64,000 nucleotides of DNA. It comes from Albidovulum aestuarii. GTDB lineage: Bacteria; Pseudomonadota; Alphaproteobacteria; Rhodobacterales; Rhodobacteraceae. Below, piece by piece: positions 1 through 64,000 of this stretch (its first letter is position 1; each line of letters starts with the position of its first letter). The notes under the pieces were generated by a model. The model saw only the letters and a list, made by a program, of their open reading frames with translations. It searched no databases and had not been told where the DNA came from. Both the position numbers and the translations under genes were made by a program. The stretch is from positions 310,001 through 374,000 of the forward strand of contig NZ_JASBQQ010000001.1 in the NCBI RefSeq assembly GCF_029961185.1, read 5' to 3'.

Positions 1-669
1 ATTCTTGGCAAGCCATTTCTCATTGCAGGCCATGGCCTCGGAAATCAAGCCGCGCTCCCATGTGCGGTCGGTCAGGCTGGTCTTCAGAACCTTTGCGCCA
101 TCCCGTTTTGCCGATTGCAGTGAGAACGGAACGTAGTTCACATCAATATCCAGGCTACCGCTGACGAAAGCGGCGGCACTATCCTGCGGAAGCATGATAC
201 GGTGATCTGCAGCGTCGAGTGGAAGGCCGGCTGCTTTGAGCGTCAGGAGCATCCACATGTGATTGAGAAATGCATAATCAGCACCAAAGCTCTTACCCTC
301 AAAATCCTCGACCGATCCGATTGATTCATCAACGACCATTTGATCCAGCCCGAAGGACATAGCGGGAACAGCAACGACCTTGACCGGCACACCAGCGGCC
401 CGCGCCACGACAACACTATCAAGTGTGTTCATCATACAAGCCACCGTGCCCGACGTTAGCGTAGCGTTCTTAGCGGTGATATCTTCAATAAGCCGGATAT
501 TGATGTTGATGTCTTTGGCCATCCCCTTTTCCTGCACGATGTACCACGGCGCATATGGCGAGAAAGATATAATGGCGATATCAACATCTTCCGCGGCCTG
601 AACAGGTGCCGTCAGCGTTGCAGCGCAAACCGCACCCGGTAGCCATTTGAATTTCTTCTTGATAGACAT
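1..669 (-). CDS. ABC transporter substrate-binding protein, NMT1/TauA/SsuA-like (C-terminus beyond left edge)
   Basis: This is the periplasmic binding protein of the importer encoded by the next two genes. Only the first 223 residues lie in the window; such proteins usually run to about 330. The ATG at 669 opens a typical signal peptide with a lysine-rich start, a hydrophobic core and an AQA/AA-type cleavage site near residue 25. The mature part starts with a beta-strand (DIAIISFSPYAPWYIVQEKG) followed by an alternating pattern typical of the NMT1/SsuA fold. It is the last gene of a leftward operon, 65 nt after the ATPase gene. The substrate (sulfonate, taurine, nitrate, or a pyrimidine or thiamine precursor) cannot be read from the sequence. 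Confidence 0.85.
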   Translation of the reverse strand, partial: MSIKKKFKWLPGAVCAATLTAPVQAAEDVDIAIISFSPYAPWYIVQEKGMAKDININIRLIEDITAKNATLTSGTVACMMNTLDSVVVARAAGVPVKVVAVPAMSFGLDQMVVDESIGSVEDFEGKSFGADYAFLNHMWMLLTLKAAGLPLDAADHRIMLPQDSAAAFVSGSLDIDVNYVPFSLQSAKRDGAKVLKTSLTDRTWERGLISEAMACNEKWLAKN

Positions 670-733
670 TTTCGTGTCCTCCCAGTTTCGGACGGCTTGG
701 GCTGTCCGTTTTTGTATTGTTTCTGTCGTCAAC

Positions 734-1534
734 CTAAGCAGCTGCCGCCGCTACGATTTCTTCGCGCATCATCGCAAAGAGCTTTCGCTCCATCTGGGCG
801 TAGCCGTCCTGATCGAACATCTCTTCTTTCTGCTTGAAGCGTTTTCCCTTCTTAAATTCCATCGGAATGCTTTCCTTGATCCGGCCAGGATTTCGCGTGA
901 AAAATATGATCCGGTCTGCCATATATATGGCCTCTTCGATATCATGGGTCACAACTAGGACGGTCTTTTTCTCACGCTCAATCACCTCAACCATCATTTC
1001 CTGCATCTCCCAACGCACCTGCGCATCCAGCGCGCCGAACGGTTCGTCCATCAATATGATTCGTGGGTTCTGCGCCAGCGTCCGGGCGATGGCCACACGC
1101 TGTTTCATGCCGCCCGACAGGCTGGCCGGGTAGCTGTGCGCAAACTTTTCCAAATGCACCAGCTTGAGAAAATCCTGCGCTGTTTTTTCACGATCGTCCT
1201 TAGGGACGCCCATGATTTTCATGCCGTATTCGATGTTTTTTTTGGCTGTCAGCCATGGGAAGGAAGTATAGGCCTGAAAGATCATGCCACGGTCCGGGCC
1301 GGGCTTTGAAATCGGAGTGCCAAACGTTTCAAGCGAGCCTTGCGTCGGCAGCTCCAATCCTGAAATCAACCGCAGCATTGTTGTCTTGCCGCAACCGGAC
1401 GGACCGATGAAGGCAACGACCTCACCCTCATGAACTTCCATCGCGACGTCGTGAAGCGCAGTGAAGGTACCATTGACGTATTGTTTGACAATACCATTGG
1501 CCGATACAGCGAGCTCTTGTGATTGTGTTGTCAT
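734..1534 (-). CDS. ABC transporter ATP-binding protein, TauB/SsuB/NrtD-like
   Basis: This is the cytoplasmic ATPase (266 aa) that drives the importer formed with the permease upstream and the binding protein downstream. All nucleotide-binding motifs are intact: Walker A GPSGCGKTTML, Q-loop MIFQAYTSFPW, signature LSGGMKQRVAIARTL, Walker B IILMDEPFGALD and H-loop VVTHDIEEAIYMAD. The FGALDAQVR D-loop and the YTSFPWLTAKKNI stretch are characteristic of the nitrate/sulfonate/taurine branch. It starts 3 nt after the permease stop, so the genes are co-transcribed and probably translationally coupled. The family is certain; the substrate is not. Confidence 0.93.
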   Translation of the reverse strand: MTTQSQELAVSANGIVKQYVNGTFTALHDVAMEVHEGEVVAFIGPSGCGKTTMLRLISGLELPTQGSLETFGTPISKPGPDRGMIFQAYTSFPWLTAKKNIEYGMKIMGVPKDDREKTAQDFLKLVHLEKFAHSYPASLSGGMKQRVAIARTLAQNPRIILMDEPFGALDAQVRWEMQEMMVEVIEREKKTVLVVTHDIEEAIYMADRIIFFTRNPGRIKESIPMEFKKGKRFKQKEEMFDQDGYAQMERKLFAMMREEIVAAAAA

Positions 1535-1537
1535 GGC

Positions 1538-2422
1538 TCAAACTTTCTTTTTGATGTTCCACGGAAACAGAACCCGTTGAACGACGCGGAAAAAGATATC
1601 TGTCAGCACGCCCAGCACGCCAATCATGAATATGCCGGCCATGATTGTATCGACGTTAAGGAATCGCCCTGCCCGCATCATCACTGCGCCAATCCCATCG
1701 GACGCGCCAACGATTTCGGCAATCACCAGATATGTCCAACCCACGGCAATCATTGTGCGCATGCTGTCTATGATCGCAGGCATAGCCGCGGGCACCACAA
1801 CTTCGAGTACGATACGCGCGCGTGACGCCCCCATGGTTAGTGCGGCTTCGGTGTATTCGCGTTGCACCGCCTCAGTATTATCCAGAACCATGGCAATCAG
1901 GAAGAACAGCACACCCAGAAACAGCAGTCCCATCTTCGCCGTTTCGGAGGGGCCGAACCAGACCAGCAGCAGGGGGATAAAGGATGCTGCCGGCAGATAG
2001 CGCCAACCCGAGACCGTGGGATTTATCAGCGCCTTGAACTTACCAAAACAGCCCATCATGATGCCTAATGGAATCGCCACAGCAGAGGCGGCAAAGAAAC
2101 TGCCGAAAATCCGAATACAACTGCGCAGAACATCGTAAAAGAAACCCTTCTCTGAGAACAAGAAGATCAGTTCCCCAACAACTTGTTCGACCGATGGTAG
2201 AAAGCGCCTACCTTCTTCCGGGGTCGCATAGTGCCCGATTTCCCATACGGCAAAAAAAATGAACGCCCCAAGCAAACCTAGAATTACAGTCTGCCGTCCA
2301 CTTGCAGGCGACAGCAGTTCGAAAAACCGTTCTTTATGCGCTTGGACATCAGCGGCGCGGGCAAACAGTGCTGGAGCATCGCGATTTGTAACAATTGCAG
2401 AATTCTTGGTGCCCTGAATCAC
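1538..2422 (-). CDS. ABC transporter permease, TauC/SsuC-like
   Basis: This is the inner-membrane permease of the importer and the first gene of the leftward operon. It has about six hydrophobic segments and the EAA loop (EAALTMGASRARIVLEVVVP) that docks on the ATPase. The GTG at 2422 is the preferred start because a GGGGGAG ribosome-binding site sits six nt upstream, giving 294 aa. A TTG at 2437 would place the initiator inside that site. The roughly 50-residue cytoplasmic N-terminus before the first membrane segment is normal for the SsuC group. A tandem 16-bp repeat lies just upstream and may be the control site. Confidence 0.9.
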   Translation of the reverse strand: MIQGTKNSAIVTNRDAPALFARAADVQAHKERFFELLSPASGRQTVILGLLGAFIFFAVWEIGHYATPEEGRRFLPSVEQVVGELIFLFSEKGFFYDVLRSCIRIFGSFFAASAVAIPLGIMMGCFGKFKALINPTVSGWRYLPAASFIPLLLVWFGPSETAKMGLLFLGVLFFLIAMVLDNTEAVQREYTEAALTMGASRARIVLEVVVPAAMPAIIDSMRTMIAVGWTYLVIAEIVGASDGIGAVMMRAGRFLNVDTIMAGIFMIGVLGVLTDIFFRVVQRVLFPWNIKKKV

Positions 2423-2447
2423 TTTTTTCTCCCCCAAAACGCGCGCT

Positions 2448-2479
2448 TTTCGCGGTGCTACACTTTCGCGGTGCTACAC
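2448..2479 (-). promoter_or_regulatory. Tandem 16-bp direct repeat upstream of the ABC operon
   Basis: Two perfect, immediately adjacent copies of a 16-bp unit (GTGTAGCACCGCGAAA on the operon's coding strand) lie 26 nt before the permease start codon. One helical turn and a half per unit is a spacing often seen with regulators that bind direct repeats. They could be operator half-sites for an unseen regulator or a recent slippage duplication in the 5' leader. The placement favours a regulatory role; this is inference. Confidence 0.45.
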
Positions 2480-2574
2480 TTTGCTAGAATCAGCATAAGA
2501 TATTTTTTGGAGGATAAAACCGGTCAAAAAAAAGATGCCAATCATCAAAAAAAATGATGAATTTCACAAACCTA

Positions 2575-2665
2575 GGCTCAGGACCCATTGAACTTGCGAC
2601 TACGGCGTGATTCAGCCTCCGAAAGGAGACTGACCGATGAGCAACCTTTTGTGGCTGACGGACGC
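2575..2665 (+). mobile_element. Left-end remnant of an IS5-family insertion sequence
   Basis: Starting about 2575, the sequence GGCTCAGGACCCATTGAAC looks like the terminal repeat of an IS5-family element. It is followed by GAAAGGAGACTGACCG and an ATG at 2638 opening MSNLLWLTD, the stereotyped start of a group of IS5-family transposases. The reading frame breaks at 2666, exactly where the IS21-family element begins. The rest of this IS5 element is not found on the other side of the IS21 element, so it is a one-sided remnant. The identification rests on recalled family similarity over a short stretch. Confidence 0.5.
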
Positions 2666-2740
2666 TGTGAACGGCGGAGCAATACTCGGCCACGGTAGCG
2701 GCGGCGCAGTGCGGTCGCGGGCGGCGCAAAAGTCGTCCAC
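2666..2740 (+). repeat. IS21-family left terminal repeats
   Basis: Two copies of the transposase-binding repeat are visible. The outer one covers 2666-2692 (TGTGAACGGCGGAGCAA, then CTCGGCCA). The inner one covers about 2717-2740 (GGGCGGCGCAAAAGTCGTCC). Both match the inverted right end. The inner copy lies just before the istA coding region and may also touch its expression signals. Confidence 0.8.
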
Positions 2741-2781
2741 TTTTGCCCTTTCCGAGAGGGGAGGGCTTGGGGATTTTCACC

Positions 2782-4272
2782 GTGGGCTTGTATTTGAAGG
2801 TGCGCCGGGCTCACTTCCAGGACGGGCTGAGCGGGCGGCAGATTGCCCGGGATTTTGGCCTTAGCCGTGACAGTGTCGCGAAGATGCTGGCCTATTCGGA
2901 ACCGCCTGGGTATCGGCGGACGGCGCCGATCCGACGGCCGAAGCTTGATCCGTTTGCGGATCAGATCGACCAGTGGCTTGCCGAGGATCAAGGGCGCCCC
3001 CGCAAGCAGCGCCACACGGCGAAGCGGATCTTCGAGCGGCTTCGGGGTGAATGCGGGTTTGATGGCGGCTACACAATCGTGAAGGACTATGTCCGGCTCC
3101 GGAAGCGGACAGGCAGGGAGATGTTCGTGCCGCTGAGCCATCCGCCTGGACATGCGCAGGCGGACTTTGGTGAAGCGCTGGTGGTGATCGGTGGGGTCGA
3201 ACAGAAGGCGCACTACTTCGCCTTCGATCTTCCGCACAGTGACGCCTGCTTTGTCCGGGCCTACCCTGCAGCCACCACGGAAGCCTGGCTTGACGGGCAT
3301 GTGCATGCCTTTGCGTTCTTCGGGGCGGTCCCCCAGTCGATCCTGTACGACAACGACAAATGTCTGGTTGCCAGGATCATGCCGGATGGCACGCGGCAGA
3401 GAACGCAGCGGTTCAGCGCGATGCTTTCGCACTACGTGGTCCAGGATCGCTACGGGCGCCCAGGCAAGGGTAATGACAAGGGGGCCGTCGAGGGACTCGT
3501 CGGATATGCCCGACGGAACTTCATGGTGCCTGTCCCGTCCTTTCCGGACTGGGATGTGTTCAACGCCCATCTCGAAGAGCAGTGCCGCAATCGCCAGGGC
3601 GATGTCCTGCGCGGCCACAAGGCCAGCATCGGTGACCGGCTGCATGCTGACCTTGCCGCGATGCGGGATTTGCCCGGCGCGCCCTTTGAAGCCTGCGATC
3701 TGCAGAGCGGCCAGGTCACGTCGACATCCGTCGTGCGTTACCGCGGCAACGACTACTCGGTGCCGGTCGCCTTTGGTCACCGCGACGTCTGGATCAAGGG
3801 CTTCGTCACCCGTGTTGTCATCGGCTGCGCGGCGCAGGTGATCGCCGATCACCCCCGGTCCTACGACACCGGCGACATGGTGTTCGATCCATTGCACTAC
3901 CTGCCTCTGATCGAGCGCAAGATCATGTCCTTCGATCAGGCGGCGCCTCTGCAGGGCTGGGAGCTGCCCGAGGCCTTCGCCACGCTCCAGCGGATTTTGG
4001 AGGCTCGACAGGGTAAGGCCGGCAAGCGAGAATACGTGCAGGTTCTGCGCCTTCTGGAGCGCTTCGAGCTCGCAGTGCTGCATCCGGCGGTCAGGGACGC
4101 CTTGCGGATGGGCGCGGTCAGCTTCGACGCGATCAAGCACCTGGTCCTGTGCAGGGTCGAGCGGCGGCCACCCCGGTTGGATCTGGATGTCTATCCCTTC
4201 CTGCCCAGGACCAACATCGCCACCACCTCCGCTGCGTCCTACATGACCCTGCTGGCCGGGAGCGACGCATGA
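2782..4272 (+). CDS. istA: IS21-family transposase IstA
   Basis: This is the DDE transposase of the element. A helix-turn-helix (LSGRQIARDFGLSRDSVAKM) sits in the first 45 residues. The catalytic core follows, with the first Asp in AQADFGEA, the second in ILYDNDK and the Glu in NDKGAVEGLVGYARR. The C-terminal part carries the Mu-type beta-barrel region typical of IstA. The length of about 496 aa is normal. GTG at 2782 was chosen because it starts directly before the conserved LKVRRAHFQDG segment; an ATG at 2743 would add 13 residues overlapping the inner terminal repeat. Its TGA overlaps the istB ATG (ATGA). The gene looks intact. Confidence 0.9.
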   Translation: MGLYLKVRRAHFQDGLSGRQIARDFGLSRDSVAKMLAYSEPPGYRRTAPIRRPKLDPFADQIDQWLAEDQGRPRKQRHTAKRIFERLRGECGFDGGYTIVKDYVRLRKRTGREMFVPLSHPPGHAQADFGEALVVIGGVEQKAHYFAFDLPHSDACFVRAYPAATTEAWLDGHVHAFAFFGAVPQSILYDNDKCLVARIMPDGTRQRTQRFSAMLSHYVVQDRYGRPGKGNDKGAVEGLVGYARRNFMVPVPSFPDWDVFNAHLEEQCRNRQGDVLRGHKASIGDRLHADLAAMRDLPGAPFEACDLQSGQVTSTSVVRYRGNDYSVPVAFGHRDVWIKGFVTRVVIGCAAQVIADHPRSYDTGDMVFDPLHYLPLIERKIMSFDQAAPLQGWELPEAFATLQRILEARQGKAGKREYVQVLRLLERFELAVLHPAVRDALRMGAVSFDAIKHLVLCRVERRPPRLDLDVYPFLPRTNIATTSAASYMTLLAGSDA

Positions 4273-5033
4273 CCGACGCGCCCGAACTGCTGCTGGCGCA
4301 TCACCTCAAGACCCTGCGCCTGCCGACCTTCCTGCGGGAACATGACAAGCTGGCCCGTATCTGCGCGGCAGAGGGCGTGGATCATGTGCGCTACCTGGCC
4401 CGCCTGACCGAACTCGAGCTGATCGACCGCGAGCGGCGCATGGTCGAGCGCCGGATCAAGTCGGCGAAGTTCCCGACCGTCAAGAGCTTCGACAGCTTCG
4501 ACTTCAAGGCCATCCCGTCACTGAACAAGATGATGGTGCTGGAGCTGGCGCGCTGCGAATGGATCGAGCGCAGGGAGAATGTCATCGCGCTCGGCCCATC
4601 CGGCACCGGAAAGACCCACGTCGCCCTCGGCCTGGGGCTCGCCGCCTGCCAGAAGGGCTTGCCCGTCGCCTTCGTCACCGCGGCCTCGCTGGTTCACGAG
4701 TTGATGGAGGCCCGCGACGAGAAACGCCTGATGCGCCTCCAACGCCAGTTGGCCAAGGTCAAGCTGCTGATCATTGATGAGTTGGGCTTCGTGCCACTGA
4801 GCAAAACCGGCGCCGAACTCCTGTTCGAACTGATCTCGCAGCGCTACGAACGCGGCTCAACCCTGATCACATCGAACCTGCCCTTCGAGGAATGGACCGA
4901 GACCTTCGGCACCGAGCGCCTGACAGGGGCCCTCCTGGACCGACTGACCCACCACGTCAACATCCTCGAGATGAACGGCGAAAGCTATCGCCTCAGCCAG
5001 AGCCGCGCCCGCCTCGCCGCTACAACCCAGTAA
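4269..5033 (+). CDS. istB: IS21-family helper ATPase IstB
   Basis: This is the AAA+ partner that selects target DNA and stimulates IstA. Visible motifs are Walker A GPSGTGKTH near residue 112 and Walker B LLIIDELGFVPLS near residue 168, followed by the sensor region TLITSNLPFEEW. The length of 254 aa is typical. The ATG at 4269 overlaps the istA stop codon by 4 nt, the usual translational coupling in this family. No disruption is seen, so the element is potentially active. Confidence 0.93.
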   Translation: MTDAPELLLAHHLKTLRLPTFLREHDKLARICAAEGVDHVRYLARLTELELIDRERRMVERRIKSAKFPTVKSFDSFDFKAIPSLNKMMVLELARCEWIERRENVIALGPSGTGKTHVALGLGLAACQKGLPVAFVTAASLVHELMEARDEKRLMRLQRQLAKVKLLIIDELGFVPLSKTGAELLFELISQRYERGSTLITSNLPFEEWTETFGTERLTGALLDRLTHHVNILEMNGESYRLSQSRARLAATTQ

Positions 5034-5111
5034 TCTTTACAGAATTGGCCTTATGGCCAATGCGCCTTGGAACGTGCCTGCCTGATGGGGGCCACACGCT
5101 CCAAGGCGCGC

Positions 5112-5169
5112 GCCCATGTGGCAGACTTTTGCTCCGCCTCAATGGCCGGATTTTGCTCCGCCGTTGACA
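5112..5169 (-). repeat. IS21-family right terminal repeats
   Basis: Read inward from 5169, this end carries TGTCAACGGCGGAGCAA, then CCGGCCA, and a second unit GGCGGAGCAAAAGTCTGCC at about 5118-5136. Both are inverted copies of the left-end repeats. The element therefore ends at 5169. Confidence 0.8.
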
Positions 5170-5466
5170 CCTCACAAGGGAATGTTGCAGCCTGCTCCAA
5201 ATGCCGCAACACCATGCAAAAAAGTACCTTCATTGAAAATCGTGCTTGGATGGCGGCACCGCTCCAGATCGTATGACGGCCGCGGCGATCTGTTGGCACG
5301 GCCGCCAAAGTAATTTTGGGATCGAATAAGATCGTCAGTGAGTCCCGGCTCTTGAGCGCTTTATTGGAGCAGTGTGGTATGTTCCGATTGCATCCAAGAT
5401 CTATTGGGGGATAAATAGGGGGAAGATACGCCACTCTTAGAAGAAAAATAAATATAAATCAATAAC
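5170..5466. other. Non-coding interval between the IS21 element and the Mrr fragment
   Basis: No convincing gene is seen. The stretch turns AT-rich towards its right end (5440-5466), unlike the GC-rich surroundings, which fits foreign or decaying DNA. A short minus-strand frame runs through it into the IS end, but it has no family likeness and is judged spurious. Stop codons in the frame upstream of 5467 show that the N-terminal part of the next gene is gone. Confidence 0.5.
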
Positions 5467-5724
5467 TTGGTGACATTCTTTGGTGGACCAGAGGTGAACC
5501 AGCTTCTTGGTACACTAGGTGAAGGCGAGTACGGACTGTTCGTTTGCCTTGGATCATTCAGTCGCGCCGCTTCCGACTTAGAACGAAATCGAGCAAAACT
5601 GCGATTGGTGGATGGAGAAGACTTCGTCGAGATGGTTCTTGAGAACTACCCCAGCCTTTCCCCACGGTATCGTTCGACCATTCCGCTAAAGAACATCTAC
5701 GTCCCAGACCTCGGGAAATCGTGA
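5467..5724 (+). pseudogene. C-terminal fragment of an Mrr-type restriction endonuclease
   Basis: The 85 codons read as the end of an Mrr-family (restriction endonuclease-like fold) protein. The pattern G-LFVCLGSFSRAASDLERN then LRLVDGEDFVEMVLENY corresponds to the family's typical 'G.fvttg.ft..A...a......i.LiDG..l..ll' C-terminal half. A full protein would be about 300 aa. In-frame stops just upstream (TAA at 5455) show that the N-terminal half is missing. The likely cause is the rearrangement that left the IS21 element without target duplications. The fragment is not expected to be functional. Confidence 0.6.
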
Positions 5725-5894
5725 ATGCTCATATGGTATCAGCCGCAGAAAGCGTGACTGAGGAACTTGTGGAATACGGCTGGTCTGTTAGCCAGCTACA
5801 AAATCGCTGTAGGAACCAACTGCCTTCCACGATCTATCGCACCCTTATTCACTACCTGCTTCGCCCGAGAGATGGAGCGTTTCTGAATGGATGA
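5721..5894 (+). CDS. Small hypothetical ORF overlapping the Mrr fragment
   Basis: A 57-codon frame starts at GTG 5721, overlapping the stop of the Mrr fragment by 4 nt (GTGA), and ends at 5894. Its composition is protein-like, with a middle segment SVTEELVEYGWSVSQLQNRC and a possible helical C-terminus. It overlaps the 3' end of the converging helix-turn-helix gene by 50 nt. The GTGA junction suggests it was once translated after the restriction gene, for example as a small partner protein. No family is recognised, and it could be chance. Confidence 0.3.
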   Translation: MNAHMVSAAESVTEELVEYGWSVSQLQNRCRNQLPSTIYRTLIHYLLRPRDGAFLNG

Positions 5895-6489
5895 CGTCTG
5901 ACGATTGCTCGGTGATCGTTCCCAGCCCTCCGAGCAGCGCAAGCATCATGTCCTGTATCCGTCTCACGTTTTCGTCCACCTCTCCTGCAACTGGTTGCAA
6001 CGGATTGGCGATCCTGTTGCCGTAGAGCCCGATCATCGCGCCGAGTTTCACGGACTGGTTTTCAATCTGAGTTACAAGCTGAAGTCCTGCCCGGCGGTCT
6101 TTCGCTGTGGTGCTTTCCCGGACGGTGCGCCACGCCTCGGCGCGGGCCAATCGCAACGAGGATATGCAGTCCATCACATAGTCGCGGGCCTGCATGCCGG
6201 ATGCTTCCTTGCGCAGATCTTCGATCAACCGCGCCCGCCATGCTCCGGCGGTGTTCACCGATACGCCGAACGCCTCGCTGATCTCGGATAGCGTACGGCG
6301 CTCCATGAACAGCGGGAGCAGGTCAGCTTTCACCACCTCCCAGTGCTCTTCGGTCAGAATGCGCGCGTGGCCGGTGCAAGCGACCGGCAGGTCTGCGCCT
6401 TCCAAGCCCGCTACGTCATCCGCGCCCGACGCTGGACCGCTTGTAGCGGTGCAATCGATTTCGGTCGGACGTTGAGGAACTTCGGTCAT
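5845..6489 (-). CDS. Helix-turn-helix protein, possibly terminase-small-subunit-like
   Basis: The 214-aa protein starts at ATG 6489, preceded by a purine-rich GAAAGAGCCAAG. The upstream extension of the frame is low-quality and covers the hairpin spacer, so it is not used. Residues about 50-105 carry a helix-turn-helix (RRTLSEISEAFGVSVNTAGAW) preceded by ILTEEHWEVVKADLLPLFME. The C-terminal half is helical. The layout recalls phage terminase small subunits and site-specific DNA-binding adaptors, but no family is certain. It is the last gene of the leftward island cassette, 121 nt after the small membrane protein. It may bind the structured or iterated spacer upstream; that is inference. Confidence 0.6.
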   Translation of the reverse strand: MTEVPQRPTEIDCTATSGPASGADDVAGLEGADLPVACTGHARILTEEHWEVVKADLLPLFMERRTLSEISEAFGVSVNTAGAWRARLIEDLRKEASGMQARDYVMDCISSLRLARAEAWRTVRESTTAKDRRAGLQLVTQIENQSVKLGAMIGLYGNRIANPLQPVAGEVDENVRRIQDMMLALLGGLGTITEQSSDVIHSETLHLSGEAGSE

Positions 6490-6524
6490 CTTGGCTCTTT
6501 CATGGGATTGCCCGAGATGCTGAT

Positions 6525-6602
6525 GGGCGGAGGCGCGTTGCAACCCGGTGCAACACCTCCGCCCACCGCCCTTCCCTGACAGGAACTTGGTGTAACTTGG
6601 TG
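6525..6602. promoter_or_regulatory. Structured spacer: two-tier hairpin plus tandem 10-bp repeat
   Basis: Between the small membrane-protein gene and the HTH gene lies a strong inverted repeat. GGGCGGAGG (6525-6533) pairs with CCTCCGCCC (6556-6564). Inside it, GTTGCA (6537-6542) pairs with TGCAAC (6549-6554) around a six-base loop. Next to it, at 6583-6602, is a nearly perfect tandem repeat of AACTTGGTG with a 10-bp period. The RNA of the leftward operon would carry both. They could be a processing or attenuation element, a binding site for the HTH protein, or a structured RNA used by the RT. There is no U-run, so it is not an ordinary terminator. Confidence 0.55.
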
Positions 6603-6610
6603 CCACCCCC

Positions 6611-6847
6611 TCACGGGGACAGGCGAGACAGGCAGAAGCCCGCAAGGCAGAACACTGGCCAGAACAGCACGAATGCGACCCATGCGCATATGGCATCCGC
6701 GCTGAGCGCCTGCACGCGCTGCTCCAAATAGAGGTGGCGTTCCAGATCGGGCGTTTCGGTCTGTTCGAGCGGGCGCATCACGATCCGCTGCCAGAGACGA
6801 ATGCCAAACCGGAGATAGGCGACGCCAATCGCTGCGTAGAGGATCAT
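6611..6847 (-). CDS. Small membrane protein coupled to the RT gene
   Basis: A 78-aa protein with one N-terminal hydrophobic segment (ILYAAIGVAYLRFGIRLW) and a strong C-terminal one (AICAWVAFVLFWPVFCLAGF), linked by a charged stretch with a leucine/glutamate-rich helix. Its ATG overlaps the stop of the RT-like gene (ATGA), so it is translated in fixed proportion to it. Small membrane proteins next to RTs or nucleases in islands are sometimes effectors or membrane anchors; that role is inference. No family is recognised. Confidence 0.65.
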   Translation of the reverse strand: MILYAAIGVAYLRFGIRLWQRIVMRPLEQTETPDLERHLYLEQRVQALSADAICAWVAFVLFWPVFCLAGFCLSRLSP

Positions 6848-8202
6848 CGTGGCTCTGCCTCCCGACCTTCGATGCGCTTAAGCACGCCCCAGATTTGCGC
6901 GCGGTCGGGCGTACCGACATCCGCAAACAGATTGTCGTGAAGTTCGATGATTGCATTGGTGCCGGACCATTCCGCCAGCCAACGGCTTGCTTCGCGATAG
7001 TAGGCCAGTTCGAGCGATGATGCGGGCACCATGGAATATCCCGATCTGACGTTGAGCAAGGCGCGCCAAACCAGCGCCGGAGCTTCGCCGAGCAGGGGGT
7101 TAATCGAGGCACCCAAGCTATTCCCGCCCGTCTTTGCGCGATGATCGCGGCACAGGCAATTGAACAACCGTTCCTGCGCGGTTTCGGCCTTAACGAGGTG
7201 CGCCATGATCCGCGCGTGACCCCGCTCCGATATGCCTATCTCCGGGCAATCAGGATCGAACCTGTAGCCCAGAAAGTCGAAGGGTATATTGTCAAAGTAT
7301 TCCGGTTCACACAGCGCAAGCGGGCCTGCGGAGCACCGCTCAAAGTGAGCGGCCAAGGTGTCAGCCATCGTCCGCGTTCCATCCGCCGTCTTCGCCAAGA
7401 CAATCAGGTTGTCGAAGCAAAGGAGCACCCGCGCATCGTCTCGCGTGGGGATGCCGTTGAGCAGCCACGCGAGGATGAGGCCGGAGAGCGGCGAGCCCTG
7501 TATGAGGCCCCTCGGCCCGCTTGCATTGTGTGTGATCAGCGTAGTACCAAGAGAGTACAGAACATGAGCAGCAACTCTGTATTTGCGATCTCTCTCAGTC
7601 GGTATTTCTCTCAAGTCTAGCGTTCGTCTTATCACCTCCTTGGGTAGTGGCAGTTCGTATAGGGCGTCGGGGTTGACCGATTGGTAGCAGTCAACGACAT
7701 CGGTGACGGCGGCAAAGCAGTAGCCTTCATTCTGAAGGCGCTTGACCTCACCGGCCGCTGCATCCCGGCCAAAATGCTTTACGCCAAAGACGTTCTCGCT
7801 CCGCTGATAAAGCTGCTCTAAGACCGGCTTCAGTAGGTAGTGCACCGCCTTCAGTTCGGGCGGCAGCTCACACTTTATGCGGTGCCCTCCGCTGCGCTTA
7901 GACGAGGGCCACCACATGACGGGAGCATTGCCCGGATCGCGAGCGTTCACGCGCTCAGCGAGGCTCATGGCTTGTTCCCGCGAGGGCGTCCCGCCCAGCG
8001 CTCTCAGCGCCGCGCTGAGGCGGGCATGGGGATTTCGCAGGTAGTTCCGCATGACAGGTTGCTGACGGCATCCTGACGCCGTCGCGTTACCCACATTGGC
8101 GGCAAGCTCCGCCGCCTTCTGGTGAGCGTGGCCCTGTTCCCTGATCCAATACTTCACCGGATCAGAGCGCAGGTCATTTGATACGGGTGGTCGCACAATC
8201 AT
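6844..8202 (-). CDS. Reverse-transcriptase-like protein with altered YxDD box
   Basis: A 452-aa protein with the ordered RT motifs. There is an arginine/lysine fingers region (KRSGGHRIKCELPPELKAVH, about 102-121). Motif A has its Asp in VTDVVDCYQSV (D168), and motif B reads RGLIQGSPLSGLILAWLL (231-248). The motif C position reads LCFDNLIVLA, so YxDD is replaced by CFDN (D264 kept, second Asp now N265). A FDFLGYRF block (308-315) matches the motif D/E region of group-II-like and unknown-group RTs. About 100 N-terminal and 130 C-terminal residues are unassigned; no maturase or HNH domain is seen. ATG 8202 overlaps the preceding stop (ATGA), as does the next start. Two of the three catalytic Asp remain, so activity is uncertain. 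It may be a bacterial 'unknown group' or defence RT. Confidence 0.75.
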   Translation of the reverse strand: MIVRPPVSNDLRSDPVKYWIREQGHAHQKAAELAANVGNATASGCRQQPVMRNYLRNPHARLSAALRALGGTPSREQAMSLAERVNARDPGNAPVMWWPSSKRSGGHRIKCELPPELKAVHYLLKPVLEQLYQRSENVFGVKHFGRDAAAGEVKRLQNEGYCFAAVTDVVDCYQSVNPDALYELPLPKEVIRRTLDLREIPTERDRKYRVAAHVLYSLGTTLITHNASGPRGLIQGSPLSGLILAWLLNGIPTRDDARVLLCFDNLIVLAKTADGTRTMADTLAAHFERCSAGPLALCEPEYFDNIPFDFLGYRFDPDCPEIGISERGHARIMAHLVKAETAQERLFNCLCRDHRAKTGGNSLGASINPLLGEAPALVWRALLNVRSGYSMVPASSLELAYYREASRWLAEWSGTNAIIELHDNLFADVGTPDRAQIWGVLKRIEGREAEPR

Positions 8203-8447
8203 TCGGCGTCTCGTGCTTCCAAGAGGCGATTGAGCCAGTCCCGAAAGGTTTCGCTGCGAATGGGCGCACACTCCAACCATAGTTCTCGAATGCGGGAATG
8301 GATAAGGCCCTCAACCAGAATGAGCATGTTGCCGCTCCTTTGACTCAGGTTGGTCATCATACTCATTCGAACATATCGTAGCGTTTGTTCGAGAATGACC
8401 TTTTCGGCTTCGATCTCGTTGTTTTCGGGCGTAAGAGTCGTCGTCAT
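8199..8447 (-). CDS. Small helical protein preceding the RT
   Basis: An 82-aa, mostly helical protein with an acidic N-terminus (MTTTLTPENNEIEAEKVILE) and a C-terminal amphipathic part (SETFRDWLNRLLEARDAE). Its stop overlaps the RT start by 4 nt (ATGA), so both are probably made in equal amounts and may form a complex. It is shorter than the Avd accessory proteins of diversity-generating retroelements and lacks their recognisable sequence. No family is recognised. An AGGAAC purine-rich stretch precedes the ATG. Confidence 0.6.
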   Translation of the reverse strand: MTTTLTPENNEIEAEKVILEQTLRYVRMSMMTNLSQRSGNMLILVEGLIHSRIRELWLECAPIRSETFRDWLNRLLEARDAE

Positions 8448-8474
8448 CGCGGGGGTTCCTTTCAGAGGTCGAAG

Positions 8475-8726
8475 TCAGGCGACTGTTTCGGTGATCGGGG
8501 TAAAGTGGAACTTGCACCGGGTGCGGTATGTCCGTTCCCCGTAGCCATCATCGACGGCAAATTGGTCCACGGCATTGGCTTCGAGATACTGCTTCATCTC
8601 CGCGCTGATCGGGACGCCGTCGCCCCTCTTAAACACGGTCTCCACTCCAGGGTTGGGCCAGTTGAGGACGGCGTATCTCATCCCGTGCACCAAAGTCGCC
8701 AAGTGGGTCGTCAGTTCGCTGCTCAT
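8475..8726 (-). CDS. Small hypothetical protein of the RT cassette
   Basis: An 83-aa protein. The ATG at 8726 is preferred over an upstream GTG because AAGGTGA lies 5 nt before it. It begins right after the stop of the preceding gene. The sequence mixes helix and strand (MSSELTTHLATLVHGMRYAV, later RTYRTRCKFHFT) and has no signal peptide or membrane segment. The tight spacing (27 nt to the next gene) places it in the same transcription unit. The family is unknown. Confidence 0.55.
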   Translation of the reverse strand: MSSELTTHLATLVHGMRYAVLNWPNPGVETVFKRGDGVPISAEMKQYLEANAVDQFAVDDGYGERTYRTRCKFHFTPITETVA

Positions 8727-8736
8727 CGGTTTCACC

Positions 8737-9078
8737 TTACTGCTTCTTGCTCAGGCCAAAGGCGCGAGCGATGTTGGATTGCTTCGGCTGTTCTCTCTCG
8801 GGCAGCCGAATACCGAACGTGGTTTCAATCTTGCGACGCCGGGCTTTTGCGCCGCCGTCATTTGTGACTGTCTTCGGGGTGTCGGCGGCGCTGGGCAATG
8901 CCGGGTCCCGACCAAAGAGCATCGCTGCTCGCTTGCGTTCGCAGGTGGCTTTAGGTTCGTCATCCGGCTGAGCCTGCGCGGGCTTTGCTTCGGTCATCTG
9001 GTGGCGATACCAAATGCTCTGGCGGGGGTCAGTTTGTTGCTCGCCGGTGCAACCGGGTGCACAGTTTTTTTGTGCCAT
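8737..9078 (-). CDS. Hypothetical basic protein of the RT cassette
   Basis: A 113-aa protein, low in order at the N-terminus (Gln/Pro/Ala/Asp-rich) and basic at the C-terminus (GGAKARRRKIETTFGIRLPE, then a hydrophilic helix ending FGLSKKQ). ATG 9078 is preceded by AAGGA at 9 nt; a shorter form from ATG 8997 is possible. The basic tail could bind nucleic acid. It lies 38 nt after the AlpA-type gene and directly before the 83-aa gene, so it is probably the second gene of the island operon. No family is recognised. Confidence 0.5.
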   Translation of the reverse strand: MAQKNCAPGCTGEQQTDPRQSIWYRHQMTEAKPAQAQPDDEPKATCERKRAAMLFGRDPALPSAADTPKTVTNDGGAKARRRKIETTFGIRLPEREQPKQSNIARAFGLSKKQ

Positions 9079-9116
9079 GGCACATGTTCCTTTTGGTTCG
9101 AATGAGAGGTGGTAGA

Positions 9117-9317
9117 TCAGGCCGAGCGCTGAGCGTTAAGGCTGTCGCAGTGGCGATGAAGTTCCTCAGTCAGCCAATAGACACGGCGACCGATATGAAC
9201 GGGTTCAGGGATATGACCCAGTTTCGTCCAGCGCCACAGGGTTGCCGTACTGATACCGTAAAAGGCTGCGGTATCCCGGGCAGAACTTAACCTACCCTTC
9301 TGCAATTGGTTTGGCAT
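9117..9317 (-). CDS. AlpA/excisionase-type helix-turn-helix regulator
   Basis: A 66-aa winged-helix DNA-binding protein of the MerR-like excisionase group. The motif ARDTAAFYGISTATLWRWTK followed by a strand-turn wing (IPEPVHIGRRVYWLTEEL) is characteristic. Such proteins act as recombination directionality factors or activators for the cognate integrase on prophages and islands. Its position on the same strand as the integrase, with the RT cassette downstream, fits that role. The promoter region was separated from the 244-aa gene by the IS427-group insertion about 100 bp upstream. Confidence 0.8.
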   Translation of the reverse strand: MPNQLQKGRLSSARDTAAFYGISTATLWRWTKLGHIPEPVHIGRRVYWLTEELHRHCDSLNAQRSA

Positions 9318-9418
9318 TTTACGAGACCTTCTGCTGTCTTTTGTGGGATCAAGATGGCAGAACGGTTTTTGGGTAAATACCCCCACAATATTACAATAGG
9401 GTTTCCGGCTAGGAACTA

Positions 9419-10256
9419 GGGTCTGTTGACGTTCAGGATTCCCATTTGATCTGAGTTCTGATTCAAGGTTGCAAACAGAGGAGAGCAGCCTTGACCCGTT
9501 TCGTATTGACCGATGCCCAATGGGCAACCATCGAGCCCTATTGCCTTGGCAAGAGGACCGACCCTGGTCAGACCGGGGGTGACCCGCGCGTGTTCATGGA
9601 AGCGGTGCTTTGGATCGTGCGCACGGGAGCACAATGGCGCGACCTACCCGACGAGTTTGGCAATTGGAACTCGGTGTTCAAACGTTTTCGCCGTTGGGTG
9701 ATGGCCGATGCATTCTACCGCATGTTCAAAGCTTTGGCGGCAGCCCCGGACTTCGAATACGCAATGATCGACGGTTCCATCGTCAAGGTCCATCGTGCGG
9801 GTCAGGGCGCTAAAGGGGGACTCACAGCCAGGCCATAGGCCGATCCCGCGGGGGCGTGACGACCAAGATACTGGCGCTCACCGATGCGCTTGGCAATCTC
9901 GCAGACTTCCGCCTGCTACCGGGACAAGCGCACGATCTGCGCGGCGTGCCCGACCTGCTGGATGGCTTCTATGCCAACCACATACTTGCCGACCGTGCGT
10001 TCGACGCAGATTGGTTGCGCGACGCACTCTCAAAAAGAGAGATCGCGCCGGTCATTCCACCGCGAAAGAACCGCAATCAGCCCGCCGTATACGACGAAGA
10101 GATGTACAAATGGCGGCATCTGGTCGAAAACTTCTTCCAGAAAATCAAGGATAACAGAGGCATAGCAACCCGGTATTGCAAGACAGACGCCAGCTTTTCT
10201 GCATTCATATCTGTCGCAGCAACCGTATTGTGGCTCAAATGAACGTCAACAGACCC
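9419..10256 (+). mobile_element. IS5-family (IS427-group) insertion sequence, 838 bp
   Basis: Perfect 17-bp terminal inverted repeats (GGGTCTGTTGACGTTCA at 9419-9435 and its complement at 10240-10256) bound a two-frame transposase gene. The flanks read CTA before and TAG after, so the element sits in a CTAG site with a 2-bp TA duplication, the rule for this group. Removing the IS restores an uninterrupted spacer between the 244-aa gene and the AlpA-type gene, so insertion was clean. Confidence 0.92.
9491..10242 (+). CDS. IS427-group transposase, two frames joined by a -1 frameshift
   Basis: OrfA starts at TTG 9491 (GGAGAG upstream) and by itself stops at 9836-9838. The second frame continues with GTHSQAIGRSRGGVTTKIL if the ribosome slips back one base on TAAAGGGGGA at 9811-9820; this exactly restores the sequence expected for the family. 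DDE residues are in YAMIDGSIVKVH (first Asp), ILADRAFDADWL (second Asp) and RHLVENFFQKIKDNRG (Glu, with the following K/R). The two-ORF layout is normal for the group and is not evidence of decay. The fused length is about 250 aa. Confidence 0.85.
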
Positions 10257-10303
10257 TAGCTACTGAAGAAATCTGGAAAGCACACAACCTTCCGGACCAC
10301 AGC

Positions 10304-11038
10304 CTAACGTTTTGCGGGCCGCCCCGGCCGAGCGAGGTTTCCAACACCAGCTCCCCTCAGTCTCTCCCATAGTCTGCTCATGGTGTTTGACTTGGGTTCT
10401 TTTCCAAATTGTTCCGCCAGCATATTGATCGTTACGGGAGTTTCATGGTTTTCTACAAACTCGATAGCCTTGCGCAGATCGTGATCGTTTAAGATGCACA
10501 GGACCGCGCCTGTGAGACCGGCAAGCGTCGACTTAGCCCTATCAAATAATACTTGCTCGTCTGGATGGCTCGGTGACGGGAACTCCGATGGTTTCAATAC
10601 TGTCCAGTCCTCATTGAGAAATGCGAAGGTGCGTTTTCTTGCGCTGGCACGCTCCAATAGACTCACCTTAACCACACTTAGATCACCAACTTTAAGAAGA
10701 GCCGCCCCATCACCCCAATCTTTTGTCGGAAAGATAATCTCCTCTCTGATGCGATGCAAACGGTCGTCAAGGTCACATAGACGCAGAAGTCCCGGAACCC
10801 TATAGATATGTTCCTCCAAAAGTATCATAGCCAAACCAATTCGGAGCTTTTCGCGAAGTTGAGAGACTTTTAGACTATCTTCAATAGTGTTTGTAGAATG
10901 CGCTACCCAAAATGAGCGCGGGGTCGGCGCGGCACAAATCCTATCGACAAAATCCCGTAAATCAGCTTTCTCTCGAACCTCGCGTAAAAAGCGCCGGTCC
11001 AGTTCGGAGACAAGCTCGCAGCCATTGGGAATTTTCAT
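10304..11038 (-). CDS. Hypothetical protein between integrase and IS427 element
   Basis: A 244-aa soluble protein with no recognised family. The N-terminal two thirds are charged and alpha/beta (for example KWSFLNEDW-like strands around residue 150). The C-terminal 60 residues resemble a winged helix (TPVTINMLAEQFGKEPKSNT, then SRLWERLRGAGV) and end in a basic GRPAKR tail, suggesting DNA binding. It starts 40 nt after the integrase stop on the same strand and was probably co-transcribed with it. Its base composition is lower in GC than the flanking core genes, consistent with island origin. Confidence 0.6.
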   Translation of the reverse strand: MKIPNGCELVSELDRRFLREVREKADLRDFVDRICAAPTPRSFWVAHSTNTIEDSLKVSQLREKLRIGLAMILLEEHIYRVPGLLRLCDLDDRLHRIREEIIFPTKDWGDGAALLKVGDLSVVKVSLLERASARKRTFAFLNEDWTVLKPSEFPSPSHPDEQVLFDRAKSTLAGLTGAVLCILNDHDLRKAIEFVENHETPVTINMLAEQFGKEPKSNTMSRLWERLRGAGVGNLARPGRPAKR

Positions 11039-11078
11039 CTCGTCTGAAACCCGCCTGCAACGCGTTGCACCGTCATAT

Positions 11079-12272
11079 TTATCCCCTCGCCATCTTCACA
11101 ACCTGACCGGAAGACTTGCCGCTCACGAATTGCCCCCAGCGCTCCAGTAGCGCCCGTCGTCTTTCGAGATGGTCGGTCCGGTTATATGCCTGCGTCACCT
11201 TATTCCCCACAGAGTGCGCCAGCATCATCTCGCTGACCTCAAACGGGGCGTCGGTGACCTCGGACAGCCAAACCCGAAGGCTGGTACGGAAACCGTGGGG
11301 ACGAGCTTCCATCCCCCGCCGCTCCATCAGGCGCGACATGGTGGCGTCTGCGATCACCCCCTTACGGACATTCGGGAACAGGTAGCCATCTCGGGAAAAG
11401 CGGCGCGCTTCGCCAATGACGCCCAGCGCCTCTGAAGATAACGGCACACGGAAATCCGGCGTTCGGTCCCTGAGCCCCTTCATCGCCTCGCCGGGGATCG
11501 TCCAAACGTCGCCCGCAAGCTGATCTTCGTGAAGCCACCGAACCGGGCCGCTACGTACTCCTGTCAGGATCAGGAACCGGAGCGCGAGATGGGTCACAGA
11601 CCCTTCGTCCAAAGACTGGTAGAAGGCAGGCACTTCCTGCCAAGGCAGCGAAGGAATGTTCGTGATCTTGTGCCGGGACTTCCCGAGCAGAGCCCGCGCC
11701 TTCTCCGGGGCCTGCAAATCCACATTCAATCCCAGCGCCGCAGCATGACGAAGGCAAATGCCGATGCGGTTCAACGCCTTCTGGGCCGTATGTGCCTTGC
11801 TGTGCCAGATCGGGGCCAGTGTGTCGCGAATGTCGATCTGGTCGAGGTCCGACACGGGCACCTTGCCCAGCTTCGGCAGAACATGAAGCTCAAGCGGGCT
11901 GAACCACCGGCCAGCCTTGCCGTCGCCCTTAAGCTCGGCCTTGCGGCTTTCAAACGCATCCTCGGCAACATCCTTGAGCAAGTGCAGGTTCCGTGCGGCG
12001 TCACGCTTCTCTCGCTCCCGGTCTTTGATCGGATCAACATTGCTGCGCACCTTGGCCCGCGCGTCGTCCGCCTGTCTGCGCGCCTCGGCTAGAGAGACCG
12101 AAGGGTAGGCCCCGAGCCCCATCTCCCGTCGGCGTCCATGGATAGTAACCCGGAGGAACCATTGCGCTCCGCCATCATTTCGCTTGTGAAACCAGAGGCC
12201 ACCGCCATCAGCATATTTGCCCGGCGCGGCTGCGGCGATACCCTTCGCGGTTAGTCGGTTCAAAGCCCGCAT
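11079..12272 (-). CDS. Tyrosine-type integrase of the island
   Basis: A site-specific recombinase of the P4/phage type (397 aa from ATG 12272, with AGAGGA upstream). The N-terminal arm-binding DUF4102-like domain is visible (LTAKGIAAAAPGKYADGGGL, then MGLGAYPSVSLAEARRQA). The catalytic part shows the first Arg in LTGVRSGPVR, HGFR in RPHGFRTSLRVW, a His in MLAHSVGNK and the Tyr nucleophile in VTQAYNRTD. It lies at the right end of the accessory block, pointing inwards, with core metabolism starting 196 bp away. The attachment site is therefore expected in 12300-12467, although no tRNA is present there. Confidence 0.92.
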   Translation of the reverse strand: MRALNRLTAKGIAAAAPGKYADGGGLWFHKRNDGGAQWFLRVTIHGRRREMGLGAYPSVSLAEARRQADDARAKVRSNVDPIKDREREKRDAARNLHLLKDVAEDAFESRKAELKGDGKAGRWFSPLELHVLPKLGKVPVSDLDQIDIRDTLAPIWHSKAHTAQKALNRIGICLRHAAALGLNVDLQAPEKARALLGKSRHKITNIPSLPWQEVPAFYQSLDEGSVTHLALRFLILTGVRSGPVRWLHEDQLAGDVWTIPGEAMKGLRDRTPDFRVPLSSEALGVIGEARRFSRDGYLFPNVRKGVIADATMSRLMERRGMEARPHGFRTSLRVWLSEVTDAPFEVSEMMLAHSVGNKVTQAYNRTDHLERRRALLERWGQFVSGKSSGQVVKMARG

Positions 12273-12299
12273 TCTGCATTCCTCTGTCCACCCTACCAC

Positions 12300-12467
12300 C
12301 CACCTTTGAGCATAAGACAGTATGAGGTCAAACGAAACCCAAAAAGAGGGGATGATAGACTGATTTCAATCGCTTACGAGAATGGTGAGGCTTTATGATA
12401 GGGCGTGAAATCTTGGGTGTGTTCAATGCACTGCCGTCTGGGGGCACCACCTGCAATGGCCTTCAGC
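12300..12467. other. Candidate right attachment region of the island
   Basis: A non-coding interval between the integrase start and the stop of the fatty-acid oxidation gene. No tRNA or tmRNA end and no obvious direct repeat with the left side of the accessory region were found by eye. The insertion may have used the 3' end of the neighbouring gene. The left boundary was probably changed by the IS21 rearrangement, which would explain the lack of a visible repeat. Confidence 0.35.
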
Positions 12468-14564
12468 TCAATCCATGTTCAGGTCGGCGAATTTCCGGCC
12501 GTTCTTGATCAGATCATCCCAAAGCGCCGCTGGCCGCCAGAAGGCCTCGTCCTCGCGGGCGTAGTCGCGCAGCGTATCCCGCATCTCCAGCAAACCGACC
12601 TGATCGGCCATCTGCATCGGACCGCCGCGCCAGCGTGGAAAGCCGTACCCGGTCAGCATGACGAGGTCGATGTCCGATGGACGGGCGGCGATCCTCTCCT
12701 CCAGAATGCGCGCACCTTCGTTGGCCATGGCGGCCAGTGCCCGACACTGAATCTCGGCCTCGGCGATCCGCCGCGGCTCAATGCCCTTTGCCGCACGTTC
12801 AGCGGCAATGATCTCCAGGACCTCCGGGTCCTCGGCGCCAGCCCGGGACCCTTCAGCATAAACATAGTAGCCTCTTCCAGCCTTCTGACCGAGCCACCCC
12901 AGTTCGCACAGCCGGTCACCGATCGCCACGTAGCGTTCGGTCGGATCGCGGTGTTCCGCCAGCCGGGTGCGCCGCGCCCAGGAGATGTCGAGCCCGGCCA
13001 TATCCAGCACCTGATACGGCCCCAGCGGAAAACCCCAGCCGACCATCGCCCGGTCGACCTGGTAGGGGCTGGCACCGTCTTCCAGCAGGAAATCCGTCGC
13101 GGTGCGATAGGCCGTCAGCACCCGGTTGCCGATGAAGCCGTCGCAGACGCCTGCCCGAACCGCGACCTTGCCCAGCCGCTTGGCCAGCGCAAAGGCGGTT
13201 GCAGTTACGTCCGGCAAAGTCTGGTCGGCTACCACCACCTCCAGAAGCTTCATCACATGCGCTGGAGAGAAAAAATGAAGACCGATCACGTCGCCCGGCC
13301 GCGATGTTGCCGCCGCGATCCGGTTGACATCCAGATAGGAGGTGTTGGTGGCAAGTATCGCGCCCGGTTTCGCCACCGCGTCAAGCTCGGCGAAAATCTG
13401 GGATTTTACGCCCTCATCCTCGAACACCGCTTCGACAACGAGATCCGCCCCGGCCAGCGCCGCCATTCCCGTCGCCCCGGACATCCGGGACCATTCGGCT
13501 TCCCTGTCCGCCAAAGACAACCGCCCTTTGGCCACTGCACGGTCCCTGTTCGTCGCAACACGGGCGAGCCCCGCCGTCAGCGCCTGATCGTCGCGTTCGA
13601 TCATCGTCACACGATATCCGGCGGCGAGGCAGGCGGTCGCGATACCCGAACCCATCAGGCCGCCACCGATCACCCCGATCGCGGCAATCTCACGCGTTTT
13701 GATCCCTGTCAGATCGGGATGATGGGCAGCGCGGCGTTCGGCGAGAAAGGCGTGGCGCAGGGCGGCTGCCTCGGGCGTACCGACCAATTCATCAAACGCG
13801 GTTCTTTCGTAGGCGAATCCTTCTTCCTCAGGCAGCAGCAGCGCCGCCTCGACGCAGTCGATGATCCGCGGCGGGGCGGGCAGGCGGCTGATGCCGAGCC
13901 CCTTGCGGGCCTCGGCCACCGCCGCGAGCCATTCGGACGCATCCTTGCGGTGATCCGGACGTTCGGCAGCCGATGGCAAAGAAGCATCACCCGAGATATG
14001 GGCGGCCGCGAGACGTTCAGCCGCGAGACGGGCCCCGCCCTCGGTCACAGCGTCGATCAGCCCAAGCTCAAGCGCCCTCTCTGCCGGAATCGGCAGCCCG
14101 CTCGTCATCATGCCCAGCGCAGATCTGGCCCCGATCAGGCGCGGCAATCTTTGTGTCCCACCCGCGCCGGGCAGGATGCCCAGCGTGACCTCGGGCAAAC
14201 CGAGCCGCGTGCCGGGATCGGCCAGGCGCACATGCGCGGCGAGCGCCAGTTCCAGCCCGCCGCCCAGCGCATTCCCGTGCATCGCGGCGATGACCGGTTT
14301 GGGACATGCCGCCACGGCATTGCACACTTCCGGAAGCCAGGGGTCGCGAGGCGGTTTGCCGAATTCACGAATATCGGCGCCGGCGGGCCAGGTCCGGCCA
14401 GCGGCGGCCAGAACAATCACCTTTACTGCCGTGTCGGCTGCGGCTTCACGTAAAGCCGTCATCAGGTCGCTGCGCAAATCTGCACCTAGTGCGTTGACGG
14501 GCGGGTTGTCGATGACAACCGTCATCACCCCGTCTGTCGTGCTCACACGCACTGTCTCAGCCAT
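12468..14564 (-). CDS. Bifunctional enoyl-CoA hydratase / 3-hydroxyacyl-CoA dehydrogenase (FadB/FadJ-like)
   Basis: This cytoplasmic beta-oxidation enzyme (698 aa) hydrates 2-enoyl-CoA and oxidises the 3-hydroxyacyl-CoA. Residues 1-190 form a crotonase domain with the oxyanion-hole segments AGADIREF and HGNALGGGLELALA. Residues about 285-470 form the NAD-binding domain, with GVIGGGLMGSGIATACLAAG and the HFFSPAHVMKLLEVV catalytic stretch. Two C-terminal 3HCDH domains follow (GFIGNRVLTAYR, later LTGYGFPRWRGGPM). It is monocistronic here. The thiolase partner is not in the window, so chain-length preference and gene symbol are left open. Confidence 0.9.
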   Translation of the reverse strand: MAETVRVSTTDGVMTVVIDNPPVNALGADLRSDLMTALREAAADTAVKVIVLAAAGRTWPAGADIREFGKPPRDPWLPEVCNAVAACPKPVIAAMHGNALGGGLELALAAHVRLADPGTRLGLPEVTLGILPGAGGTQRLPRLIGARSALGMMTSGLPIPAERALELGLIDAVTEGGARLAAERLAAAHISGDASLPSAAERPDHRKDASEWLAAVAEARKGLGISRLPAPPRIIDCVEAALLLPEEEGFAYERTAFDELVGTPEAAALRHAFLAERRAAHHPDLTGIKTREIAAIGVIGGGLMGSGIATACLAAGYRVTMIERDDQALTAGLARVATNRDRAVAKGRLSLADREAEWSRMSGATGMAALAGADLVVEAVFEDEGVKSQIFAELDAVAKPGAILATNTSYLDVNRIAAATSRPGDVIGLHFFSPAHVMKLLEVVVADQTLPDVTATAFALAKRLGKVAVRAGVCDGFIGNRVLTAYRTATDFLLEDGASPYQVDRAMVGWGFPLGPYQVLDMAGLDISWARRTRLAEHRDPTERYVAIGDRLCELGWLGQKAGRGYYVYAEGSRAGAEDPEVLEIIAAERAAKGIEPRRIAEAEIQCRALAAMANEGARILEERIAARPSDIDLVMLTGYGFPRWRGGPMQMADQVGLLEMRDTLRDYAREDEAFWRPAALWDDLIKNGRKFADLNMD

Positions 14565-14657
14565 ACTGTCCGCCCCGTTCAGCCCCGTTCCGCTTAGTCT
14601 AGATGACCCAGTCCATCTGGCAAAGCTCCATTGCCCGGCCGGGCAGGTCCAAGCCTG

Positions 14658-14978
14658 TTACGACGGGGCGCAGTTGCGGCAAAACGGGGTGGCAGGCAGG
14701 AGGTCTAGCCGCTCCTCAGAGATCTGGTCACCGCATTTCACGCAATAACCGTATTCGCCTTCCTCGACCCGGACGAGCGCGGCCTCGATCATCCGGATTT
14801 CCGCCTGTGCCGATTGACCGAGATCTTCCAGCACCTCGTCCGCCTCACGTTCCGTCGCCATTTCTTCCCAGTCCTTGGCCTCATGGCTGTCGAGCTCGGC
14901 CCCGATCCCGGCGATACGGTTCTCCAGATCGGCCTTGCGCGCTTCTAGTTCGCCTCTGCGTTCGGCAACGGATTTCAT
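14658..14978 (-). CDS. DksA/TraR-type C4 zinc-finger protein
   Basis: A 106-aa protein with an N-terminal coiled-coil (ERRGELEARKADLENRIAGI) and a C-terminal zinc finger built from CVKC and CRNC. Family members bind RNA polymerase through the secondary channel and modulate the response to stress or ppGpp. It is shorter than true DksA (about 150 aa) and belongs to the short alphaproteobacterial type. ATG 14978 is preceded by AAGGAGA. The long N-terminal helix contains an acidic turn, as expected for the coiled-coil tip. Confidence 0.85.
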   Translation of the reverse strand: MKSVAERRGELEARKADLENRIAGIGAELDSHEAKDWEEMATEREADEVLEDLGQSAQAEIRMIEAALVRVEEGEYGYCVKCGDQISEERLDLLPATPFCRNCAPS

Positions 14979-15167
14979 TCGGGTCTCCTTCACCAATCCC
15001 CAAAATCATATGTGCAGGCTCGGCTGGAACCGACCTTGATGCAAGTCAATCCTGCAACGGCCAACCGGCCGCTGCAAGTCATGCCCCGCGCATACCCTCT
15101 TCCGTCGGGAGACGGCGCTGAGTATGGTCGCGCTGCCCGAATGACGGCCATGTCCACAGGAGAGATC

Positions 15168-15593
15168 ATGGAGATCCGCCAACTGACCCCAACTTATGCC
15201 GTGTCTCCCCAGATCGCTCCGGAGGAGGTGGCAGCCATTCGCGCTGCCGGGTTCGCCACGATCATCAACAACCGACCTGACGCCGAAATCCCGGCAGACC
15301 TGCGCGCCGATGCGATGCGTGTTGCGGTCGAGGCGGCCGGTCTGGCCTATGTCGTGAACCCCGTCATCGGCGGCGCCATCACGATGGAAAACGTAACACA
15401 GCAGCGTAATGCGATCGATGCGGCGACAGGGCCGATACTGGCCTACTGCGCCTCGGGCAACCGGTCCTCCATCGTCTGGGCACTGGCGAATGCGGGCCGT
15501 GAACCGACTGACACGCTGATAACGACGCCAGCCCGCTGGGGATATAATCTGGAGCCGTTCCGCGCGACGATCGATCAACTGGCCACGAACTGA
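15168..15593 (+). CDS. TIGR01244/DUF442-type phosphatase or sulfurtransferase-like protein
   Basis: A 141-aa soluble protein of the beta-lactamase-hydrolase-like phosphatase family. The phosphatase-type P-loop YCASGNRSSIVWALA near residue 100 contains the nucleophilic Cys and the phosphate-binding Arg. The N-terminus (IRQLTPTYAVSPQIAPEEV, then FATIINNRPDAE) matches the family pattern. ATG 15168 was chosen because AGGAGA lies 4 nt upstream; the longer frame from 15012 has no support. Relatives are linked to sulfide or cysteine-persulfide metabolism or are of unknown role. It is a single gene, converging with the next. Confidence 0.85.
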   Translation: MEIRQLTPTYAVSPQIAPEEVAAIRAAGFATIINNRPDAEIPADLRADAMRVAVEAAGLAYVVNPVIGGAITMENVTQQRNAIDAATGPILAYCASGNRSSIVWALANAGREPTDTLITTPARWGYNLEPFRATIDQLATN

Positions 15594-15675
15594 CCGTATT
15601 CCGGACGCCAGTCGTGCTGGCGGTATAGCGCCTGTATTTGTTGCCGATCGGTGGAAATCTGTATTGGCCCCGGCC

Positions 15676-16767
15676 CTATGGATGAGCGGCCGTGGGTGCC
15701 TTCGGCCCGGCTTTGGGCAGTACAGCAGCGGGCGTATCCGCCATCTGCTTGCCACCGGCCACCGCCGGCCGCGGCAGCGTCACCGCATCTGACCCATACG
15801 CACCCTCAGGCGTTCGATCAGGATTCGAGCTTGCCTCGGGCGTTGCGGCGTCCCTCTCAAGATCGATCAGCAACCGGACCGCAAGATTGCCCTGGCACTG
15901 ACCCAGCTTGCCATGTGCGAGAAACCGGCGTCCGCGCCCTTCGATCCTAAGTCGTGTGATCATCCCCGGCGAAAGGGGTACGAAATCACCCGGCGCCAGA
16001 TCAAGCAATGCCGAGAGGGGCAAGGTCACGCGGTCAAGGACCGCCTCGATATGAACGCGGGCGCCCAGGACCGCGGCTTCCAGCCGCGCGTTCCATTCGG
16101 CGGTCGCGGCGGCACTGCCATCGACAACCGTCTGGCCGTGAGCGGCAGAGCCCGTCGACTTCGGCGGCGCGCCCTGCCCGTCCGACGGCAGCGCAAGCAA
16201 GAGCTTTCCGTGCCGCCCGCCCTCGCCGCCGATTTCCAGCGTAACGCGAAACCCGTTGTAACCGGCGTCTTCCATCAGCAAGGCCAGCGGGCGCGGGTCT
16301 TCCAGATAGGATGCGTAGCGAAACCCACCGGCCCAGACAATCGCCATATCGGCGGCAAGGAGCAGGTCCAGTTCTTCAAATACCCGGTCGAGAAAGGCGG
16401 CGGACATCGCCGCGTCGGTCCGGGTCGGTCGTCTTGCGGCAATGTCCCCGGCCCCAACCTTGCCGGTCGTCTGCATTTCGATCAGGCTGGCCAACACTTC
16501 AGGCGCCAGCGCAATCAGCCCTATGGCGTCACCCGGCCCATGCAGAAGGGCGATGAGCGGCCGCTCTGGCAGGGCTTCGATGATTTCCGCAAGCGACATG
16601 CGGCCTTGCCGGATCGACGCGACACGCATGGACAGCTTCATCCTGTCCTGCGCCGCCTTTGCCAGCGACTGGCCAATGGCCTTCTCGGGCGTAAGCGCAG
16701 CGCCGGTATGGCCGCGGCTTGCTTCCACCTTGCGTTTCAAGACCGTATCGTTTGTGCGTTCGTTCAT
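15676..16767 (-). CDS. Orphan FliM/FliN-family (SpoA-domain) protein
   Basis: A 363-aa protein (ATG 16767) with a C-terminal SpoA/FliN-type domain around residues 240-310 (VTLPLSALLDLAPGDFVPLS). The preceding FliM-like middle domain has a split by a disordered linker, and the Pro/Ala-rich tail has no known motif. FliM forms the flagellar switch and binds CheY-P. The N-terminal CheY-binding LSQ-type motif is not evident, and no other flagellar gene is nearby. It could be the motor-switch protein of a dispersed flagellar set. It follows the kinase gene by 87 nt on the same strand. Confidence 0.75.
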   Translation of the reverse strand: MNERTNDTVLKRKVEASRGHTGAALTPEKAIGQSLAKAAQDRMKLSMRVASIRQGRMSLAEIIEALPERPLIALLHGPGDAIGLIALAPEVLASLIEMQTTGKVGAGDIAARRPTRTDAAMSAAFLDRVFEELDLLLAADMAIVWAGGFRYASYLEDPRPLALLMEDAGYNGFRVTLEIGGEGGRHGKLLLALPSDGQGAPPKSTGSAAHGQTVVDGSAAATAEWNARLEAAVLGARVHIEAVLDRVTLPLSALLDLAPGDFVPLSPGMITRLRIEGRGRRFLAHGKLGQCQGNLAVRLLIDLERDAATPEASSNPDRTPEGAYGSDAVTLPRPAVAGGKQMADTPAAVLPKAGPKAPTAAHP

Positions 16768-16854
16768 GCCTCCGTCCCGGTAACCCGTGCGGACCTCCGG
16801 CCAGACTAGGCCGGACAGGATTACCAAAGCGTTGCGGATGGTAAGTGAACGGGC

Positions 16855-19560
16855 CTATTCCGCAGCGGCGGCCTCGACACCGACCTCTCGCCGGACTGGA
16901 AGCGAGACACGGAATGCCGCGCCGCCCTGCCCGGGAAGATAGGCGATGGTGCCGCCGAGGTTGGCCATGATCTCTCGGCAGATGGCGAGGCCGAGCCCCG
17001 CCCCTCCGGCCCGCGCCGTATCGGTGAGGCGCGCGAATTTCTCGAAGATGAGCCGTTGCGAGGCTTTGGGGATACCGGAGCCGTTGTCGATGAAATCGAC
17101 GATGATGCGTCCGCCCCGCTGACGCGCATTGATCGACAGTTCCGGCCGTTCGGCGTCGCAGTATTTACGCGCGTTCGAGACGAGGTTGATGAAGACCTGC
17201 ACCAGCCGGTCGGTATCGGTGATAACCGGAATATGCTCGGCCGGGTAATCGCGATGCAACGTGAACTGCCGTTCAGGCCGCGTGTTCGACGCAGCCTGCA
17301 CCGCCTTCGAGATCAGATCGTGCAGATTGGCGACCTTCACGTCGAGCTTTACCTTGCGGTTTTCCAGTACGGAAAGGTCGAGAAGGTCATCCAGAAGGCG
17401 GGTCAAACGGATCGTTTCGTCATGGATGACGCCTGCATATTTCTTCTGCATCTCGGCGGGCAGATCGGGGTCCTTGAGGATCTCCGAAAACGCCCGGATC
17501 GACGTCATGGGGGTGCGCAGTTCATGGCTGATCTGGCTCAGGAACGCATCTTTTTGCACAGACAGGTCCTTCAACTTGTCATTGGCCTCGGTCAATTGCC
17601 GGGCGGTGCGGGCCAGTTCCTCGGACTTCGCCTCCAACTGCGTTGAGTATTCAAGGATCTGCTGGGCCTCGGACGCCACTGCCATCAGGTCTTGCGCCGA
17701 CACCGCGGCTCCGACAGCGAACTGGGCGATCATAGCATGAGCGGTGGCCGACCCGACCGCCCCCGCCAGCCGACGTTCGAGGCGTTCGATGAAGTCAGGC
17801 GTGGTTTCCGGCAGGAACCCCGCCTTGCCCTGCGCCCCGGCCTCGGCCTCGAAGAATCCCTGCGCTTGATCGGCGCCGAGAATGCCTTGCGCCATTGTCA
17901 GTAGATCCTCTGCCTCGGCGCCGCCCCGGCTCCATCCCCGCGCGCCGGGATCGTGGTCAAAGACATTGACGAAGGCGAGCCCCTGCATCCGTTCGACCGG
18001 GCCGGGGAAGGTGAAGAGTGAGACGCTTACGAACGTGAAGGTATTGAGCGAGAGCGACCAGAACAGCGCGTGCAGCAGAGGATCGAGCCCCTCGATGCCG
18101 AAAAGCGCCTGCGGGCGCAGCCAGCCGATGCCCCACGGGCCTTCGGACAATATGCGGGCCGAGAGAAGCCCGCCTTCGCCGAAGGATGGCAGGTAGAGCG
18201 TATAGAGCCAGGTTAGAAAGCCGACCGTCAGACCCAAAGCTGCACCGGTTCCCGTCGCCCCGCGCCAGAAAATGCCGCCGACCATCGCGGGAAGGATCTG
18301 CGCCACGCCGAGAAAGGCGATAAGCCCGATGGCGGCAAGCGCCGCCGATCCACCGGACAGCACATAGTAAATGTAGCCCAGCGCCAGAACCGCCGCGATG
18401 GAGATGCGGCGGGACATCAGGACAAGACCGCGCACGTCGCCCGGCGCCCTTGCGCCACCTTCGCGCAAACTCAGCCACAGCGGCATCACGACATGGTTCG
18501 ACACCATCGTGGCGAGCGCGATTGCCGCGACGATGACCATCGACGTCGCCGAGGAGAAACCCCCGAGGAAGGCCAACATGGCGAGCTTGCCCTGCCCTTC
18601 CGCCAAGGGCAGCGTCAGGACGAAAAGGTCAGGGTTCGCGCCCTCGGGCAGTTCCGAAAGCCCGACAACCGCGATCGGCACGACAAAGAGGCTCATCAGG
18701 AGCAGATATAGAGGGAACGCCCATGACGCCGTCGAAAGGTGCCTTTCGTCGGAGTTCTCGACGACCATGACCTGAAACATGCGGGGAAGAGTCAGAACCG
18801 CGGCCGCCGAAACGAAGGTCAGGCCGATCCAGCGGCCCGGTTGCAGCGGCCAGTCGGCGATGGGTGACGCATGAACCCGTGCGGCAATGTCGGACCAGCC
18901 ATCGGCCACGCCCCAGACGACGAATATGCCGACGGCGAGAAGGGCCACGAGCTTGACTACGGCTTCCAGCGCGATGGCCATCACGACGCCGTGGTGGCGT
19001 TCATTGGCGTCAAGATTGCGGGTGCCGAACAGGATCGTAAACAGGGTCAGCCCCCCTGCGACCCAGAGTGCGGTGGCGCTTTGATCCGGCAAAGCCCAGC
19101 CCTCGGGCGTGCCGCTTGCGAAGACCCCGAAGGACAGCGTCACCGATTGCAGTTGCAGGGCGATATAGGGCGTTGCTGCGACGACCGCGATCACGGTGAC
19201 GATGACGCCGAGCACGTTCGACTTGCCATAGCGCGATGAGATGAGGTCGGCGATGGAGGTCACACGCTGGCTCCGGCCGATGCGGACAAGCTTTCGCAGG
19301 ATCACCCACCAGCCGATCAGGACCAGTGTCGGTCCGAGATAGATCGTCAGGTATTCAAGCCCCGATCGCGCCGCATACCCCACCGCGCCATAAAAGGTCC
19401 AGGCTGTGCAATAGATCGACAGCGACAGCGTGTAGACCAGAGGTGAGCGGAGCCAGCCGACCCTCCCGCGCTCAGCCCGTCTTTCGGCGGCAAAGGCAAC
19501 GAGGAAGAGAAGCCCCACGTAGACGAGGCAGACCGCGACAAGGATATTGAACGGCACCAT
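16855..19560 (-). CDS. Sodium:solute symporter-type sensor histidine kinase
   Basis: An 901-aa membrane protein. Residues 1 to about 500 form a PutP/SSS-type transporter unit with about 13 membrane segments. A linker and coiled-coil (about 600-670) follow, then a HisKA domain with the phospho-acceptor His in LSQISHELRTPMTSIRAF. The ATPase domain has an N-box (FINLVSNARKYC), G1 (DFIDNGSGIPKAS) and G2 (GAGLGLAICREI). The organisation is that of CbrA-like kinases, which couple nutrient uptake to signalling. Its start overlaps the stop of the small membrane gene by one base (TGATG), and a receiver gene lies just upstream, giving a three-gene module. The sensed solute is unknown. Confidence 0.93.
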   Translation of the reverse strand: MVPFNILVAVCLVYVGLLFLVAFAAERRAERGRVGWLRSPLVYTLSLSIYCTAWTFYGAVGYAARSGLEYLTIYLGPTLVLIGWWVILRKLVRIGRSQRVTSIADLISSRYGKSNVLGVIVTVIAVVAATPYIALQLQSVTLSFGVFASGTPEGWALPDQSATALWVAGGLTLFTILFGTRNLDANERHHGVVMAIALEAVVKLVALLAVGIFVVWGVADGWSDIAARVHASPIADWPLQPGRWIGLTFVSAAAVLTLPRMFQVMVVENSDERHLSTASWAFPLYLLLMSLFVVPIAVVGLSELPEGANPDLFVLTLPLAEGQGKLAMLAFLGGFSSATSMVIVAAIALATMVSNHVVMPLWLSLREGGARAPGDVRGLVLMSRRISIAAVLALGYIYYVLSGGSAALAAIGLIAFLGVAQILPAMVGGIFWRGATGTGAALGLTVGFLTWLYTLYLPSFGEGGLLSARILSEGPWGIGWLRPQALFGIEGLDPLLHALFWSLSLNTFTFVSVSLFTFPGPVERMQGLAFVNVFDHDPGARGWSRGGAEAEDLLTMAQGILGADQAQGFFEAEAGAQGKAGFLPETTPDFIERLERRLAGAVGSATAHAMIAQFAVGAAVSAQDLMAVASEAQQILEYSTQLEAKSEELARTARQLTEANDKLKDLSVQKDAFLSQISHELRTPMTSIRAFSEILKDPDLPAEMQKKYAGVIHDETIRLTRLLDDLLDLSVLENRKVKLDVKVANLHDLISKAVQAASNTRPERQFTLHRDYPAEHIPVITDTDRLVQVFINLVSNARKYCDAERPELSINARQRGGRIIVDFIDNGSGIPKASQRLIFEKFARLTDTARAGGAGLGLAICREIMANLGGTIAYLPGQGGAAFRVSLPVRREVGVEAAAAE

Positions 19561-19832
19561 CAGCGCGGCTCCTCGTCACCGGAAGCGTCTTGCGATGGCG
19601 GTGCGGAAAGGAGGCGGGAGAGGAAGAGCGCCGCGGCAATAAGGACAAGCCAGACGGTGAAAAGGTAAACCCCGCCTCCGGCGGTATCGGCTTCGGAGCT
19701 TTGCGCGGGGCGCCAGAGGATCGGCAGAAAGACAAGAAACACACCCAGTAGCGGCAGAAGTCGCGCGGCATCGGCCATGCGCCGCCGCCGGTAGCTTTGC
19801 CGGGCAAGAAATCGCGGTTGCTTTAACGGCAT
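19560..19832 (-). CDS. Small two-helix membrane protein coupled to the symporter kinase
   Basis: A 90-aa protein with a basic N-terminus (RFLARQSYRRRR) and two membrane segments (LLPLLGVFLVFLPILW and LFTVWLVLIAAALFLSRLL). Its TGA overlaps the kinase ATG (TGATG). Small partners are commonly encoded before SSS transporters and CbrA-type kinases, so it is probably a subunit or stabiliser of the kinase; that is inference from position. It lies 28 nt after the receiver gene. Confidence 0.75.
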   Translation of the reverse strand: MPLKQPRFLARQSYRRRRMADAARLLPLLGVFLVFLPILWRPAQSSEADTAGGGVYLFTVWLVLIAAALFLSRLLSAPPSQDASGDEEPR

Positions 19833-19860
19833 GGCTTCAGTCTCGTGATGGTCTGCCCCC

Positions 19861-20229
19861 TCATGCAGGTGTCATCTGTCGTAGCGTCGCAACGATCTCG
19901 TCGTTGGCGAAGGGTTTGGCCATGAAACGCGACGCTCCGGCCTGTTCCACCCTGGCGCGGGTATCGGCACTCCCACGGGCGGACAGGACAAGGACCGGCA
20001 GCGTGGCAAAGGCGGGGTCTACCCTGAGATCGGTGAGAATCTCGTGGCCCGAGCGGCCGGGCAGCAGCAAATCGAGGATGACGATATCGGGCGATGCGCG
20101 CTTGATCATCTCGACCGCATCCGCGCCGTCGCTGTGACTTGTCACCACCCAGCCTTCGCGGTCCAGCAAGAACCGGATCGCCTCGGCAATATGCGGCTCG
20201 TCTTCGATCAGGAGGACATGTCGTCCCAT
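19861..20229 (-). CDS. Single-domain response regulator (CheY-like)
   Basis: A 122-aa receiver domain without an output domain. It has the acidic pair in LLIEDEP, the phospho-accepting Asp in IVILDLLLPG, a conserved Ser/Thr in VLVLSARG and the Lys in FMAKPFAND. ATG 20229 fits the family start exactly; the longer frame upstream lacks support. It is the first gene of the module with the small membrane protein and the symporter kinase, so it is the likely phosphorylation partner. The output must run through protein interaction. Confidence 0.9.
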   Translation of the reverse strand: MGRHVLLIEDEPHIAEAIRFLLDREGWVVTSHSDGADAVEMIKRASPDIVILDLLLPGRSGHEILTDLRVDPAFATLPVLVLSARGSADTRARVEQAGASRFMAKPFANDEIVATLRQMTPA

Positions 20230-20403
20230 CCGGCGGTTTCCTCCCCATGGCCGTGCCGCCACATTGATCCGACTATCGCCGAACCTGACCTCACCTGTCA
20301 AAACCGATTGCACGGAACGATCCGACTCTGCGGATCAGCCGCGCGCCAGCCCGCCGTTGTCAGGGGCGCCGGGGATACTGAGAGCACGGGGGGTGGGCAG
20401 GTG

Positions 20404-21711
20404 TCAGTTGCCGCCAACCAGGATCGACGGCTCGCGACGTGCAGCGCAATCGGGTCGGGGGCAGATGCGGCATGACGGCCCCACCGCCTTTGGTGAACCG
20501 TCCTGCACTTCGGGTGGCGGCAGAATCAGCATCAGCGATTCGACCACCTGAGGACCATCATAGCCACCTGGAAAGCTTGGCTCAGAGTAGGCGTAGATCG
20601 TGAACCGCTGCGGCACCCGCCCGGCCATTTCAACTACCGCCCGGATCGGGGCCATGGGACGGACGAGGGCTTCGTAGAGCGGCCAGAGCGGACAGGCTGC
20701 GCCGTGGCGCGGCAAGGCAAACCCCGGGGCGGGACGGCGGAAGGTGAGTGTGCCGGACGCGTCGCAGGCGACCAGACCGAGCGGCGGGCCCATCCCTTCG
20801 GGCAACGTCGCCAGGCGCCGGAACACCGGCCCAAGCCCAGTCCCAAGGCGACTTGCAAGCGCGGTCGGGTCGGACCCTGTCTCCGCAAGGATCCTGACGA
20901 ACCGGTCGAGCGGCAACGCCAGCGCATCGGACCGGTAGCGCCTGATATGGGCCAGAGCGAGATGCCGCGCCGCGCCACTGGCCAGTTCCGGCACACCGGC
21001 GATCAGGTTCTCCGGCGCGGGCGACTGGGCGCGTTCCAGCGGCGCAAGGTGATACTGGGTGCGCGCCAGCCATGCCTCGACCTCTTCCTGAGGCGACGAA
21101 AGGCCGGTTTCAGCCTCTTGCGACGTGTCGAGATAGGCGACAAGAGCGGCCGCCGCCTCGCTGAGGCGAATGCTGTCTTCATAGACGTTGCGGTGAAACC
21201 GGGCTCGCCATTCCGGGGCGATCTCCTCGCTTTCGGCAAGGATTGCGGCGGTGGACCGAACCGACGTGACCGCCGAGACAACCTCGTGCAGCGAGGCCGA
21301 CAGAAACGGATCGTGGGCCATGCGTTCATGCAGGGCCTCGACCGCGCGCTCAAGCGCGGCAATCCTTGTTTGTTGCGCGGCGACGAGGCTTGCCCAGCCG
21401 GGAAAGCGGCTGACGAATTCCTCGACCCGTCCGATCTCTGCCGCGCCGTCTTGGGAAGTGACCGCTGCCGCGGCCTCGCGCAACCCGTCGAACAACGCGC
21501 TTTCTGCACCTTCGGCGAGCGCGGTCTCTTCCACCCCCAATGCATCTGCGAGACGGTTAAGCAACTCTGCCCCGACGCGGCGCCGGTTGTGTTCGATAAG
21601 ATTGAGATAGGCCGGAGAGATGCCAACGGCCCGCGCCAGATCGGCCTGCTTCATGCCAATGAGCAATCGGCGCTCGCGAACCCGCGTTCCCGTAAGAGCC
21701 GATCGCGCCAC
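20404..21711 (-). CDS. XRE-family regulator with DUF2083, short-chain acyl regulator (ScfR) type
   Basis: A 435-aa repressor/activator with an N-terminal helix-turn-helix (MKQADLARAVGISPAYLNLI, residues about 17-36), a long helical middle part and a C-terminal DUF2083-type domain ending in a Cys-rich motif (CRICPRPDCAARRE). ScfR proteins control propionate/acetate or glyoxylate and methylcitrate metabolism through acyl-CoA sensing. GTG 21711 is preferred because GGAGAGG lies 4 nt upstream; an ATG at 21753 lies upstream of that site. The target genes are not evident in the window. Confidence 0.88.
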   Translation of the reverse strand: MARSALTGTRVRERRLLIGMKQADLARAVGISPAYLNLIEHNRRRVGAELLNRLADALGVEETALAEGAESALFDGLREAAAAVTSQDGAAEIGRVEEFVSRFPGWASLVAAQQTRIAALERAVEALHERMAHDPFLSASLHEVVSAVTSVRSTAAILAESEEIAPEWRARFHRNVYEDSIRLSEAAAALVAYLDTSQEAETGLSSPQEEVEAWLARTQYHLAPLERAQSPAPENLIAGVPELASGAARHLALAHIRRYRSDALALPLDRFVRILAETGSDPTALASRLGTGLGPVFRRLATLPEGMGPPLGLVACDASGTLTFRRPAPGFALPRHGAACPLWPLYEALVRPMAPIRAVVEMAGRVPQRFTIYAYSEPSFPGGYDGPQVVESLMLILPPPEVQDGSPKAVGPSCRICPRPDCAARREPSILVGGN

Positions 21712-21805
21712 AGCACCTCTCCCGAAGCCGGGCCGCGTGGACCCGCACCGCACTTTACAGCTTTTTCAAGCGATCCAAAAGTGTTGCAGGGCGCTTTTCA
21801 GCTTT

Positions 21806-21934
21806 TCAGCAATTCGGCGGGGCGACATCGTGGATGCGTTCGACCGCAGGCTTTCCGTCGATGCATTCCGTCAGCTGATAGGGGTTGCGTTCGCAGCCCT
21901 GTACCAGAAGCAGAATGGCCGTCGCGAAAGACAT
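21806..21934 (-). CDS. Micro-lipoprotein 1 (sister of 22076..22231)
   Basis: A 42-aa protein whose N-terminus is a lipoprotein signal (MSFATAILLLVQGC, with Cys 14 as the lipidation site). The mature peptide of 29 residues ends ECIDGKPAVERIHDVAPPNC. The end pattern EC-x2-G-x5-R-x2-DV-x-PP-x-C is shared with the adjacent micro-lipoprotein, so the two arose by duplication and the two Cys of the mature part may form a disulfide. Start at ATG 21934. No known family; envelope-located by inference. Confidence 0.6.
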   Translation of the reverse strand: MSFATAILLLVQGCERNPYQLTECIDGKPAVERIHDVAPPNC

Positions 21935-22075
21935 CACCGCCGCCCTGTGCCTGAAACCTGTCTTGTTCACTGCCGTCACCCGTCCAGCGCGGGTCGAAGT
22001 CCCGCTATTCCTGACCGAGATAGACCGTGAACAGCGCCCGAGAGCAAGCAAAAAGCACGGTAATCGCGTCGGCCG

Positions 22076-22231
22076 CTAGCAGCTCGGGGGCACCACATCC
22101 GACATACGGCTGAGATCGCTGACGCCCTCCTCGCATTCACCCACCCCGGCATCCGGTGTCTCGCATCCGGCGAGTATCACGAGTGTCAGTAACGCAAACC
22201 CGCGCAACATCCAGATTGAGATCGTGGTCAT
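22076..22231 (-). CDS. Micro-lipoprotein 2 (sister of 21806..21934)
   Basis: A 51-aa protein with a clear lipoprotein signal peptide (ALLTLVILAGC, lipidated Cys 23). Its mature part ends ECEEGVSDLSRMSDVVPPSC, matching the pattern of the downstream sister gene. ATG 22231 is preceded by AAGGAACAGGA, a good ribosome-binding site, which supports real translation. The two genes are 141 nt apart on the same strand. The function is unknown. Confidence 0.65.
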   Translation of the reverse strand: MTTISIWMLRGFALLTLVILAGCETPDAGVGECEEGVSDLSRMSDVVPPSC

Positions 22232-22559
22232 TCCTGTTCCTTTCCAACTGCATCCGTGGCTGCCGCATCGACCTGCCACCGCCGACATCTGGGCCTGACC
22301 AAGGTGGCACGCGGGCCGGATCAACGCCTTGACCGGGATCAATCCCGAATCGGCAAAGCCGCAGGGTCGACATGGATGCTACATGCGATCGCAAGAGCCC
22401 GGATCAGAACCGAAATCACCTGATGCTCCGTTTCGGTCTGGAAAGCCAAAGACGACGGAAAGACCCTGTTGGTGGCCCCATACGCTTCGTGGCATCAGCC
22501 GGGTGACCTGAAACGGAATAATCTTTACATTCGAGAGCAATCTTGGATCATAAACCCCT
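22232..22559. other. Divergent intergenic region between micro-lipoprotein 2 and the LysR gene
   Basis: No gene or stable hairpin with a U-run was found. It must hold the promoters for the leftward micro-lipoproteins and the rightward LysR-type gene. The 60 bp before the LysR gene are AT-richer (AATAATCTTTACATTCGAGA), consistent with promoter sequence. Confidence 0.4.
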
Positions 22560-23534
22560 ATGGAATCTGCGGAAAACAGGTCTGTTACCTTACGGGGACT
22601 GGAAGTCTTCGACGAACTGGCGCGGACCGGGTCGCTCCACGATACAGCACGCAGGCTTGGGCTCAGTGCGCCAGCCGCATCGCAGCAACTCAAGAATCTG
22701 GAAACGGCCCTCGGTGAAACGCTGGTCGACCGCAACCGTCGCCCGCTGGAACTGACCGAGGCCGGACGCGGTTACCTCCTGCACGTTCGTCATGCACTTC
22801 AGCACCTGCGTCAAGGCGCGGCCGAGGTGTCGCTGAAAGATCTCGGCCGCCTCAGGACGTTGCGCATCGGCTATATCGACGATTTCAACGGCGAGGTGAT
22901 CCCGAGCCTTGCCGTGTCGCTCGCGCGGCTCCTGCCATATTGCGACATGTCGATCATGACCGCGTCGAGCCACGTCATCATCGAAGACCTGCTCGCACGA
23001 GAAAACGAAATCGGTATCGCCGCGCGGCCGCCGGAGCTTCCTGCCGGACTGGTGGAATGGCCGATCCTGCGCGACCCCTTCGTCATCATCATCCCGCGCG
23101 GTTACCTACCAAGTGCACCACAGGACATCGCGGAGCTCGGCGACCTGCCGCTGGTGCGTTACGACCAAAGGCAACTCGTGGGCCGACAGATCTCTGCCCA
23201 TCTCAGGCGTCGGCGGCTGGAACCGCCTACCCGGATCGAGATCGACAGCAATCAGGCGATGTTCGGCATCGTCGCCAGCGGCGCTGGCTGGGCGATCACC
23301 ACACCGCTCGGCGTCCTGCAAGCCCGGCGATTTCTGGGTCAGGTCGATATCCACCCTCTGCCCTTCGCGGGATTTTCGCGCACGATCTCGCTCTATCACA
23401 GGGTCGACTGGAACGATGAGATTTCAGAGGTCCTCTGCAACAAGCTGCGTGCGACCATCAAGACAGCCGTGATAGAGCCCGGAGTTGCCGCAATGCCCTG
23501 GCTTGCAGGTTCATTGACCATCTTGACCGAGTGA
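22560..23534 (+). CDS. LysR-family transcriptional regulator
   Basis: A 324-aa regulator. The N-terminal winged helix-turn-helix is evident (LEVFDELARTGSLHDTARRL, then SAPAASQQLKNLETALG). The periplasmic-binding-like effector domain starts near residue 95 (LRTLRIGYIDDFNGEV). The ATG at 22560 lies a few residues before the conserved helix. It is not divergently paired with an obvious metabolic gene and converges with the SDR gene, so the target is unknown. The C-terminus runs about 20 residues past the usual end. Confidence 0.9.
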   Translation: MESAENRSVTLRGLEVFDELARTGSLHDTARRLGLSAPAASQQLKNLETALGETLVDRNRRPLELTEAGRGYLLHVRHALQHLRQGAAEVSLKDLGRLRTLRIGYIDDFNGEVIPSLAVSLARLLPYCDMSIMTASSHVIIEDLLARENEIGIAARPPELPAGLVEWPILRDPFVIIIPRGYLPSAPQDIAELGDLPLVRYDQRQLVGRQISAHLRRRRLEPPTRIEIDSNQAMFGIVASGAGWAITTPLGVLQARRFLGQVDIHPLPFAGFSRTISLYHRVDWNDEISEVLCNKLRATIKTAVIEPGVAAMPWLAGSLTILTE

Positions 23535-23619
23535 ACACCCAATGCCAGCGGTGTAATGAGGTGGATTTTGGCACATATGCCAGATGCCGGTGTGCGGGCA
23601 CTGTCGCCGGTGGCATTGC

Positions 23620-24291
23620 TTACCACTCCACGATCTCGCCGTTCCACGTCCGAAAGCTTCCGCTGTCTTTCGGCGCAGCATCTGAGATGCAGGCGGCGAG
23701 GCCGCGGGCCGCTTCTGTGACATCGAGATCCGCCTCCGGTCCGCCCATATCGGTCCTGATCCAGCCGGGATGTAGCAACAAGACCGTCAGCGCGGGATCA
23801 TCATAGGCCAGTTTGCGCGCGCCCATGTTGAGCGCGGCCTTCGAGCAGCGATAGGCATAGTCGCCATCGGGGTCGAGCCCTTCGGACATCGAGCCTGCGC
23901 GAGATGAGATCATGGCGACCGCCCTCTTCTCCCCCGCCATAAGGTTCGATCTCAGTTCACGCGTGAGGATCAGCGGGGCCGCAGCATTGATCCGCATCAC
24001 CTTTTCAAAATCGGCGAACCCCACATCGGCAAGCCCGCCCGTCGCCCCCCGTATCGCGGCATTGTGGATCATGATGTCGATCGCCGCCCCGCGCAGCAGC
24101 GTCGGGAAAGTCATGATCGCGGCTTCGTCCGCAAGATCCAGCGGCAACCAGCGAATGTCGCCCGCGATGTCCTCCCCCCGGCGTTCGGGATCGCGACAGC
24201 AGGCGATGACTTCGTCTCCATTTGCCGCATAGAGGCGGGCTAGTTCGCGCCCGAGCCCCCGGTTCGCGCCGGTGATGAGGACCGTGGCCAT
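23620..24291 (-). CDS. Short-chain dehydrogenase/reductase (SDR)
   Basis: A 223-aa NAD(P)-dependent oxidoreductase with a Rossmann motif (TVLITGANRGLGRELARLY), the Asn in IHNAAIRG and the catalytic Ser-Tyr-Lys set in MISSRAGSM and YAYRCSKAALN. It belongs to the C-factor-like SDR branch. Its start overlaps the stop of the beta-glycosidase gene (TGATG), making it the last gene of the LacI operon. It could oxidise or reduce the aglycone or sugar released by that enzyme; this is inference. Confidence 0.88.
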   Translation of the reverse strand: MATVLITGANRGLGRELARLYAANGDEVIACCRDPERRGEDIAGDIRWLPLDLADEAAIMTFPTLLRGAAIDIMIHNAAIRGATGGLADVGFADFEKVMRINAAAPLILTRELRSNLMAGEKRAVAMISSRAGSMSEGLDPDGDYAYRCSKAALNMGARKLAYDDPALTVLLLHPGWIRTDMGGPEADLDVTEAARGLAACISDAAPKDSGSFRTWNGEIVEW

Positions 24292-25670
24292 CAGCCGCGC
24301 GCGCCCCGCGCGATACGTCCGAAAACCTCGCCCGACAGTTTCAGCCGCCGGTCATGTGTGCTCGGATCAACTTGGGCCAGACCGAAGGGCACGGTATAGC
24401 CCGAGGCCCATTCGAAATTGTCCATCAGCGTCCAGGCGAAATAGCCTTTCACCGGAACACCAGCGCGCGCGGCTTCGGCCACATGTTCGAGGTGTTCGAC
24501 AAGGTAGCGGGCGCGTTCAGGATCATGCACCTGTCCGTCCGGCCCCGGCACTTCGGGCGGCGTCGCCATGCCGTTTTCGGTGATCAGCAGTTTCTTCGGC
24601 CCGTATTCCCGGTGCACGAAATCCAAGGCATCGCGGATACAACGCGGCCAGATTTCCCAACCGGTGGCTGTGTAGCGGCCGGGCGGGTTCACCCGGGCGA
24701 AGTTCAGGGGCGGCAATTCGGTCCCCGCCCCGATGACCGAGCGGCGATAAATATTGACCCCGAGATAGTCGAGCGGCTGGCAGATCGTAGCCGTGTCTCC
24801 CTCCCGAATCTGGGGCAGAAGGTCTGCGCAAAGGTCCAGAATGTCCGCCGGATAGTCGCCCTTGAAGACCGCGTCGAGATACCAGCGGTTCTGCACACCC
24901 TCGAACCGTTTCGCCGCCGCCACATCCCCGGGCGCATCGCTCGCCGGGCTGACGACGTTCAGGTCAAGCACGATCCCCACCTCTGCCCCCGGCGCGGCGG
25001 AGCGGATGCGGGGCACGGCCAGCCCATGGGCCAGCAGCGCATGGTGGCTGGCCGCCAACCCGCCCCTCACCCCATCGGCCAGACCCGGAGCGTCCTCGCC
25101 GTAAGCATGGCCGAACCAGCCAAAGGTCCAGGGCTCGTTCAGCGTCGTCCAGTGGCCCACCCGGTCGCCGATGGCGGCGACGGCCCTTTCGGCGTAGTCG
25201 GCAAACCGTTCGGAGGTGTCCCGGCTATACCAGCCGCCCTTGTCCTGCAGTTCCTGCGGTAGGTCCCAGTGGTAAAGCGTGACATAGGGCGCGATGCCCG
25301 CCTGCAGAAGCCCGTCGATCAACCGATCGTAATAGGAGACGCCTTCGGGGTTGAGCGCCCCCTGCCCGCCCGGCTGCATCCGCGCCCAGCCGAGCGAGAA
25401 GCGGTAGGCACCAAGGCCCATCTCCTTGAGCAGCGCGATATCGTCCGGCGAGCGGCGATAGCTGTCGCAGGCCGTCTCGCCCGACGCACCGTCAACGATC
25501 ACGCCGGGGCGGCGGGTGAAGCTGTCCCAGATGCTCTCGCCCTTACCATCCGCGTGAATGGCACCCTCGATCTGATAGGCCGCCGTTGCCGCGCCAAGGA
25601 TGAAACCTTCAGGCAGGCGCAAAGCTGATGCGCGATCCTCCAGTGGGAAGTCGTCAGCGGCGTTTGACAT
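24291..25670 (-). CDS. GH1-family beta-glucosidase
   Basis: A 459-aa cytoplasmic glycoside hydrolase. The GH1 acid/base Glu is in TLNEPWTF and the nucleophile Glu in LLITENGMA. The N-terminal signature (FILGAATAAYQIEGAIHADG) and the C-terminal WTLMDNFEWASGY are intact. ATG 25670 is preferred over an earlier frame start because it fits the family N-terminus. The gene overlaps the permease gene upstream by 17 nt and the SDR downstream by one base. It probably hydrolyses a beta-glycoside imported by the same operon. Confidence 0.93.
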   Translation of the reverse strand: MSNAADDFPLEDRASALRLPEGFILGAATAAYQIEGAIHADGKGESIWDSFTRRPGVIVDGASGETACDSYRRSPDDIALLKEMGLGAYRFSLGWARMQPGGQGALNPEGVSYYDRLIDGLLQAGIAPYVTLYHWDLPQELQDKGGWYSRDTSERFADYAERAVAAIGDRVGHWTTLNEPWTFGWFGHAYGEDAPGLADGVRGGLAASHHALLAHGLAVPRIRSAAPGAEVGIVLDLNVVSPASDAPGDVAAAKRFEGVQNRWYLDAVFKGDYPADILDLCADLLPQIREGDTATICQPLDYLGVNIYRRSVIGAGTELPPLNFARVNPPGRYTATGWEIWPRCIRDALDFVHREYGPKKLLITENGMATPPEVPGPDGQVHDPERARYLVEHLEHVAEAARAGVPVKGYFAWTLMDNFEWASGYTVPFGLAQVDPSTHDRRLKLSGEVFGRIARGARG

Positions 25671-27309
25671 CGTAGCGCCTTTCGATACTGGCAATCAGGC
25701 TCGCCGCCGCAAGCGTCAGGCAGACATAAAGGATCGCGGCGGAGTTGAAGGGGGCGAAGGGCAGGAAGCTCGCCGACTGAAACTCGCGCATCCTTTGGGT
25801 CACGTCGCGGACCGACAGGATCGACAGAAGGGACGTATCCTTCAGGATCGCGATGAATTCGTTGCCTAGGGGCGGGATCACAATCTTCAGCGCCTGCGGC
25901 AACACGACAAGACGCGCCACCTTGTAGTTGTTCAGCCCCAGCGACCGCGCGGCCTCAACCTGGCCCTGCGGCACCGCCTCGATCCCGGCGCGGAAGATTT
26001 CTGCGAGGTAAGCGGAATAGCCGATCGCGATGGCGATGACCCCCCTCAGCACGTTCGGCATGTCGATCGTGCCACCCGACACATCCTTGAGCGCGCCTGC
26101 GAAAGGCAGGCCAACGAAGAGGATGATCACCAGCATCGGAATGCCGCGCACCGTGTCGATGAAGAACTCCGCACTGACCGACAGCGGGTGGCGGCCATGC
26201 TGGTGGGCCGAGAAGGTGAGGACGCCCAAGAGGAGGCCGCCGACGAACAGGAAGACCGCCGGAATGCGGAACCGGTCGGGCAACTGGCTGGTCTGCCACA
26301 GAACCGGCATACCCTCGGGCGCAAGTTCGGCGGGTAGGAGCGCTGCGGAGACCTGCGAACCATCCGCGATCAGCGTCAGCGCATTGTCGTTTGAGGCCGT
26401 ACTGCGCAGGCCGATCTCCCGCTCCGGCGCGCCTTCAAACTCACCGAACCGCACCGCATCGACGAGCGACTTCGGCGTGCCCTTGACGATGGCCACCCGC
26501 TTGTCGAGCGAGCCGGTCAGAACAAAACTTTCATGCGGCTGCATCCAGAGCACGCCCGCCAGCACCAGGGCGACGGCACAGACCGTGCCCCAGACCTTTG
26601 TCGTGCTGCGCGAAGGCGTCAGGAACAAAAGCCCGGCCCATGTCAGCCCGAGGCAACCGGCAAGCAGATAGGCGAAGATGCCGGCGCGCAGCGTGGTGAA
26701 AAGGCCCGAGGCGAAGCCGATATGGGCGGCAAGCATCATGTAGACGAGCCCAGTGCCGTTCAGAACCAGAAGTCCCAGCGGCACCCATCGGCCCAGCTTT
26801 CTGCCGGTGCCGAGTTCAACCAGCGCCGCAACAGCCAGCGCCCCGGTAAGTGCAGCATATATCCATAGCGCCGTATCGAGTTGCCCGGCAACGTAGGCCG
26901 TCCCTTCGGGTGTCAACTGGCGTGGCGTCACGGCTCTTACCACCATCTCGGACGTCACCGGATCAAGCGCGTTGGCCACGATAGACGAGGCGAGCGCCGA
27001 AAGATCCCCGAAGGCGGCCAATGCCACGGCAAGCGCGGCATTGCCGATCAGTGCGGCCAATGCCACGATCCGACCACGCCCGCCATCGGCCTTGCCCCGC
27101 CGCTGCAAGAGCGGCCAGACGATGCCCGCCACCAGCACCGCCATAACCAACAACCAGTCGCGCAAGAGCACCCCCGCCCCAGGTTCGATCCCGACGATGG
27201 CGGTGATCGAGCGGCGGTAGTTTGGCACCGTCGTGAAGAGGTAGAGGATAAAGGGCAGTACCGTCAGGATGACAAGGTTGCTGGGTCGGATACGGGCAAG
27301 CCGGTGCAT
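25654..27309 (-). CDS. Amino-acid-type ABC permease with large N-terminal membrane extension
   Basis: A 551-aa inner-membrane protein. The C-terminal 220 residues are a typical HisM/GlnP-type permease (FIDTVRGIPMLVIILF, EAA loop AVPQGQVEAARSLGLNNYKV, and KDTSLLSILSVRD). The N-terminal half adds about seven extra membrane segments and a soluble stretch around residues 265-350 (LDKRVAIVKGTPKSLVDAVR, later NALTLIADGSQ). Ordinary members have 220-400 aa. No ATPase gene is present in the operon, so the ATPase must come from elsewhere. It lies between the binding-protein and beta-glucosidase genes. Confidence 0.85.
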   Translation of the reverse strand: MHRLARIRPSNLVILTVLPFILYLFTTVPNYRRSITAIVGIEPGAGVLLRDWLLVMAVLVAGIVWPLLQRRGKADGGRGRIVALAALIGNAALAVALAAFGDLSALASSIVANALDPVTSEMVVRAVTPRQLTPEGTAYVAGQLDTALWIYAALTGALAVAALVELGTGRKLGRWVPLGLLVLNGTGLVYMMLAAHIGFASGLFTTLRAGIFAYLLAGCLGLTWAGLLFLTPSRSTTKVWGTVCAVALVLAGVLWMQPHESFVLTGSLDKRVAIVKGTPKSLVDAVRFGEFEGAPEREIGLRSTASNDNALTLIADGSQVSAALLPAELAPEGMPVLWQTSQLPDRFRIPAVFLFVGGLLLGVLTFSAHQHGRHPLSVSAEFFIDTVRGIPMLVIILFVGLPFAGALKDVSGGTIDMPNVLRGVIAIAIGYSAYLAEIFRAGIEAVPQGQVEAARSLGLNNYKVARLVVLPQALKIVIPPLGNEFIAILKDTSLLSILSVRDVTQRMREFQSASFLPFAPFNSAAILYVCLTLAAASLIASIERRYDVKRR

Positions 27310-27338
27310 CGCGGAGCCTATCGGTCAGGGAAAGAGAG

Positions 27339-27364
27339 GGCCGTGCGCAATCCTGCGCACGGCC
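27339..27364 (-). promoter_or_regulatory. Intercistronic hairpin after the binding-protein gene
   Basis: An 11-bp perfect stem (GGCCGTGCGCA paired with TGCGCACGGCC) with a 4-base loop lies in the 85-nt gap between the binding-protein and permease genes. A pyrimidine run (CTCTCTTTCCC) follows on the coding strand. Such hairpins often stabilise the binding-protein mRNA or partly terminate, giving excess binding protein over permease. Confidence 0.65.
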
Positions 27365-27394
27365 AGACAGGGCTTTTCCGGCCCGGTCATGAGG

Positions 27395-28135
27395 TCAGTT
27401 GGACCAGTACTTCGCGACCAGCGCGTCAAGCGTACCGTCTGCCTGGATCGCGGCCAGGCCTTCGTTGAAGGCCGCCACATTCTCATCGCCCTTGCGGAAG
27501 ACAAGGCCCAGCGGATCGGCCTGCAGCCCGGTGATACCGATGATCAGATCGCCCGCGAATTCCTTCTCATAGGCCGCGGCAGAGGTGCCGTCGATGATCA
27601 CACCTGCGACATCCCCGTTTTGCAGCGCGACGACGGCGCCGACGAAGGTGTCGTAGAGCGCCACATTGTCCCGCCCGACGAGTTCCTCAGCGAGGTCCGC
27701 ATTGGTCGTCGCCGTTTGCGCAGCCAGCTTGCGGCCCGAGGCTTTGATATCGTCGATGGTCATGCCCTCATCCTCGACCTGCATCAGCACGGCCTGGCTG
27801 ACGACGAGGTACGGCTCGGTGAAGTCCATTGTCTGCTTGCGCTCGTCGGTAATCGAAACGCCCGAGGCAACGAGGTCGAATTCGCCCTGCTGAAGCGCGC
27901 CGAAGATACCATCCCAGGCGGTGGTGACAAACTCGGCGGTACAGTTGATGCGCTCGCAGATCGCGTTGACGATATCGACGTCAAAGCCGACGATCTGGCC
28001 GGTCGCGGGATCCACCGTTTCCATCGGCGGATAGGTCGTGTCGGACCCGACCATCAGATGGGCGCCGCCGAGATCGGCGGCATGGGCGGCAAGGCCCAGG
28101 GCCGCAAACGCTGTGGCAAGGAATGTGGTCTTCAT
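27395..28135 (-). CDS. Amino-acid-type ABC substrate-binding protein
   Basis: A 246-aa periplasmic protein of the SBP_bac_3 family. A signal peptide ends at HAADLG around residue 20. Then comes LMVGSDTTYPPMETVD, the family ligand-binding start, followed by VGFDVDIVNAICERINC and the ERKQTMDFTEPYLVVSQAVL motif. ATG 28135 overlaps the lacI stop codon (ATGA). The family normally binds amino acids or related compounds, yet the operon carries a beta-glucosidase, so the ligand may be a glycosylated amino compound; that is inference. Confidence 0.9.
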   Translation of the reverse strand: MKTTFLATAFAALGLAAHAADLGGAHLMVGSDTTYPPMETVDPATGQIVGFDVDIVNAICERINCTAEFVTTAWDGIFGALQQGEFDLVASGVSITDERKQTMDFTEPYLVVSQAVLMQVEDEGMTIDDIKASGRKLAAQTATTNADLAEELVGRDNVALYDTFVGAVVALQNGDVAGVIIDGTSAAAYEKEFAGDLIIGITGLQADPLGLVFRKGDENVAAFNEGLAAIQADGTLDALVAKYWSN

Positions 28136-29226
28136 GCTTTTCTCCTCTGTTGATGGGTTTGCCCCGCTGCCGCCAGCCGGTCGGGCTGGCGCGGGATCAG
28201 TCTTGGCCGGAAGACCCTGACAAGGTCGCCCGGCGCCTCCCCCGCCATGCGGCGGAGAAGGAAGTCGCCCAGGCACCGGCCGAGTTCCTCGACCGGCTGG
28301 AAATAGGTCGTGAGTGGCGGGGCGAAGTATTCGGACACGTTGAGGTCATCATAAGAAATGACCGAGACATCCTCTTCGGCACTGAGGCTGAGATCGCGCA
28401 GGCCAGCCAGAAGGCCAAGCGTCGTCGCCTCGTTCACACAGACAAAACCGGTTGGCGGATCCGTCATTGCACGCAAGCGGTGCAGGCTTTCACGCCCGAA
28501 GCGCGCGGTCAGATCGCCCTCGGCAATCAGGTCGTCGCAGGGCGCGAGCCCGGCTTGGGCAAATGCCGCGCGAAAGCCTGCGATACGGTCCTGCGCATAG
28601 GCAAAATCGGGATCGGGATTGATCAGCGCGATCCGTCGGTGCCCACCCGCGATCAAGCGGCGCGTCGCGTCCCCAGCGACCCAGCCACTGTCGATATCGA
28701 CATAAGCGTGACCGCTGGTTGTGTCGCAGTGCCCCATGGCGACAAACGGAAAGTCCATGCTGCTGAGATAGACAACCCGCGGGTCGTTTCGCCGGATTCC
28801 GGAAAAGACAATCCCGTCGGCCAGCCCGCGCCGGACAATTTTTTCGGCGACATTGCGGCCGTCCTCGGCGTCGCGGATAAGATGGACCGAAAGCTGGTAA
28901 GACGAGCCTTCGAGCGCGCGGCTGATCCCGCTCAGGATCTCGGCATATTCCACGCCGTGCCATTCATGGCCTTCCGCGACCGAAATCGGCATGAGGACGG
29001 CGGCCTGAAAGCTTTTGCCGGTACGCAGGGAGGCCGCACGCGGGTTGGCCGCATAGCCAACGCTTTCTGCCGCCGCGCGGATCCGGGCCTTGGTCTCGTC
29101 CGTGACAACGGGCGAGTCGTTCAATGCCTTTGATACGGTAGCGATGGAATAGCCGGTCATCTCGGCAAGCGTCTTCACCGTCGGGCGCCGCGCGGGCGCT
29201 GAGCGATGGGCCGTTCTTGCCGTCAT
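28132..29226 (-). CDS. LacI-family transcriptional regulator
   Basis: A 364-aa repressor. The N-terminal helix-turn-helix and hinge are clear (TVKTLAEMTGYSIATVSKAL, then YAANPRAASLRTGKSFQ). A periplasmic-binding-type effector domain fills the rest, with the regulatory-site motif DGIVFSGIRR. ATG 29226 was chosen over a longer frame because the HTH follows at the normal distance. It is the first gene of its own operon. The 18-bp palindrome 37 bp before its start is the presumed operator, so it is probably autoregulated. Confidence 0.92.
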   Translation of the reverse strand: MTARTAHRSAPARRPTVKTLAEMTGYSIATVSKALNDSPVVTDETKARIRAAAESVGYAANPRAASLRTGKSFQAAVLMPISVAEGHEWHGVEYAEILSGISRALEGSSYQLSVHLIRDAEDGRNVAEKIVRRGLADGIVFSGIRRNDPRVVYLSSMDFPFVAMGHCDTTSGHAYVDIDSGWVAGDATRRLIAGGHRRIALINPDPDFAYAQDRIAGFRAAFAQAGLAPCDDLIAEGDLTARFGRESLHRLRAMTDPPTGFVCVNEATTLGLLAGLRDLSLSAEEDVSVISYDDLNVSEYFAPPLTTYFQPVEELGRCLGDFLLRRMAGEAPGDLVRVFRPRLIPRQPDRLAAAGQTHQQRRKA

Positions 29227-29262
29227 GATCCCCCCGTGACGGATGCCGTCGACGTGACGTCT

Positions 29263-29280
29263 TATAAAAACGTTTTTATA
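29263..29280. promoter_or_regulatory. LacI-type operator, perfect 18-bp palindrome
   Basis: TATAAAAACGTTTTTATA is a perfect inverted repeat centred on CG, the form typical of LacI-family operators. It lies upstream of lacI and also just downstream of the aminotransferase stop. A near-identical copy at 32473-32490 precedes the aminotransferase fusion gene, and together they define a two-operon regulon. Assignment to this LacI protein is inferred from proximity. Confidence 0.75.
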
Positions 29281-29305
29281 GCCTTTTCGATAGCTGTCAA
29301 CGGAC

Positions 29306-32300
29306 TCACGCACGGATCTCCGCAAACGCGGCCTCCAGCGCCGCGATCAGGATATCCGCCTCAGCCCTTCCAAAGACCATCGGCGGCTTGAACTTGAGAA
29401 CATTGTCCAGGGGACCGTCGGTCGATGCCAGTACGCCCTGCTGTCGGATATGGTTGACGATCCGGCCCGCCTCTTCGGTCGCTGGTTCCAGCGTATCGCG
29501 GTCGCGCACCAGCTCGATGCCGGAAAACAGCCCCCACCCCCGGACATCGCCAACAAGCGGGTGACGACCGGCCATTTCTTCGAACTGGGCAAGCATATAG
29601 TCACCCGTTTCCAGCGCCTTCGCCTGCAATCCCTCGTTTTCGATGATGTCGAGCACGGCAAGGCCGACCGCCATCGACACCGGATTACCGCCGAAGGAAT
29701 TGAAATACTCCATCCCGTTAGCGAAGCGGGCGGCCAGTTCCGGCGTCGTCACCACGGCGGCCAGAGGGTGGCCGTTGCCAATGGGCTTACCCATGACAAC
29801 GATGTCCGGCACCACACCCTGCAATTCAAAGCCCCAGAAGGCGGAGCCCACGCGGCCGAAGCCGCATTGCACCTCATCGGCAATACAGACGCCACCGTGT
29901 GCGCGGACAAGTTCGTAGGCGGCCCTGAGATAGCCGTCAGGATAGACGACCTGCCCGCCGACGCCCGAAATTGACTCGGCGATGAAAGCAGACGCCCCGC
30001 TACCGGTTTTGGCCTCAATGGCATCGAGACAGCGGGCCACGTCTGCGGCATAGGCCCGTCCCGAAGCATCTGACATCCCCTTGTGCGGGCCACGATAGGG
30101 ATCGGGAAAGGCTGCGATCTCCACAAAATCGGGCTGCGGATAGCCACCTTTGCGCTTGAATTTATAAGGGCTGATATCGACCATCCCGCCGGAATTGCCA
30201 TGGTATGCCCAGTCGAGCACCACGGTCGACTTCTTCCCGATGGCCGTCCGCGCGATGCGGAGCGCAAGTTCGTTGGCCTCGGTCCCGGAATTGACGAAAT
30301 AGGCGACCTTCAGATCACCGGGCAATTTCGCCGTCAGCCGGTCGGAGAAATCGAGCATAAGGTCGTTCAGATAGCGTGTGTTCGTGTTGAGGATGGCCGC
30401 CTGCCGCGCGACGGCCTCGACGACCTTGGGGTGACAATGGCCGACATGGGTGATGTTGTTCACCGCGTCGAGATACTTGCGCCCTGTATGGTCGATGAGC
30501 CACGGCCCCTGCCCCCGGACGATCTTCAGCTTCTCGGCGTAAGATATTGACAGTGAAGGGCCAATCGACATCGCCCGCCGTTCCAGAAGCTTAGCCGGTG
30601 GATTCGGATCGATGGTGAAACTTTCCGGCGCGAGCCGCAGGATGAGGTTCGGATCAGGGCAGATGCCCGACCACACATCCCAAAGGCTGTCATGCCCGAC
30701 GCCGTAGAAATTGCCATTCTGCGACAGCATATCTGTCATCACCTGAAAATGCAGATGCGGTGCCCAGCCACCGTTTTCCGGCCAATCACCGAGATGCGCG
30801 ATACACTGACCCGCCGCCACCTCCTGCCCTTCCGCCAAAAGCCCCGGCAGCGACCCGCCAAGATGGCCGTAGAGAGTATAGAAAGGCACACCCTCAGCCG
30901 TTTGATGTTCCAGGATCAGGGTGTGCCCGTAGTCAAGAGGTTCGGCATTGTAGGCCACCGTATGGACCCGCCCCGGAAAGGGGGCGTGAACTGGCGCGCC
31001 TGCGGGGGCGAAGACATCAATCCCCAGATGCCTTGTGCGACGTTCCGGACTGGCCGCGTCGGCGAATTGTGCAGCGGTATAGACAGAGCGATTTTCCCCA
31101 TAGGACCCAAGCCCATAGAATCCCACATTGAGAGGAAGGTTGGTTGGCCTATGAGCGGAAAACCAATCGTCCCAGGCGCGATCCCTGATGTCCGGCATGT
31201 CCGCAGGCGGTGCGTCGGTCAGGAGCGCGAACCGGGCCGAGCGGGCAATATCAGGACAAAAAAGCGGTTCCGCCTCCGATCCGACGAGGTGGGTCCGAAC
31301 CGCTTGCTCGGACCGCGTGGCGTCAAAGCCAGCGGCGCGGCGGCAAAGCGCCACCATGAATTCGGGATCGAGCCTGTCCAGCTTTTCGAGAAGCGTGAAG
31401 GCGGGTTCTTGCGAGACTGTCAGATAAGCGTTGTCGGGATGCTCCTTCGCACGCCGGGACGAAATGCATACGGACGCGACCAGCCGCATCCGCATGAGGT
31501 CGTAGAGAAGTTCAGCCTCGTCCTCGGTGATTGGAAATTCGGACACGAAGCCACCGGTAATGGCCCGTATTGCCGCATAGAGGTCGTCGACATCCAGCAG
31601 TGCGTACGCCAATGTGATCGCGAGTTCGTTGATCGTTCGACCGAAGGACATATCGCCGAAATCAATCACACCGACAATGCGATCAGGGTCACCGGCATCG
31701 ACGATCACGTTGTTGTCGTTGGCATCCTGATGCAGAACCGAAGCGCGAAGCCCCGGCAAACGCGGCGCGACCCTGTCGCGATATCTGGCGAACAGACCCT
31801 CGACCATCCCGCGGCGCGCATCGGCTGCAATGTCGCCGCTCCAGGATGACAGATTGCCTACATGGTCGAGGGACCAAAGAAAATCCGGCCGGAACGCGGC
31901 CGGATGCCCGAAACCCTGAAGACCCCGGGTAAGCCTGCCCATGAATGCACCGAGGTCCCGAAGCTGGCCGAGACTGCGCGGGCTACCGCTGAGCAGTACA
32001 CCATCCACCCATGTCACCAGCCTCACAATGGATTTGGCGCCGTTCACCTCGATCAACGAAATGTCATCGCCTGCGAGTGTCGGAACGATTTGGGGCAGGC
32101 CCTGGACCCCGGCGCGTGCAAGGTGCGACATCGCGGCGTTCTGCAGTGCGATCTGGTCCGGGTCCTCACCGGCATTGGCGATCTTCAGAACGAAGGTGCG
32201 CGCGCCCCCATCGATCCGGGCATTCTGATCGCGCTCTGAAATCAACGGCAAGACCTCACTCGTGAAGCCCCAGACGCGCCGCACCAAAGACTGCATCTCG

Positions 32301-32341
32301 GCCAATGACAGATCGGGAGGGGGCGTGGTGAAAGCAGACAT
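29306..32341 (-). CDS. Three-domain fusion: APH-like kinase, M23 peptidase, class-III aminotransferase
   Basis: A 1011-aa protein. Residues 1-330 resemble an aminoglycoside/choline kinase ([14 protein letters not shown] catalytic loop and [11 protein letters not shown] metal site). Residues about 410-550 are an M23/LytM-like domain with the metal-ligand patterns [20 protein letters not shown] and HLHFQV. From about 570 to the end is a PLP-dependent class-III aminotransferase ([20 protein letters not shown], with the PLP lysine in [14 protein letters not shown]). Similar fusions in proteobacteria are annotated as phospho-lyase or aminotransferase proteins. No signal peptide is seen. ATG 32341 follows GGAGAAGG. 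The substrate is unknown; phosphorylated amino alcohols are a reasonable guess. Confidence 0.88.
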
Positions 32342-32472
32342 TCCTTCTCCGTTCAAAGGGCGCGTTGGCGACACGAGGGTCAGTTCGGCGGCCGGATCAG
32401 GGCTCCAGGCTTCAGAAACCTAATGCCTTCAACAGCCCTGCCCCGGCAAACACCACGTATTTTGCGGAAAAG

Positions 32473-32490
32473 AATATAAACGTTTTTATT
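32473..32490. promoter_or_regulatory. LacI-type operator, second copy
   Basis: AATATAAACGTTTTTATT shares its core with the palindrome at 29263-29280 and has one mismatched pair. It lies 132 bp upstream of the aminotransferase-fusion start, in the only intergenic space before that gene. This suggests control by the same LacI protein. Confidence 0.7.
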
Positions 32491-32538
32491 GAATGCAACC
32501 CGGGAGTTCACGCATCCGGACCGCGACCCGAAAACCCG

Positions 32539-33912
32539 TCACTGGCCCCCGCTCCCGCAATCGGGAAGACCGCCGGCAAAGAAGGTCTCCGGCACCCATT
32601 TCAGTTCGGAGATAACATAGTTGAACTTGTCATCGCCCGGTTTCGGATTGACCAACTCGAACGCGACCTGCCCGTCACGGGACACCTCAAAAGCCCTTCC
32701 CTGCTGCGGGCTGGTCACCGCAAGCGAACCGTCCGGCAGGGGTTGCACCTTTCCCCGGATCCGCGAAAAGAAATCGTTCTTGCGGCCGTCAAAAATCACA
32801 CGACGATCGTTCCGCGATGCATCCAGCGTGACAATCTCGGAGAAGTCGCGCCCCATGCGATTGTTATAAACCATGATTTCGCCCGACGGCAGCCAGTCCG
32901 GATCATGCTGACGTTCGGTCAGACCGATGCGCCACCATTTAATCTTCAGGGACGAAGGGTCGAGTACAAAGACCAGATTGAGTGACCGTGCACTGATGAG
33001 CAGGTCGCCGACGGAAAAGTCCGGGAAAGCCGCAGCCAGATTCGCTGGAAGGGGTTCCACCTCGTTCATGTGAAGCGGATCCTCCATCCATTTCCCGGCC
33101 GTATTGCGGTCATTCCGCTCGGTTCCGTTGGCAAGCTTGCGGCGCATCTGGAGGATATCGACCTCGGGATTGGCCGCAACAACGTCCTCCATCGAGATCT
33201 GCCGCAAGACGGTTCCGTCGGCAACCGACACTTCCGCCAGAGCCTTGTCGTTTATAAGCGACCAAACCGTATTCGCGTCGCTGGAGAGCGACACGGTGTG
33301 ATGGAACTCGCCCGCCGTCGACCAGAGCCGCTGGCCGCAGGCATCGAACCGCTGCAGAGACATGCCGTCGTCAAAAGCCACGATGAAGGACCCGTCCGGC
33401 AACAGCGCAAAGCCATGAACGAATTTCCGGCTGTTCGGAGCCGGCTCCACCCCGCCGACGGAGATTTCGTCCAGCTTCAGAGCTCTGACGATTTTCAGAT
33501 CCGGCGACAAAAGCAGCAATCCATTCTCGGGTGTGCCCGACATGGAATAACCACCAAGCACGTAACGCCAGCCACGGGCCATGCGGGTCGATTCAGCGCG
33601 ATACAGCAACCCCTCGACCGTGCTGTCATCGTCCCGGTCAAGCGGCACGAAACCACTGTAGTCGGCCCCCACTTCGCGTTCCACGGTCACCGAGATCTCG
33701 GCGGCCCTGCCCGTCGCGATCTGGTTCAACTCCTTGAAGACGTCTTTAACAAGTGTTGGAAACGACGCGACTTGTACCGCCGCGCGACCGACCGCCCCCG
33801 TGCGGTCGCTGCCACTGAGCTGGGATTTGACCATCCAGCCGAAGACCATCGTCAGAACCAACCAGAGTATGAGGCAGAGCAAGAAGAACCAAAGCGCTAC
33901 TGAACGTGCCAC
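32539..33912 (-). CDS. Membrane-anchored arylsulfotransferase-family protein
   Basis: A 457-aa protein with one N-terminal membrane segment (LWFFLLCLILWLVLTMVFGW) and a large beta-propeller-like domain facing the periplasm. The propeller shows repeated strand motifs such as HGFALLPDGSFIVAFDDG and HDPDWLPSGEIMVYNN, characteristic of the Arylsulfotran_2 family. The catalytic residues of true arylsulfate sulfotransferase cannot be verified by eye, so transfer activity is not claimed. It lies upstream of the LacI-linked genes with its own promoter region and is not evidently part of that regulon. Confidence 0.75.
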   Translation of the reverse strand: MARSVALWFFLLCLILWLVLTMVFGWMVKSQLSGSDRTGAVGRAAVQVASFPTLVKDVFKELNQIATGRAAEISVTVEREVGADYSGFVPLDRDDDSTVEGLLYRAESTRMARGWRYVLGGYSMSGTPENGLLLLSPDLKIVRALKLDEISVGGVEPAPNSRKFVHGFALLPDGSFIVAFDDGMSLQRFDACGQRLWSTAGEFHHTVSLSSDANTVWSLINDKALAEVSVADGTVLRQISMEDVVAANPEVDILQMRRKLANGTERNDRNTAGKWMEDPLHMNEVEPLPANLAAAFPDFSVGDLLISARSLNLVFVLDPSSLKIKWWRIGLTERQHDPDWLPSGEIMVYNNRMGRDFSEIVTLDASRNDRRVIFDGRKNDFFSRIRGKVQPLPDGSLAVTSPQQGRAFEVSRDGQVAFELVNPKPGDDKFNYVISELKWVPETFFAGGLPDCGSGGQ

Positions 33913-34581
33913 GTGAACTCCGTCTTAATGGCAGAAAATCGGCGTCAGGATAGACAGTTCACCCCGCAGAGACAACATTGGCAGAGCCAGTCAACTCGTT
34001 ACGGGACGTTGGCTGCACAATTGCGCCCACCCCACAGGACTTGCTGCGCCCCGGTTCACAATAGGTCAAAACCGGATCAACTTTTACTGGCAATATCATT
34101 GACTTATTGCTGCTCGGCCAGACGCTTTCCGCGACTGCCAAAAATTGATCGCCTCTTGCTGCGCCCAAGCCTCGGTCCTATATTGGCGCTGTTCGGGCTC
34201 GCCCGGACTATGGACATAAACGCGCTCGTAATAACCGGATCGGACCCGGGGGCGGTACCCGGCGGCTCCACCAATCACCCGTTATTGGCGGGACATGGGG
34301 CCGAAACAGGATCGACGAACGTCTAAAGGGGTTTGCTTTGTCCCGGTGAGGTACCACCGTTATCGGTCCGCAAAGTACAGTTGCCAATAACAACCGTGCT
34401 CCGATGGCTCTGGCTGCGTAAGCAGTTCGATCTATCGAAACTTAAGCCCTTGCGCCTAGCAGCGTAAGGCGGGGTTCGCAGGCACCTGGCAACAGAAGCC
34501 TGCACTTCCCTCTTCATGCTTCGTCAACGACGTCCGTTTAGGGTTGCGGCAATACGCGCGACGTCCCGGACCGACGGAGAC
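33913..34581. other. Low-density interval, mostly non-coding
   Basis: A 669-bp interval between divergently oriented genes. The only plausible frame is the 60-codon minus-strand one at 34096-34278. The base composition is lower in GC than on either side. No tRNA or U-run terminator was found. It may be a site of earlier gene loss. Confidence 0.4.
34096..34278 (-). CDS. Possible small hypothetical protein
   Basis: A 60-codon frame starting at GTG 34278, with an in-frame TAA two codons upstream. The composition is protein-like, notably SGYYERVYVHSPGEPEQRQY followed by a helical RTEAWAQQEAINFW segment. No ribosome-binding site is clear and no family is recognised. It could be a real small protein, a remnant, or chance. 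Confidence 0.3.
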   Translation of the reverse strand: MIGGAAGYRPRVRSGYYERVYVHSPGEPEQRQYRTEAWAQQEAINFWQSRKASGRAAISQ

Positions 34582-35010
34582 ATGATGACAAATCTCGAAT
34601 TACTTCAGGACTGGTACAATCGTGTCTGGGTCGAAGCGGACCTCGACGCGATCGACACCTATTTCGCGCCGCGCGCCGGGGCCGATGGGATCATGCCGGA
34701 TGGCCAGGTCGGGGTGGAAGATTTCAAGGCACTTGTCCCTGCATTGCTGGCCCTCGTCCGGGATCTTTCCATCGACATCGAACGCAGCCACGAAATTGGC
34801 GATTGGCTCTGGACCCAGATCGTCGTGAAGGCCTCGACCGCGCATGGCATCGATCCGATCCACGCGCGGGGACAGGTTATGGTTCGGATCGAGGATGGCA
34901 AGATCGCCGAGGCCTATAACTGCTTCGACTTCATCACCTTCTTCGAACAGGCGGGACTACTGCCGCAGGACGCTTTTATGCTTCTGCTATCGGGAGAGAA
35001 GCTCAGCTAA
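34582..35010 (+). CDS. SnoaL-like/ester-cyclase-type polyketide-cyclase-fold protein
   Basis: A 142-aa protein of the NTF2-like cone fold. The opening helix (LELLQDWYNRVWVEADLDAI) is followed by the cavity-lining strand pattern, including GVEDFKALVPALLALVRDLS and GQVMVRIEDGKIAEAYNCFD. Start at ATG 34582 or the next ATG at 34585, with ACGGAGAC upstream. Members are cyclases, hydrolases or proteins of unknown ligand; no catalytic residue can be named. It stands 45 bp before the vWA gene, and the two may share a promoter. Confidence 0.8.
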   Translation: MMTNLELLQDWYNRVWVEADLDAIDTYFAPRAGADGIMPDGQVGVEDFKALVPALLALVRDLSIDIERSHEIGDWLWTQIVVKASTAHGIDPIHARGQVMVRIEDGKIAEAYNCFDFITFFEQAGLLPQDAFMLLLSGEKLS

Positions 35011-35055
35011 ACCGCGGGTCTTGCCGGCCATGAGGTTCGGTCGCATGATCGGTCC

Positions 35056-35709
35056 ATGAAACGTGCCCTTCTTCCTGCCCTTCTTCTGCTGTCGCGGCCG
35101 GTATTAGCCTGTGACGTGGCGCTTGTTCTGACGATTGACGTGTCGGGGTCGATCGACCGTGGCGAATACCGGTTGCAGGTTCAGGGATTGGCAGATGCGC
35201 TTGCCGACCCGGAAATCGCGGATGCGATGGTTTTGGGGCAGGTTGCTCTGGCGGTTGTCGAGTGGTCCGGCACCGGACAACAGGCATTGTCAATGCCCTG
35301 GCGGCGAATGCTCAGCTATGACGAAGTCGCGGACTTCTCGGCCCGCGCCCGTGACCTCAAACGCGCCTATTCGGGGTCGGATACGGCGGTGGGTGAGGCC
35401 ATTGCGTTTTCGGTCCAGCAATTCGCGGCCGTCTCGGATTGCCGCCGCAAGGTCATCGACGTGTCCGGAGACGGGCCTCAGAACGCGGGCTTTCCGCTTG
35501 CGCCCGAACGCACCGGGGCGGAGGCTGCCGGGATTGAGATCAATGCCGTCGCCATCGAGGATATCGGACAGGCGACGCCGATCACCGAGTTCTACCGGCG
35601 TTTTGTCATCACCCGGAATGGTTTCGTGATGACCGCACGCGGACTGGAGGATTACCCCCGCACGATCCGCGCGAAAATTCTGCGCGAAGTGGCAAAGCCG
35701 CTCGGCTGA
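35056..35709 (+). CDS. DUF1194 secreted von Willebrand factor A-type protein
   Basis: A 217-aa protein with a Sec signal peptide (LLPALLLLSRPVLA, cleaved before CDVAL). The vWA domain has the metal-ion-dependent adhesion motif DVSGSIDRGEY near residue 29, a Thr/Ser in SGSDTAVGEAIAF and an Asp in VIDVSGDGPQN. DUF1194 proteins are common in Rhodobacterales and are thought to act in the envelope. The gene ends 118 bp before the chromate genes and is probably separate from them. Confidence 0.88.
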   Translation: MKRALLPALLLLSRPVLACDVALVLTIDVSGSIDRGEYRLQVQGLADALADPEIADAMVLGQVALAVVEWSGTGQQALSMPWRRMLSYDEVADFSARARDLKRAYSGSDTAVGEAIAFSVQQFAAVSDCRRKVIDVSGDGPQNAGFPLAPERTGAEAAGIEINAVAIEDIGQATPITEFYRRFVITRNGFVMTARGLEDYPRTIRAKILREVAKPLG

Positions 35710-35826
35710 ACCTTGACGCGCCGCGCCGTTGCGTGTCACGCTTCCCGTCATGGGGCCCGCGACCGCGCCCCGTGAGGCCACGGCCAGACGCGTCGCATCC
35801 TTCATGATCAACCGAAAGGATGCCCC

Positions 35827-36627
35827 ATGCCCGGCTTTGCCTCCATCTCTGCAATTCAGCTTGCCCGCCTGATCGGCACGCCCGACTGCCCGGCCCTGAT
35901 CGACATCCAAACGGAGGAGGATTTCGCCGCCGATCCAAGGCTGATCCCGGGGTCGTTCCGTCACCCGTTCGATCGGGTTGAGGACCTCGTCTCCGACCTG
36001 ACGGCGCGGCGCGTGGTGGTCATCTGCCAGAAGGGCAGAAAACTATCCGAAGGGGCCGCGGCGGTTTTGCGCTGCCGCGGTGTGCAGGCGGAAACCCTTG
36101 ACGGCGGCGCGCTTGGCTGGGCCGCCGAGGGTCTGCCGATGATCCCCGCCGCCGCCCTGCCCGTTACGCGCCTCTGGGTCACGCGGCACCGGCCCAAGAT
36201 CGACCGTATTGCCTGCCCATGGCTGATCCGTCGGTTCATCGACCCCGGCGCGCGGTTCCTGTTCGTCGCCCCGGTCGAGGTTCCTGCTGTAGCCGAGAAG
36301 TTCAACGCCACCCCATTCGACATCGAAGGCGTCACCTTCTCGCATCGCGGCGAGAAATGCTCTTTCGACGCGCTTCTTGACGATTTTCAACTTCACACAG
36401 AGCCGCTCGACCGGCTGGCTTTGGTGGTGCGCGGGGCCGATACCGACCGCCATGACCTTGCCCCGCAGGCGGCCGGGCTTTTGGCGCTGTCAGTTGGCCT
36501 GTCACGGCAATACAAGGACGATCTGGAGCAGGTTGAAGCCGGAATGCTGATGTATGACGCGCTTTATCGCTGGGCCCGCGATGGGTTCGATGAAGGCCAT
36601 GGCTGGCCGGCGGGGCGCAAGGCATGA
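35827..36627 (+). CDS. Chromate resistance protein: rhodanese domain plus ChrB-type domain
   Basis: A 266-aa fusion. Residues 1-105 resemble a rhodanese (LARLIGTPDCPALIDIQTEE, active-site loop VVVICQKGRKLSEGAA, where the Cys is present). Residues 110-266 match the ChrB C-terminal domain (LWVTRHRPKIDRIACPWLIR and RGADTDRHDL). ChrB acts as a chromate-sensing regulator or assists export, and the rhodanese fusion suggests a link to sulfur or thiol chemistry. It overlaps chrA by 4 nt (ATGA), so the two are translationally coupled. SD-like AAAGGA precedes the ATG. Confidence 0.85.
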   Translation: MPGFASISAIQLARLIGTPDCPALIDIQTEEDFAADPRLIPGSFRHPFDRVEDLVSDLTARRVVVICQKGRKLSEGAAAVLRCRGVQAETLDGGALGWAAEGLPMIPAAALPVTRLWVTRHRPKIDRIACPWLIRRFIDPGARFLFVAPVEVPAVAEKFNATPFDIEGVTFSHRGEKCSFDALLDDFQLHTEPLDRLALVVRGADTDRHDLAPQAAGLLALSVGLSRQYKDDLEQVEAGMLMYDALYRWARDGFDEGHGWPAGRKA

Positions 36628-37862
36628 GCGACCCCAACCTCTGGCAGGTCTTCGGCCGCATCGGCATCCTGTCTTTCGGCGGTCCAGCGGCACAGATTGC
36701 GCTGATGCACCGTGAACTGGTCGAGGAGCGCGACTGGCTGAGCGAGGAGGAATATCTGCGCGCCCTGTCGTTCTGCATGCTGCTGCCCGGACCCGAGGCG
36801 ATGCAGCTTGCCTCCTATGCGGGCTGGAAGCTGGGCGGCATCCGGGGCGGGCTGATCGCGGGCGGGCTCTTCGTGCTGCCGGGGGCGGCGGTGATCCTTT
36901 TGCTGGCGGCACTTTATTCCGCCTTCGGGCAGGTGCCGCTGGTCTCGGCGCTCTTTCTCGGCGTCAAGGCTGCCGTCGTGGTGATCGTGATCGAGGCCCT
37001 GATCAGGGTGGCCCGGCGGGCGATGAAAGGACAAGCGGCCTACGCGATTGCGGTCCTCGCCTTCATCGCGATCTTCGCTTTCAATCTGCCCTTCCCGGTC
37101 ATTGTCGTTGCGGCTGCCATCGCAGGGGCAATTCTTCTCCCGCGTCCGCCCGCCAAGGAAATACCCCTTCCCAGGCATCCCCGCCTTGCCGGAACAGTGG
37201 CCGCCGGACTTGGGTTCTGGTGGGCACCGGTCGCTGCCCTTGCACTTTGGGGACAGGACTTTCTGGTGGAAATCGGGCTCTTCTTCTCAAAGCTCGCCGT
37301 GGTCACCTTCGGCGGCGCCTATGCCGTTCTCGCTTACATGACCCAGACGGTCGTGCAGGACTATGGCTGGCTGACAACGCCGCAAATGATGGACGCGCTG
37401 GGGCTGGCGGAAACGACGCCGGGGCCGCTGATCCTTGTTACCGAGTTCGTCGGCTACCTTGCGGGCGCGCAGGAGGGCGGCGCGGGGCTCGCCGTTGCTG
37501 CGGCGGCGCTGACGCTTTGGGTCACCTTCGTGCCCTGCTTTCTCTGGGTCTTCGCCTTCGCGCCCTATATCGAATGGATCGCCGCCCGCCCACGTCTGGC
37601 CGCCGCGCTTTCCGGCGTCAGCGCCGCCGTCGTGGGCGTCATCGCCAATCTGGCCATCTGGTTCGCGCTGCACCTGTTCTTTACCCGCACGGGCAGTCTC
37701 GGCGGGTTGTCCCTGCCCGTTCCGGACCTGACATCCTTTCACTGGCAACCGGCCCTGATTGCTTTGCTGTGCGGCTGGCTTCTGTTGCGACGACACTGGA
37801 ACATAATCGCTGTTCTCGGCCTCGCCGCCTCTGTCGGAGCGGCCCTGTCAGCGGGCCAATGA
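36624..37862 (+). CDS. chrA: Chromate transporter ChrA, two-domain long form
   Basis: A 412-aa inner-membrane protein that exports chromate. Both halves show the ChrA signature: GRIGILSFGGPAAQIALMHR with LSFCMLLPGPEAMQLASYAG in the first, and FGGAYAVLAYMTQ with ALGLAETTPGPLILVTEFVG in the second. About 10-12 membrane segments are visible. It is the normal partner of the ChrB-type gene just upstream. Confidence 0.93.
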   Translation: MSDPNLWQVFGRIGILSFGGPAAQIALMHRELVEERDWLSEEEYLRALSFCMLLPGPEAMQLASYAGWKLGGIRGGLIAGGLFVLPGAAVILLLAALYSAFGQVPLVSALFLGVKAAVVVIVIEALIRVARRAMKGQAAYAIAVLAFIAIFAFNLPFPVIVVAAAIAGAILLPRPPAKEIPLPRHPRLAGTVAAGLGFWWAPVAALALWGQDFLVEIGLFFSKLAVVTFGGAYAVLAYMTQTVVQDYGWLTTPQMMDALGLAETTPGPLILVTEFVGYLAGAQEGGAGLAVAAAALTLWVTFVPCFLWVFAFAPYIEWIAARPRLAAALSGVSAAVVGVIANLAIWFALHLFFTRTGSLGGLSLPVPDLTSFHWQPALIALLCGWLLLRRHWNIIAVLGLAASVGAALSAGQ

Positions 37863-37953
37863 CAATGCACCGCGCATGCGCGGCAAGAGCCCTTTCATTC
37901 CGGTTCGAATCCCTTATGCTGGCGATCACGCAGCCACGGGAAGACCGCAAAAT

Positions 37954-38409
37954 ATGAGTAAAACCATCGACTACGGCAACCTCATGCACCGCGCGATGCG
38001 CGGTCTGATTCTGGAGGTTCTGCGCGGGGTCGAACGGCATGGTCTGCCCGGCGAACACCATTTCTTCATCACCTTCGACACACGCCACCCCTCGGCCCAA
38101 CTCGCCGATTGGTTGCGTGAACGGTATCCCGAGGAGATGACCGTGGTGATGCAGCATTGGTACGATGCGCTGAGCGTGAATGACGACGGCTTTGCCATCA
38201 CGCTGAATTTTGGCGACAGCCCGGAACCGCTCTACATACCGTTCGACGCGATCCGCACCTTCGTTGATCCCTCCGTCGAATTCGGCCTGCGATTCGAAAC
38301 GCAGGACAGCGACGACGACGACGAGGATGAAGACGAAGACGACACCGAAGAGGCCACTGCGCCGCGCAAAGAGGCCGAGGTTGTCAGCCTCGACAAATGG
38401 CGGAAGTGA
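37954..38409 (+). CDS. sspB: SspB-family ClpXP adaptor (alphaproteobacterial type)
   Basis: A 151-aa adaptor that brings substrates, including tmRNA-tagged proteins, to ClpXP. The compact substrate-binding domain fills residues 1-110 (HHFFITFDTRHPSAQLADWL and EPLYIPFDAIRTFVDPSVEF). A strongly acidic linker (DSDDDDEDEDEDD) then leads to the C-terminal ClpX-binding tail (VVSLDKWRK). Length and order match the family. Start at ATG 37954; the upstream GGGAAG is a modest ribosome-binding site. Confidence 0.92.
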   Translation: MSKTIDYGNLMHRAMRGLILEVLRGVERHGLPGEHHFFITFDTRHPSAQLADWLRERYPEEMTVVMQHWYDALSVNDDGFAITLNFGDSPEPLYIPFDAIRTFVDPSVEFGLRFETQDSDDDDEDEDEDDTEEATAPRKEAEVVSLDKWRK

Positions 38410-38511
38410 CGCTCTAGCGACGTTAGCGCCACCGTTAACGACATCGTCCTTGGCCCCCCGGCCGGAATCGCTTAGGCAGGGTCCGACATCTTTCAAGGAC
38501 GGACCTTTGCC

Positions 38512-39906
38512 ATGACCAAGACCCGCACCGAGACCGACAGCTTCGGCCCGCTTGAGGTTCCAACCGACAAGTATTGGGGGGCGCAGACCCAGCGCTCGAT
38601 CATCAACTTCCCCATCGGCTGGGAAAAGCAGCCGGTCGCGATCATCCGCGCGCTTGGCGTGATCAAACAGGCGGCGGCTGAGGTCAATATGGCGACCGGC
38701 AAGCTCGACCCCGCCATCGGCAAGGCGATGGTGCAGGCGGCGTCCGAGGTCGTGGCGGGCAGGTTCGACGACAACTTTCCGCTGGTCGTGTGGCAGACCG
38801 GATCGGGCACCCAGTCCAACATGAACGCCAATGAGGTCGTGTCGAACCGCGCCATCGAGATCCTTGGCGGTGAGATGGGATCGAAAAAGCCGGTTCACCC
38901 GAACGATCACTGCAATATGGGCCAGTCGTCGAACGACACCTTCCCGACCGCGATGCATGTCGCCATCGGCATGATGGCGCGCGATGTGCTGTTGCCGGGC
39001 CTGCGCAAACTGCATGGGGCGCTTGCCGCCAAGTCCGAGGAATTCAAGGACATCATCAAGATCGGCCGGACGCACACGCAAGACGCCACCCCTCTGACCT
39101 TGGGCCAGGAATTCGGCGGCTATGCGCATCAGGTCAAGAAGGGGATCGAGCGGGTCGAAGGCTGCCTGCCCGACATCTATGAACTGGCGCAGGGCGGCAC
39201 TGCCGTCGGGACCGGGCTCAACACGAAAAAGGGCTGGGATACCGCGATTGCCGCCAAGATCGCCGAGATCACCGACCTGCCCTTCGTCACCGCACCGAAC
39301 AAGTTCGAGGCGCTGGCGGCGCATGATGCGATGGTCATGTTCTCGGGCGCGCTGAAGACGGTTGCCGCGAGCCTTTTCAAGATCGCCAACGACATGCGGC
39401 TTCTGGGCTCCGGCCCCCGTTCGGGTCTGGGCGAACTGATCCTGCCCGAGAATGAGCCCGGATCGTCGATCATGCCGGGCAAGGTCAACCCGACACAGGC
39501 CGAGGCGCTGACCATGGTCTGCGCCCATGTCATGGGCAATGACGCCGCCGTCGGTTTCGCCGGGTCGCAGGGGCATTTTGAACTGAACGTCTACAACCCG
39601 ATGATGAGCTACAATGTGCTCCAGTCGATGCAGCTTCTGGGCGACGCTGCAGGCAGCTTCACCGATAACATGGTCGTCGGGACCGAAGCCAATATCGCGC
39701 GCATCGACAAGCTGATGAAGGAAAGCCTGATGCTGGTGACGGCGCTTGCCCCCACCATCGGCTATGACAATGCCACCAAGGTCGCCAAGACCGCGCACAA
39801 GAACGGCACGACGCTGCGCGAAGAGGCCATTGCACTCGGCTTCGTCGATGGCGAGACCTTTGATCGGATCGTGCGCCCCGAACTGATGGTCGGCCCGGAG
39901 GACTGA
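38512..39906 (+). CDS. fumC: Class II fumarate hydratase
   Basis: A 464-aa TCA-cycle enzyme that interconverts fumarate and malate. The superfamily signature [15 protein letters not shown] is present, with the catalytic His in [17 protein letters not shown] and the substrate motif [11 protein letters not shown]. The length fits. The ATG at 38512 is preceded by AAGGACGG. A small DUF4169 gene starts 3 nt after the stop, suggesting shared transcription. Confidence 0.96.
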
Positions 39907-39909
39907 GAC

Positions 39910-40095
39910 CTGCCCCAGATCGTCAACCTCAGGACCGAGCGCAAGCGGCGCGACAAGGCCAAAGACCGGGCGAAGGCGGCGGAAAACGCCGCCCGTTTTG
40001 GCCGGAGTAAGATTACAAAGGCCGAGGAAGAGGATGCAACCGCCCGCGCGGCCCGGCATCTCGACCAGCACCGGCGCGAGGACCCGGAGACGTGA
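39910..40095 (+). CDS. DUF4169-family small basic protein, probable CTG start
   Basis: A 61-aa protein (PQIVNLRTERKRRDKAKDRA, FGRSKITKAEEE and ending LDQHRREDPET) that matches the DUF4169 pattern. No ATG, GTG or TTG is available at the conserved N-terminus. CTG at 39910, with GGAGGA about 8 nt upstream inside the fumC end, is the only start that gives the family N-terminus. The next gene starts on GTG overlapping its stop (GTGA). The function is unknown, but such genes often sit downstream of fumarase in this group. Confidence 0.75.
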   Translation: MPQIVNLRTERKRRDKAKDRAKAAENAARFGRSKITKAEEEDATARAARHLDQHRREDPET

Positions 40096-40319
40096 GCCGC
40101 CCGCTCAAAAGGTCGCTGACCCTGAACGGGCACCGGACGAGCGTGTCACTGGAAGACCCATTCTGGCGCGCCTTCAGGCAAATTGCCGAAGCTAGGGATG
40201 TGCCGATCAATGCCCTTGCGGCTGAAATCGATGCCGCGCGCGATGCCGAAACCGGCCTTGCAACAGCGATACGGCTGTTCGTTCTGAACGATTTGCAGGT
40301 CCGGCTTGCGGGGCGCTGA
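40092..40319 (+). CDS. RHH_4-type ribbon-helix-helix protein
   Basis: A 75-aa protein whose RHH_4 pattern is visible: RSLTLNGHRTSVSLEDPFWR, then AFRQIAEARDVPINALAAEI. Start at GTG 40092, overlapping the DUF4169 stop by 4 nt. RHH proteins usually bind DNA as dimers through the N-terminal strand. This family's target is unknown. The tail VLNDLQVRLAGR is short. It is the last gene of a fumC-DUF4169-RHH unit. Confidence 0.82.
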   Translation: MSRPLKRSLTLNGHRTSVSLEDPFWRAFRQIAEARDVPINALAAEIDAARDAETGLATAIRLFVLNDLQVRLAGR

Positions 40320-40322
40320 CGC

Positions 40323-40595
40323 CTAGCCTGCGACGGGTTGCGGATAAAGTGCGCGCCGGAGCTTACGGCTAAGCGACTTTTGATACTCTTCGTCCTCGGT
40401 CAGACCTCTGCGGCGGGATCGGGACGTCAGTTCGCCAGAAAAGAGCGCCTGGATTTCCTCACGCGATACGGTTTCGAACTCGGGTTCCGGTTCAATGTGA
40501 ATTCCGACGAAGCGCCAGGACGGAATGGCGATGCGCAGCAGGCTGCTGGCGGCGTCGCGCCCCGTTTGACCGCTGTGATATTCGTGTAACGCCAT
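40323..40595 (-). CDS. Small orphan protein, relative of 40883..41068
   Basis: A 90-aa protein, no signal peptide. The middle part SLLRIAIPSWRFVGIHIEPE and the following FETVSREEIQALFSGEL are related to the neighbouring 61-aa protein (HIRIAFPSFGIRASQAF and VSREEIAALLKRELN). The C-terminal extension is basic and helical (EDEEYQKSLSRKLRRALYP). Its stop lies 3 nt beyond the converging RHH gene. The duplicate arrangement argues that it is real; the family and role are unknown. Confidence 0.55.
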   Translation of the reverse strand: MALHEYHSGQTGRDAASSLLRIAIPSWRFVGIHIEPEPEFETVSREEIQALFSGELTSRSRRRGLTEDEEYQKSLSRKLRRALYPQPVAG

Positions 40596-40882
40596 GTTCC
40601 CTCCCCAGGGTCACGACACTTCCCCACGCGATCACGTCGGTCCATTATGGCCGAAGAATCGCACGCCAAACTCGAAGCTGCGATAGTTTCTCATCCCAGA
40701 TCAATTCCCGGTTGCGGACATCATTGATTTCCCGCCAACAAGGTTAACGAATGTTGTCTCAACGCAACAGAATGCCAACGGGCCCAAGGCATCTACCGAC
40801 AAAAAGCCACAAGTCGCAGCATTGCGTCTTCAGCCACTCTCTGACCGTTCCGGCATAGCGACCGTTGCCTTGCGTCCAAAGA

Positions 40883-41068
40883 TTAATTCAGTTCGCGCTT
40901 CAGCAAAGCCGCAATTTCCTCACGCGAAACCGAGAGATCGACACCCCCGGTTTTGAAAGCCTGAGACGCGCGGATACCAAAGGATGGAAAGGCGATGCGG
41001 ATATGCCCCTGCAGGAGTCCGGAGACAACAGGGCTCTCGCCGTGAGTGCCGCGAAACCAGTTCAACAT
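40883..41068 (-). CDS. Small orphan protein, relative of 40323..40595
   Basis: A 61-aa protein starting at ATG 41068 (MLNWFRGTHGES) and ending in VSREEIAALLKRELN. It shares the IRIA-PS core and the VSREEI-ALL end with the 90-aa protein 290 bp away, so the two are probable paralogs. No membrane segment or known domain. The upstream sequence GGGGGGCGGGTAACG gives only a weak ribosome-binding site. Confidence 0.5.
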   Translation of the reverse strand: MLNWFRGTHGESPVVSGLLQGHIRIAFPSFGIRASQAFKTGGVDLSVSREEIAALLKRELN

Positions 41069-41431
41069 CGTTACCCGCCCCCCGACGGATGTGTGATCCG
41101 GGCCCACTTCTGAGTGTGTCTGCGGTCCCGGCGGACGTTTCCGCCCGATGTGGTGACAAAGTCAGTTCCGGCGAGATTCTTAACAAATCCCTTATTGGTT
41201 GTATTTATTTTCGCCTGAGTAACGTTGCGTCATCCTGCCGAGTTTGCGGGAAGATTCATCTCAATCATGGCAAAACCATGGTGAATTCGCTAAAATTGCC
41301 GCTTTTTGGCCATTTTTGAGCAATTCACCGATACCAAGGTGTTCCGATCTGGAATCTGATTCGTTTTCCCAACGCGGCAAAATTCATAACACGACTTCCA
41401 CCAGTGGTTGCCGTCACCTCGGATGGCACGG
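41069..41431. other. Intergenic region before the P450 operon, with a large inverted repeat
   Basis: No gene was found. The stretch is AT-richer than its surroundings and contains the inverted repeat at 41280-41329. The orphan gene is leftward, and the P450 operon ends here, so a terminator and the orphan promoter are expected. Confidence 0.45.
41280..41329. repeat. Imperfect 16-17 bp inverted repeat, possible terminator
   Basis: GGTGAATTCGCTAAAA at 41280-41295 pairs with TTTTTGAGCAATTCACC at 41313-41329 with small bulges, around an 17-base loop. An AAAATT/TTTTT rich core makes it a candidate bidirectional terminator for the leftward P450 operon, or a small palindromic repeat. It is only one copy in the window. 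Confidence 0.4.
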
Positions 41432-42790
41432 TTATTGCCTTACTGAAACCCGAAGTGGAATGCCCGCCTGCGAACGGACTGTGAGATGGGCCACAGGAAC
41501 CGGCGGTGGCGTACCTTCTGTCGAGAATTCCAGATCGCGGACCAGAAGCGCGAGTAGTAGCGGCCCCTCGATCATTGCGAACCCCGCCCCGGGGCAAACC
41601 CGGGGTCCCGCCGAAAACGGCAGGAAGGCACGCCGCGCGCTGTCGCGCCCCTCAGGGCTTTGCCACCGGCCGGGATCGAAGTCATCGGGCCGGTCCCAGA
41701 GTCTTTCGTGCCGGTGGACATGCCAGGGGCTGATGACAATCTGCGCCCCTCGCGGCACGGCCCGGTCGCGGAACCGGGCCGGGCAGCGCGCTTCACGCAC
41801 CATCATCGGCACCGGCGGATAGAGCCGCAGCACCTCGCGGAAGGTATCGCGGGCCAGCTTAAGCCGGGCGACATCGGCAAAAACAGGCGTTTCGCCCAGA
41901 ACTTCCCGTGCCTCCGCGGCGACCCGTGCCTGATGGTCGGGATCGGCGGCCAGAAGATAGAGCGCCCAGGCCAGAGCCGAGGCTGAGGTTTCATGCCCGG
42001 CAAGGAAGAAAATCGCGACCTGATCAACCATTTCATCTGCATCAAAGCGGGCGCCGGTTTCGGGATCGGCGGTCGTCATGATCTTGGTGGCCAGATCGTC
42101 GGGCGCCGTACCTGCGGCAATTTCGGTCGCGCGCTCGGTCGTCAGTCGGGCGATGAGGCCCCTTATCTCGCGCGCGGCGCGGCCGATGCCGGGGCGATGA
42201 AACCGCGGCACCCAGCGCGGCAAGGGCAGGAAGGCCGCAAGGTTCAATAGTGGCTGCGCCCGCTGATAGCGGCGGAAGGCGTGGAACACGCCGGAGGCGG
42301 CTTGATGTTCTATCGGTATTGAAAAGAGCGTGCGAAAGATCACGTCCGCTGCGGCATGGCTCGCCTCTTCTTCGACCTCCACCACTGTTCCCACCCGCGC
42401 CGCCATCCGGTCGCGGGCCGAATCGGCGGCGCCAAGCATGGCAGGAAAGGTCTGATGCAGACGCCCACCGGCAAAGGCCGGGTCGATGATCCGCCTTTGC
42501 CGCGACCATTCGGCGCCATTGGTGACAAAGACCGACCGACCGAGCAAAGGTCGCAACCCCTCGCGCACACGGTCGGATTTCGGGAAGTCCGCCGGGCATT
42601 CCTTCAAGACCCGGTCGATCAGGTCGGGGTCGTTGCAAAGGTACGAACGAAAGAACGGGGTACGAAACTCGGCCATCCAGGCGCGGTAGAGCCGCGCCGG
42701 TTGAGCGGAAAGGATATCAGCCCGGAAAAGCCGCAGATATCGCAGCAGGGACACCTTGTCAGGGCGGGAGGCGGGTTTCGGCGCGATCAT
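41432..42790 (-). CDS. Cytochrome P450
   Basis: A 452-aa heme monooxygenase. The I-helix oxygen-activation motif is FLAGHETSASALAWALYLL, the K-helix ExxR is EVLRLYPPVPMMVREARCP, and the heme-binding loop FSAGPRVCPGAGFAMIEG has the Cys thiolate ligand. It is close to the CYP102/fatty-acid and CYP4-like clans by eye, but the substrate is unknown. Its ATG overlaps the stop of the upstream membrane-hydrolase gene (ATGA), so the two are coupled. No ferredoxin or reductase gene is nearby. Confidence 0.92.
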   Translation of the reverse strand: MIAPKPASRPDKVSLLRYLRLFRADILSAQPARLYRAWMAEFRTPFFRSYLCNDPDLIDRVLKECPADFPKSDRVREGLRPLLGRSVFVTNGAEWSRQRRIIDPAFAGGRLHQTFPAMLGAADSARDRMAARVGTVVEVEEEASHAAADVIFRTLFSIPIEHQAASGVFHAFRRYQRAQPLLNLAAFLPLPRWVPRFHRPGIGRAAREIRGLIARLTTERATEIAAGTAPDDLATKIMTTADPETGARFDADEMVDQVAIFFLAGHETSASALAWALYLLAADPDHQARVAAEAREVLGETPVFADVARLKLARDTFREVLRLYPPVPMMVREARCPARFRDRAVPRGAQIVISPWHVHRHERLWDRPDDFDPGRWQSPEGRDSARRAFLPFSAGPRVCPGAGFAMIEGPLLLALLVRDLEFSTEGTPPPVPVAHLTVRSQAGIPLRVSVRQ

Positions 42791-44013
42791 TCGATATCCC
42801 GGTAACGGTTTGCCACACGCTCGATCCGGCTTTGCGACGGCTTGCGGTCGCGGAACCGGGCGGCAAGCGTCTTCGGTCCGGCAGTTATGCGAAAGTAATC
42901 ATAGTCGCCTGGTCGGTCGAACGCGCAAAGATACTGGAAATGCAGCCGGAAATACCGCCGCTTCAATGCCTGCCAACGTTCGGGGCTGAGGGTCTGGGTG
43001 AAGGCAGCCGAGATTACGAGGGGCCATCGTTTGTTGGGTGGCGCGACACCGGTCACGCTGACCGGATCACACAGCGCGAAAGAACAGCCGTCACCGGGGG
43101 CCGTGACATCGACCCATGCCAATTCATCACGCGCCGAAAGGAAGGCGAGATCGGCCCTCAGCCGTCGCGCGCACGGCAGGAAGGCAGCCATCGGCACCAC
43201 ATGGCCGAGCGACAGAAACCCCAGGGCTGGCCCCGATGCGGGCACCCTGCCCGACCGGATCAGATCGGCCAGAACCGACACGGCCAGATGCGCGCCGGAG
43301 GAATGCCCGACAACCAGCACCTCGTCCCAGTCCTCCTGCAGTGCGGCCACGACGCGGTCCGTAAACTGTGCCAGCCGCGCCTCAAGCACGGCCGGATAGG
43401 CGCCACCCTCCTGTGCCGTGAACGCGTAATCATGCATCAGGTAATAGGCATAGATCCTGCCATCGAGCGCCCGGAACCGCCAAAGGATCGCCCAGACGAG
43501 CAGCGCGGCCCCGATCCAGCCAAACCCGCCCGGCAATCCAGCCGCCGCAAGACCACGGCCCAGCAGCAGGGCGGCGCCCCAGCCCGCCGCAGCCGCGATG
43601 AGCAATTGAAGCAAAAGTACCACCACAGGATAGAGCGCCGCTATGGTGGGACCCTTTCTCAGCTGCATGACACGGAAAATCACACCCGAAGCGACATAGA
43701 TCCATGCGGTTTTCAGAAGCTGCCCGTAGGTCGCAGCAATCCCTTCAGCCATCGAAGACCGGACGATGTCGGACCAGACCAGAACCTCGATCTCCGCCTG
43801 AGTTTCGCCGTCCTCCATGCGGCCGGTGACCTGCCATCCGTGAGCATGGCCGGGACGCTTGGGGCCAAGCACAACTTCATATCCGGAAATCTCGGACTGG
43901 GCCTTGGCTTCGCTGCGGTAAAGCTCGCGGTAGCGACGCGGATGAAAGGGGTCGTAACCGGGGATGTAAAACACCCGCCGGCGCGCAACCTTGTCCCGGT
44001 CTCCGCGCTGCAT
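42787..44013 (-). CDS. Membrane-embedded alpha/beta-hydrolase-like protein
   Basis: A 408-aa protein. An N-terminal soluble start (RRVFYIPGYDPFHPRRYREL) precedes two to three membrane segments (about residues 120-175). The catalytic part has the nucleophile elbow VVGHSSGAHLAVSVLADL, so Ser-based lipase or esterase activity is likely. The Asp and His of the triad cannot be assigned confidently. The stop overlaps the P450 start, and joint action on a lipid or hydrophobic ester is a reasonable inference. Confidence 0.75.
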   Translation of the reverse strand: MQRGDRDKVARRRVFYIPGYDPFHPRRYRELYRSEAKAQSEISGYEVVLGPKRPGHAHGWQVTGRMEDGETQAEIEVLVWSDIVRSSMAEGIAATYGQLLKTAWIYVASGVIFRVMQLRKGPTIAALYPVVVLLLQLLIAAAAGWGAALLLGRGLAAAGLPGGFGWIGAALLVWAILWRFRALDGRIYAYYLMHDYAFTAQEGGAYPAVLEARLAQFTDRVVAALQEDWDEVLVVGHSSGAHLAVSVLADLIRSGRVPASGPALGFLSLGHVVPMAAFLPCARRLRADLAFLSARDELAWVDVTAPGDGCSFALCDPVSVTGVAPPNKRWPLVISAAFTQTLSPERWQALKRRYFRLHFQYLCAFDRPGDYDYFRITAGPKTLAARFRDRKPSQSRIERVANRYRDIE

Positions 44014-44101
44014 TCCTTTGCCGCCTGCCGACTGCCTCTGTTGCAGGTGATGCTAACGAAGAATAACCGGCATTACCAATCAGGAACCGCGCGCTTCAGG
44101 A

Positions 44102-44935
44102 TCAGAGATCCTGGCCCGCAAGCACGGCCCCGGCGGCCCGGCCCAACTGCCGTGACACATCCTCAAAAACGGTATCGTATCCAGAAAACAGCGCCCGGTT
44201 CAGGTCACGCCCGGCCTCGGTTTCGGAAAAGTCGATGTACTCGCCAACTTCGGCATCGGTCAGCGGCGCATAGGCCATGGCGAGATAGGACAGGATCCAT
44301 ATCTCGGTTTCCTCGCGAATATCGCGCTCCTGCCCCCAGATTTCGCCGATGATCTCATCCTCAACCATCGCCGACGGCAACGCGCCCGCATCAGCCAGCC
44401 CGAGGTAAAAGGCATAGTTGGCATTCAGCCCGCCGGTTACGTTCGCCTCGACAAGATCGTTGGTCGAGACGAACTCTTCGATCAGCTCAAGCCGGGGATC
44501 GGCGGTCTCGCGCATCTCCTCCAGTTTCGCCCGGCTCGCCTCATCGACAGCTTCGTCCAGAAGGGCGCGGCGAGCCGAGATCTCCAGCGCGACGATCCGC
44601 TGCCCCAGATCGGACGAAAAGAAGTCCAGCATCGCAGGAACATCGCCATCTGACGCATCCAGCGCAGCCGCGAACGCTTCGGAGAATCCATCGACCATGC
44701 GCCCGGTCTCATAAATACCAGCGACGGCGTCATTCCAGCGGGCGCCGCCGCTGCCCGGAAACATGTCGGCTTCCAGATCGCGCCCATAACCAAGCCCCTC
44801 CTCGGTCATCACGGCGAAGACCTCAGGCAGTTTCAAAGCCGCATTCAATGCCGCGACATCAGCGTCTGCGGCGCGGCAGAGCCCGGGCAGAGAAAGCAAG
44901 AGTGCGACAAGTGGCGCTGCGGCAGGTCGGAACAT
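44102..44935 (-). CDS. Secreted DUF2059-family protein
   Basis: A 277-aa protein with a Sec signal peptide (PLVALLLSLPGLCRAADA, cleaved after residue 22 or so). The helical body carries DUF2059-like repeats (ALDASDGDVPAMLDFFSSDL and GQRIVALEISARRALLD in the first; YIDFSETEAGRDLNRALFSG in the second). The function of the family is unknown. It is a single gene; ATG 44935 has only a GGGGATC stretch upstream. Confidence 0.8.
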   Translation of the reverse strand: MFRPAAAPLVALLLSLPGLCRAADADVAALNAALKLPEVFAVMTEEGLGYGRDLEADMFPGSGGARWNDAVAGIYETGRMVDGFSEAFAAALDASDGDVPAMLDFFSSDLGQRIVALEISARRALLDEAVDEASRAKLEEMRETADPRLELIEEFVSTNDLVEANVTGGLNANYAFYLGLADAGALPSAMVEDEIIGEIWGQERDIREETEIWILSYLAMAYAPLTDAEVGEYIDFSETEAGRDLNRALFSGYDTVFEDVSRQLGRAAGAVLAGQDL

Positions 44936-45097
44936 GGATGATCCCCGAAAGAGTGAAGCCTACACCTAGTCATATAGGACGTCTCTGCCAAGAACCCGGC
45001 GTCGTTGTTGAGATGCGCCGAGGCCCCGTCTTGCAAAAATACGGGTTGCACTGCCGTGCGCGGCCCGCTAAATCCCGCCCAGAACGACCCCTGACGC

Positions 45098-45187
45098 GGA
45101 GAGGTGCCGGAGCGGTCGAACGGGGCGGTCTCGAAAACCGTTGTGGGTGTGAGCCCACCCAGGGTTCGAATCCCTGTCTCTCCGCCA
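45098..45187 (+). tRNA. tRNA-Ser (anticodon CGA)
   Basis: A 90-nt class II tRNA including an encoded CCA end. The acceptor stem GGAGAGG pairs with TCTCTCC, the anticodon loop CTCGAAA gives CGA (reads UCG), and the long variable arm TGTGGGTGTGAGCCCACC is a serine feature. The T-arm is CAGGGTTCGAATCCCTG. No integrase or duplicated 3' end is next to it, so it is not an occupied attachment site here. Confidence 0.95.
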
Positions 45188-45234
45188 TATCCCTCAGAAT
45201 AGTCCGAACCCTTGGCGACCTGTGTGCCACGCGA

Positions 45235-46377
45235 TCAGTAGCCGGGCGACCCAAAGCTCGGCACCGGGCCATTCACCGCCTGCAAACGCTCCAGATTTAT
45301 GATCGTCGACAGCATGATGCGGTCCTGACTCCAGTCGCCGGGTTTCTGTATGGCGATCGCGGCGGTCAAGGTAATCGCGACAAAGGGTGCGGCCAGCACG
45401 GCGAACACCAACGTTGGATTACGTTCCGCCCTCCCCTCGATCACCCTGATCATCCGGCGTTTTAGAAGCGCCGCCGCGCGTCCGCCGAACAGCCCACCTT
45501 CGGTTCGTACCAAAGCCACGGCAGGCAGTTCCACAGCGATCAACCGGCGCGGACGCAGCCCGTCATGGCAGACACGCAGCAGACAGTCGCAATACTCAGC
45601 CACGCTGTAGCCCCGCCGCATCAGAATCTGGCGGTCACACGAGAGTTCGCGCAACTCCTCTACCTGCCGTTTCCAAAGATGGAAGGCCGGGTTCCAAAAC
45701 AGGAACGGCTGGATGAGACCAAGGGCGATTTCCCATTCGACATCGCCCTGCCGCAAGTGCTGCAGCTCGTGCCCGAGCGCGATCTTCAGATCCGCCTCGC
45801 GGGCGAGCATGGCTGAGGGCAGGACCACGATCCGGGACCGGAACCCGCGAGTCGAGAAAGGCACGCTGACCGCGTCCGACAACCTGAGTTCCACCTGTCC
45901 GATCCGACGCCAGACATAACTCTCGGTGATGATGCGGCGGAGCCGGGCGAAAGACAGGACAAGGCGCGCCGCGAAGAGGGTGAAGCCAAGTGCGAGGAAG
46001 ACGGCGACGCCCTGCCCGACCGGCCCGGCCATGACTTGCGCCAGGTCGCCCCGGAAGCCCAGAAGCCGTTCGAGGTCGGCCGGATTCATCTCAAACCGGC
46101 CCTGAAGGTATTGCGACAGAACGAAATCGGTCAGATTCACCGAGTTTTCAGGAGCGACATAACCCGCCTGCATCGCCATCGAGAATAGAGCGACGAAAAG
46201 CGGGCTGACGATGACGGCAAGAAAGATGGTCCTGAGCAGCCTCAGCCGCGCGGTGACCGCGTGACCAAGGCCGGCGATGTTGAGAATTCGGGCGAAGACC
46301 GCCCAGACGAGGCAGGTGAAAACCAGAAGTGCGTTGACCTCGATATAGGCGCCGAAAAGGGTGCTAGCGTTTGTCAT
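45235..46377 (-). CDS. M56 (BlaR1/MecR1-like) membrane metallopeptidase
   Basis: A 380-aa protein with four membrane segments and the zinc-peptidase motif GHELQHLRQGDVEWE (HExxH with the distal Glu). The C-terminal sensor (penicillin-binding) domain of BlaR1 is absent, so the signal is unknown. ATG 46377 lies inside the end of the blaI-type gene (14-nt overlap), giving translational coupling. It would be the protease that inactivates that repressor. Confidence 0.85.
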   Translation of the reverse strand: MTNASTLFGAYIEVNALLVFTCLVWAVFARILNIAGLGHAVTARLRLLRTIFLAVIVSPLFVALFSMAMQAGYVAPENSVNLTDFVLSQYLQGRFEMNPADLERLLGFRGDLAQVMAGPVGQGVAVFLALGFTLFAARLVLSFARLRRIITESYVWRRIGQVELRLSDAVSVPFSTRGFRSRIVVLPSAMLAREADLKIALGHELQHLRQGDVEWEIALGLIQPFLFWNPAFHLWKRQVEELRELSCDRQILMRRGYSVAEYCDCLLRVCHDGLRPRRLIAVELPAVALVRTEGGLFGGRAAALLKRRMIRVIEGRAERNPTLVFAVLAAPFVAITLTAAIAIQKPGDWSQDRIMLSTIINLERLQAVNGPVPSFGSPGY

Positions 46378-46756
46378 CCCTGAGCCTCTTGTCAATCAGC
46401 GCCCGAATCTCGTCGAGCGCCTCTTCCGACAGGTCGTAATCGTCGACCAGCCGCGCAACGAGTGTCGCGGGCGCATTGTCGAAGAGTTTTTCGGAAAGGT
46501 TCTTCAGCGAACGCGACTGATAGGTGTCCTTGCTCAGCGTTGCTGTATAGAGAAAGGTCTTGCCCTGTTTCGTACTGCTGACGAAACCCTTTTGTTCAAG
46601 GATGCGCAGGATCGTTGCGGCCGAGGTATAGGCAAGCTTGCGCGCGGGCGCGAGTGCCTCTTGCACCTCCCGCACGGTCGCCTCGCCAAGGTCCCAGAGC
46701 CGGGACATGAATTCCAGCTCCACCTCGGTCAGGAATTTGGTTTTCTTGTCGCTCAT
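46364..46756 (-). CDS. BlaI/MecI/CopY-family transcriptional repressor
   Basis: A 130-aa winged-helix repressor. LTEVELEFMSRLWDLGEATV, then AYTSAATILRILEQKGFVSS, is the family DNA-binding core, followed by KTFLYTATLSKDTYQSRSL. It forms a two-gene unit with the M56 peptidase. No beta-lactamase gene is in the window. The controlled genes are unknown. It starts 78 bp downstream of the glycerol operon end on the same strand. Confidence 0.9.
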   Translation of the reverse strand: MSDKKTKFLTEVELEFMSRLWDLGEATVREVQEALAPARKLAYTSAATILRILEQKGFVSSTKQGKTFLYTATLSKDTYQSRSLKNLSEKLFDNAPATLVARLVDDYDLSEEALDEIRALIDKRLRDDKR

Positions 46757-46834
46757 TTTTTGGTCTTCCCGATCCAGCTCGATCCTCGGGACCTTTCTAC
46801 TAAGCTTTCCACATTTCTCAAAACGGAATGCGTT

Positions 46835-47233
46835 TCAGACCTTCCAGAAGCAGAACACGCCCCAGCCGATGGAAATGGCCAGCGGCCACCAGAGTGGCAT
46901 GCCGATCAGTCCAAGCCAGGCCATGAAGATGTAGGAAGTGCCGAGAAGCGTGATGAACAGCCGGTCGCCACGCGTCGTCGTCAGGCCCAGCACGCCCTGC
47001 CGTTCATCCCCGCCCGGGCGGCGGATTTCCAGCACTGTAAGAATGCCCATGGCGGTGAAGATGCCGATGAAGACCAGAAGCGTCGCCGGTGTCCAGGCCA
47101 TCCAGAACGAGGGCCAGAGCGGTGCCGTCCAGGAAAATCCCTTGTCCTCGGTCTGGCCGAGATTACCCCACCCCGCCGTCTGGGCCGTGGCGGCCAGAGG
47201 CATCAAGGTCAGAAGGAATGTCAGGAGCCGCAT
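46835..47233 (-). CDS. glpU: DUF2160-family membrane protein of the glycerol ABC operon (GlpU-like)
   Basis: A 132-aa protein with a signal-like N-terminus (LLTFLLTLMPLAATA) and three further membrane segments (ATLLVFIGIFTAMGILTVLE, FITLLGTSYIFMAWLGLIGM, WWPLAISIGWGVFCFW). The ATG at 47233 overlaps the permease stop by one base. DUF2160 genes are regular members of rhizobial and Roseobacter glycerol ABC operons (glpSTPQUV). The precise role is not known. It is the last gene of the operon. Confidence 0.8.
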   Translation of the reverse strand: MRLLTFLLTLMPLAATAQTAGWGNLGQTEDKGFSWTAPLWPSFWMAWTPATLLVFIGIFTAMGILTVLEIRRPGGDERQGVLGLTTTRGDRLFITLLGTSYIFMAWLGLIGMPLWWPLAISIGWGVFCFWKV

Positions 47234-48030
47234 CAAACCCTCCCCAGGGCAAAGCCCTTGGCGATGTAGTTGCGCACGAACCAGATGACGATGGCGCCGG
47301 GAATGATGGTGAGCGTTCCGGCGGCCGCCAGCAGTCCCAGTTCGTACCCCGCCGAAGACGCCGTGCGGGTCATCGTCGCGGCGATGGGCTTGGCGTAGAC
47401 CGCCGTCAGGGTCTTCGCGAGCAGGAGTTCCACCCAAGAGAACATGAAGCAGAAGAAGGCCGCGACGCCGACACCGGCCTTGATCGTCGGCAGGAAGATC
47501 TGCGTGAAGAAACGCGGGAAAGAATAACCGTCGACGAAGGCGGTCTCGTCGAGTTCCTTCGGCACACCGCCCATGAAGCCTTCAAGGATCCAGACCGCGA
47601 GCGGGATGTTGAACAGGCAATGCGCCAGCGCCACCGCAATATGGGTATCGAATAGCTCCATCGCCGAATAAAGCTGGAAGAAGGGCAGCGCGAAGACCGC
47701 CGCCGGGGCCATGCGGTTTGTCAGGAGCCAGAAGAACAGCTGCTTGTCGCCGAGGAACCGGTAGCGTGAGAAGGCGTAAGCCGCGGGCAAGGCGACGGTG
47801 ACGGAGATCACCGTGTTGATCGTCACGTAGATGATCGAGTTGATATAGCCCCAATACCACGTCGGATCGGTGAAGATTGTCCGGTAGCTCGCCAGCGTCC
47901 ATTTCTGCGGGAAGAGCGAGAAGCCGCCGAGGATCTCTTGCGTGGTCTTGAAGCTCATCGCCACCAGCCAGTAGATCGGCAGCATCAGAAAGATGATGTA
48001 GAGGATCGGAATGATTGATCTTTTCTGCAT
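47233..48030 (-). CDS. glpQ: ABC glycerol transporter permease, GlpQ-like
   Basis: A 265-aa inner-membrane permease of the MalG type with six membrane segments and the EAA loop KELDETAFVDGYSFPRFFTQ. The N-terminus (IIPILYIIFLMLPIYWLVAM) and FSLFPQKWTLASYRTIFTDP are typical of sugar-polyol permeases. It lies 9 nt after the GlpP-like gene and overlaps the DUF2160 gene by one base. Confidence 0.88.
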   Translation of the reverse strand: MQKRSIIPILYIIFLMLPIYWLVAMSFKTTQEILGGFSLFPQKWTLASYRTIFTDPTWYWGYINSIIYVTINTVISVTVALPAAYAFSRYRFLGDKQLFFWLLTNRMAPAAVFALPFFQLYSAMELFDTHIAVALAHCLFNIPLAVWILEGFMGGVPKELDETAFVDGYSFPRFFTQIFLPTIKAGVGVAAFFCFMFSWVELLLAKTLTAVYAKPIAATMTRTASSAGYELGLLAAAGTLTIIPGAIVIWFVRNYIAKGFALGRV

Positions 48031-48039
48031 GATGATCCC

Positions 48040-48903
48040 CTATTTCACATCGTGCCGCGTCATCAGCGTGTAGAAAAGCCACGAGACGAAGAGCGTGATG
48101 GCAAAGTAGATGAGCGACATCGCCGCCGCGGGCCCGAGGTCAAACTGCCCAAGCGCGATCTTGACGAGGTCGATGGAGAGAAGCGTGGTCGAATTGCCCG
48201 GACCCCCGCCTGTCAGCACGAAGGGCTCGGTATAGATGTTGAAGCTGTCCATGAAGCGCAGCAGGACCGCGATCGTCAGCACCTGCTTCATCTTTGGCAA
48301 CTGGATGTAGCGGAAGACCGCCCAGTTCGACGCACCGTCGATCTTCGCCGCCTGATAATAGGCGTCGGGGATGGAGACGAGGCCGGCATAACAGAGAAGC
48401 ACGACGAGCGAGGTCCAGTGCCAGACATCCATGGTGATGATCGTGACCCAGGCGGCAAGTGGGCTGCGGGTCATGTTGTAGTCGATCCCAAGGACGTGGT
48501 TCATGAAATAGCCCAGAAGGCCGATATCGGGCAGGGTGAAGATGTTCCACATCGCGCCCACGACGTTCCACGGGATCAGCATCGGCAGCGCCATGGTGAC
48601 AAGGCAGACCGGCACCCAGAAGCCCTTGCGCGGCATGGAAAGCGCGATGATCACGCCCAAGGGCACCTCAATGATCAGGATGAGGAAAGTGAAGAGGAAC
48701 TGGCGACCAAGGGCGGCGTGGAAGCGTTCTGAGCGCAGAATATCCTGAAACCAGCCGAGCCCGTGCCAGAAGAACTGGTTGTTGCCGAAGGTTTCCTGCA
48801 CCGAATAGTTGACCACGGTCATCATCGGCACGAGCGCGTTGAAGGCGACGAGGATTAGAACGGGAAGGACGAAGAACCACGCCTTCTGATTGACCTTGCG
48901 CAT
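48040..48903 (-). CDS. glpP: ABC glycerol transporter permease, GlpP-like
   Basis: A 287-aa permease of the MalF type. Six membrane segments follow a short N-terminus (AWFFVLPVLILVAFNALVPM), and the EAA loop is PDAYYQAAKIDGASNWAVFR. It starts with ATG overlapping the stop of the GlpT-like ATPase (TGATG). It forms the transmembrane pore with GlpQ. Assignment to glycerol follows the operon composition. Confidence 0.88.
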   Translation of the reverse strand: MRKVNQKAWFFVLPVLILVAFNALVPMMTVVNYSVQETFGNNQFFWHGLGWFQDILRSERFHAALGRQFLFTFLILIIEVPLGVIIALSMPRKGFWVPVCLVTMALPMLIPWNVVGAMWNIFTLPDIGLLGYFMNHVLGIDYNMTRSPLAAWVTIITMDVWHWTSLVVLLCYAGLVSIPDAYYQAAKIDGASNWAVFRYIQLPKMKQVLTIAVLLRFMDSFNIYTEPFVLTGGGPGNSTTLLSIDLVKIALGQFDLGPAAAMSLIYFAITLFVSWLFYTLMTRHDVK

Positions 48904-49982
48904 CAGGCGGCCCTTTCCTGTTTGGTGGCGATCCAGCCATCGCGGTAAAGCCGTGTCTGGTCAGGACGGAAGGTCAGATGAACGCTCTCGCCCTGGCCCG
49001 GCGCCGCGCCTTCTACAATGGCGCTGACCTTCGTATCGCCTGCCACGGCCTCGACCACGGAATGGCGGCCAAGATCCATGACCTTACGCACCTTGGCCGC
49101 GATGCCACTTGGCCCCAGCGTCACATATTCCGGCCGGACGCCGATCTCATGGCGCCCCGCGCCGGGCGCCACCGCGCCTTCAAGCGCGATCTGCTGGCCC
49201 GCGAAGAAGGCCGCCCCATCGCGCAGTTCGGCAGGCAGGACGTTCATGCCTGGTGAGCCGATGAAATGGCCGACAAAGGTATGCGCGGGCCGCTCGAAAA
49301 GGTCGACGGGCGTGCCGATCTGCACCACCTCGCCCTCCTGCATCACCACGACCTGATCGGCGAAGGTCAGTGCCTCGGTCTGGTCATGGGTGACATAGAT
49401 CATCGTCACCTTCACCTTCTGATGCAACTCTTTGAGTTTGGAACGTAATTTCCATTTCAGATGCGGGTCGATGACGGTCAGCGGCTCATCGAACATGATG
49501 ACATTCACGTCGTCGCGGACAAGGCCGCGCCCCATGGAAATCTTCTGCTTGTTGTCGGGCGAAAGATGCGCGGCGCGGGTCCCTAGCATCTCGGTCACAT
49601 CGAGCATTGCGGCGATCTCCTCGACGCGGGCCTTCACGCGGCCTTCGTCGACGCCACGGTTGCGCAGCGGAAAGGCGAGATTGTCGTAGACCGACATCGT
49701 GTCGTAGATCACCGGGAACTGGAACACCTGCGCAATATTGCGCTGGTCGGGCGGCAGGCCGGTCACATCCTTGCCATCGAACAGGATGCGCCCCTCGGAC
49801 GGATGCAAAAGACCCGAGATGATGTTCAAAAGCGTGGACTTGCCGCAGCCCGAAGGCCCGAGCAGCGCATAGGCGCCGCCATCCTGCCAGTCGAGATCCA
49901 GCTCCTTCAGCGCGTAGTCCTGCGGCCCTTTCGGGTCGCTCATGTAGGAGTGGCGGAGCCGGTCGAGGGTAATCTTGGCCAT
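48903..49982 (-). CDS. glpT: ABC glycerol transporter ATPase, GlpT-like, with a divergent signature motif
   Basis: A 359-aa ATPase. It has Walker A GPSGCGKSTLL and Walker B VIMFDEPLTVIDPHL, with an H-loop YVTHDQTEAL and a C-terminal TOBE-like regulatory domain. The ABC signature reads LSPDNKQKISMGRGLVRD instead of LSGGQ-QR, so this subunit's signature site is degenerate. In this operon type the two different ATPases act as a heterodimer, so one catalytic site may be weak. ATG 49982 was chosen; the longer frame to 50096 overlaps the upstream gene. Confidence 0.87.
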   Translation of the reverse strand: MAKITLDRLRHSYMSDPKGPQDYALKELDLDWQDGGAYALLGPSGCGKSTLLNIISGLLHPSEGRILFDGKDVTGLPPDQRNIAQVFQFPVIYDTMSVYDNLAFPLRNRGVDEGRVKARVEEIAAMLDVTEMLGTRAAHLSPDNKQKISMGRGLVRDDVNVIMFDEPLTVIDPHLKWKLRSKLKELHQKVKVTMIYVTHDQTEALTFADQVVVMQEGEVVQIGTPVDLFERPAHTFVGHFIGSPGMNVLPAELRDGAAFFAGQQIALEGAVAPGAGRHEIGVRPEYVTLGPSGIAAKVRKVMDLGRHSVVEAVAGDTKVSAIVEGAAPGQGESVHLTFRPDQTRLYRDGWIATKQERAA

Positions 49983-49992
49983 GCGCGGGTCC

Positions 49993-51057
49993 TCAGGCGG
50001 CAAGCGCGCCATCGGGCGCGAAATAGAAGCAATGGGCGGGGTCCATGAAAAATTCATGATCTTCGCCGACACGGTAGGGATGGACGCCCGAGGCAAGCGA
50101 AACCCAGGTATCCTCCCCCATGCGGAAATGGGCGGTCGATTCCGACCCTGAAAGCTCGGTGATCTGGATGGTGCCCGTCATCGCCACATGCGCCTCGTGC
50201 AAGCGGATGGGGCTGACATAGTTCGGGCGGATCGCGACGGTATAGGCGCCGTCCTTCAGGCCCGCCGCGGCACCCGAGAGAGTCCAGCCGACACCGTGGC
50301 CCAGCTCCATCCGGTCACCTTTCTTGATGACCGGGGCAGAATTGATCGGCGGGTCGGAAAAGACCCGGGCCGAGGTCAGCGTATTGGGTTTGCGGTAGAT
50401 CTCAGCCGTCGGCCCGAACTGGGTGACGTGACCGTCCTGCATCAGCGCGGTCCTGCCGCCCAGCATCAACGCCTCGGCCGGTTCCGATGTGGCATAGACG
50501 ACGACCGCGCCGCGCCCTGCGAACAGCTCCGGCAACTGATCGCGCAATTCCTCCCGCAACTTGTAGTCAAGGTTGGCGAGCGGCTCATCAAGGAAGACGG
50601 CGGTCGACTCCTTGGCGATGGCGCGGGCCAAAGCGGTGCGTTGTTGCTGCCCGCCCGACAGTTCATGCGGGCGGCGGTTCAGCATGGGGCGCAGTTGCAG
50701 CACATCCGCCGCTGCCTCCACCCGCCCCTGAATCTCCGACTTGGCAATGCCTGCGACCCGCAAGGGGGAGGCAATATTGTCGAAGACCGTCATATGCGGA
50801 TAGTTCACGAAGAATTGGTGGACGAGGCTGATATTACGCTTCTGGGGCGACATCCCCGTCACGTCCTGCCCGTCCATCAGGATCTGCCCCGACGCGGCCC
50901 GGTCGAGCCCGGCCATCAGCTTGATCAGCGAGGTTTTGCCCGATCCCGTCTCGCCCAGAAGGACGTTGAAACGTCCCGGCTCCAGCACGAGAGAGGTTTC
51001 CTTGATATGCGTCACCTGCCCCACGCGCTTGGTGATCGCCTTCAGTTCCAGCGCCAT
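49993..51057 (-). CDS. glpS: ABC glycerol transporter ATPase, GlpS-like
   Basis: A 354-aa ATPase with Walker A GETGSGKTSLI, canonical signature LSGGQQQRTALARAIAKEST and Walker B TAVFLDEPLANLD. The usual His-loop position reads VVYATSEPAEAL, with Ser in place of His (ATSEP instead of THDQ). The C-terminal TOBE-like domain follows. Partner of the GlpT-like ATPase; the two have complementary alterations in signature and H-loop. It is separated from the binding-protein gene by two strong hairpins. Confidence 0.87.
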   Translation of the reverse strand: MALELKAITKRVGQVTHIKETSLVLEPGRFNVLLGETGSGKTSLIKLMAGLDRAASGQILMDGQDVTGMSPQKRNISLVHQFFVNYPHMTVFDNIASPLRVAGIAKSEIQGRVEAAADVLQLRPMLNRRPHELSGGQQQRTALARAIAKESTAVFLDEPLANLDYKLREELRDQLPELFAGRGAVVVYATSEPAEALMLGGRTALMQDGHVTQFGPTAEIYRKPNTLTSARVFSDPPINSAPVIKKGDRMELGHGVGWTLSGAAAGLKDGAYTVAIRPNYVSPIRLHEAHVAMTGTIQITELSGSESTAHFRMGEDTWVSLASGVHPYRVGEDHEFFMDPAHCFYFAPDGALAA

Positions 51058-51098
51058 GTCCCCTCCCCGAGGTGTCGCTTGTTTTCATTGGTGGGAAT

Positions 51099-51150
51099 GG
51101 CCGGGGCACCCTGGCCCCGGCCCGGTCCCGCCCGGTTAGACCGGACGGGA
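51099..51150 (-). promoter_or_regulatory. Two intercistronic hairpins between binding protein and first ATPase gene
   Basis: A perfect 9-bp stem (GGCCGGGGC at 51099-51107 paired with GCCCCGGCC at 51114-51122, 6-base loop) and, just upstream in the transcript, a stem around CCCGTCCGG/CCGGGCGGG at about 51127-51150. Both lie in the 106-nt gap after the binding-protein gene. They probably stabilise that mRNA or cause partial termination, so that the binding protein is made in excess. No U-run is seen. Confidence 0.6.
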
Positions 51151-51163
51151 TTGTATCAGGACC

Positions 51164-52903
51164 TCAGTTTTCAGCCCACTGCTGGATCAGCTCATCGTAG
51201 TTGATGGTCTCACCCTGCGGTTTCTCGTTGTCGAGCTTCGCATGCGGGCCGCCTTCCTTGCCGAGCCATTCCGAAGGATCGACCTCGGGGTTCAGACGCG
51301 GACCACAACCGCCGTAGACACCAGCCGCCTCGTCTGCCTGCTGCATGCGGGCCATGGTGATATCCATTTCCTCGGCCAGACGGTCCATCGCTTCCTGCGG
51401 CGTGAAGGCGCCGGAGTTCACATCACCGATCTGCTGCCACCAGATCTGGGCCAGCTTCGGATAGTCGGGCACGTTGATGCCCGTGGGCGACCACCGCACA
51501 CGGTCGGGCGAGCGGTAGAACTCCACCAGACCACCAAGTTTCGGCGCGCGTTCGGTGAAGCTTTCATGACGGACAGTAGAGTCGCGGATGAAGGTGAGAC
51601 CGACATGCGACTTCTTCACGTCGACCGTCTTCGACACGACGAACTGGGCATAAAGCCAGGCCGCCTGCGCCCGGTCTTCCGGGGTCGACTTGAGGAACGT
51701 CCACGAGCCCACGTCCTGATAGCCGACCTTCTGGCCTTCTTTCCAGTACGGCCCATGCGGGCTGGGTGCCATGCGCCAGAGCGGCATACCCTCGTCATCG
51801 ACGGTATTGTTGCCTTCCGACTTCGGCTTCACCATGTCGGCGGTGAAGGCGGTGTACCAGAAGATCTGCTGGGCCACGTTGCCTTGCGAAAGCGCAGGCA
51901 GCGACTGATAGAAGTCATAGGACGCAGCCCCCGGAGGTGCGTATTTCCGCAGCCACTCATCCCATTTGGCGATGGCATAGACCGCTGCCGGACCGTTCGC
52001 CTCACCGCCGCGCGACACGCTCGCACCGGCCGGGTTGCACGATCCCGCTTCCATACGGATGCCCCATTCGTCGATCGGTACGCCGTTCGGCTCACCGGGC
52101 GATCCCGCGCCCGCCATCGACAGCCAGGCATCGGTCATGCGCCAGCCAAGATCCGGCGCACGCTTGCCGTAATCCATGTGGCCGTAGATCGCGGTTCCGT
52201 CGATTTCCTTCACGTCATTGGTGAAGAACTCGGCGATATCCTCATAGGCCGACCAGTTGACCGGCACGCCGAGGTCATAGCCATACTTGGCCTTGAACGC
52301 CTCTTGCAGATCGGCGCGGTCGAACCAGTCCTTGCGGAACCAATAGAGGTTCGCGAACTGCTGGTCGGGAAGCTGGTAAAGCTTGCCATCGGGGCCTGTG
52401 GTGAACTGGGTGCCCATGAAGTCATCCAGATCGAGACCCGGATTGGTCGTCGCAGCCCAAGACCCGGCCATCTGATCGGTCAGGTTATAGGCCAGTTGCA
52501 GACGAGCATGGGTGCCGATGAGGTCCGAGTCATTGACATAGCCGTCATAGAGATTGCGCTGCGTCTGCATCTGCGTCTGCACCGCCTGCACCACTTCGCC
52601 CTCGCCGAGGATCTGGTGATTGACCGTGATCCCGGTGATTTCCTCGAAGGCCTTGGTCAGAACTTCCGATTCATAGGAATGGGTCGGAATGCCTTCCGAC
52701 AGTACATTGATTTCCATCCCCGCATAGGGTTCGGCAGCCTTGATGAACCATTCCATTTCGGCCATCTGCTCTTCTTTCGAAAGCGCAGAGGGCTGGAATT
52801 CGCTGTCGATCCACTTCTGTGCGGCCGCGGCATCGGCAAATGCCTGCCCGGCCCCCGCAATGACCGCAGATACGGCCACCGCGGAGAGAAGATACTTCCG
52901 CAT
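51164..52903 (-). CDS. glpV: ABC glycerol transporter periplasmic binding protein, GlpV-like
   Basis: A 579-aa extracytoplasmic solute-binding protein with a signal peptide (LLSAVAVSAVIAGAGQAFA) and the long form typical of glycerol binders. The core segment NLYDGYVNDSDLIGTHARLQ and the C-terminal GGCGPRLNPEVDPSEWLGKE are family features. ATG 52903 is preceded by GGGAGGAG. It is the first gene of the operon, whereas in rhizobia the binding protein is usually last; no glpR or glpD is next to it. Confidence 0.85.
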   Translation of the reverse strand: MRKYLLSAVAVSAVIAGAGQAFADAAAAQKWIDSEFQPSALSKEEQMAEMEWFIKAAEPYAGMEINVLSEGIPTHSYESEVLTKAFEEITGITVNHQILGEGEVVQAVQTQMQTQRNLYDGYVNDSDLIGTHARLQLAYNLTDQMAGSWAATTNPGLDLDDFMGTQFTTGPDGKLYQLPDQQFANLYWFRKDWFDRADLQEAFKAKYGYDLGVPVNWSAYEDIAEFFTNDVKEIDGTAIYGHMDYGKRAPDLGWRMTDAWLSMAGAGSPGEPNGVPIDEWGIRMEAGSCNPAGASVSRGGEANGPAAVYAIAKWDEWLRKYAPPGAASYDFYQSLPALSQGNVAQQIFWYTAFTADMVKPKSEGNNTVDDEGMPLWRMAPSPHGPYWKEGQKVGYQDVGSWTFLKSTPEDRAQAAWLYAQFVVSKTVDVKKSHVGLTFIRDSTVRHESFTERAPKLGGLVEFYRSPDRVRWSPTGINVPDYPKLAQIWWQQIGDVNSGAFTPQEAMDRLAEEMDITMARMQQADEAAGVYGGCGPRLNPEVDPSEWLGKEGGPHAKLDNEKPQGETINYDELIQQWAEN

Positions 52904-53261
52904 CCTGTCTCCTCCCTGAGATTTGTTGGGCCAGCGGAAACTGGCCGATAGATATTCAGGCGAGATGTTAGCGTTTGTCAAACTAAAACTTTAGTAGAAA
53001 TTAATTCAAATATAAATGCTTGTATTTGCTCGATTTATTATCAAACTTGACATGCCGCCCCTCAGATGAACGGACAGACGCGAAACCCTTTTTGGGCAGC
53101 GGTCCGCCCGGAAAAAGGGCCTGAATGGAGCAGCCAGCCACATTTGCCTGCAGTAAACAAACATATCGCTTTCGCCCCAAACACGCCCCGTTTCTGGCTC
53201 AGAATGGTCATGGCGGCATGTCCCAATGTCTGCAGGGGAAATTCACTTGCAGGGGCTGCCC
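52904..53261. other. Divergent intergenic region of the glycerol operon and protease gene
   Basis: A 358-bp region with no gene. The part nearest the glycerol operon is strongly AT-rich (52980-53045) and carries the inverted repeat and a TTGACA box. The half towards the protease gene is GC-richer; a purine-rich GGGGAAATTC lies close to the protease start. Confidence 0.5.
52968..52986 (-). promoter_or_regulatory. Inverted repeat over a TTGACA box upstream of the glycerol operon
   Basis: On the coding strand the sequence is TTAGTTTGACAAACGCTAA, an imperfect inverted repeat (TTAG/CTAA and GTTT/AAAC arms). It contains TTGACA at 52981-52976, a likely -35 box. No good -10 hexamer is seen 17 bp downstream (TGAATA is the closest). 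A repressor such as GlpR (DeoR-type) could bind here; the regulator is not in the window, so this is inference. Confidence 0.45.
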
Positions 53262-53909
53262 ATGACCCACTCCGAGAACAACCACAAGCGCCGGGCTTCC
53301 GCGTTTCTGACGGGAACAGCATCCCGTATCGGTAGAATGATGATGGTCGCGGCACTTGCCGGGCTGGTACCGGTCACCTCGGATGCCACACAGCCGCGCC
53401 CGATGAATCACATGGTCGCACGCAAGGCGATTGCAGCACCGTCCGGTGCCAAGGCGCTTTGTACACAGTACAGCTGGGCCTGCGCGCGCAACGGTGGCAC
53501 CCAACTGGCGGATCGCGCCGTGATGAAGATTGCGCACAAAGTGAACCTGAGCGTCAACAAGAAGGTCCGCCCGATTTCCGATCGTGCGCAATACGGTGTT
53601 GACGAACGCTGGGACCTGCCGACGCGGCGCGGCGGCGATTGCGAGGATTTTGCGCTCCTGAAGAAGAAGCAACTCGTCGAGGCCGGTCTGCGTCCCGAAA
53701 CACTGCTGATCGCGACTGTGCTCGACCGCAATCGCGGCGCCCATGCGGTGCTGGTCCTCAGGACATCGGCCGGGGATTACGTTCTCGACAATCTTGGAAA
53801 CCGGATCAAACCCTGGCGCGACACTGGCTACAGCTTCATCCGGATGCAGGATCCGAACCGACCGGATCGCTGGGTCGCAGTTCTGGCGGGTGGTGTGTTT
53901 AACGCCTGA
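53262..53909 (+). CDS. BTLCP-family (LapG-like) transglutaminase-like cysteine protease
   Basis: A 215-aa secreted or periplasmic cysteine protease of the bacterial transglutaminase-like family (PF06035). After a membrane/signal segment (MMMVAALAGLVPVTSDA), the catalytic Cys is in RRGGDCEDFALLKKK, the His in GAHAVLVLRT and the Asp in YVLDNLGNRI. Relatives (LapG) cleave the N-terminus of large adhesins. ATG 53262 was chosen; the frame extends upstream without a ribosome-binding site. A rho-independent terminator follows at 53940. No LapD or adhesin gene is seen in the window. Confidence 0.85.
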   Translation: MTHSENNHKRRASAFLTGTASRIGRMMMVAALAGLVPVTSDATQPRPMNHMVARKAIAAPSGAKALCTQYSWACARNGGTQLADRAVMKIAHKVNLSVNKKVRPISDRAQYGVDERWDLPTRRGGDCEDFALLKKKQLVEAGLRPETLLIATVLDRNRGAHAVLVLRTSAGDYVLDNLGNRIKPWRDTGYSFIRMQDPNRPDRWVAVLAGGVFNA

Positions 53910-53939
53910 AGTTCCGATCAGCAGCGACAAAGAACGCAA

Positions 53940-53975
53940 AACCCGCATGCCGAAACATGCGGGTTATTCCTTTTT
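53940..53975 (+). terminator. Rho-independent terminator after the protease gene
   Basis: A perfect 10-bp stem AACCCGCATG / CATGCGGGTT with a CCGAAA loop (53940-53965) is followed by ATTCCTTTTT. It can serve the rightward protease gene; on the other strand there is no U-run at the right place, so it is a one-way terminator. Confidence 0.85.
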
Positions 53976-54045
53976 AACAAGTCGCTATGACATCGCAGTC
54001 AGGTCAAGCGCCTAAACATCCGGACCGTACGGCCTTGCATTAAGG

Positions 54046-55392
54046 TCAGCGAATGCGTCGGCCATGACCATTGCCGGAATTGCCCTCGCCACTGTTTTCC
54101 GAATTCTCAGCGTTGTTGTTGTCTCCAGAATTGCCGGGGGCATCCTGATCGCCATTCCCGTGGCCATTGTTGTCGTGACCTTCGCCACCGCCGGAGCCTT
54201 CGCCACCACCGGAGCCTTCGCCACCGCCGGAGCCTTCGCCACCGCCGGAGCCTTCGCCACCACCGGAACCTTCGCCACCGCCGGAGCCTTCACCACCACC
54301 GGAACCTTCGCCACCACCGGAGCCTTCGCCACCGCCGGAACCTTCGCCACCACCGGAGCCTTCACCGCCGCCGGAGCCTTCACCGCCGCCGGAGCCTTCA
54401 CCGCCGCCGGAGCCTTCACCGCCGCCGGAGCCTTCGCCACCGCCGGGACCTTCGCCACCGGAGCCTTCGCCACCGCCGGAACCTTCGCCACCGCCAGAGC
54501 CTTCGCCTCCACCGCCGCCAGTGCCACCGCCGCCGCCAGTACCACCACCGCCGCCAGTGCCTCCACCGCCGCCAGTGCCGCCGCCGCCGCCAGTGCCTCC
54601 ACCGCCGCCAGTACCACCACCGCCGCCAGTGCCTCCACCGCCGCCAGTACCACCACCGCCGCCAGTGCCGCCGCCGCCGCCAGTGCCTCCACCGCCGCCA
54701 GTGCCGCCGCCGCCGCCAGTACCACCACCGCCGCCAGTGCCTCCACCGCCGCCAGTACCACCGCCGCCGCCAGTACCACCGCCGCCGCCAGTACCACCGC
54801 CGCCGCCAGTGCCTCCACCGCCGCCAGTGCCTCCACCGCCGCCAGTACCACCGCCGCCGCCAGTGCCTCCACCGCCGCCAGTACCACCGCCGCCGCCAGT
54901 GCCGCCGCCAGTGCCGCCGCCGCCGCCGGTACCACCACCGCCGCCAGTGCCTCCACCGCCGCCAGTACCACCGCCGCCAGTACCACCGCCGCCGCCAGTG
55001 CCTCCACCGCCGCCAGTGCCTCCACCGCCGCCAGTGCCTCCACCGCCGCCAGTACCACCACCGCCGCCAGTGCCGCCGCCTACATCGTCACCGCTCAGGC
55101 CTGGAATCGTGGCCGTTGCCGCGTCTGCGAGGAGCGCCGCGATTTCGGGACAATTCTCCAGTGCATATTCGAGAATTTCGGCATAGTTCGCGCTGTCGCG
55201 AATGCGTTTCGCCTCCTCGGGCGACAGGGTCGCCTGGGCGCAGAGATCGGCCAGATAATCATTCATGGACACCTGAACGACCGGCGCGGCCATGCCGCCG
55301 CCAAAGGCCATTCCGGATGCTGAAATCACAACAAGGGCTGCAGAACCCGCAGCCAGAACCAACGACCGGCGAACGCCGTCGAACTCAAACAT
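54046..55392 (-). CDS. Secreted Gly-rich hexapeptide-repeat protein
   Basis: A 448-aa protein. A hydrophobic segment (LVLAAGSAALVVISASGMAF) acts as signal or anchor. Residues 41-100 form a small helical unit with two Cys (DYLADLCAQATLSPEEAKRI and EYALENCPEIAALLADAATA). Residues about 105-293 are repeats of GGGGGT, residues 294-402 repeats of GGGEGS, and the tail is rich in Asn, Gly, Asp and Ser and ends GHGRRIR. ATG 55392 has GGAGTGGG upstream. Such repeats suggest an extended, flexible surface protein, not an enzyme. The repeat region keeps all six frames open, so only the N-terminal unit proves the frame. It is shorter in slippage-prone alleles; variation is expected. Confidence 0.75.
   Translation of the reverse strand: MFEFDGVRRSLVLAAGSAALVVISASGMAFGGGMAAPVVQVSMNDYLADLCAQATLSPEEAKRIRDSANYAEILEYALENCPEIAALLADAATATIPGLSGDDVGGGTGGGGGTGGGGGTGGGGGTGGGGGTGGGGGTGGGGTGGGGGTGGGGGTGGGGGTGGGTGGGGGTGGGGGTGGGGGTGGGGGTGGGGGTGGGGGTGGGGGTGGGGGTGGGGGTGGGGGTGGGGGTGGGGGTGGGGGTGGGGGTGGGGGTGGGGGTGGGGGTGGGGGTGGGGGTGGGGGTGGGGGTGGGGGEGSGGGEGSGGGEGSGGEGPGGGEGSGGGEGSGGGEGSGGGEGSGGGEGSGGGEGSGGGEGSGGGEGSGGGEGSGGGEGSGGGEGSGGGEGSGGGEGSGGGEGSGGGEGHDNNGHGNGDQDAPGNSGDNNNAENSENSGEGNSGNGHGRRIR
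54165..55080. repeat. 18-bp tandem repeat array in the Gly-rich gene
   Basis: About 50 copies of an 18-bp unit, in two blocks. The block at 54505-55080 reads GGTACTGGCGGCGGTGGT-like on the coding strand (GGGGGT); the block at 54165-54500 reads GGCTCCGGTGGTGGCGAA-like (GGGEGS). One unit in each block is shortened (for example GGGGT or GGEGP). The array is minisatellite-like and coding. It has no spacers and is not a CRISPR. Confidence 0.85.
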
Positions 55393-55654
55393 AGCCCACT
55401 CCATTTGCTGCTCACCACCGCGGCAGGAGTTTCCCTGCCATTATTTTGCCACGACTCCACCACATTCGTGCCAAAAGTCAAGAAAGTCCGGGTTGGATCG
55501 CCCATTGTTCCCGCATGGCTGATAATCCCGCAACTGTGTCGCGGTTTGTGGTGAAAAAACGGTAAACAGTTAAGATATTGCGAGGCCGCAATAAAACGCT
55601 CCCGACACAGGAAACGTGCAGGAAATCAGATATTGGACGACATACTCGCGAGGA

Positions 55655-56575
55655 TCAGGCGCGGCGCGTGATATAGCCCCAGACCTCGCCCGCCACCCAG
55701 AATGTGCTGAGGATCATCACGAAGGGAAGCGCCCTCAGATACCTCATTCCGCGACCCTTCTTGCGCTGCAACAGCCCGTGCCGCAGCCACAAGAGCGGGG
55801 CAATCGCGGGACTCGCCAGAATGTATTTCAAGCGTTGACCCGGCGTGAACTGCATTGCGCGAATCTTGCCGAAGAGACGCCCCCAGTGGAACCTCTCGAT
55901 CAGAAGCGAGCCAAGCCGCGCGGGAGCCCGTCCGTGAAACACGACGAGATCCGACGACAGGTAAAGCACCTCACCACGATCCAAGAAATAGGAATGGACG
56001 AGCGGTTCATGGAACCGCTTACTCCAGATCGGGCGGGTATCCTCCACCGCCTTGCGCGAATAACTGACATTGACGTCTGACACCCAACCAACCGGCCCGC
56101 TGTCAAACGGCCGTCCGTAGCGGCCGAAATCGGTGACATAGAAGGCCCAGTTCAGAAGACCGGCCGGTTCGCGGCATTCGATGGCGCCGCCGATGACGTT
56201 GTGACCCAGTTCCGCATGAAGCCGCATCAACTGGCGCGCCCAGTCCCTCTGCGGCCAGCCGCGATCCTCCAGCATGCCGATGACGTCGCCCGTGGCCGCC
56301 GCCAGGCCCGCAGCACGGCGGCGGTCATAGAGTTCATGCTGTCCCGCCTCGGTCGTAATCGGGCGCTCGGGTTCGATGGCGCCGATATCGAGGAACTGAA
56401 CGCTTGGAAACTCAGCCGCCATCGAAGCGGTTTCGGCGATGCTCTGGTCGTAAGGCACAATCACCTCGATCGGCCCGTCATAGTCAAACTGCATCACCTC
56501 GCCCAGAAACCCGCGCAACTGTTCGCCGGCATCGACGATGGTGACGATGAGGGAGAGTTTTCTTGCGTCGGACAC
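55655..56575 (-). CDS. GT2-like glycosyltransferase
   Basis: A 306-aa glycosyltransferase of family 2 fold. The N-terminal strand-loop (LSLIVTIVDAGEQLRGFLGE) and VIVPYDQSIAETASMAAEFP fit the nucleotide-sugar half. The usual DxD metal motif appears as MLEDRGWPQRDWA (ED rather than DxD), the pattern of many 'GT2-like, DUF' members. A C-terminal hydrophobic helix (RALPFVMILSTFWVAGEVWG) may bind the membrane. It is followed downstream by the Gly-rich gene and preceded by the Gfo/Idh/MocA gene 25 bp upstream. Probable role in surface polysaccharide. Confidence 0.75.
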   Translation of the reverse strand: MSDARKLSLIVTIVDAGEQLRGFLGEVMQFDYDGPIEVIVPYDQSIAETASMAAEFPSVQFLDIGAIEPERPITTEAGQHELYDRRRAAGLAAATGDVIGMLEDRGWPQRDWARQLMRLHAELGHNVIGGAIECREPAGLLNWAFYVTDFGRYGRPFDSGPVGWVSDVNVSYSRKAVEDTRPIWSKRFHEPLVHSYFLDRGEVLYLSSDLVVFHGRAPARLGSLLIERFHWGRLFGKIRAMQFTPGQRLKYILASPAIAPLLWLRHGLLQRKKGRGMRYLRALPFVMILSTFWVAGEVWGYITRRA

Positions 56576-56600
56576 GGGCGCTTCCTTTCAAATCACTCGA

Positions 56601-57650
56601 TCAATCCCGGCCCGCCAGCGACGGCAGACTGACCGGCACCCCGGTCCGGGAGCTTTCCGGCACAGCGACTGCGATTTCCACCGCACGAAGCGCGGCATCG
56701 GCATCGGCGATACGCAGCCCCGTCCGCCCCTCGGTCAGGCCGATGAAATCCGCAAGTTCCTCCTGGAAGGACTGCACAGCCGTCGTCTTCCAGGATTTCA
56801 ACTTTTCCCGGATCTTGATGTCGAAATAGCGCTTTCGGATGGTCCTAGCCGGACCTCCGGTCTTGTCCATGGTGATCAAAAGGTTCTCCATCGGCGCGTA
56901 GGCCCCGCGCACCATGCCCTTCGTGCCATAGACCTCGACCGCGCTCTGATAGCCTTTCCAGTCGTTCCAAGTCGCCTGATAGATCGCGGCGAGACCCGAG
57001 GACGACTTGAAGATCGCCATCGCATTGTCCTCCGACCCCGGCACATGCCAGACCTTTTCACCGGCCACGCCGTAGACCTCGGTAATATCACCCATCAGGT
57101 AATGGGCGATGTCAGTCATATGGATGCCGACATCCCAAAGCGCGCCACCGCCGGATATCGGCGCCTTGTATTCCCACTCATTGGCGAAGTTGGCGAGGCC
57201 ACCGTGACCACCATAAATCCGGATATGGTCGACCTCGCCGATCAGCCCCTGATCCAGTACGTCCTTCACATAGGCAAAGGCCGGGTAGTAGCGCATGTTG
57301 AATCCGGCGCCGAGCGCGCGGCCTGCTTTCCCAGCCGCCGCATGGATGCGCCGCGCGCCCTCGACCGTGTTCGAGAGCGGCTTTTCGGTCAGGACATGCA
57401 GCCCGGCCTTGAAGGCCGCAAGGCAGAGCGGTTCGCGCACATGGGCGGGGGTGGAGATCACCACCGCATCCATCGGCACCGCAAGGAAGGTGTCGAGATC
57501 GGTAAAAACCTGCGCGCCATGGGCATGGGCACGGGCCTTTTCCTCGGTGACATCCATCACCGCGACCAGTTCGGTACGCTTCTCGGCCAGGATCGTCGCA
57601 ACCCGCATCTGGCCGATCTTGCCGGCCGCCCCGATCACCCCAATCCGCAT
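56601..57650 (-). CDS. Gfo/Idh/MocA-family oxidoreductase
   Basis: A 349-aa NAD(P)-dependent sugar or inositol dehydrogenase-type enzyme. The Rossmann motif GVIGAAGKIGQMRVATILAE opens the protein, and the family motif VLTEKPLSNTVEGA contains the conserved Lys. The His/Asp active-site segment GGGALWDVGIHMTDIAHYLM is present. It starts at ATG 57650 with the usual short N-terminus. Located 25 bp before the GT2-like gene, it probably supplies a modified sugar nucleotide for the glycan made there. Confidence 0.87.
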   Translation of the reverse strand: MRIGVIGAAGKIGQMRVATILAEKRTELVAVMDVTEEKARAHAHGAQVFTDLDTFLAVPMDAVVISTPAHVREPLCLAAFKAGLHVLTEKPLSNTVEGARRIHAAAGKAGRALGAGFNMRYYPAFAYVKDVLDQGLIGEVDHIRIYGGHGGLANFANEWEYKAPISGGGALWDVGIHMTDIAHYLMGDITEVYGVAGEKVWHVPGSEDNAMAIFKSSSGLAAIYQATWNDWKGYQSAVEVYGTKGMVRGAYAPMENLLITMDKTGGPARTIRKRYFDIKIREKLKSWKTTAVQSFQEELADFIGLTEGRTGLRIADADAALRAVEIAVAVPESSRTGVPVSLPSLAGRD

Positions 57651-57814
57651 GTCCGATCCTTCCCGCGCCGCCCGCGGCGCCGAATGTATTCCGTAGTTCA
57701 ATGCGTTGCGGCTAGCATAGCGTCCGGATTCGGACCAGCCCGCGCGGGTTCGGCCGGTTCCAATGGGGCCGGGCTGTGGCTATTCTGCGCCCCAGGGGCC
57801 AAAGGGGTGACGGG

Positions 57815-58882
57815 ATGGAAACAGACTTGAGGCGAAGCAGGGTCTTCGTGACCGGAGCCTCGGGCTTCATCGGGCGGCGATTGGTGTCTGCCCTCGTTGC
57901 CGCGGGGGCCGAGGTTTCCGTCCTGAGCCGGTCCCGCGCCTCGCTGCGTGGACTGCCGCAAGGGGTCAGGGTGCGGATCGGGTCGATGTCGGACCGGGCG
58001 CTGGTGGAAACCGCCTTGCACGGGCAGGATGTGCTCTTCAACCTTGCCTACGACGTCCGCGCCCCGGCGGGAGAAAATCTCGCCGCCTTCGACCGGCTGA
58101 TGGCGGCGGCTCAGGCCGCCGGAGTCGGGCGGATCGTCCATACGTCTTCCATCGTCGTCTATGATGCCTGGCCCACTCGGGATTGCACCGAGGACGGAGA
58201 GATGGATCGACCCGGTGGCGGTCCGTACCGCCAGGCGAAGATCGAGATGGAACGGCGGCTCATGATCGGGCCCCTGCCCGTCGCGATCCTGCAACCGACC
58301 ATCGTCTGGGGGCCGGGATCATCGCTTTGGACCGACGGGTTCGCCCGCGCGCTTGTGGCGGGCGGCGTCGTCATCCCGGAGCCGGAAGGTCTCTGTAACG
58401 GGGTCTTCGTGGATGACGTTGTGCAGGCCTGCATCAAGGCGGCGGCTCTGCCGGATCTCGGTCACGAACGCTTTGTCATTTCCGGGCCGGAGCCCTTCCC
58501 GTGGTCGGCGCTCATCGACGGCTATGCCGGAATTCTCGGCACAACGGGCGCGACCCGCGTTCCGGTTGAAGAGATCGCCCGCAATCTCGGACCACGACCG
58601 AGTGAAGATACCGGCAACGGGACTTCGCTTGCCGCGCGGATCAGCTCTGCCGGACGGCGCGCACTTGGGCATCGCCGGTTCGAGGCGCTGGTGGCTTTCG
58701 TCAGGGCGAGGCTGAAGAAGGACGGCGTGCTCTATCCCGACCACCATCTTCTGGAGGAATATACCGGAAAAGGTATCTGCCCCATCGACCACGCACGGAA
58801 CCGGCTGGGCTATGCACCGGACTACGATCTCGAACGCGGGTTGAAGGCGACCGAAGACTATCTGCGGTCGTTCAAAGCCTAG
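57815..58882 (+). CDS. NAD-dependent epimerase/dehydratase
   Basis: A 355-aa extended SDR. The Rossmann motif RVFVTGASGFIGRRLVSALV is at the N-terminus. The catalytic tyrosine/lysine pair is in GGGPYRQAKIEMERRL, and the substrate part contains AILQPTIVWGPGSSLW. ATG 57815 is preceded by AAGGGGTGA. It probably produces a nucleotide sugar for the adjacent glycosyltransferases. Its stop overlaps that of the converging GT4 gene (shared CTAG). Confidence 0.87.
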   Translation: METDLRRSRVFVTGASGFIGRRLVSALVAAGAEVSVLSRSRASLRGLPQGVRVRIGSMSDRALVETALHGQDVLFNLAYDVRAPAGENLAAFDRLMAAAQAAGVGRIVHTSSIVVYDAWPTRDCTEDGEMDRPGGGPYRQAKIEMERRLMIGPLPVAILQPTIVWGPGSSLWTDGFARALVAGGVVIPEPEGLCNGVFVDDVVQACIKAAALPDLGHERFVISGPEPFPWSALIDGYAGILGTTGATRVPVEEIARNLGPRPSEDTGNGTSLAARISSAGRRALGHRRFEALVAFVRARLKKDGVLYPDHHLLEEYTGKGICPIDHARNRLGYAPDYDLERGLKATEDYLRSFKA

Positions 58883-60024
58883 CTTCGCCCGGCGAGCGTG
58901 AAATAGGTCTCCTCGAACTGATGGTGCACCCAGTCGGGATCGAACCGGTCGAGCCGGGATTTCGTCAGCGCCGCCTGACCCATGGAATTCAGAAGTTCGC
59001 CATCTGTCACGATGCGTTTTACCGCCTCGGCTGTGGCATCCACATCGCCAATGGGCACAACCGCACCCACCTGATCGTCGATCAGTTCCACCACGCCCGA
59101 ACAGGCGGCTGCGACAGCGGGAACACCGGCCTGAAAGGCCTCGACAATGGTGAAGGGCAAAGCCTCCCACCGCGAGGTCAGAAGGAAGAGGTCAGAGGCG
59201 CGCAGGTAAAGATGCGGCCGGTTCACCCGACCAAGAAAGCGCAGGTGCCCGTTAACGCCACGCGTCCGCGCTAAGTCCTTAAGCCGACCCTCGTCCGGCC
59301 CGTCTCCTGCTACGACAAAGCGAAGACCCGGGTGATCCCTGATCAGTCGCGCCACCACGTCGATCAGGATATCCACGCCCTTTTGGTGCACGAGTCGTGC
59401 CACGGTGATGACCAGCACCTCGCCATCTCCGAGCAATTCCTTCCTTAGCGCCGCGATCTCGTCCGCGCTGTCATCCGGCGCAGGCGATACGCCAAGGCCG
59501 ATCACCTTCAGCTTGTCCTCCGGTACACCACCGATCCGCGCGAGGTCTGACGCCGAGGCATGGGACGGTGTGATCACCAGATCGGCCTTTGACGCGATCC
59601 CGCCAAAGGCGGCGATCCGCTCTGGCTCCGACCCATGATAGGTCACGGCAAGCGGGATGCCCGTGCCCATCCGCGCGAGATTGGCGACAAGGGCGGGGGC
59701 CGATTCATGGGCGTGGATCAGATCGACCCGGTTGGCCTTCAGCCAGCGGCGTAGCACCCAAGCCCCGCGTGCAACCTGAAAAAGCCGCATCGGCAGGCTG
59801 CCGCCGCCGTCGGCCGAGACGAATTTGGTTGGCAGATCAAGGAAATCATGCTCGGTTTCCGGCCCTGCCCATGCGGCAGGTGTACCGCCGAGCGTCACCG
59901 TATGGCCGCGCCCCCGCATCCAGTCGCGCAGCGACAGAACGTGACGCGTAATGCCGCCGACACCGAACTGGGTCTGAAGTTCCAGAATGTGAAGCCTGCC
60001 ACCGGCCGGTGCGTCCTGCGTCAT
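58879..60024 (-). CDS. GT4-family glycosyltransferase
   Basis: A 381-aa GT-B retaining glycosyltransferase. The N-terminal half begins with LHILELQTQFGVGGITRHVL, the acceptor-domain glycine loop. The C-terminal half carries VITVARLVHQKGVDILIDVV and the EX7E motif in SRWEALPFTIVEAFQAGVPAVAA. It is divergent from the next gene; together with that gene it suggests synthesis of a surface polysaccharide. Confidence 0.92.
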   Translation of the reverse strand: MTQDAPAGGRLHILELQTQFGVGGITRHVLSLRDWMRGRGHTVTLGGTPAAWAGPETEHDFLDLPTKFVSADGGGSLPMRLFQVARGAWVLRRWLKANRVDLIHAHESAPALVANLARMGTGIPLAVTYHGSEPERIAAFGGIASKADLVITPSHASASDLARIGGVPEDKLKVIGLGVSPAPDDSADEIAALRKELLGDGEVLVITVARLVHQKGVDILIDVVARLIRDHPGLRFVVAGDGPDEGRLKDLARTRGVNGHLRFLGRVNRPHLYLRASDLFLLTSRWEALPFTIVEAFQAGVPAVAAACSGVVELIDDQVGAVVPIGDVDATAEAVKRIVTDGELLNSMGQAALTKSRLDRFDPDWVHHQFEETYFTLAGRS

Positions 60025-60263
60025 GTTCCCGAATGCAACTTGCGACTATTGACCACGTCCATAGCGCAAGTGCTTCCGCACCGCATCCCCAAGATGTGTC
60101 CAACCCCTGACCCCGGCCCTTTCGGTGCCAGACAGGAAACGAAGTGACCGATTTGCCATCTTTGCCGTCCGCTATGCGGTGCGTCCGACAGAAGACCGGG
60201 AAGCGGTTGGGCAAAGAGGCGATTTCGCTTATGGAAGGGGCCAGAGGGCACGGAGGATCGGGC

Positions 60264-61436
60264 ATGCATGTCGGCATCGACGCCACATCATGGGACAATG
60301 AACGCGGGTTCGGCCGCTTCACCCGCAGCCTTGTTTCTGCCCTTGCCGCCCGCGATACCGGGTTCCGGTACACCCTCTTGTTCGACCGCGCGCCGGAACG
60401 CCCAGTTCCCGATAGCGTCGAAATCAACATCGCTGGGGCACGGCAATCCATGTCCGAGGCGTCTTCGGGTGCAAAGGCCCGGGGCGGCGCGGACATGCTT
60501 ACCCTGTCACGCGCGGCGAAGGGGCTGGGCGCCGACCTTTTCTTCTTCCCGGCGCATTATTCGTTCTATCCGATCTTCAGCCGTGTGCCGAAACTCGTCT
60601 GCATCCACGATACGATTCCGGAACGCTTCCCCGACCTGATCTTTCCGACAAAGCGCAATTTCCTGTTGTGGCAGGCAAAAACCCGGCTCGCGCTCTTTCA
60701 GGCGCGGCGGGTTTTGACCGTGTCAGACGCCTCGGCGAAGGATATCTCCGAAATCCTAGGTGTGCGTCGCGATCGCATTGATGTCACGACCGAGGGTCCG
60801 TTCGAGGCGTTCCGCCCGATTGATGATCAGGCCCGGCTCGCCGCCGTGCGCGCGCGGCATGACATCGCAGATGGCGACAGGCTGCTGGTCTATGTCGGCG
60901 GCTTCAACCGCCACAAGAATGTTCTGCGCCTGATCGAGGCAATGCCAGAGATTCTCGACGCCTGCCCTGACGCCCGGCTTGCCATCGTCGGGCGCATCAC
61001 AGGCGACCGGTTCTGGGACAATGTCGAGGAACTGACGGCAGGCGCCGCGCGCGACGCGCGCGCCTCGGGACGGATCAGCTTCACCGGTGAAATCGACGAC
61101 GCCGAGTTGGCGGAGCTTCTGGCGGGTGCAGAGGCGCTGGTGCTGCCGTCGCTTTGGGAAGGGTTCGGCCTGCCGGCGGTCGAGGCGATGGCCTGCGGGA
61201 CACCGGTTCTGGCGTCCGACCGGGGCAGCCTGCCCGAGGTCGTGGGAGATGCCGGTCTCTTGTTCGACCCGGAACGAACCGAAGACATCGCGAAAGCCGC
61301 GACTCGGCTTCTTTCCGAGGCGCCTTTCAGGGTAGATCTGCGCCGCAATGCTCTTGCGCGTGCGAAGACCTTCACATGGAACCGTTCCGCCGAATTGGTT
61401 GAAGGCGCATTTCGTCGCACGGCCGCGACCAGCTGA
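60264..61436 (+). CDS. GT4-family glycosyltransferase (second)
   Basis: A 390-aa GT-B enzyme. It begins HVGIDATSWDNERGFGRFTR, the glycine-rich acceptor loop, and has the nucleotide-binding motif LLVYVGGFNRHKNVLRLIEA and the EX7E-type stretch PSLWEGFGLPAVEAMACGTP. ATG 60264 is preferred because GGAGGA lies 7 nt upstream; an earlier in-frame ATG at 60144 lacks that. It is divergent to the first GT4 gene. Confidence 0.92.
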   Translation: MHVGIDATSWDNERGFGRFTRSLVSALAARDTGFRYTLLFDRAPERPVPDSVEINIAGARQSMSEASSGAKARGGADMLTLSRAAKGLGADLFFFPAHYSFYPIFSRVPKLVCIHDTIPERFPDLIFPTKRNFLLWQAKTRLALFQARRVLTVSDASAKDISEILGVRRDRIDVTTEGPFEAFRPIDDQARLAAVRARHDIADGDRLLVYVGGFNRHKNVLRLIEAMPEILDACPDARLAIVGRITGDRFWDNVEELTAGAARDARASGRISFTGEIDDAELAELLAGAEALVLPSLWEGFGLPAVEAMACGTPVLASDRGSLPEVVGDAGLLFDPERTEDIAKAATRLLSEAPFRVDLRRNALARAKTFTWNRSAELVEGAFRRTAATS

Positions 61437-61500
61437 CCATTCGGGGAGGCAATAACCCGCTCGGTTCTTTGGCAATAAACTAGATTTCCCAGCCCCGCGA

Positions 61501-61926
61501 TCAGGCGGCCGCCTCGGTCGCCAGCTTGCGAATGCGGCCGATCATTGCTTTCAGCCCGTTCGACCGCTGCGACGACAGATGGTCATCAAGTCCGAGCCGC
61601 CCGAGTTCGGCCCCGGCATCGACGTTCAGAACTTCCGCCACGGTCAATCCGGAATAAAGCGCATGGAGTATGGCGATAAGGCCGCGAACGATCATCGCAT
61701 CGCTGTCGCCCTGAAAGTCGAACCGCGCCCCGGCGCCTGTGCCGTCAATCCGGGGCAAAAACCAGACCTGGCTGGCGCAGCCTTCCACTTTCGTTGCGGG
61801 CACCTGAAAGGCCGGATCGAGCGGAGCCATGGCTTTCCCCATCTCGATCACGTGACGATAGCGTTCCTCCCAGTCGTCGAGGAACTCAAAGGTCTCGGCA
61901 ATATCCTCGAAGGCTTCGGTCGCCAT
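61501..61926 (-). CDS. sufE: SufE-family cysteine desulfuration protein
   Basis: A 141-aa protein that accepts sulfur from SufS and passes it to the SufBCD scaffold during Fe-S cluster formation. The catalytic Cys is in TKVEGCASQVWFLP, and the family helix ETFEFLDDWEERYRHVIEMG opens the protein. The tail (LSSQRSNGLKAMIGRIRKLA) is typical. ATG 61926 is preceded by GGAGA. It is located apart from a suf operon, as in many alphaproteobacteria. Confidence 0.93.
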   Translation of the reverse strand: MATEAFEDIAETFEFLDDWEERYRHVIEMGKAMAPLDPAFQVPATKVEGCASQVWFLPRIDGTGAGARFDFQGDSDAMIVRGLIAILHALYSGLTVAEVLNVDAGAELGRLGLDDHLSSQRSNGLKAMIGRIRKLATEAAA

Positions 61927-62053
61927 GATGCTCTCCGTTGCGGTACCCATTGACCTAGTTGCAAAGCCCTGCGGCGTCCAGTCATCGGGGACCCTTTTCA
62001 CAACCGTCCGAATGGGCTAGGCAGAACGCGGAGCTGGAAGGGAGCCGCCACGC

Positions 62054-62524
62054 ATGAGATTGCCTGTCACCGGTCTGCTGGTCCTTGCGATGACGCTCGG
62101 CGCCTGCGGCAAGGTCCGCGAAAGCCGCCTTAACCCATTCAACTGGTTCGGCCGGTCCGAGACTGTCGTGGTCGCGACCGAGGGCGTTGTGCCCGGCCGT
62201 CCCGACGACCCGCGCGTGCTTGTGGCTGACGTGACGGATATGGAGGTTGCGCGCCAACCCGGCGGGGCGATCATCCGCGCCTCCGGCCTGCCGCCGACTC
62301 AAGGCTGGTGGGATACCGCACTCGTTGCCGAGAATGACGGTGTGCCGGTTGATGGCGTCCTGACCTACCGCTTTGTTCTCGCCGAGCCTCTGGGCACCAA
62401 ACCCGTCTCAACCCGGCAATCTCGGGAACTGACCGCCGCGACCTATATCTCGGATATCAAGCTCGCCGGGGTCACCCAGATCGTGGTGGTCGGCGCACAG
62501 AACAGCCGCGCAAGCCGACGCTGA
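62054..62524 (+). CDS. Hypothetical lipoprotein
   Basis: A 156-aa protein with a lipoprotein signal peptide (GLLVLAMTLGAC, lipidated Cys 19). The soluble part (SETVVVATEGVVPGRPDDPR, later PGGAIIRASGLPPTQGWWDT) has a beta-rich domain seen in Rhodobacterales conserved proteins of unknown function. It is a single gene converging with rnd. No catalytic motif is apparent. Confidence 0.8.
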   Translation: MRLPVTGLLVLAMTLGACGKVRESRLNPFNWFGRSETVVVATEGVVPGRPDDPRVLVADVTDMEVARQPGGAIIRASGLPPTQGWWDTALVAENDGVPVDGVLTYRFVLAEPLGTKPVSTRQSRELTAATYISDIKLAGVTQIVVVGAQNSRASRR

Positions 62525-62546
62525 GGCGTCACCCGCGGGTTACGCC

Positions 62547-63701
62547 TTAGACCGGAACCACCCGTACCGCGCCACCCTTGGCCGACAGCGCAATTTCGCC
62601 CTTGCAGAGCCGTATCGCGTCGTTGCCAAAGACCTCGCCGCGCCAGCCCTTGAGGGCTGCAACCGAATTCTCCCCCGCCGCCAATGCGTCCAGATCGCCT
62701 GACGATGCTATCAGCTTCGGTGCGACCCCGGCAGATTCGGATTTGGCCTTCAGAAGCACGCGCAGCAGGTCGGCAAGCGCCGTGTTGACCTGCAACTGAT
62801 CGCGGCTGGTATCGGGCTTGGGATAATTCTCGGGCTTGACCGCGAGACCCGCTTTCACGGCCGCAATGATCCCCTCGGCGATATCGGGCCGCCGACCCTC
62901 GCGCAACAGCAGCCGTGACCGGCCGAGCTCTTCGACCGTGGTGGGTTTGGTCGAGGCAAGTTCCAGAAGCGCATCATCCTTGAAAACCCGGCTGCGCGGC
63001 ACGTTCCGCGTCTGCGCATAGCTTTCGCGGAACTGCGCGAGTTCGCGGACGATGGCGAGGAACTTGCCCGAATTGGTCCGCGTCTTGACCCGCATCCAGG
63101 CCTCTTCTGGCCGGTTTGTATAGGTTTCGGGATCGAGAAGCACGGCTTCTTCCTCTTCAACCCAGAGCTGGCGACCAGTGCGCTTAAGCTCTTTGTCGAG
63201 GAACTCATAGATCACCCTGAGATGGGTGACATCGGCGATTGCATAGGTCTTCTGCGCCTCGGACAAAGGACGGCGCGACCAATCGGTAAAACGCGAGGTC
63301 TTGTCGAGCGATTGTTTGGCGATCTTTCGGACCAGCGTCTCGTAACCCACCTGATCGCCAAAACCGCAGACCATGGCGGCAATCTGGGTGTCAAAAAGCG
63401 GTTCGGGAAAGACATTTCCCTCGACGAAGAAGATTTCCAGATCCTGCCGGGCGGCGTGAAAGACCTTAACCGTGCCCTTGTGACGGAAGAGGTCATAGAG
63501 CGGCTCCAGCGACAGCCCGTTCGCCAGCGGATCGACAAGTACCGCCTCGCCGTTCTCGCCGGGAAGCGCAAGCTGCACGAGGCACAGCTTTGAGTAGTAT
63601 GTCCGTTCGCGGAGGAACTCGGTATCGACGGTGACATATGCCTCCGCCTTGGCTTTTTCACAGAACCGGGCGAGGTCTTCCGTCGTTGTTATCGTATACA
63701 T
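62547..63701 (-). CDS. rnd: Ribonuclease D
   Basis: A 384-aa 3'-5' exoribonuclease that trims tRNA precursors. The DEDD motif is visible: VDTEFLRERTYYSKLCLVQL (Exo I), HAARQDLEIFFVE (Exo II) and YAIADVTHLRVIYEFL (Exo III). A HRDC domain follows (FLAIVRELAQFRESYAQ and GRSRLLLREGRRPDIAEGII). ATG 63701 matches the family start (YTITTTEDLARFCEKA); an ATG at 63728 would add nine residues. Confidence 0.93.
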   Translation of the reverse strand: MYTITTTEDLARFCEKAKAEAYVTVDTEFLRERTYYSKLCLVQLALPGENGEAVLVDPLANGLSLEPLYDLFRHKGTVKVFHAARQDLEIFFVEGNVFPEPLFDTQIAAMVCGFGDQVGYETLVRKIAKQSLDKTSRFTDWSRRPLSEAQKTYAIADVTHLRVIYEFLDKELKRTGRQLWVEEEEAVLLDPETYTNRPEEAWMRVKTRTNSGKFLAIVRELAQFRESYAQTRNVPRSRVFKDDALLELASTKPTTVEELGRSRLLLREGRRPDIAEGIIAAVKAGLAVKPENYPKPDTSRDQLQVNTALADLLRVLLKAKSESAGVAPKLIASSGDLDALAAGENSVAALKGWRGEVFGNDAIRLCKGEIALSAKGGAVRVVPV

Positions 63702-63916
63702 CAACTGTCCGTTCAGGCGCGGGGTCATCCCGCAGGTTCAGCCGTCTTATGTCAAGCGGACGCGATTGGAAAGCCCGGGGAAATTTCGTGCCGGAGTGGT
63801 GCATTTCGGCCATGAACAGGGCCTTAAGATTCCGCCTCCAATGCTACACAACTTCTGGTAGATCGAATCCGGAAATCCGGTCTATCCCGGTGGCACCACA
63901 ACAAAGGAGGTCACCT

Positions 63917-64000
63917 GTGGAACAATCGAAAATCCTGTCCGCCAATTCGACCATCGCCGCCTATGGCTTCGCTTCGACGGCCTTTGCGAATGCCTATATC
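63917..64000 (+). CDS. Unidentified gene, first 28 codons
   Basis: A frame beginning at GTG 63917 with a near-perfect ribosome-binding site (AAAGGAGG at 63903-63910) and running to the right edge of the window (EQSKILSANSTIAAYGFAST, then an AFANAYI stretch). The start is well supported by the strong ribosome-binding site. The visible part is too short to assign a family. Confidence 0.65.
   Translation, partial: MEQSKILSANSTIAAYGFASTAFANAYI

Follow-up and report, generated by a model that had tools for sequence, protein, structure and literature searches.

An RT-like protein clade with a mostly xDN motif C in the putative replication slot of satellite-like islands of Rhodobacterales

A tRNA-Thr island and its genes

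The window—the whole 64,000-nucleotide stretch of DNA that was analysed—bears the right-hand part of a genomic island of ~32.4 kb, which extends ~20 kb to the left of the window start. Right of position 12434, the sequence resumes in a congeneric genome (G824), with the opposite flank at window position -20027; between these flanks, ~32.4 kb in the window genome and ~14.4 kb in G824 are without match to each other. The island ends are marked by a 16-bp repeat, CCGTCTGGGGGCACCA, which is the 3' end of tRNA-Thr(TGT). The original prediction had placed a reverse transcriptase (RT)-like gene on an integrase island, and the island is now seen to be larger than it appeared then. Going from its right end inward, the following features are found:

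12434..12449 (+): attR, 16-bp repeat of the tRNA-Thr 3' end; its partner at -20005..-19990 lies outside the window
11079..12299 (-): tyrosine integrase (Arm-DNA-bind_3, Phage_int_M)
10304..11038 (-): gene X (244 aa), which starts the interval towards alpA at 40 nt from the integrase gene
9411..10264 (+): IS5-like insertion, assigned by inspection, with transposase ORFs at 9491-10242 and 25-bp inverted ends
9117..9317 (-): AlpA/HTH_17-type regulator or excisionase, 66 aa from ATG 9317
8737..9078 (-): 113-aa protein, no assigned family
8475..8735 (-): 86-aa protein, no assigned family
8199..8447 (-): 82-aa protein, 4-nt overlap with the RT start
6844..8202 (-): RT-like protein, 452 aa, motif C CFDN
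7408..7419 (-): motif C codons, C262-F263-D264-N265, counted from ATG 8202
6611..6847 (-): 78-aa protein that overlaps the RT gene by 4 nt and has a single, strongly hydrophobic stretch
5845..6489 (-): helix-turn-helix protein of 214 aa; HTH_23 matches the longer ORF 5845-6696 (E 0.0021, under cut-off)

The AlpA-type protein matches HTH_17 at 1.1e-5 (26 bits, cut-off 27) and a PHROG excisionase profile at 7.4e-9. For the RT-like protein, the open frame spans 6844-8280(-); ATG 8202 is its likely start—giving 452 aa—since it forms an ATGA overlap with the upstream 82-aa gene. As the RT gene overlaps both of its neighbours by 4 nt, no room for an RNA partner is seen beside it in the window. At gathering level, Rfam gives no RNA within the island part of the window, and in eight RT loci it returns only tRNAs and, where one locus ends, a ureB sRNA, a search in which retrons outside Rfam could be missed. 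The 78-aa protein has a relative downstream of the RT in locus L055 (7532-7789, E 4e-5), the closest relative of the window locus; a small hydrophobic protein 3' of the RT is a possible partner or effector.

The IS5-like element sits between gene X and alpA. Hence, expression of alpA in this island may be altered, and the island itself may be inactive. In its left 20 kb, IS21-type and metabolic genes were found by inspection, so that the island may be composite. Two IS21-type istA/istB copies (2767-5033 and L114:14591-16857) lie ~8 kb apart in this same island; they agree in length (501 and 254 aa) and in their first residues, and enclose an ABC transporter, which makes a possible composite of its own. 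A short ORF at 5467-5724 resembles the C-terminal part of Mrr_cat (4.8e-6) and is likely the remnant of a restriction gene. Elsewhere in the window, positions 54001-55000 have 73% GC and a GC skew of -0.34, unlike the remaining window, and a chrB-a RNA match (35747-35829, 53.2 bits) lies ~1.2 kb past the tmRNA gene.

The RT-like protein and its clade

The RT motifs follow one another in the expected order: A with D168, B as GLIQGSPLSG (residues 232-241), C as CFDN (262-265), and E as FLG (310-312). With N265, the protein does not bear two adjacent Asp at motif C. Its profile matches are weak for Pfam (RVT_1, E 0.011, under its cut-off); PADLOC gives RT_UG4 as the best profile (2.6e-6), followed by generic RT (2.3e-5), the RT_UG4 alignment reaching 24.8 bits over profile positions 75-283 of 307 in a library that shows no cut-offs. 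PHROGs and NCBIfam return nothing at E <= 1, and a Terminase_6 match on the N-terminus (0.0027, below cut-off) was taken as chance. Profile searches found no maturase or endonuclease domain, as had been claimed at the outset. The homologues align across all motifs, and the motif set predicted for the window protein is more than chance.

An AlphaFold2 model built from eight sequences has a mean pLDDT of 62.6, is poor beyond approximately residue 328, and places D264-N265 at the turn of a β-hairpin (257-262/265-270). The Nioella homologue L091 models better (pLDDT 78.8, pTM 0.78), and its D272-N273 is likewise found at the hairpin turn. The structure-based search named in the original prediction gives RTs as the top Foldseek matches in the PDB for both models—group II intron, G2L4, DGR, retron, and DRT enzymes, with E as low as 2.1e-10—and influenza polymerase chains follow the RTs from rank 16 on for the window model. 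In the models, the protein is a member of the RT fold superfamily, with motifs A, B, C, and E ordered in palm and fingers. Profiles, homologue alignments, and predicted folds thus agree with the RT-like protein, ordered motifs, and CFDN motif C first read from the sequence.

The gene is present as a single copy in the window genome, and 3 of 394 genomes of the family—the window genome included—match it. Profile searches match 14/385 genomes of the class, 31/390 of the order, and 85/398 of the phylum, in genome sets that overlap; most of the class and phylum matches whose locus was read are ordinary YADD/MDD-type RTs and not members of the clade. A scan of genome contigs gave seven loci. Four were new and come from Paracoccus sp. 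WLY502, Defluviimonas sp., Ruegeria atlantica HKCCD9103, and an Acidimicrobiales MAG. The last one, L094, is a 4.2-kb contig binned as Acidimicrobiales, which could mean cross-phylum transfer or a misbinned contig. At the thresholds used, neither one-protein nor alignment patterns found a relative among viral contigs, and no relative was found by sequence among plasmids, phages, or solved structures.

From the matches whose locus was read, at least 16 distinct members, the window included, could be aligned; order and phylum matches that came without a locus may include more. Duplicates on the same contigs as G018, G243, and G947 (L089, L091, and L092, respectively) were dropped before counting, and L040, whose frame is broken before motif C, was left out as well. 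A 17th copy, in G881, is split by an insertion and was left out of alignment and counts. The nearest relative (G1023) is 34% identical to the window protein, and most members share 20-35% identity with each other. In a tree of 45 rows, a branch with 100/99 support splits the 16 members from 29 other RTs, which were chosen by hand from 51 others and include none picked as UG references. The A3 model, built from 11 of the 16 members, scores all members at 163 or above—the remaining five at 163-490—and the 51 other RTs at 103 or below. A distinct RT group, as the original prediction had suggested, is what these results support: the predicted window protein is part of a rare, diverged, and distinct RT clade of Ruegeria, Paracoccus, and related bacteria.

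At the second position of motif C (265), 13 of the 16 members carry Asn and three carry Asp (L028, L005, and L006); the split G881 copy also reads DN. Other RTs have the second Asp in all 50 that are readable at motif C among the 51 read, one of these rows (L015, MDD) having been assigned by reading the sequence. The original prediction had looked for an N265 conserved among homologues and held homologues with a normal DD to be evidence against it: the conservation stands for the 13 members and the 17th copy and fails in the other three. With these three bearing DD, DN is not universal, though as far as the aligned sequences tell it is the dominant state of the family, Asn being kept by most relatives. 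The test for one common origin of DN gives p-AU 0.093, which neither establishes nor rejects it.

The remaining catalytic positions are far more uniform. All 16 members have the motif A Asp, Y/F at A+5 (an aromatic residue at the steric-gate position), R108, G232, G236, S240, and the first Asp of motif C. An aromatic residue at motif A+5 is a sign of dNTP choice, and its presence suggests the use of dNTPs rather than rNTPs. In the Ruegeria pair L092/L095, with 409 of 457 residues identical, dN/dS is 0.33 for the whole gene, 0.30 for the RT core, and 0.72—on 7 changes—for the last 127 codons. The initial notion of a degenerate RT is therefore not supported, as every other catalytic position checked is invariant and dN/dS is 0.33 in this one close pair.

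The second motif C Asp is described as invariant in RTs and in the RdRps of plus-strand and dsRNA viruses except birnaviruses in the consulted part of a 2012 survey (PMC3394715). The ADN polymerases of birnaviruses also have Asn as the second residue of motif C, at the tip of a hairpin; with Mg or Mn they are active, and both terminal transferase and RT activity are described in the portion of the study consulted (PMC3121795). They are permuted viral RdRps, in contrast to the clade, and no homology is claimed. By analogy, the exchange of the second Asp for Asn suggests an active but altered metal site.

Gene order and exchange in the slot after alpA

Integrase, AlpA, and RT follow one another in the same direction in nine loci: the window, L021, L022, L055, L058, L060, L061, L090, and L093. 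Gene X stands between integrase and AlpA in eight of these—none was called in L061—and in five (L055, L021, L022, L058, and L060) it either overlaps the integrase gene or is 1 nt from it; the X proteins are not one family. With the simple gene caller used, no integrase was called in L059, and neither X nor AlpA in L095. The clade combines a DN-dominated motif C and otherwise kept catalytic positions with the order integrase-(X)-AlpA-(small gene)-RT in these nine loci. In L022 (Nioella), short ORFs aside, only integrase, X, AlpA, RT, and a 216-aa ORF are found between host-like genes. Clade RTs also adjoin other integrase types. The cargo varies from island to island, with no Pfam match for 7 of 10 proteins, while the place of the RT after AlpA is fixed.

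Att repeats at tRNA-Leu are present in L021 (24 bp), L055 (14 bp), and L061 (25 bp), and L056, L057, L024, and L088 lie near tRNA-Ser, Phe, Ser, and Ala, respectively. For these last four and for L022, L058, and L060, att repeats were not found; the genus of G243 offers one other genome, with no usable empty site. In L061 (9289-14085), an insertion that by inspection carries IS66-like genes breaks the RT gene of G881 in two, and both pieces still resemble the window clade.

This layout resembles known satellites. PICMI elements are ordered int-iolg-alpA-up1-prim, iolg often overlaps int by ATGA, and deletion of prim lowers the number of element copies, as given in the consulted text of PMC10803314; PICI carry int, alpA, and pri/rep, going by the part of PMC6092414 at hand. 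The RT loci likewise bear, in one direction, an integrase, usually X, AlpA, an optional small gene, and the RT at the position of prim—gene X of the window matching iolg in position, not by homology—as well as att repeats in four loci (window, L021, L055, and L061). Integrase and alpA are thus co-located and co-directional in the window and the eight other loci. In contrast, the RT-like gene takes the place of the primase/DUF3987 or Rep gene, and the islands use tRNA sites; satellite behaviour with helper-phage induction and packaging is putative for them.

Relatives of the window integrase at E <= 1e-60 are found in 105 of 394 genomes. From the top matches, 20 control stretches beside related integrases were picked by hand—16 of ~10 kb and four of 2.2-4.5 kb—excluding the window, G077 and G342 (near contig ends), and G266 (stop in the integrase). 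The RT profile returns nothing at E <= 1 in these 20 stretches. Eight of them bear a replication-type module after alpA: Toprim+DUF3987 (L148, L150, and L152), AAA_25 (L151, L157, and L158), DUF3631 (L159), or a marginal REP_ORF2-G2P match (L155, 28.0 bits, cut-off 27.8), assigned by Pfam on representatives and by homology for the remainder. A small protein, winged-helix by eye and presumably also after alpA in each stretch, is present in eight (L153, L154, L159, L160, L163, and L165-L167). No annotation is available for the slot proteins of L149, L161, and L162, and the stretches of L156 and L164 stop short of the slot. Conversely, 16 slot proteins have no relative at E <= 0.01 in the 16 RT loci (the window island and 15 others), where both ends are mapped or bracketed by host-like genes in five (window, L021, L055, L061, and L022) and the spans of the other 11 were set by hand; hence, a replication gene may lie outside these 11 stretches. 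In the stretches tested, each module is absent from islands with the other.

In the integrase tree, the window integrase groups with those of L148 (74% identity, Toprim+DUF3987 in the slot) and L149. RT and non-RT islands interleave, with at least four forced changes at starred branches in a tree that includes one very long branch (L090), so that RT and other modules swap in the slot of closely related islands. This context, which the original prediction did not consider, points to the putative replication slot of satellite-like islands.

Candidate functions of the RT-like protein

Our favoured, if tentative, reading is that the protein could be an RT-fold DNA polymerase serving as the replication or priming protein of PICMI/PICI-like islands. 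The RT would take the place of the primase, helicase, or Rep module in tRNA-integrating, AlpA-carrying islands laid out like these satellites. Once alpA is switched on, integrase and AlpA would excise the island, and the RT-like protein would make a DNA primer or strand by which the excised circle replicates. For the whole clade, and no more firmly, YxDN RTs might prime or perform DNA replication of excised Rhodobacterales islands and might be exchanged there for Toprim/DUF3987 primases, AAA_25 helicases, and Rep proteins. Position in the slot is not the same as function, as defence genes can also follow alpA.

The main rival is a defence RT of DRT/Abi type, which would make DNA upon phage infection and abort or block it, the downstream 78-aa hydrophobic protein perhaps being the effector; we consider this conceivable and only somewhat less probable. 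Template-independent nucleotide addition, the other role suggested in the original prediction, is likewise conceivable. Like UG/DRT and Abi RTs, the window protein is a single RT-fold ORF without intron domains and has weak profile similarity to UG4, UG17, and Drt3a, the RT_UG4 profile matching 10 of 11 members. However, no single UG class is prominent: all 11 members compared match the generic RT profile (best 1.1e-17), and 49 families have a profile match to at least one member. The clade further appears set apart by its mostly xDN motif C and its fixed place after AlpA along the integrase/AlpA direction while the cargo differs. The lack of slot-type replication genes in the RT loci over the spans searched, the Rfam result above, and the occurrence of the hydrophobic protein in two loci only also speak against defence. 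Group II intron, G2L4, DGR, and retron RTs share the fold; their motif C is DD, in contrast to the mostly DN clade, and for the window RT Rfam shows no intron or retron RNA and profile searches show no maturase/endonuclease domain.

Alternatively, the RT fold might have been re-purposed without polymerisation, as an RNA/DNA-binding regulator or a replication accessory with a metal site. Asn in place of an Asp reported as invariant in RTs and most RdRps of one survey (PMC3394715, in the part consulted) fits this reading. Yet all 16 members share D168, D264, the aromatic gate, R108, and motif B, and a non-catalytic role is hard to square with such invariance among members mostly 20-35% identical; the birnavirus enzymes are active with the same exchange, as far as the cited portion describes (PMC3121795). 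We thus regard re-purposing as unlikely. Least probable by far is a decaying fossil on a mobile island. The split copy in G881, the IS5-like element beside alpA, and the dN/dS of the last 127 codons of L092/L095 would agree with decay, but the open frames, the invariant active site, the whole-gene dN/dS, and the same Asn in most members of a deep clade disfavour it.

In the open-licence literature searched, no paper was listed that links an RT to the slot after alpA or names a YADN/YxDN RT. The myRT survey, in the part consulted, mentions UG10 RTs with a primase fusion and, for complete genomes, 88 RTs left unclassified (PMC8934634). If the replication reading is true, the replication of satellite-like DNA islands would join retrotransposition, mutagenesis, spacer capture, and defence among the roles known for bacterial RTs. 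The clade would also offer a natural way to ask whether polymerisation requires the second motif C Asp, called invariant in RTs.
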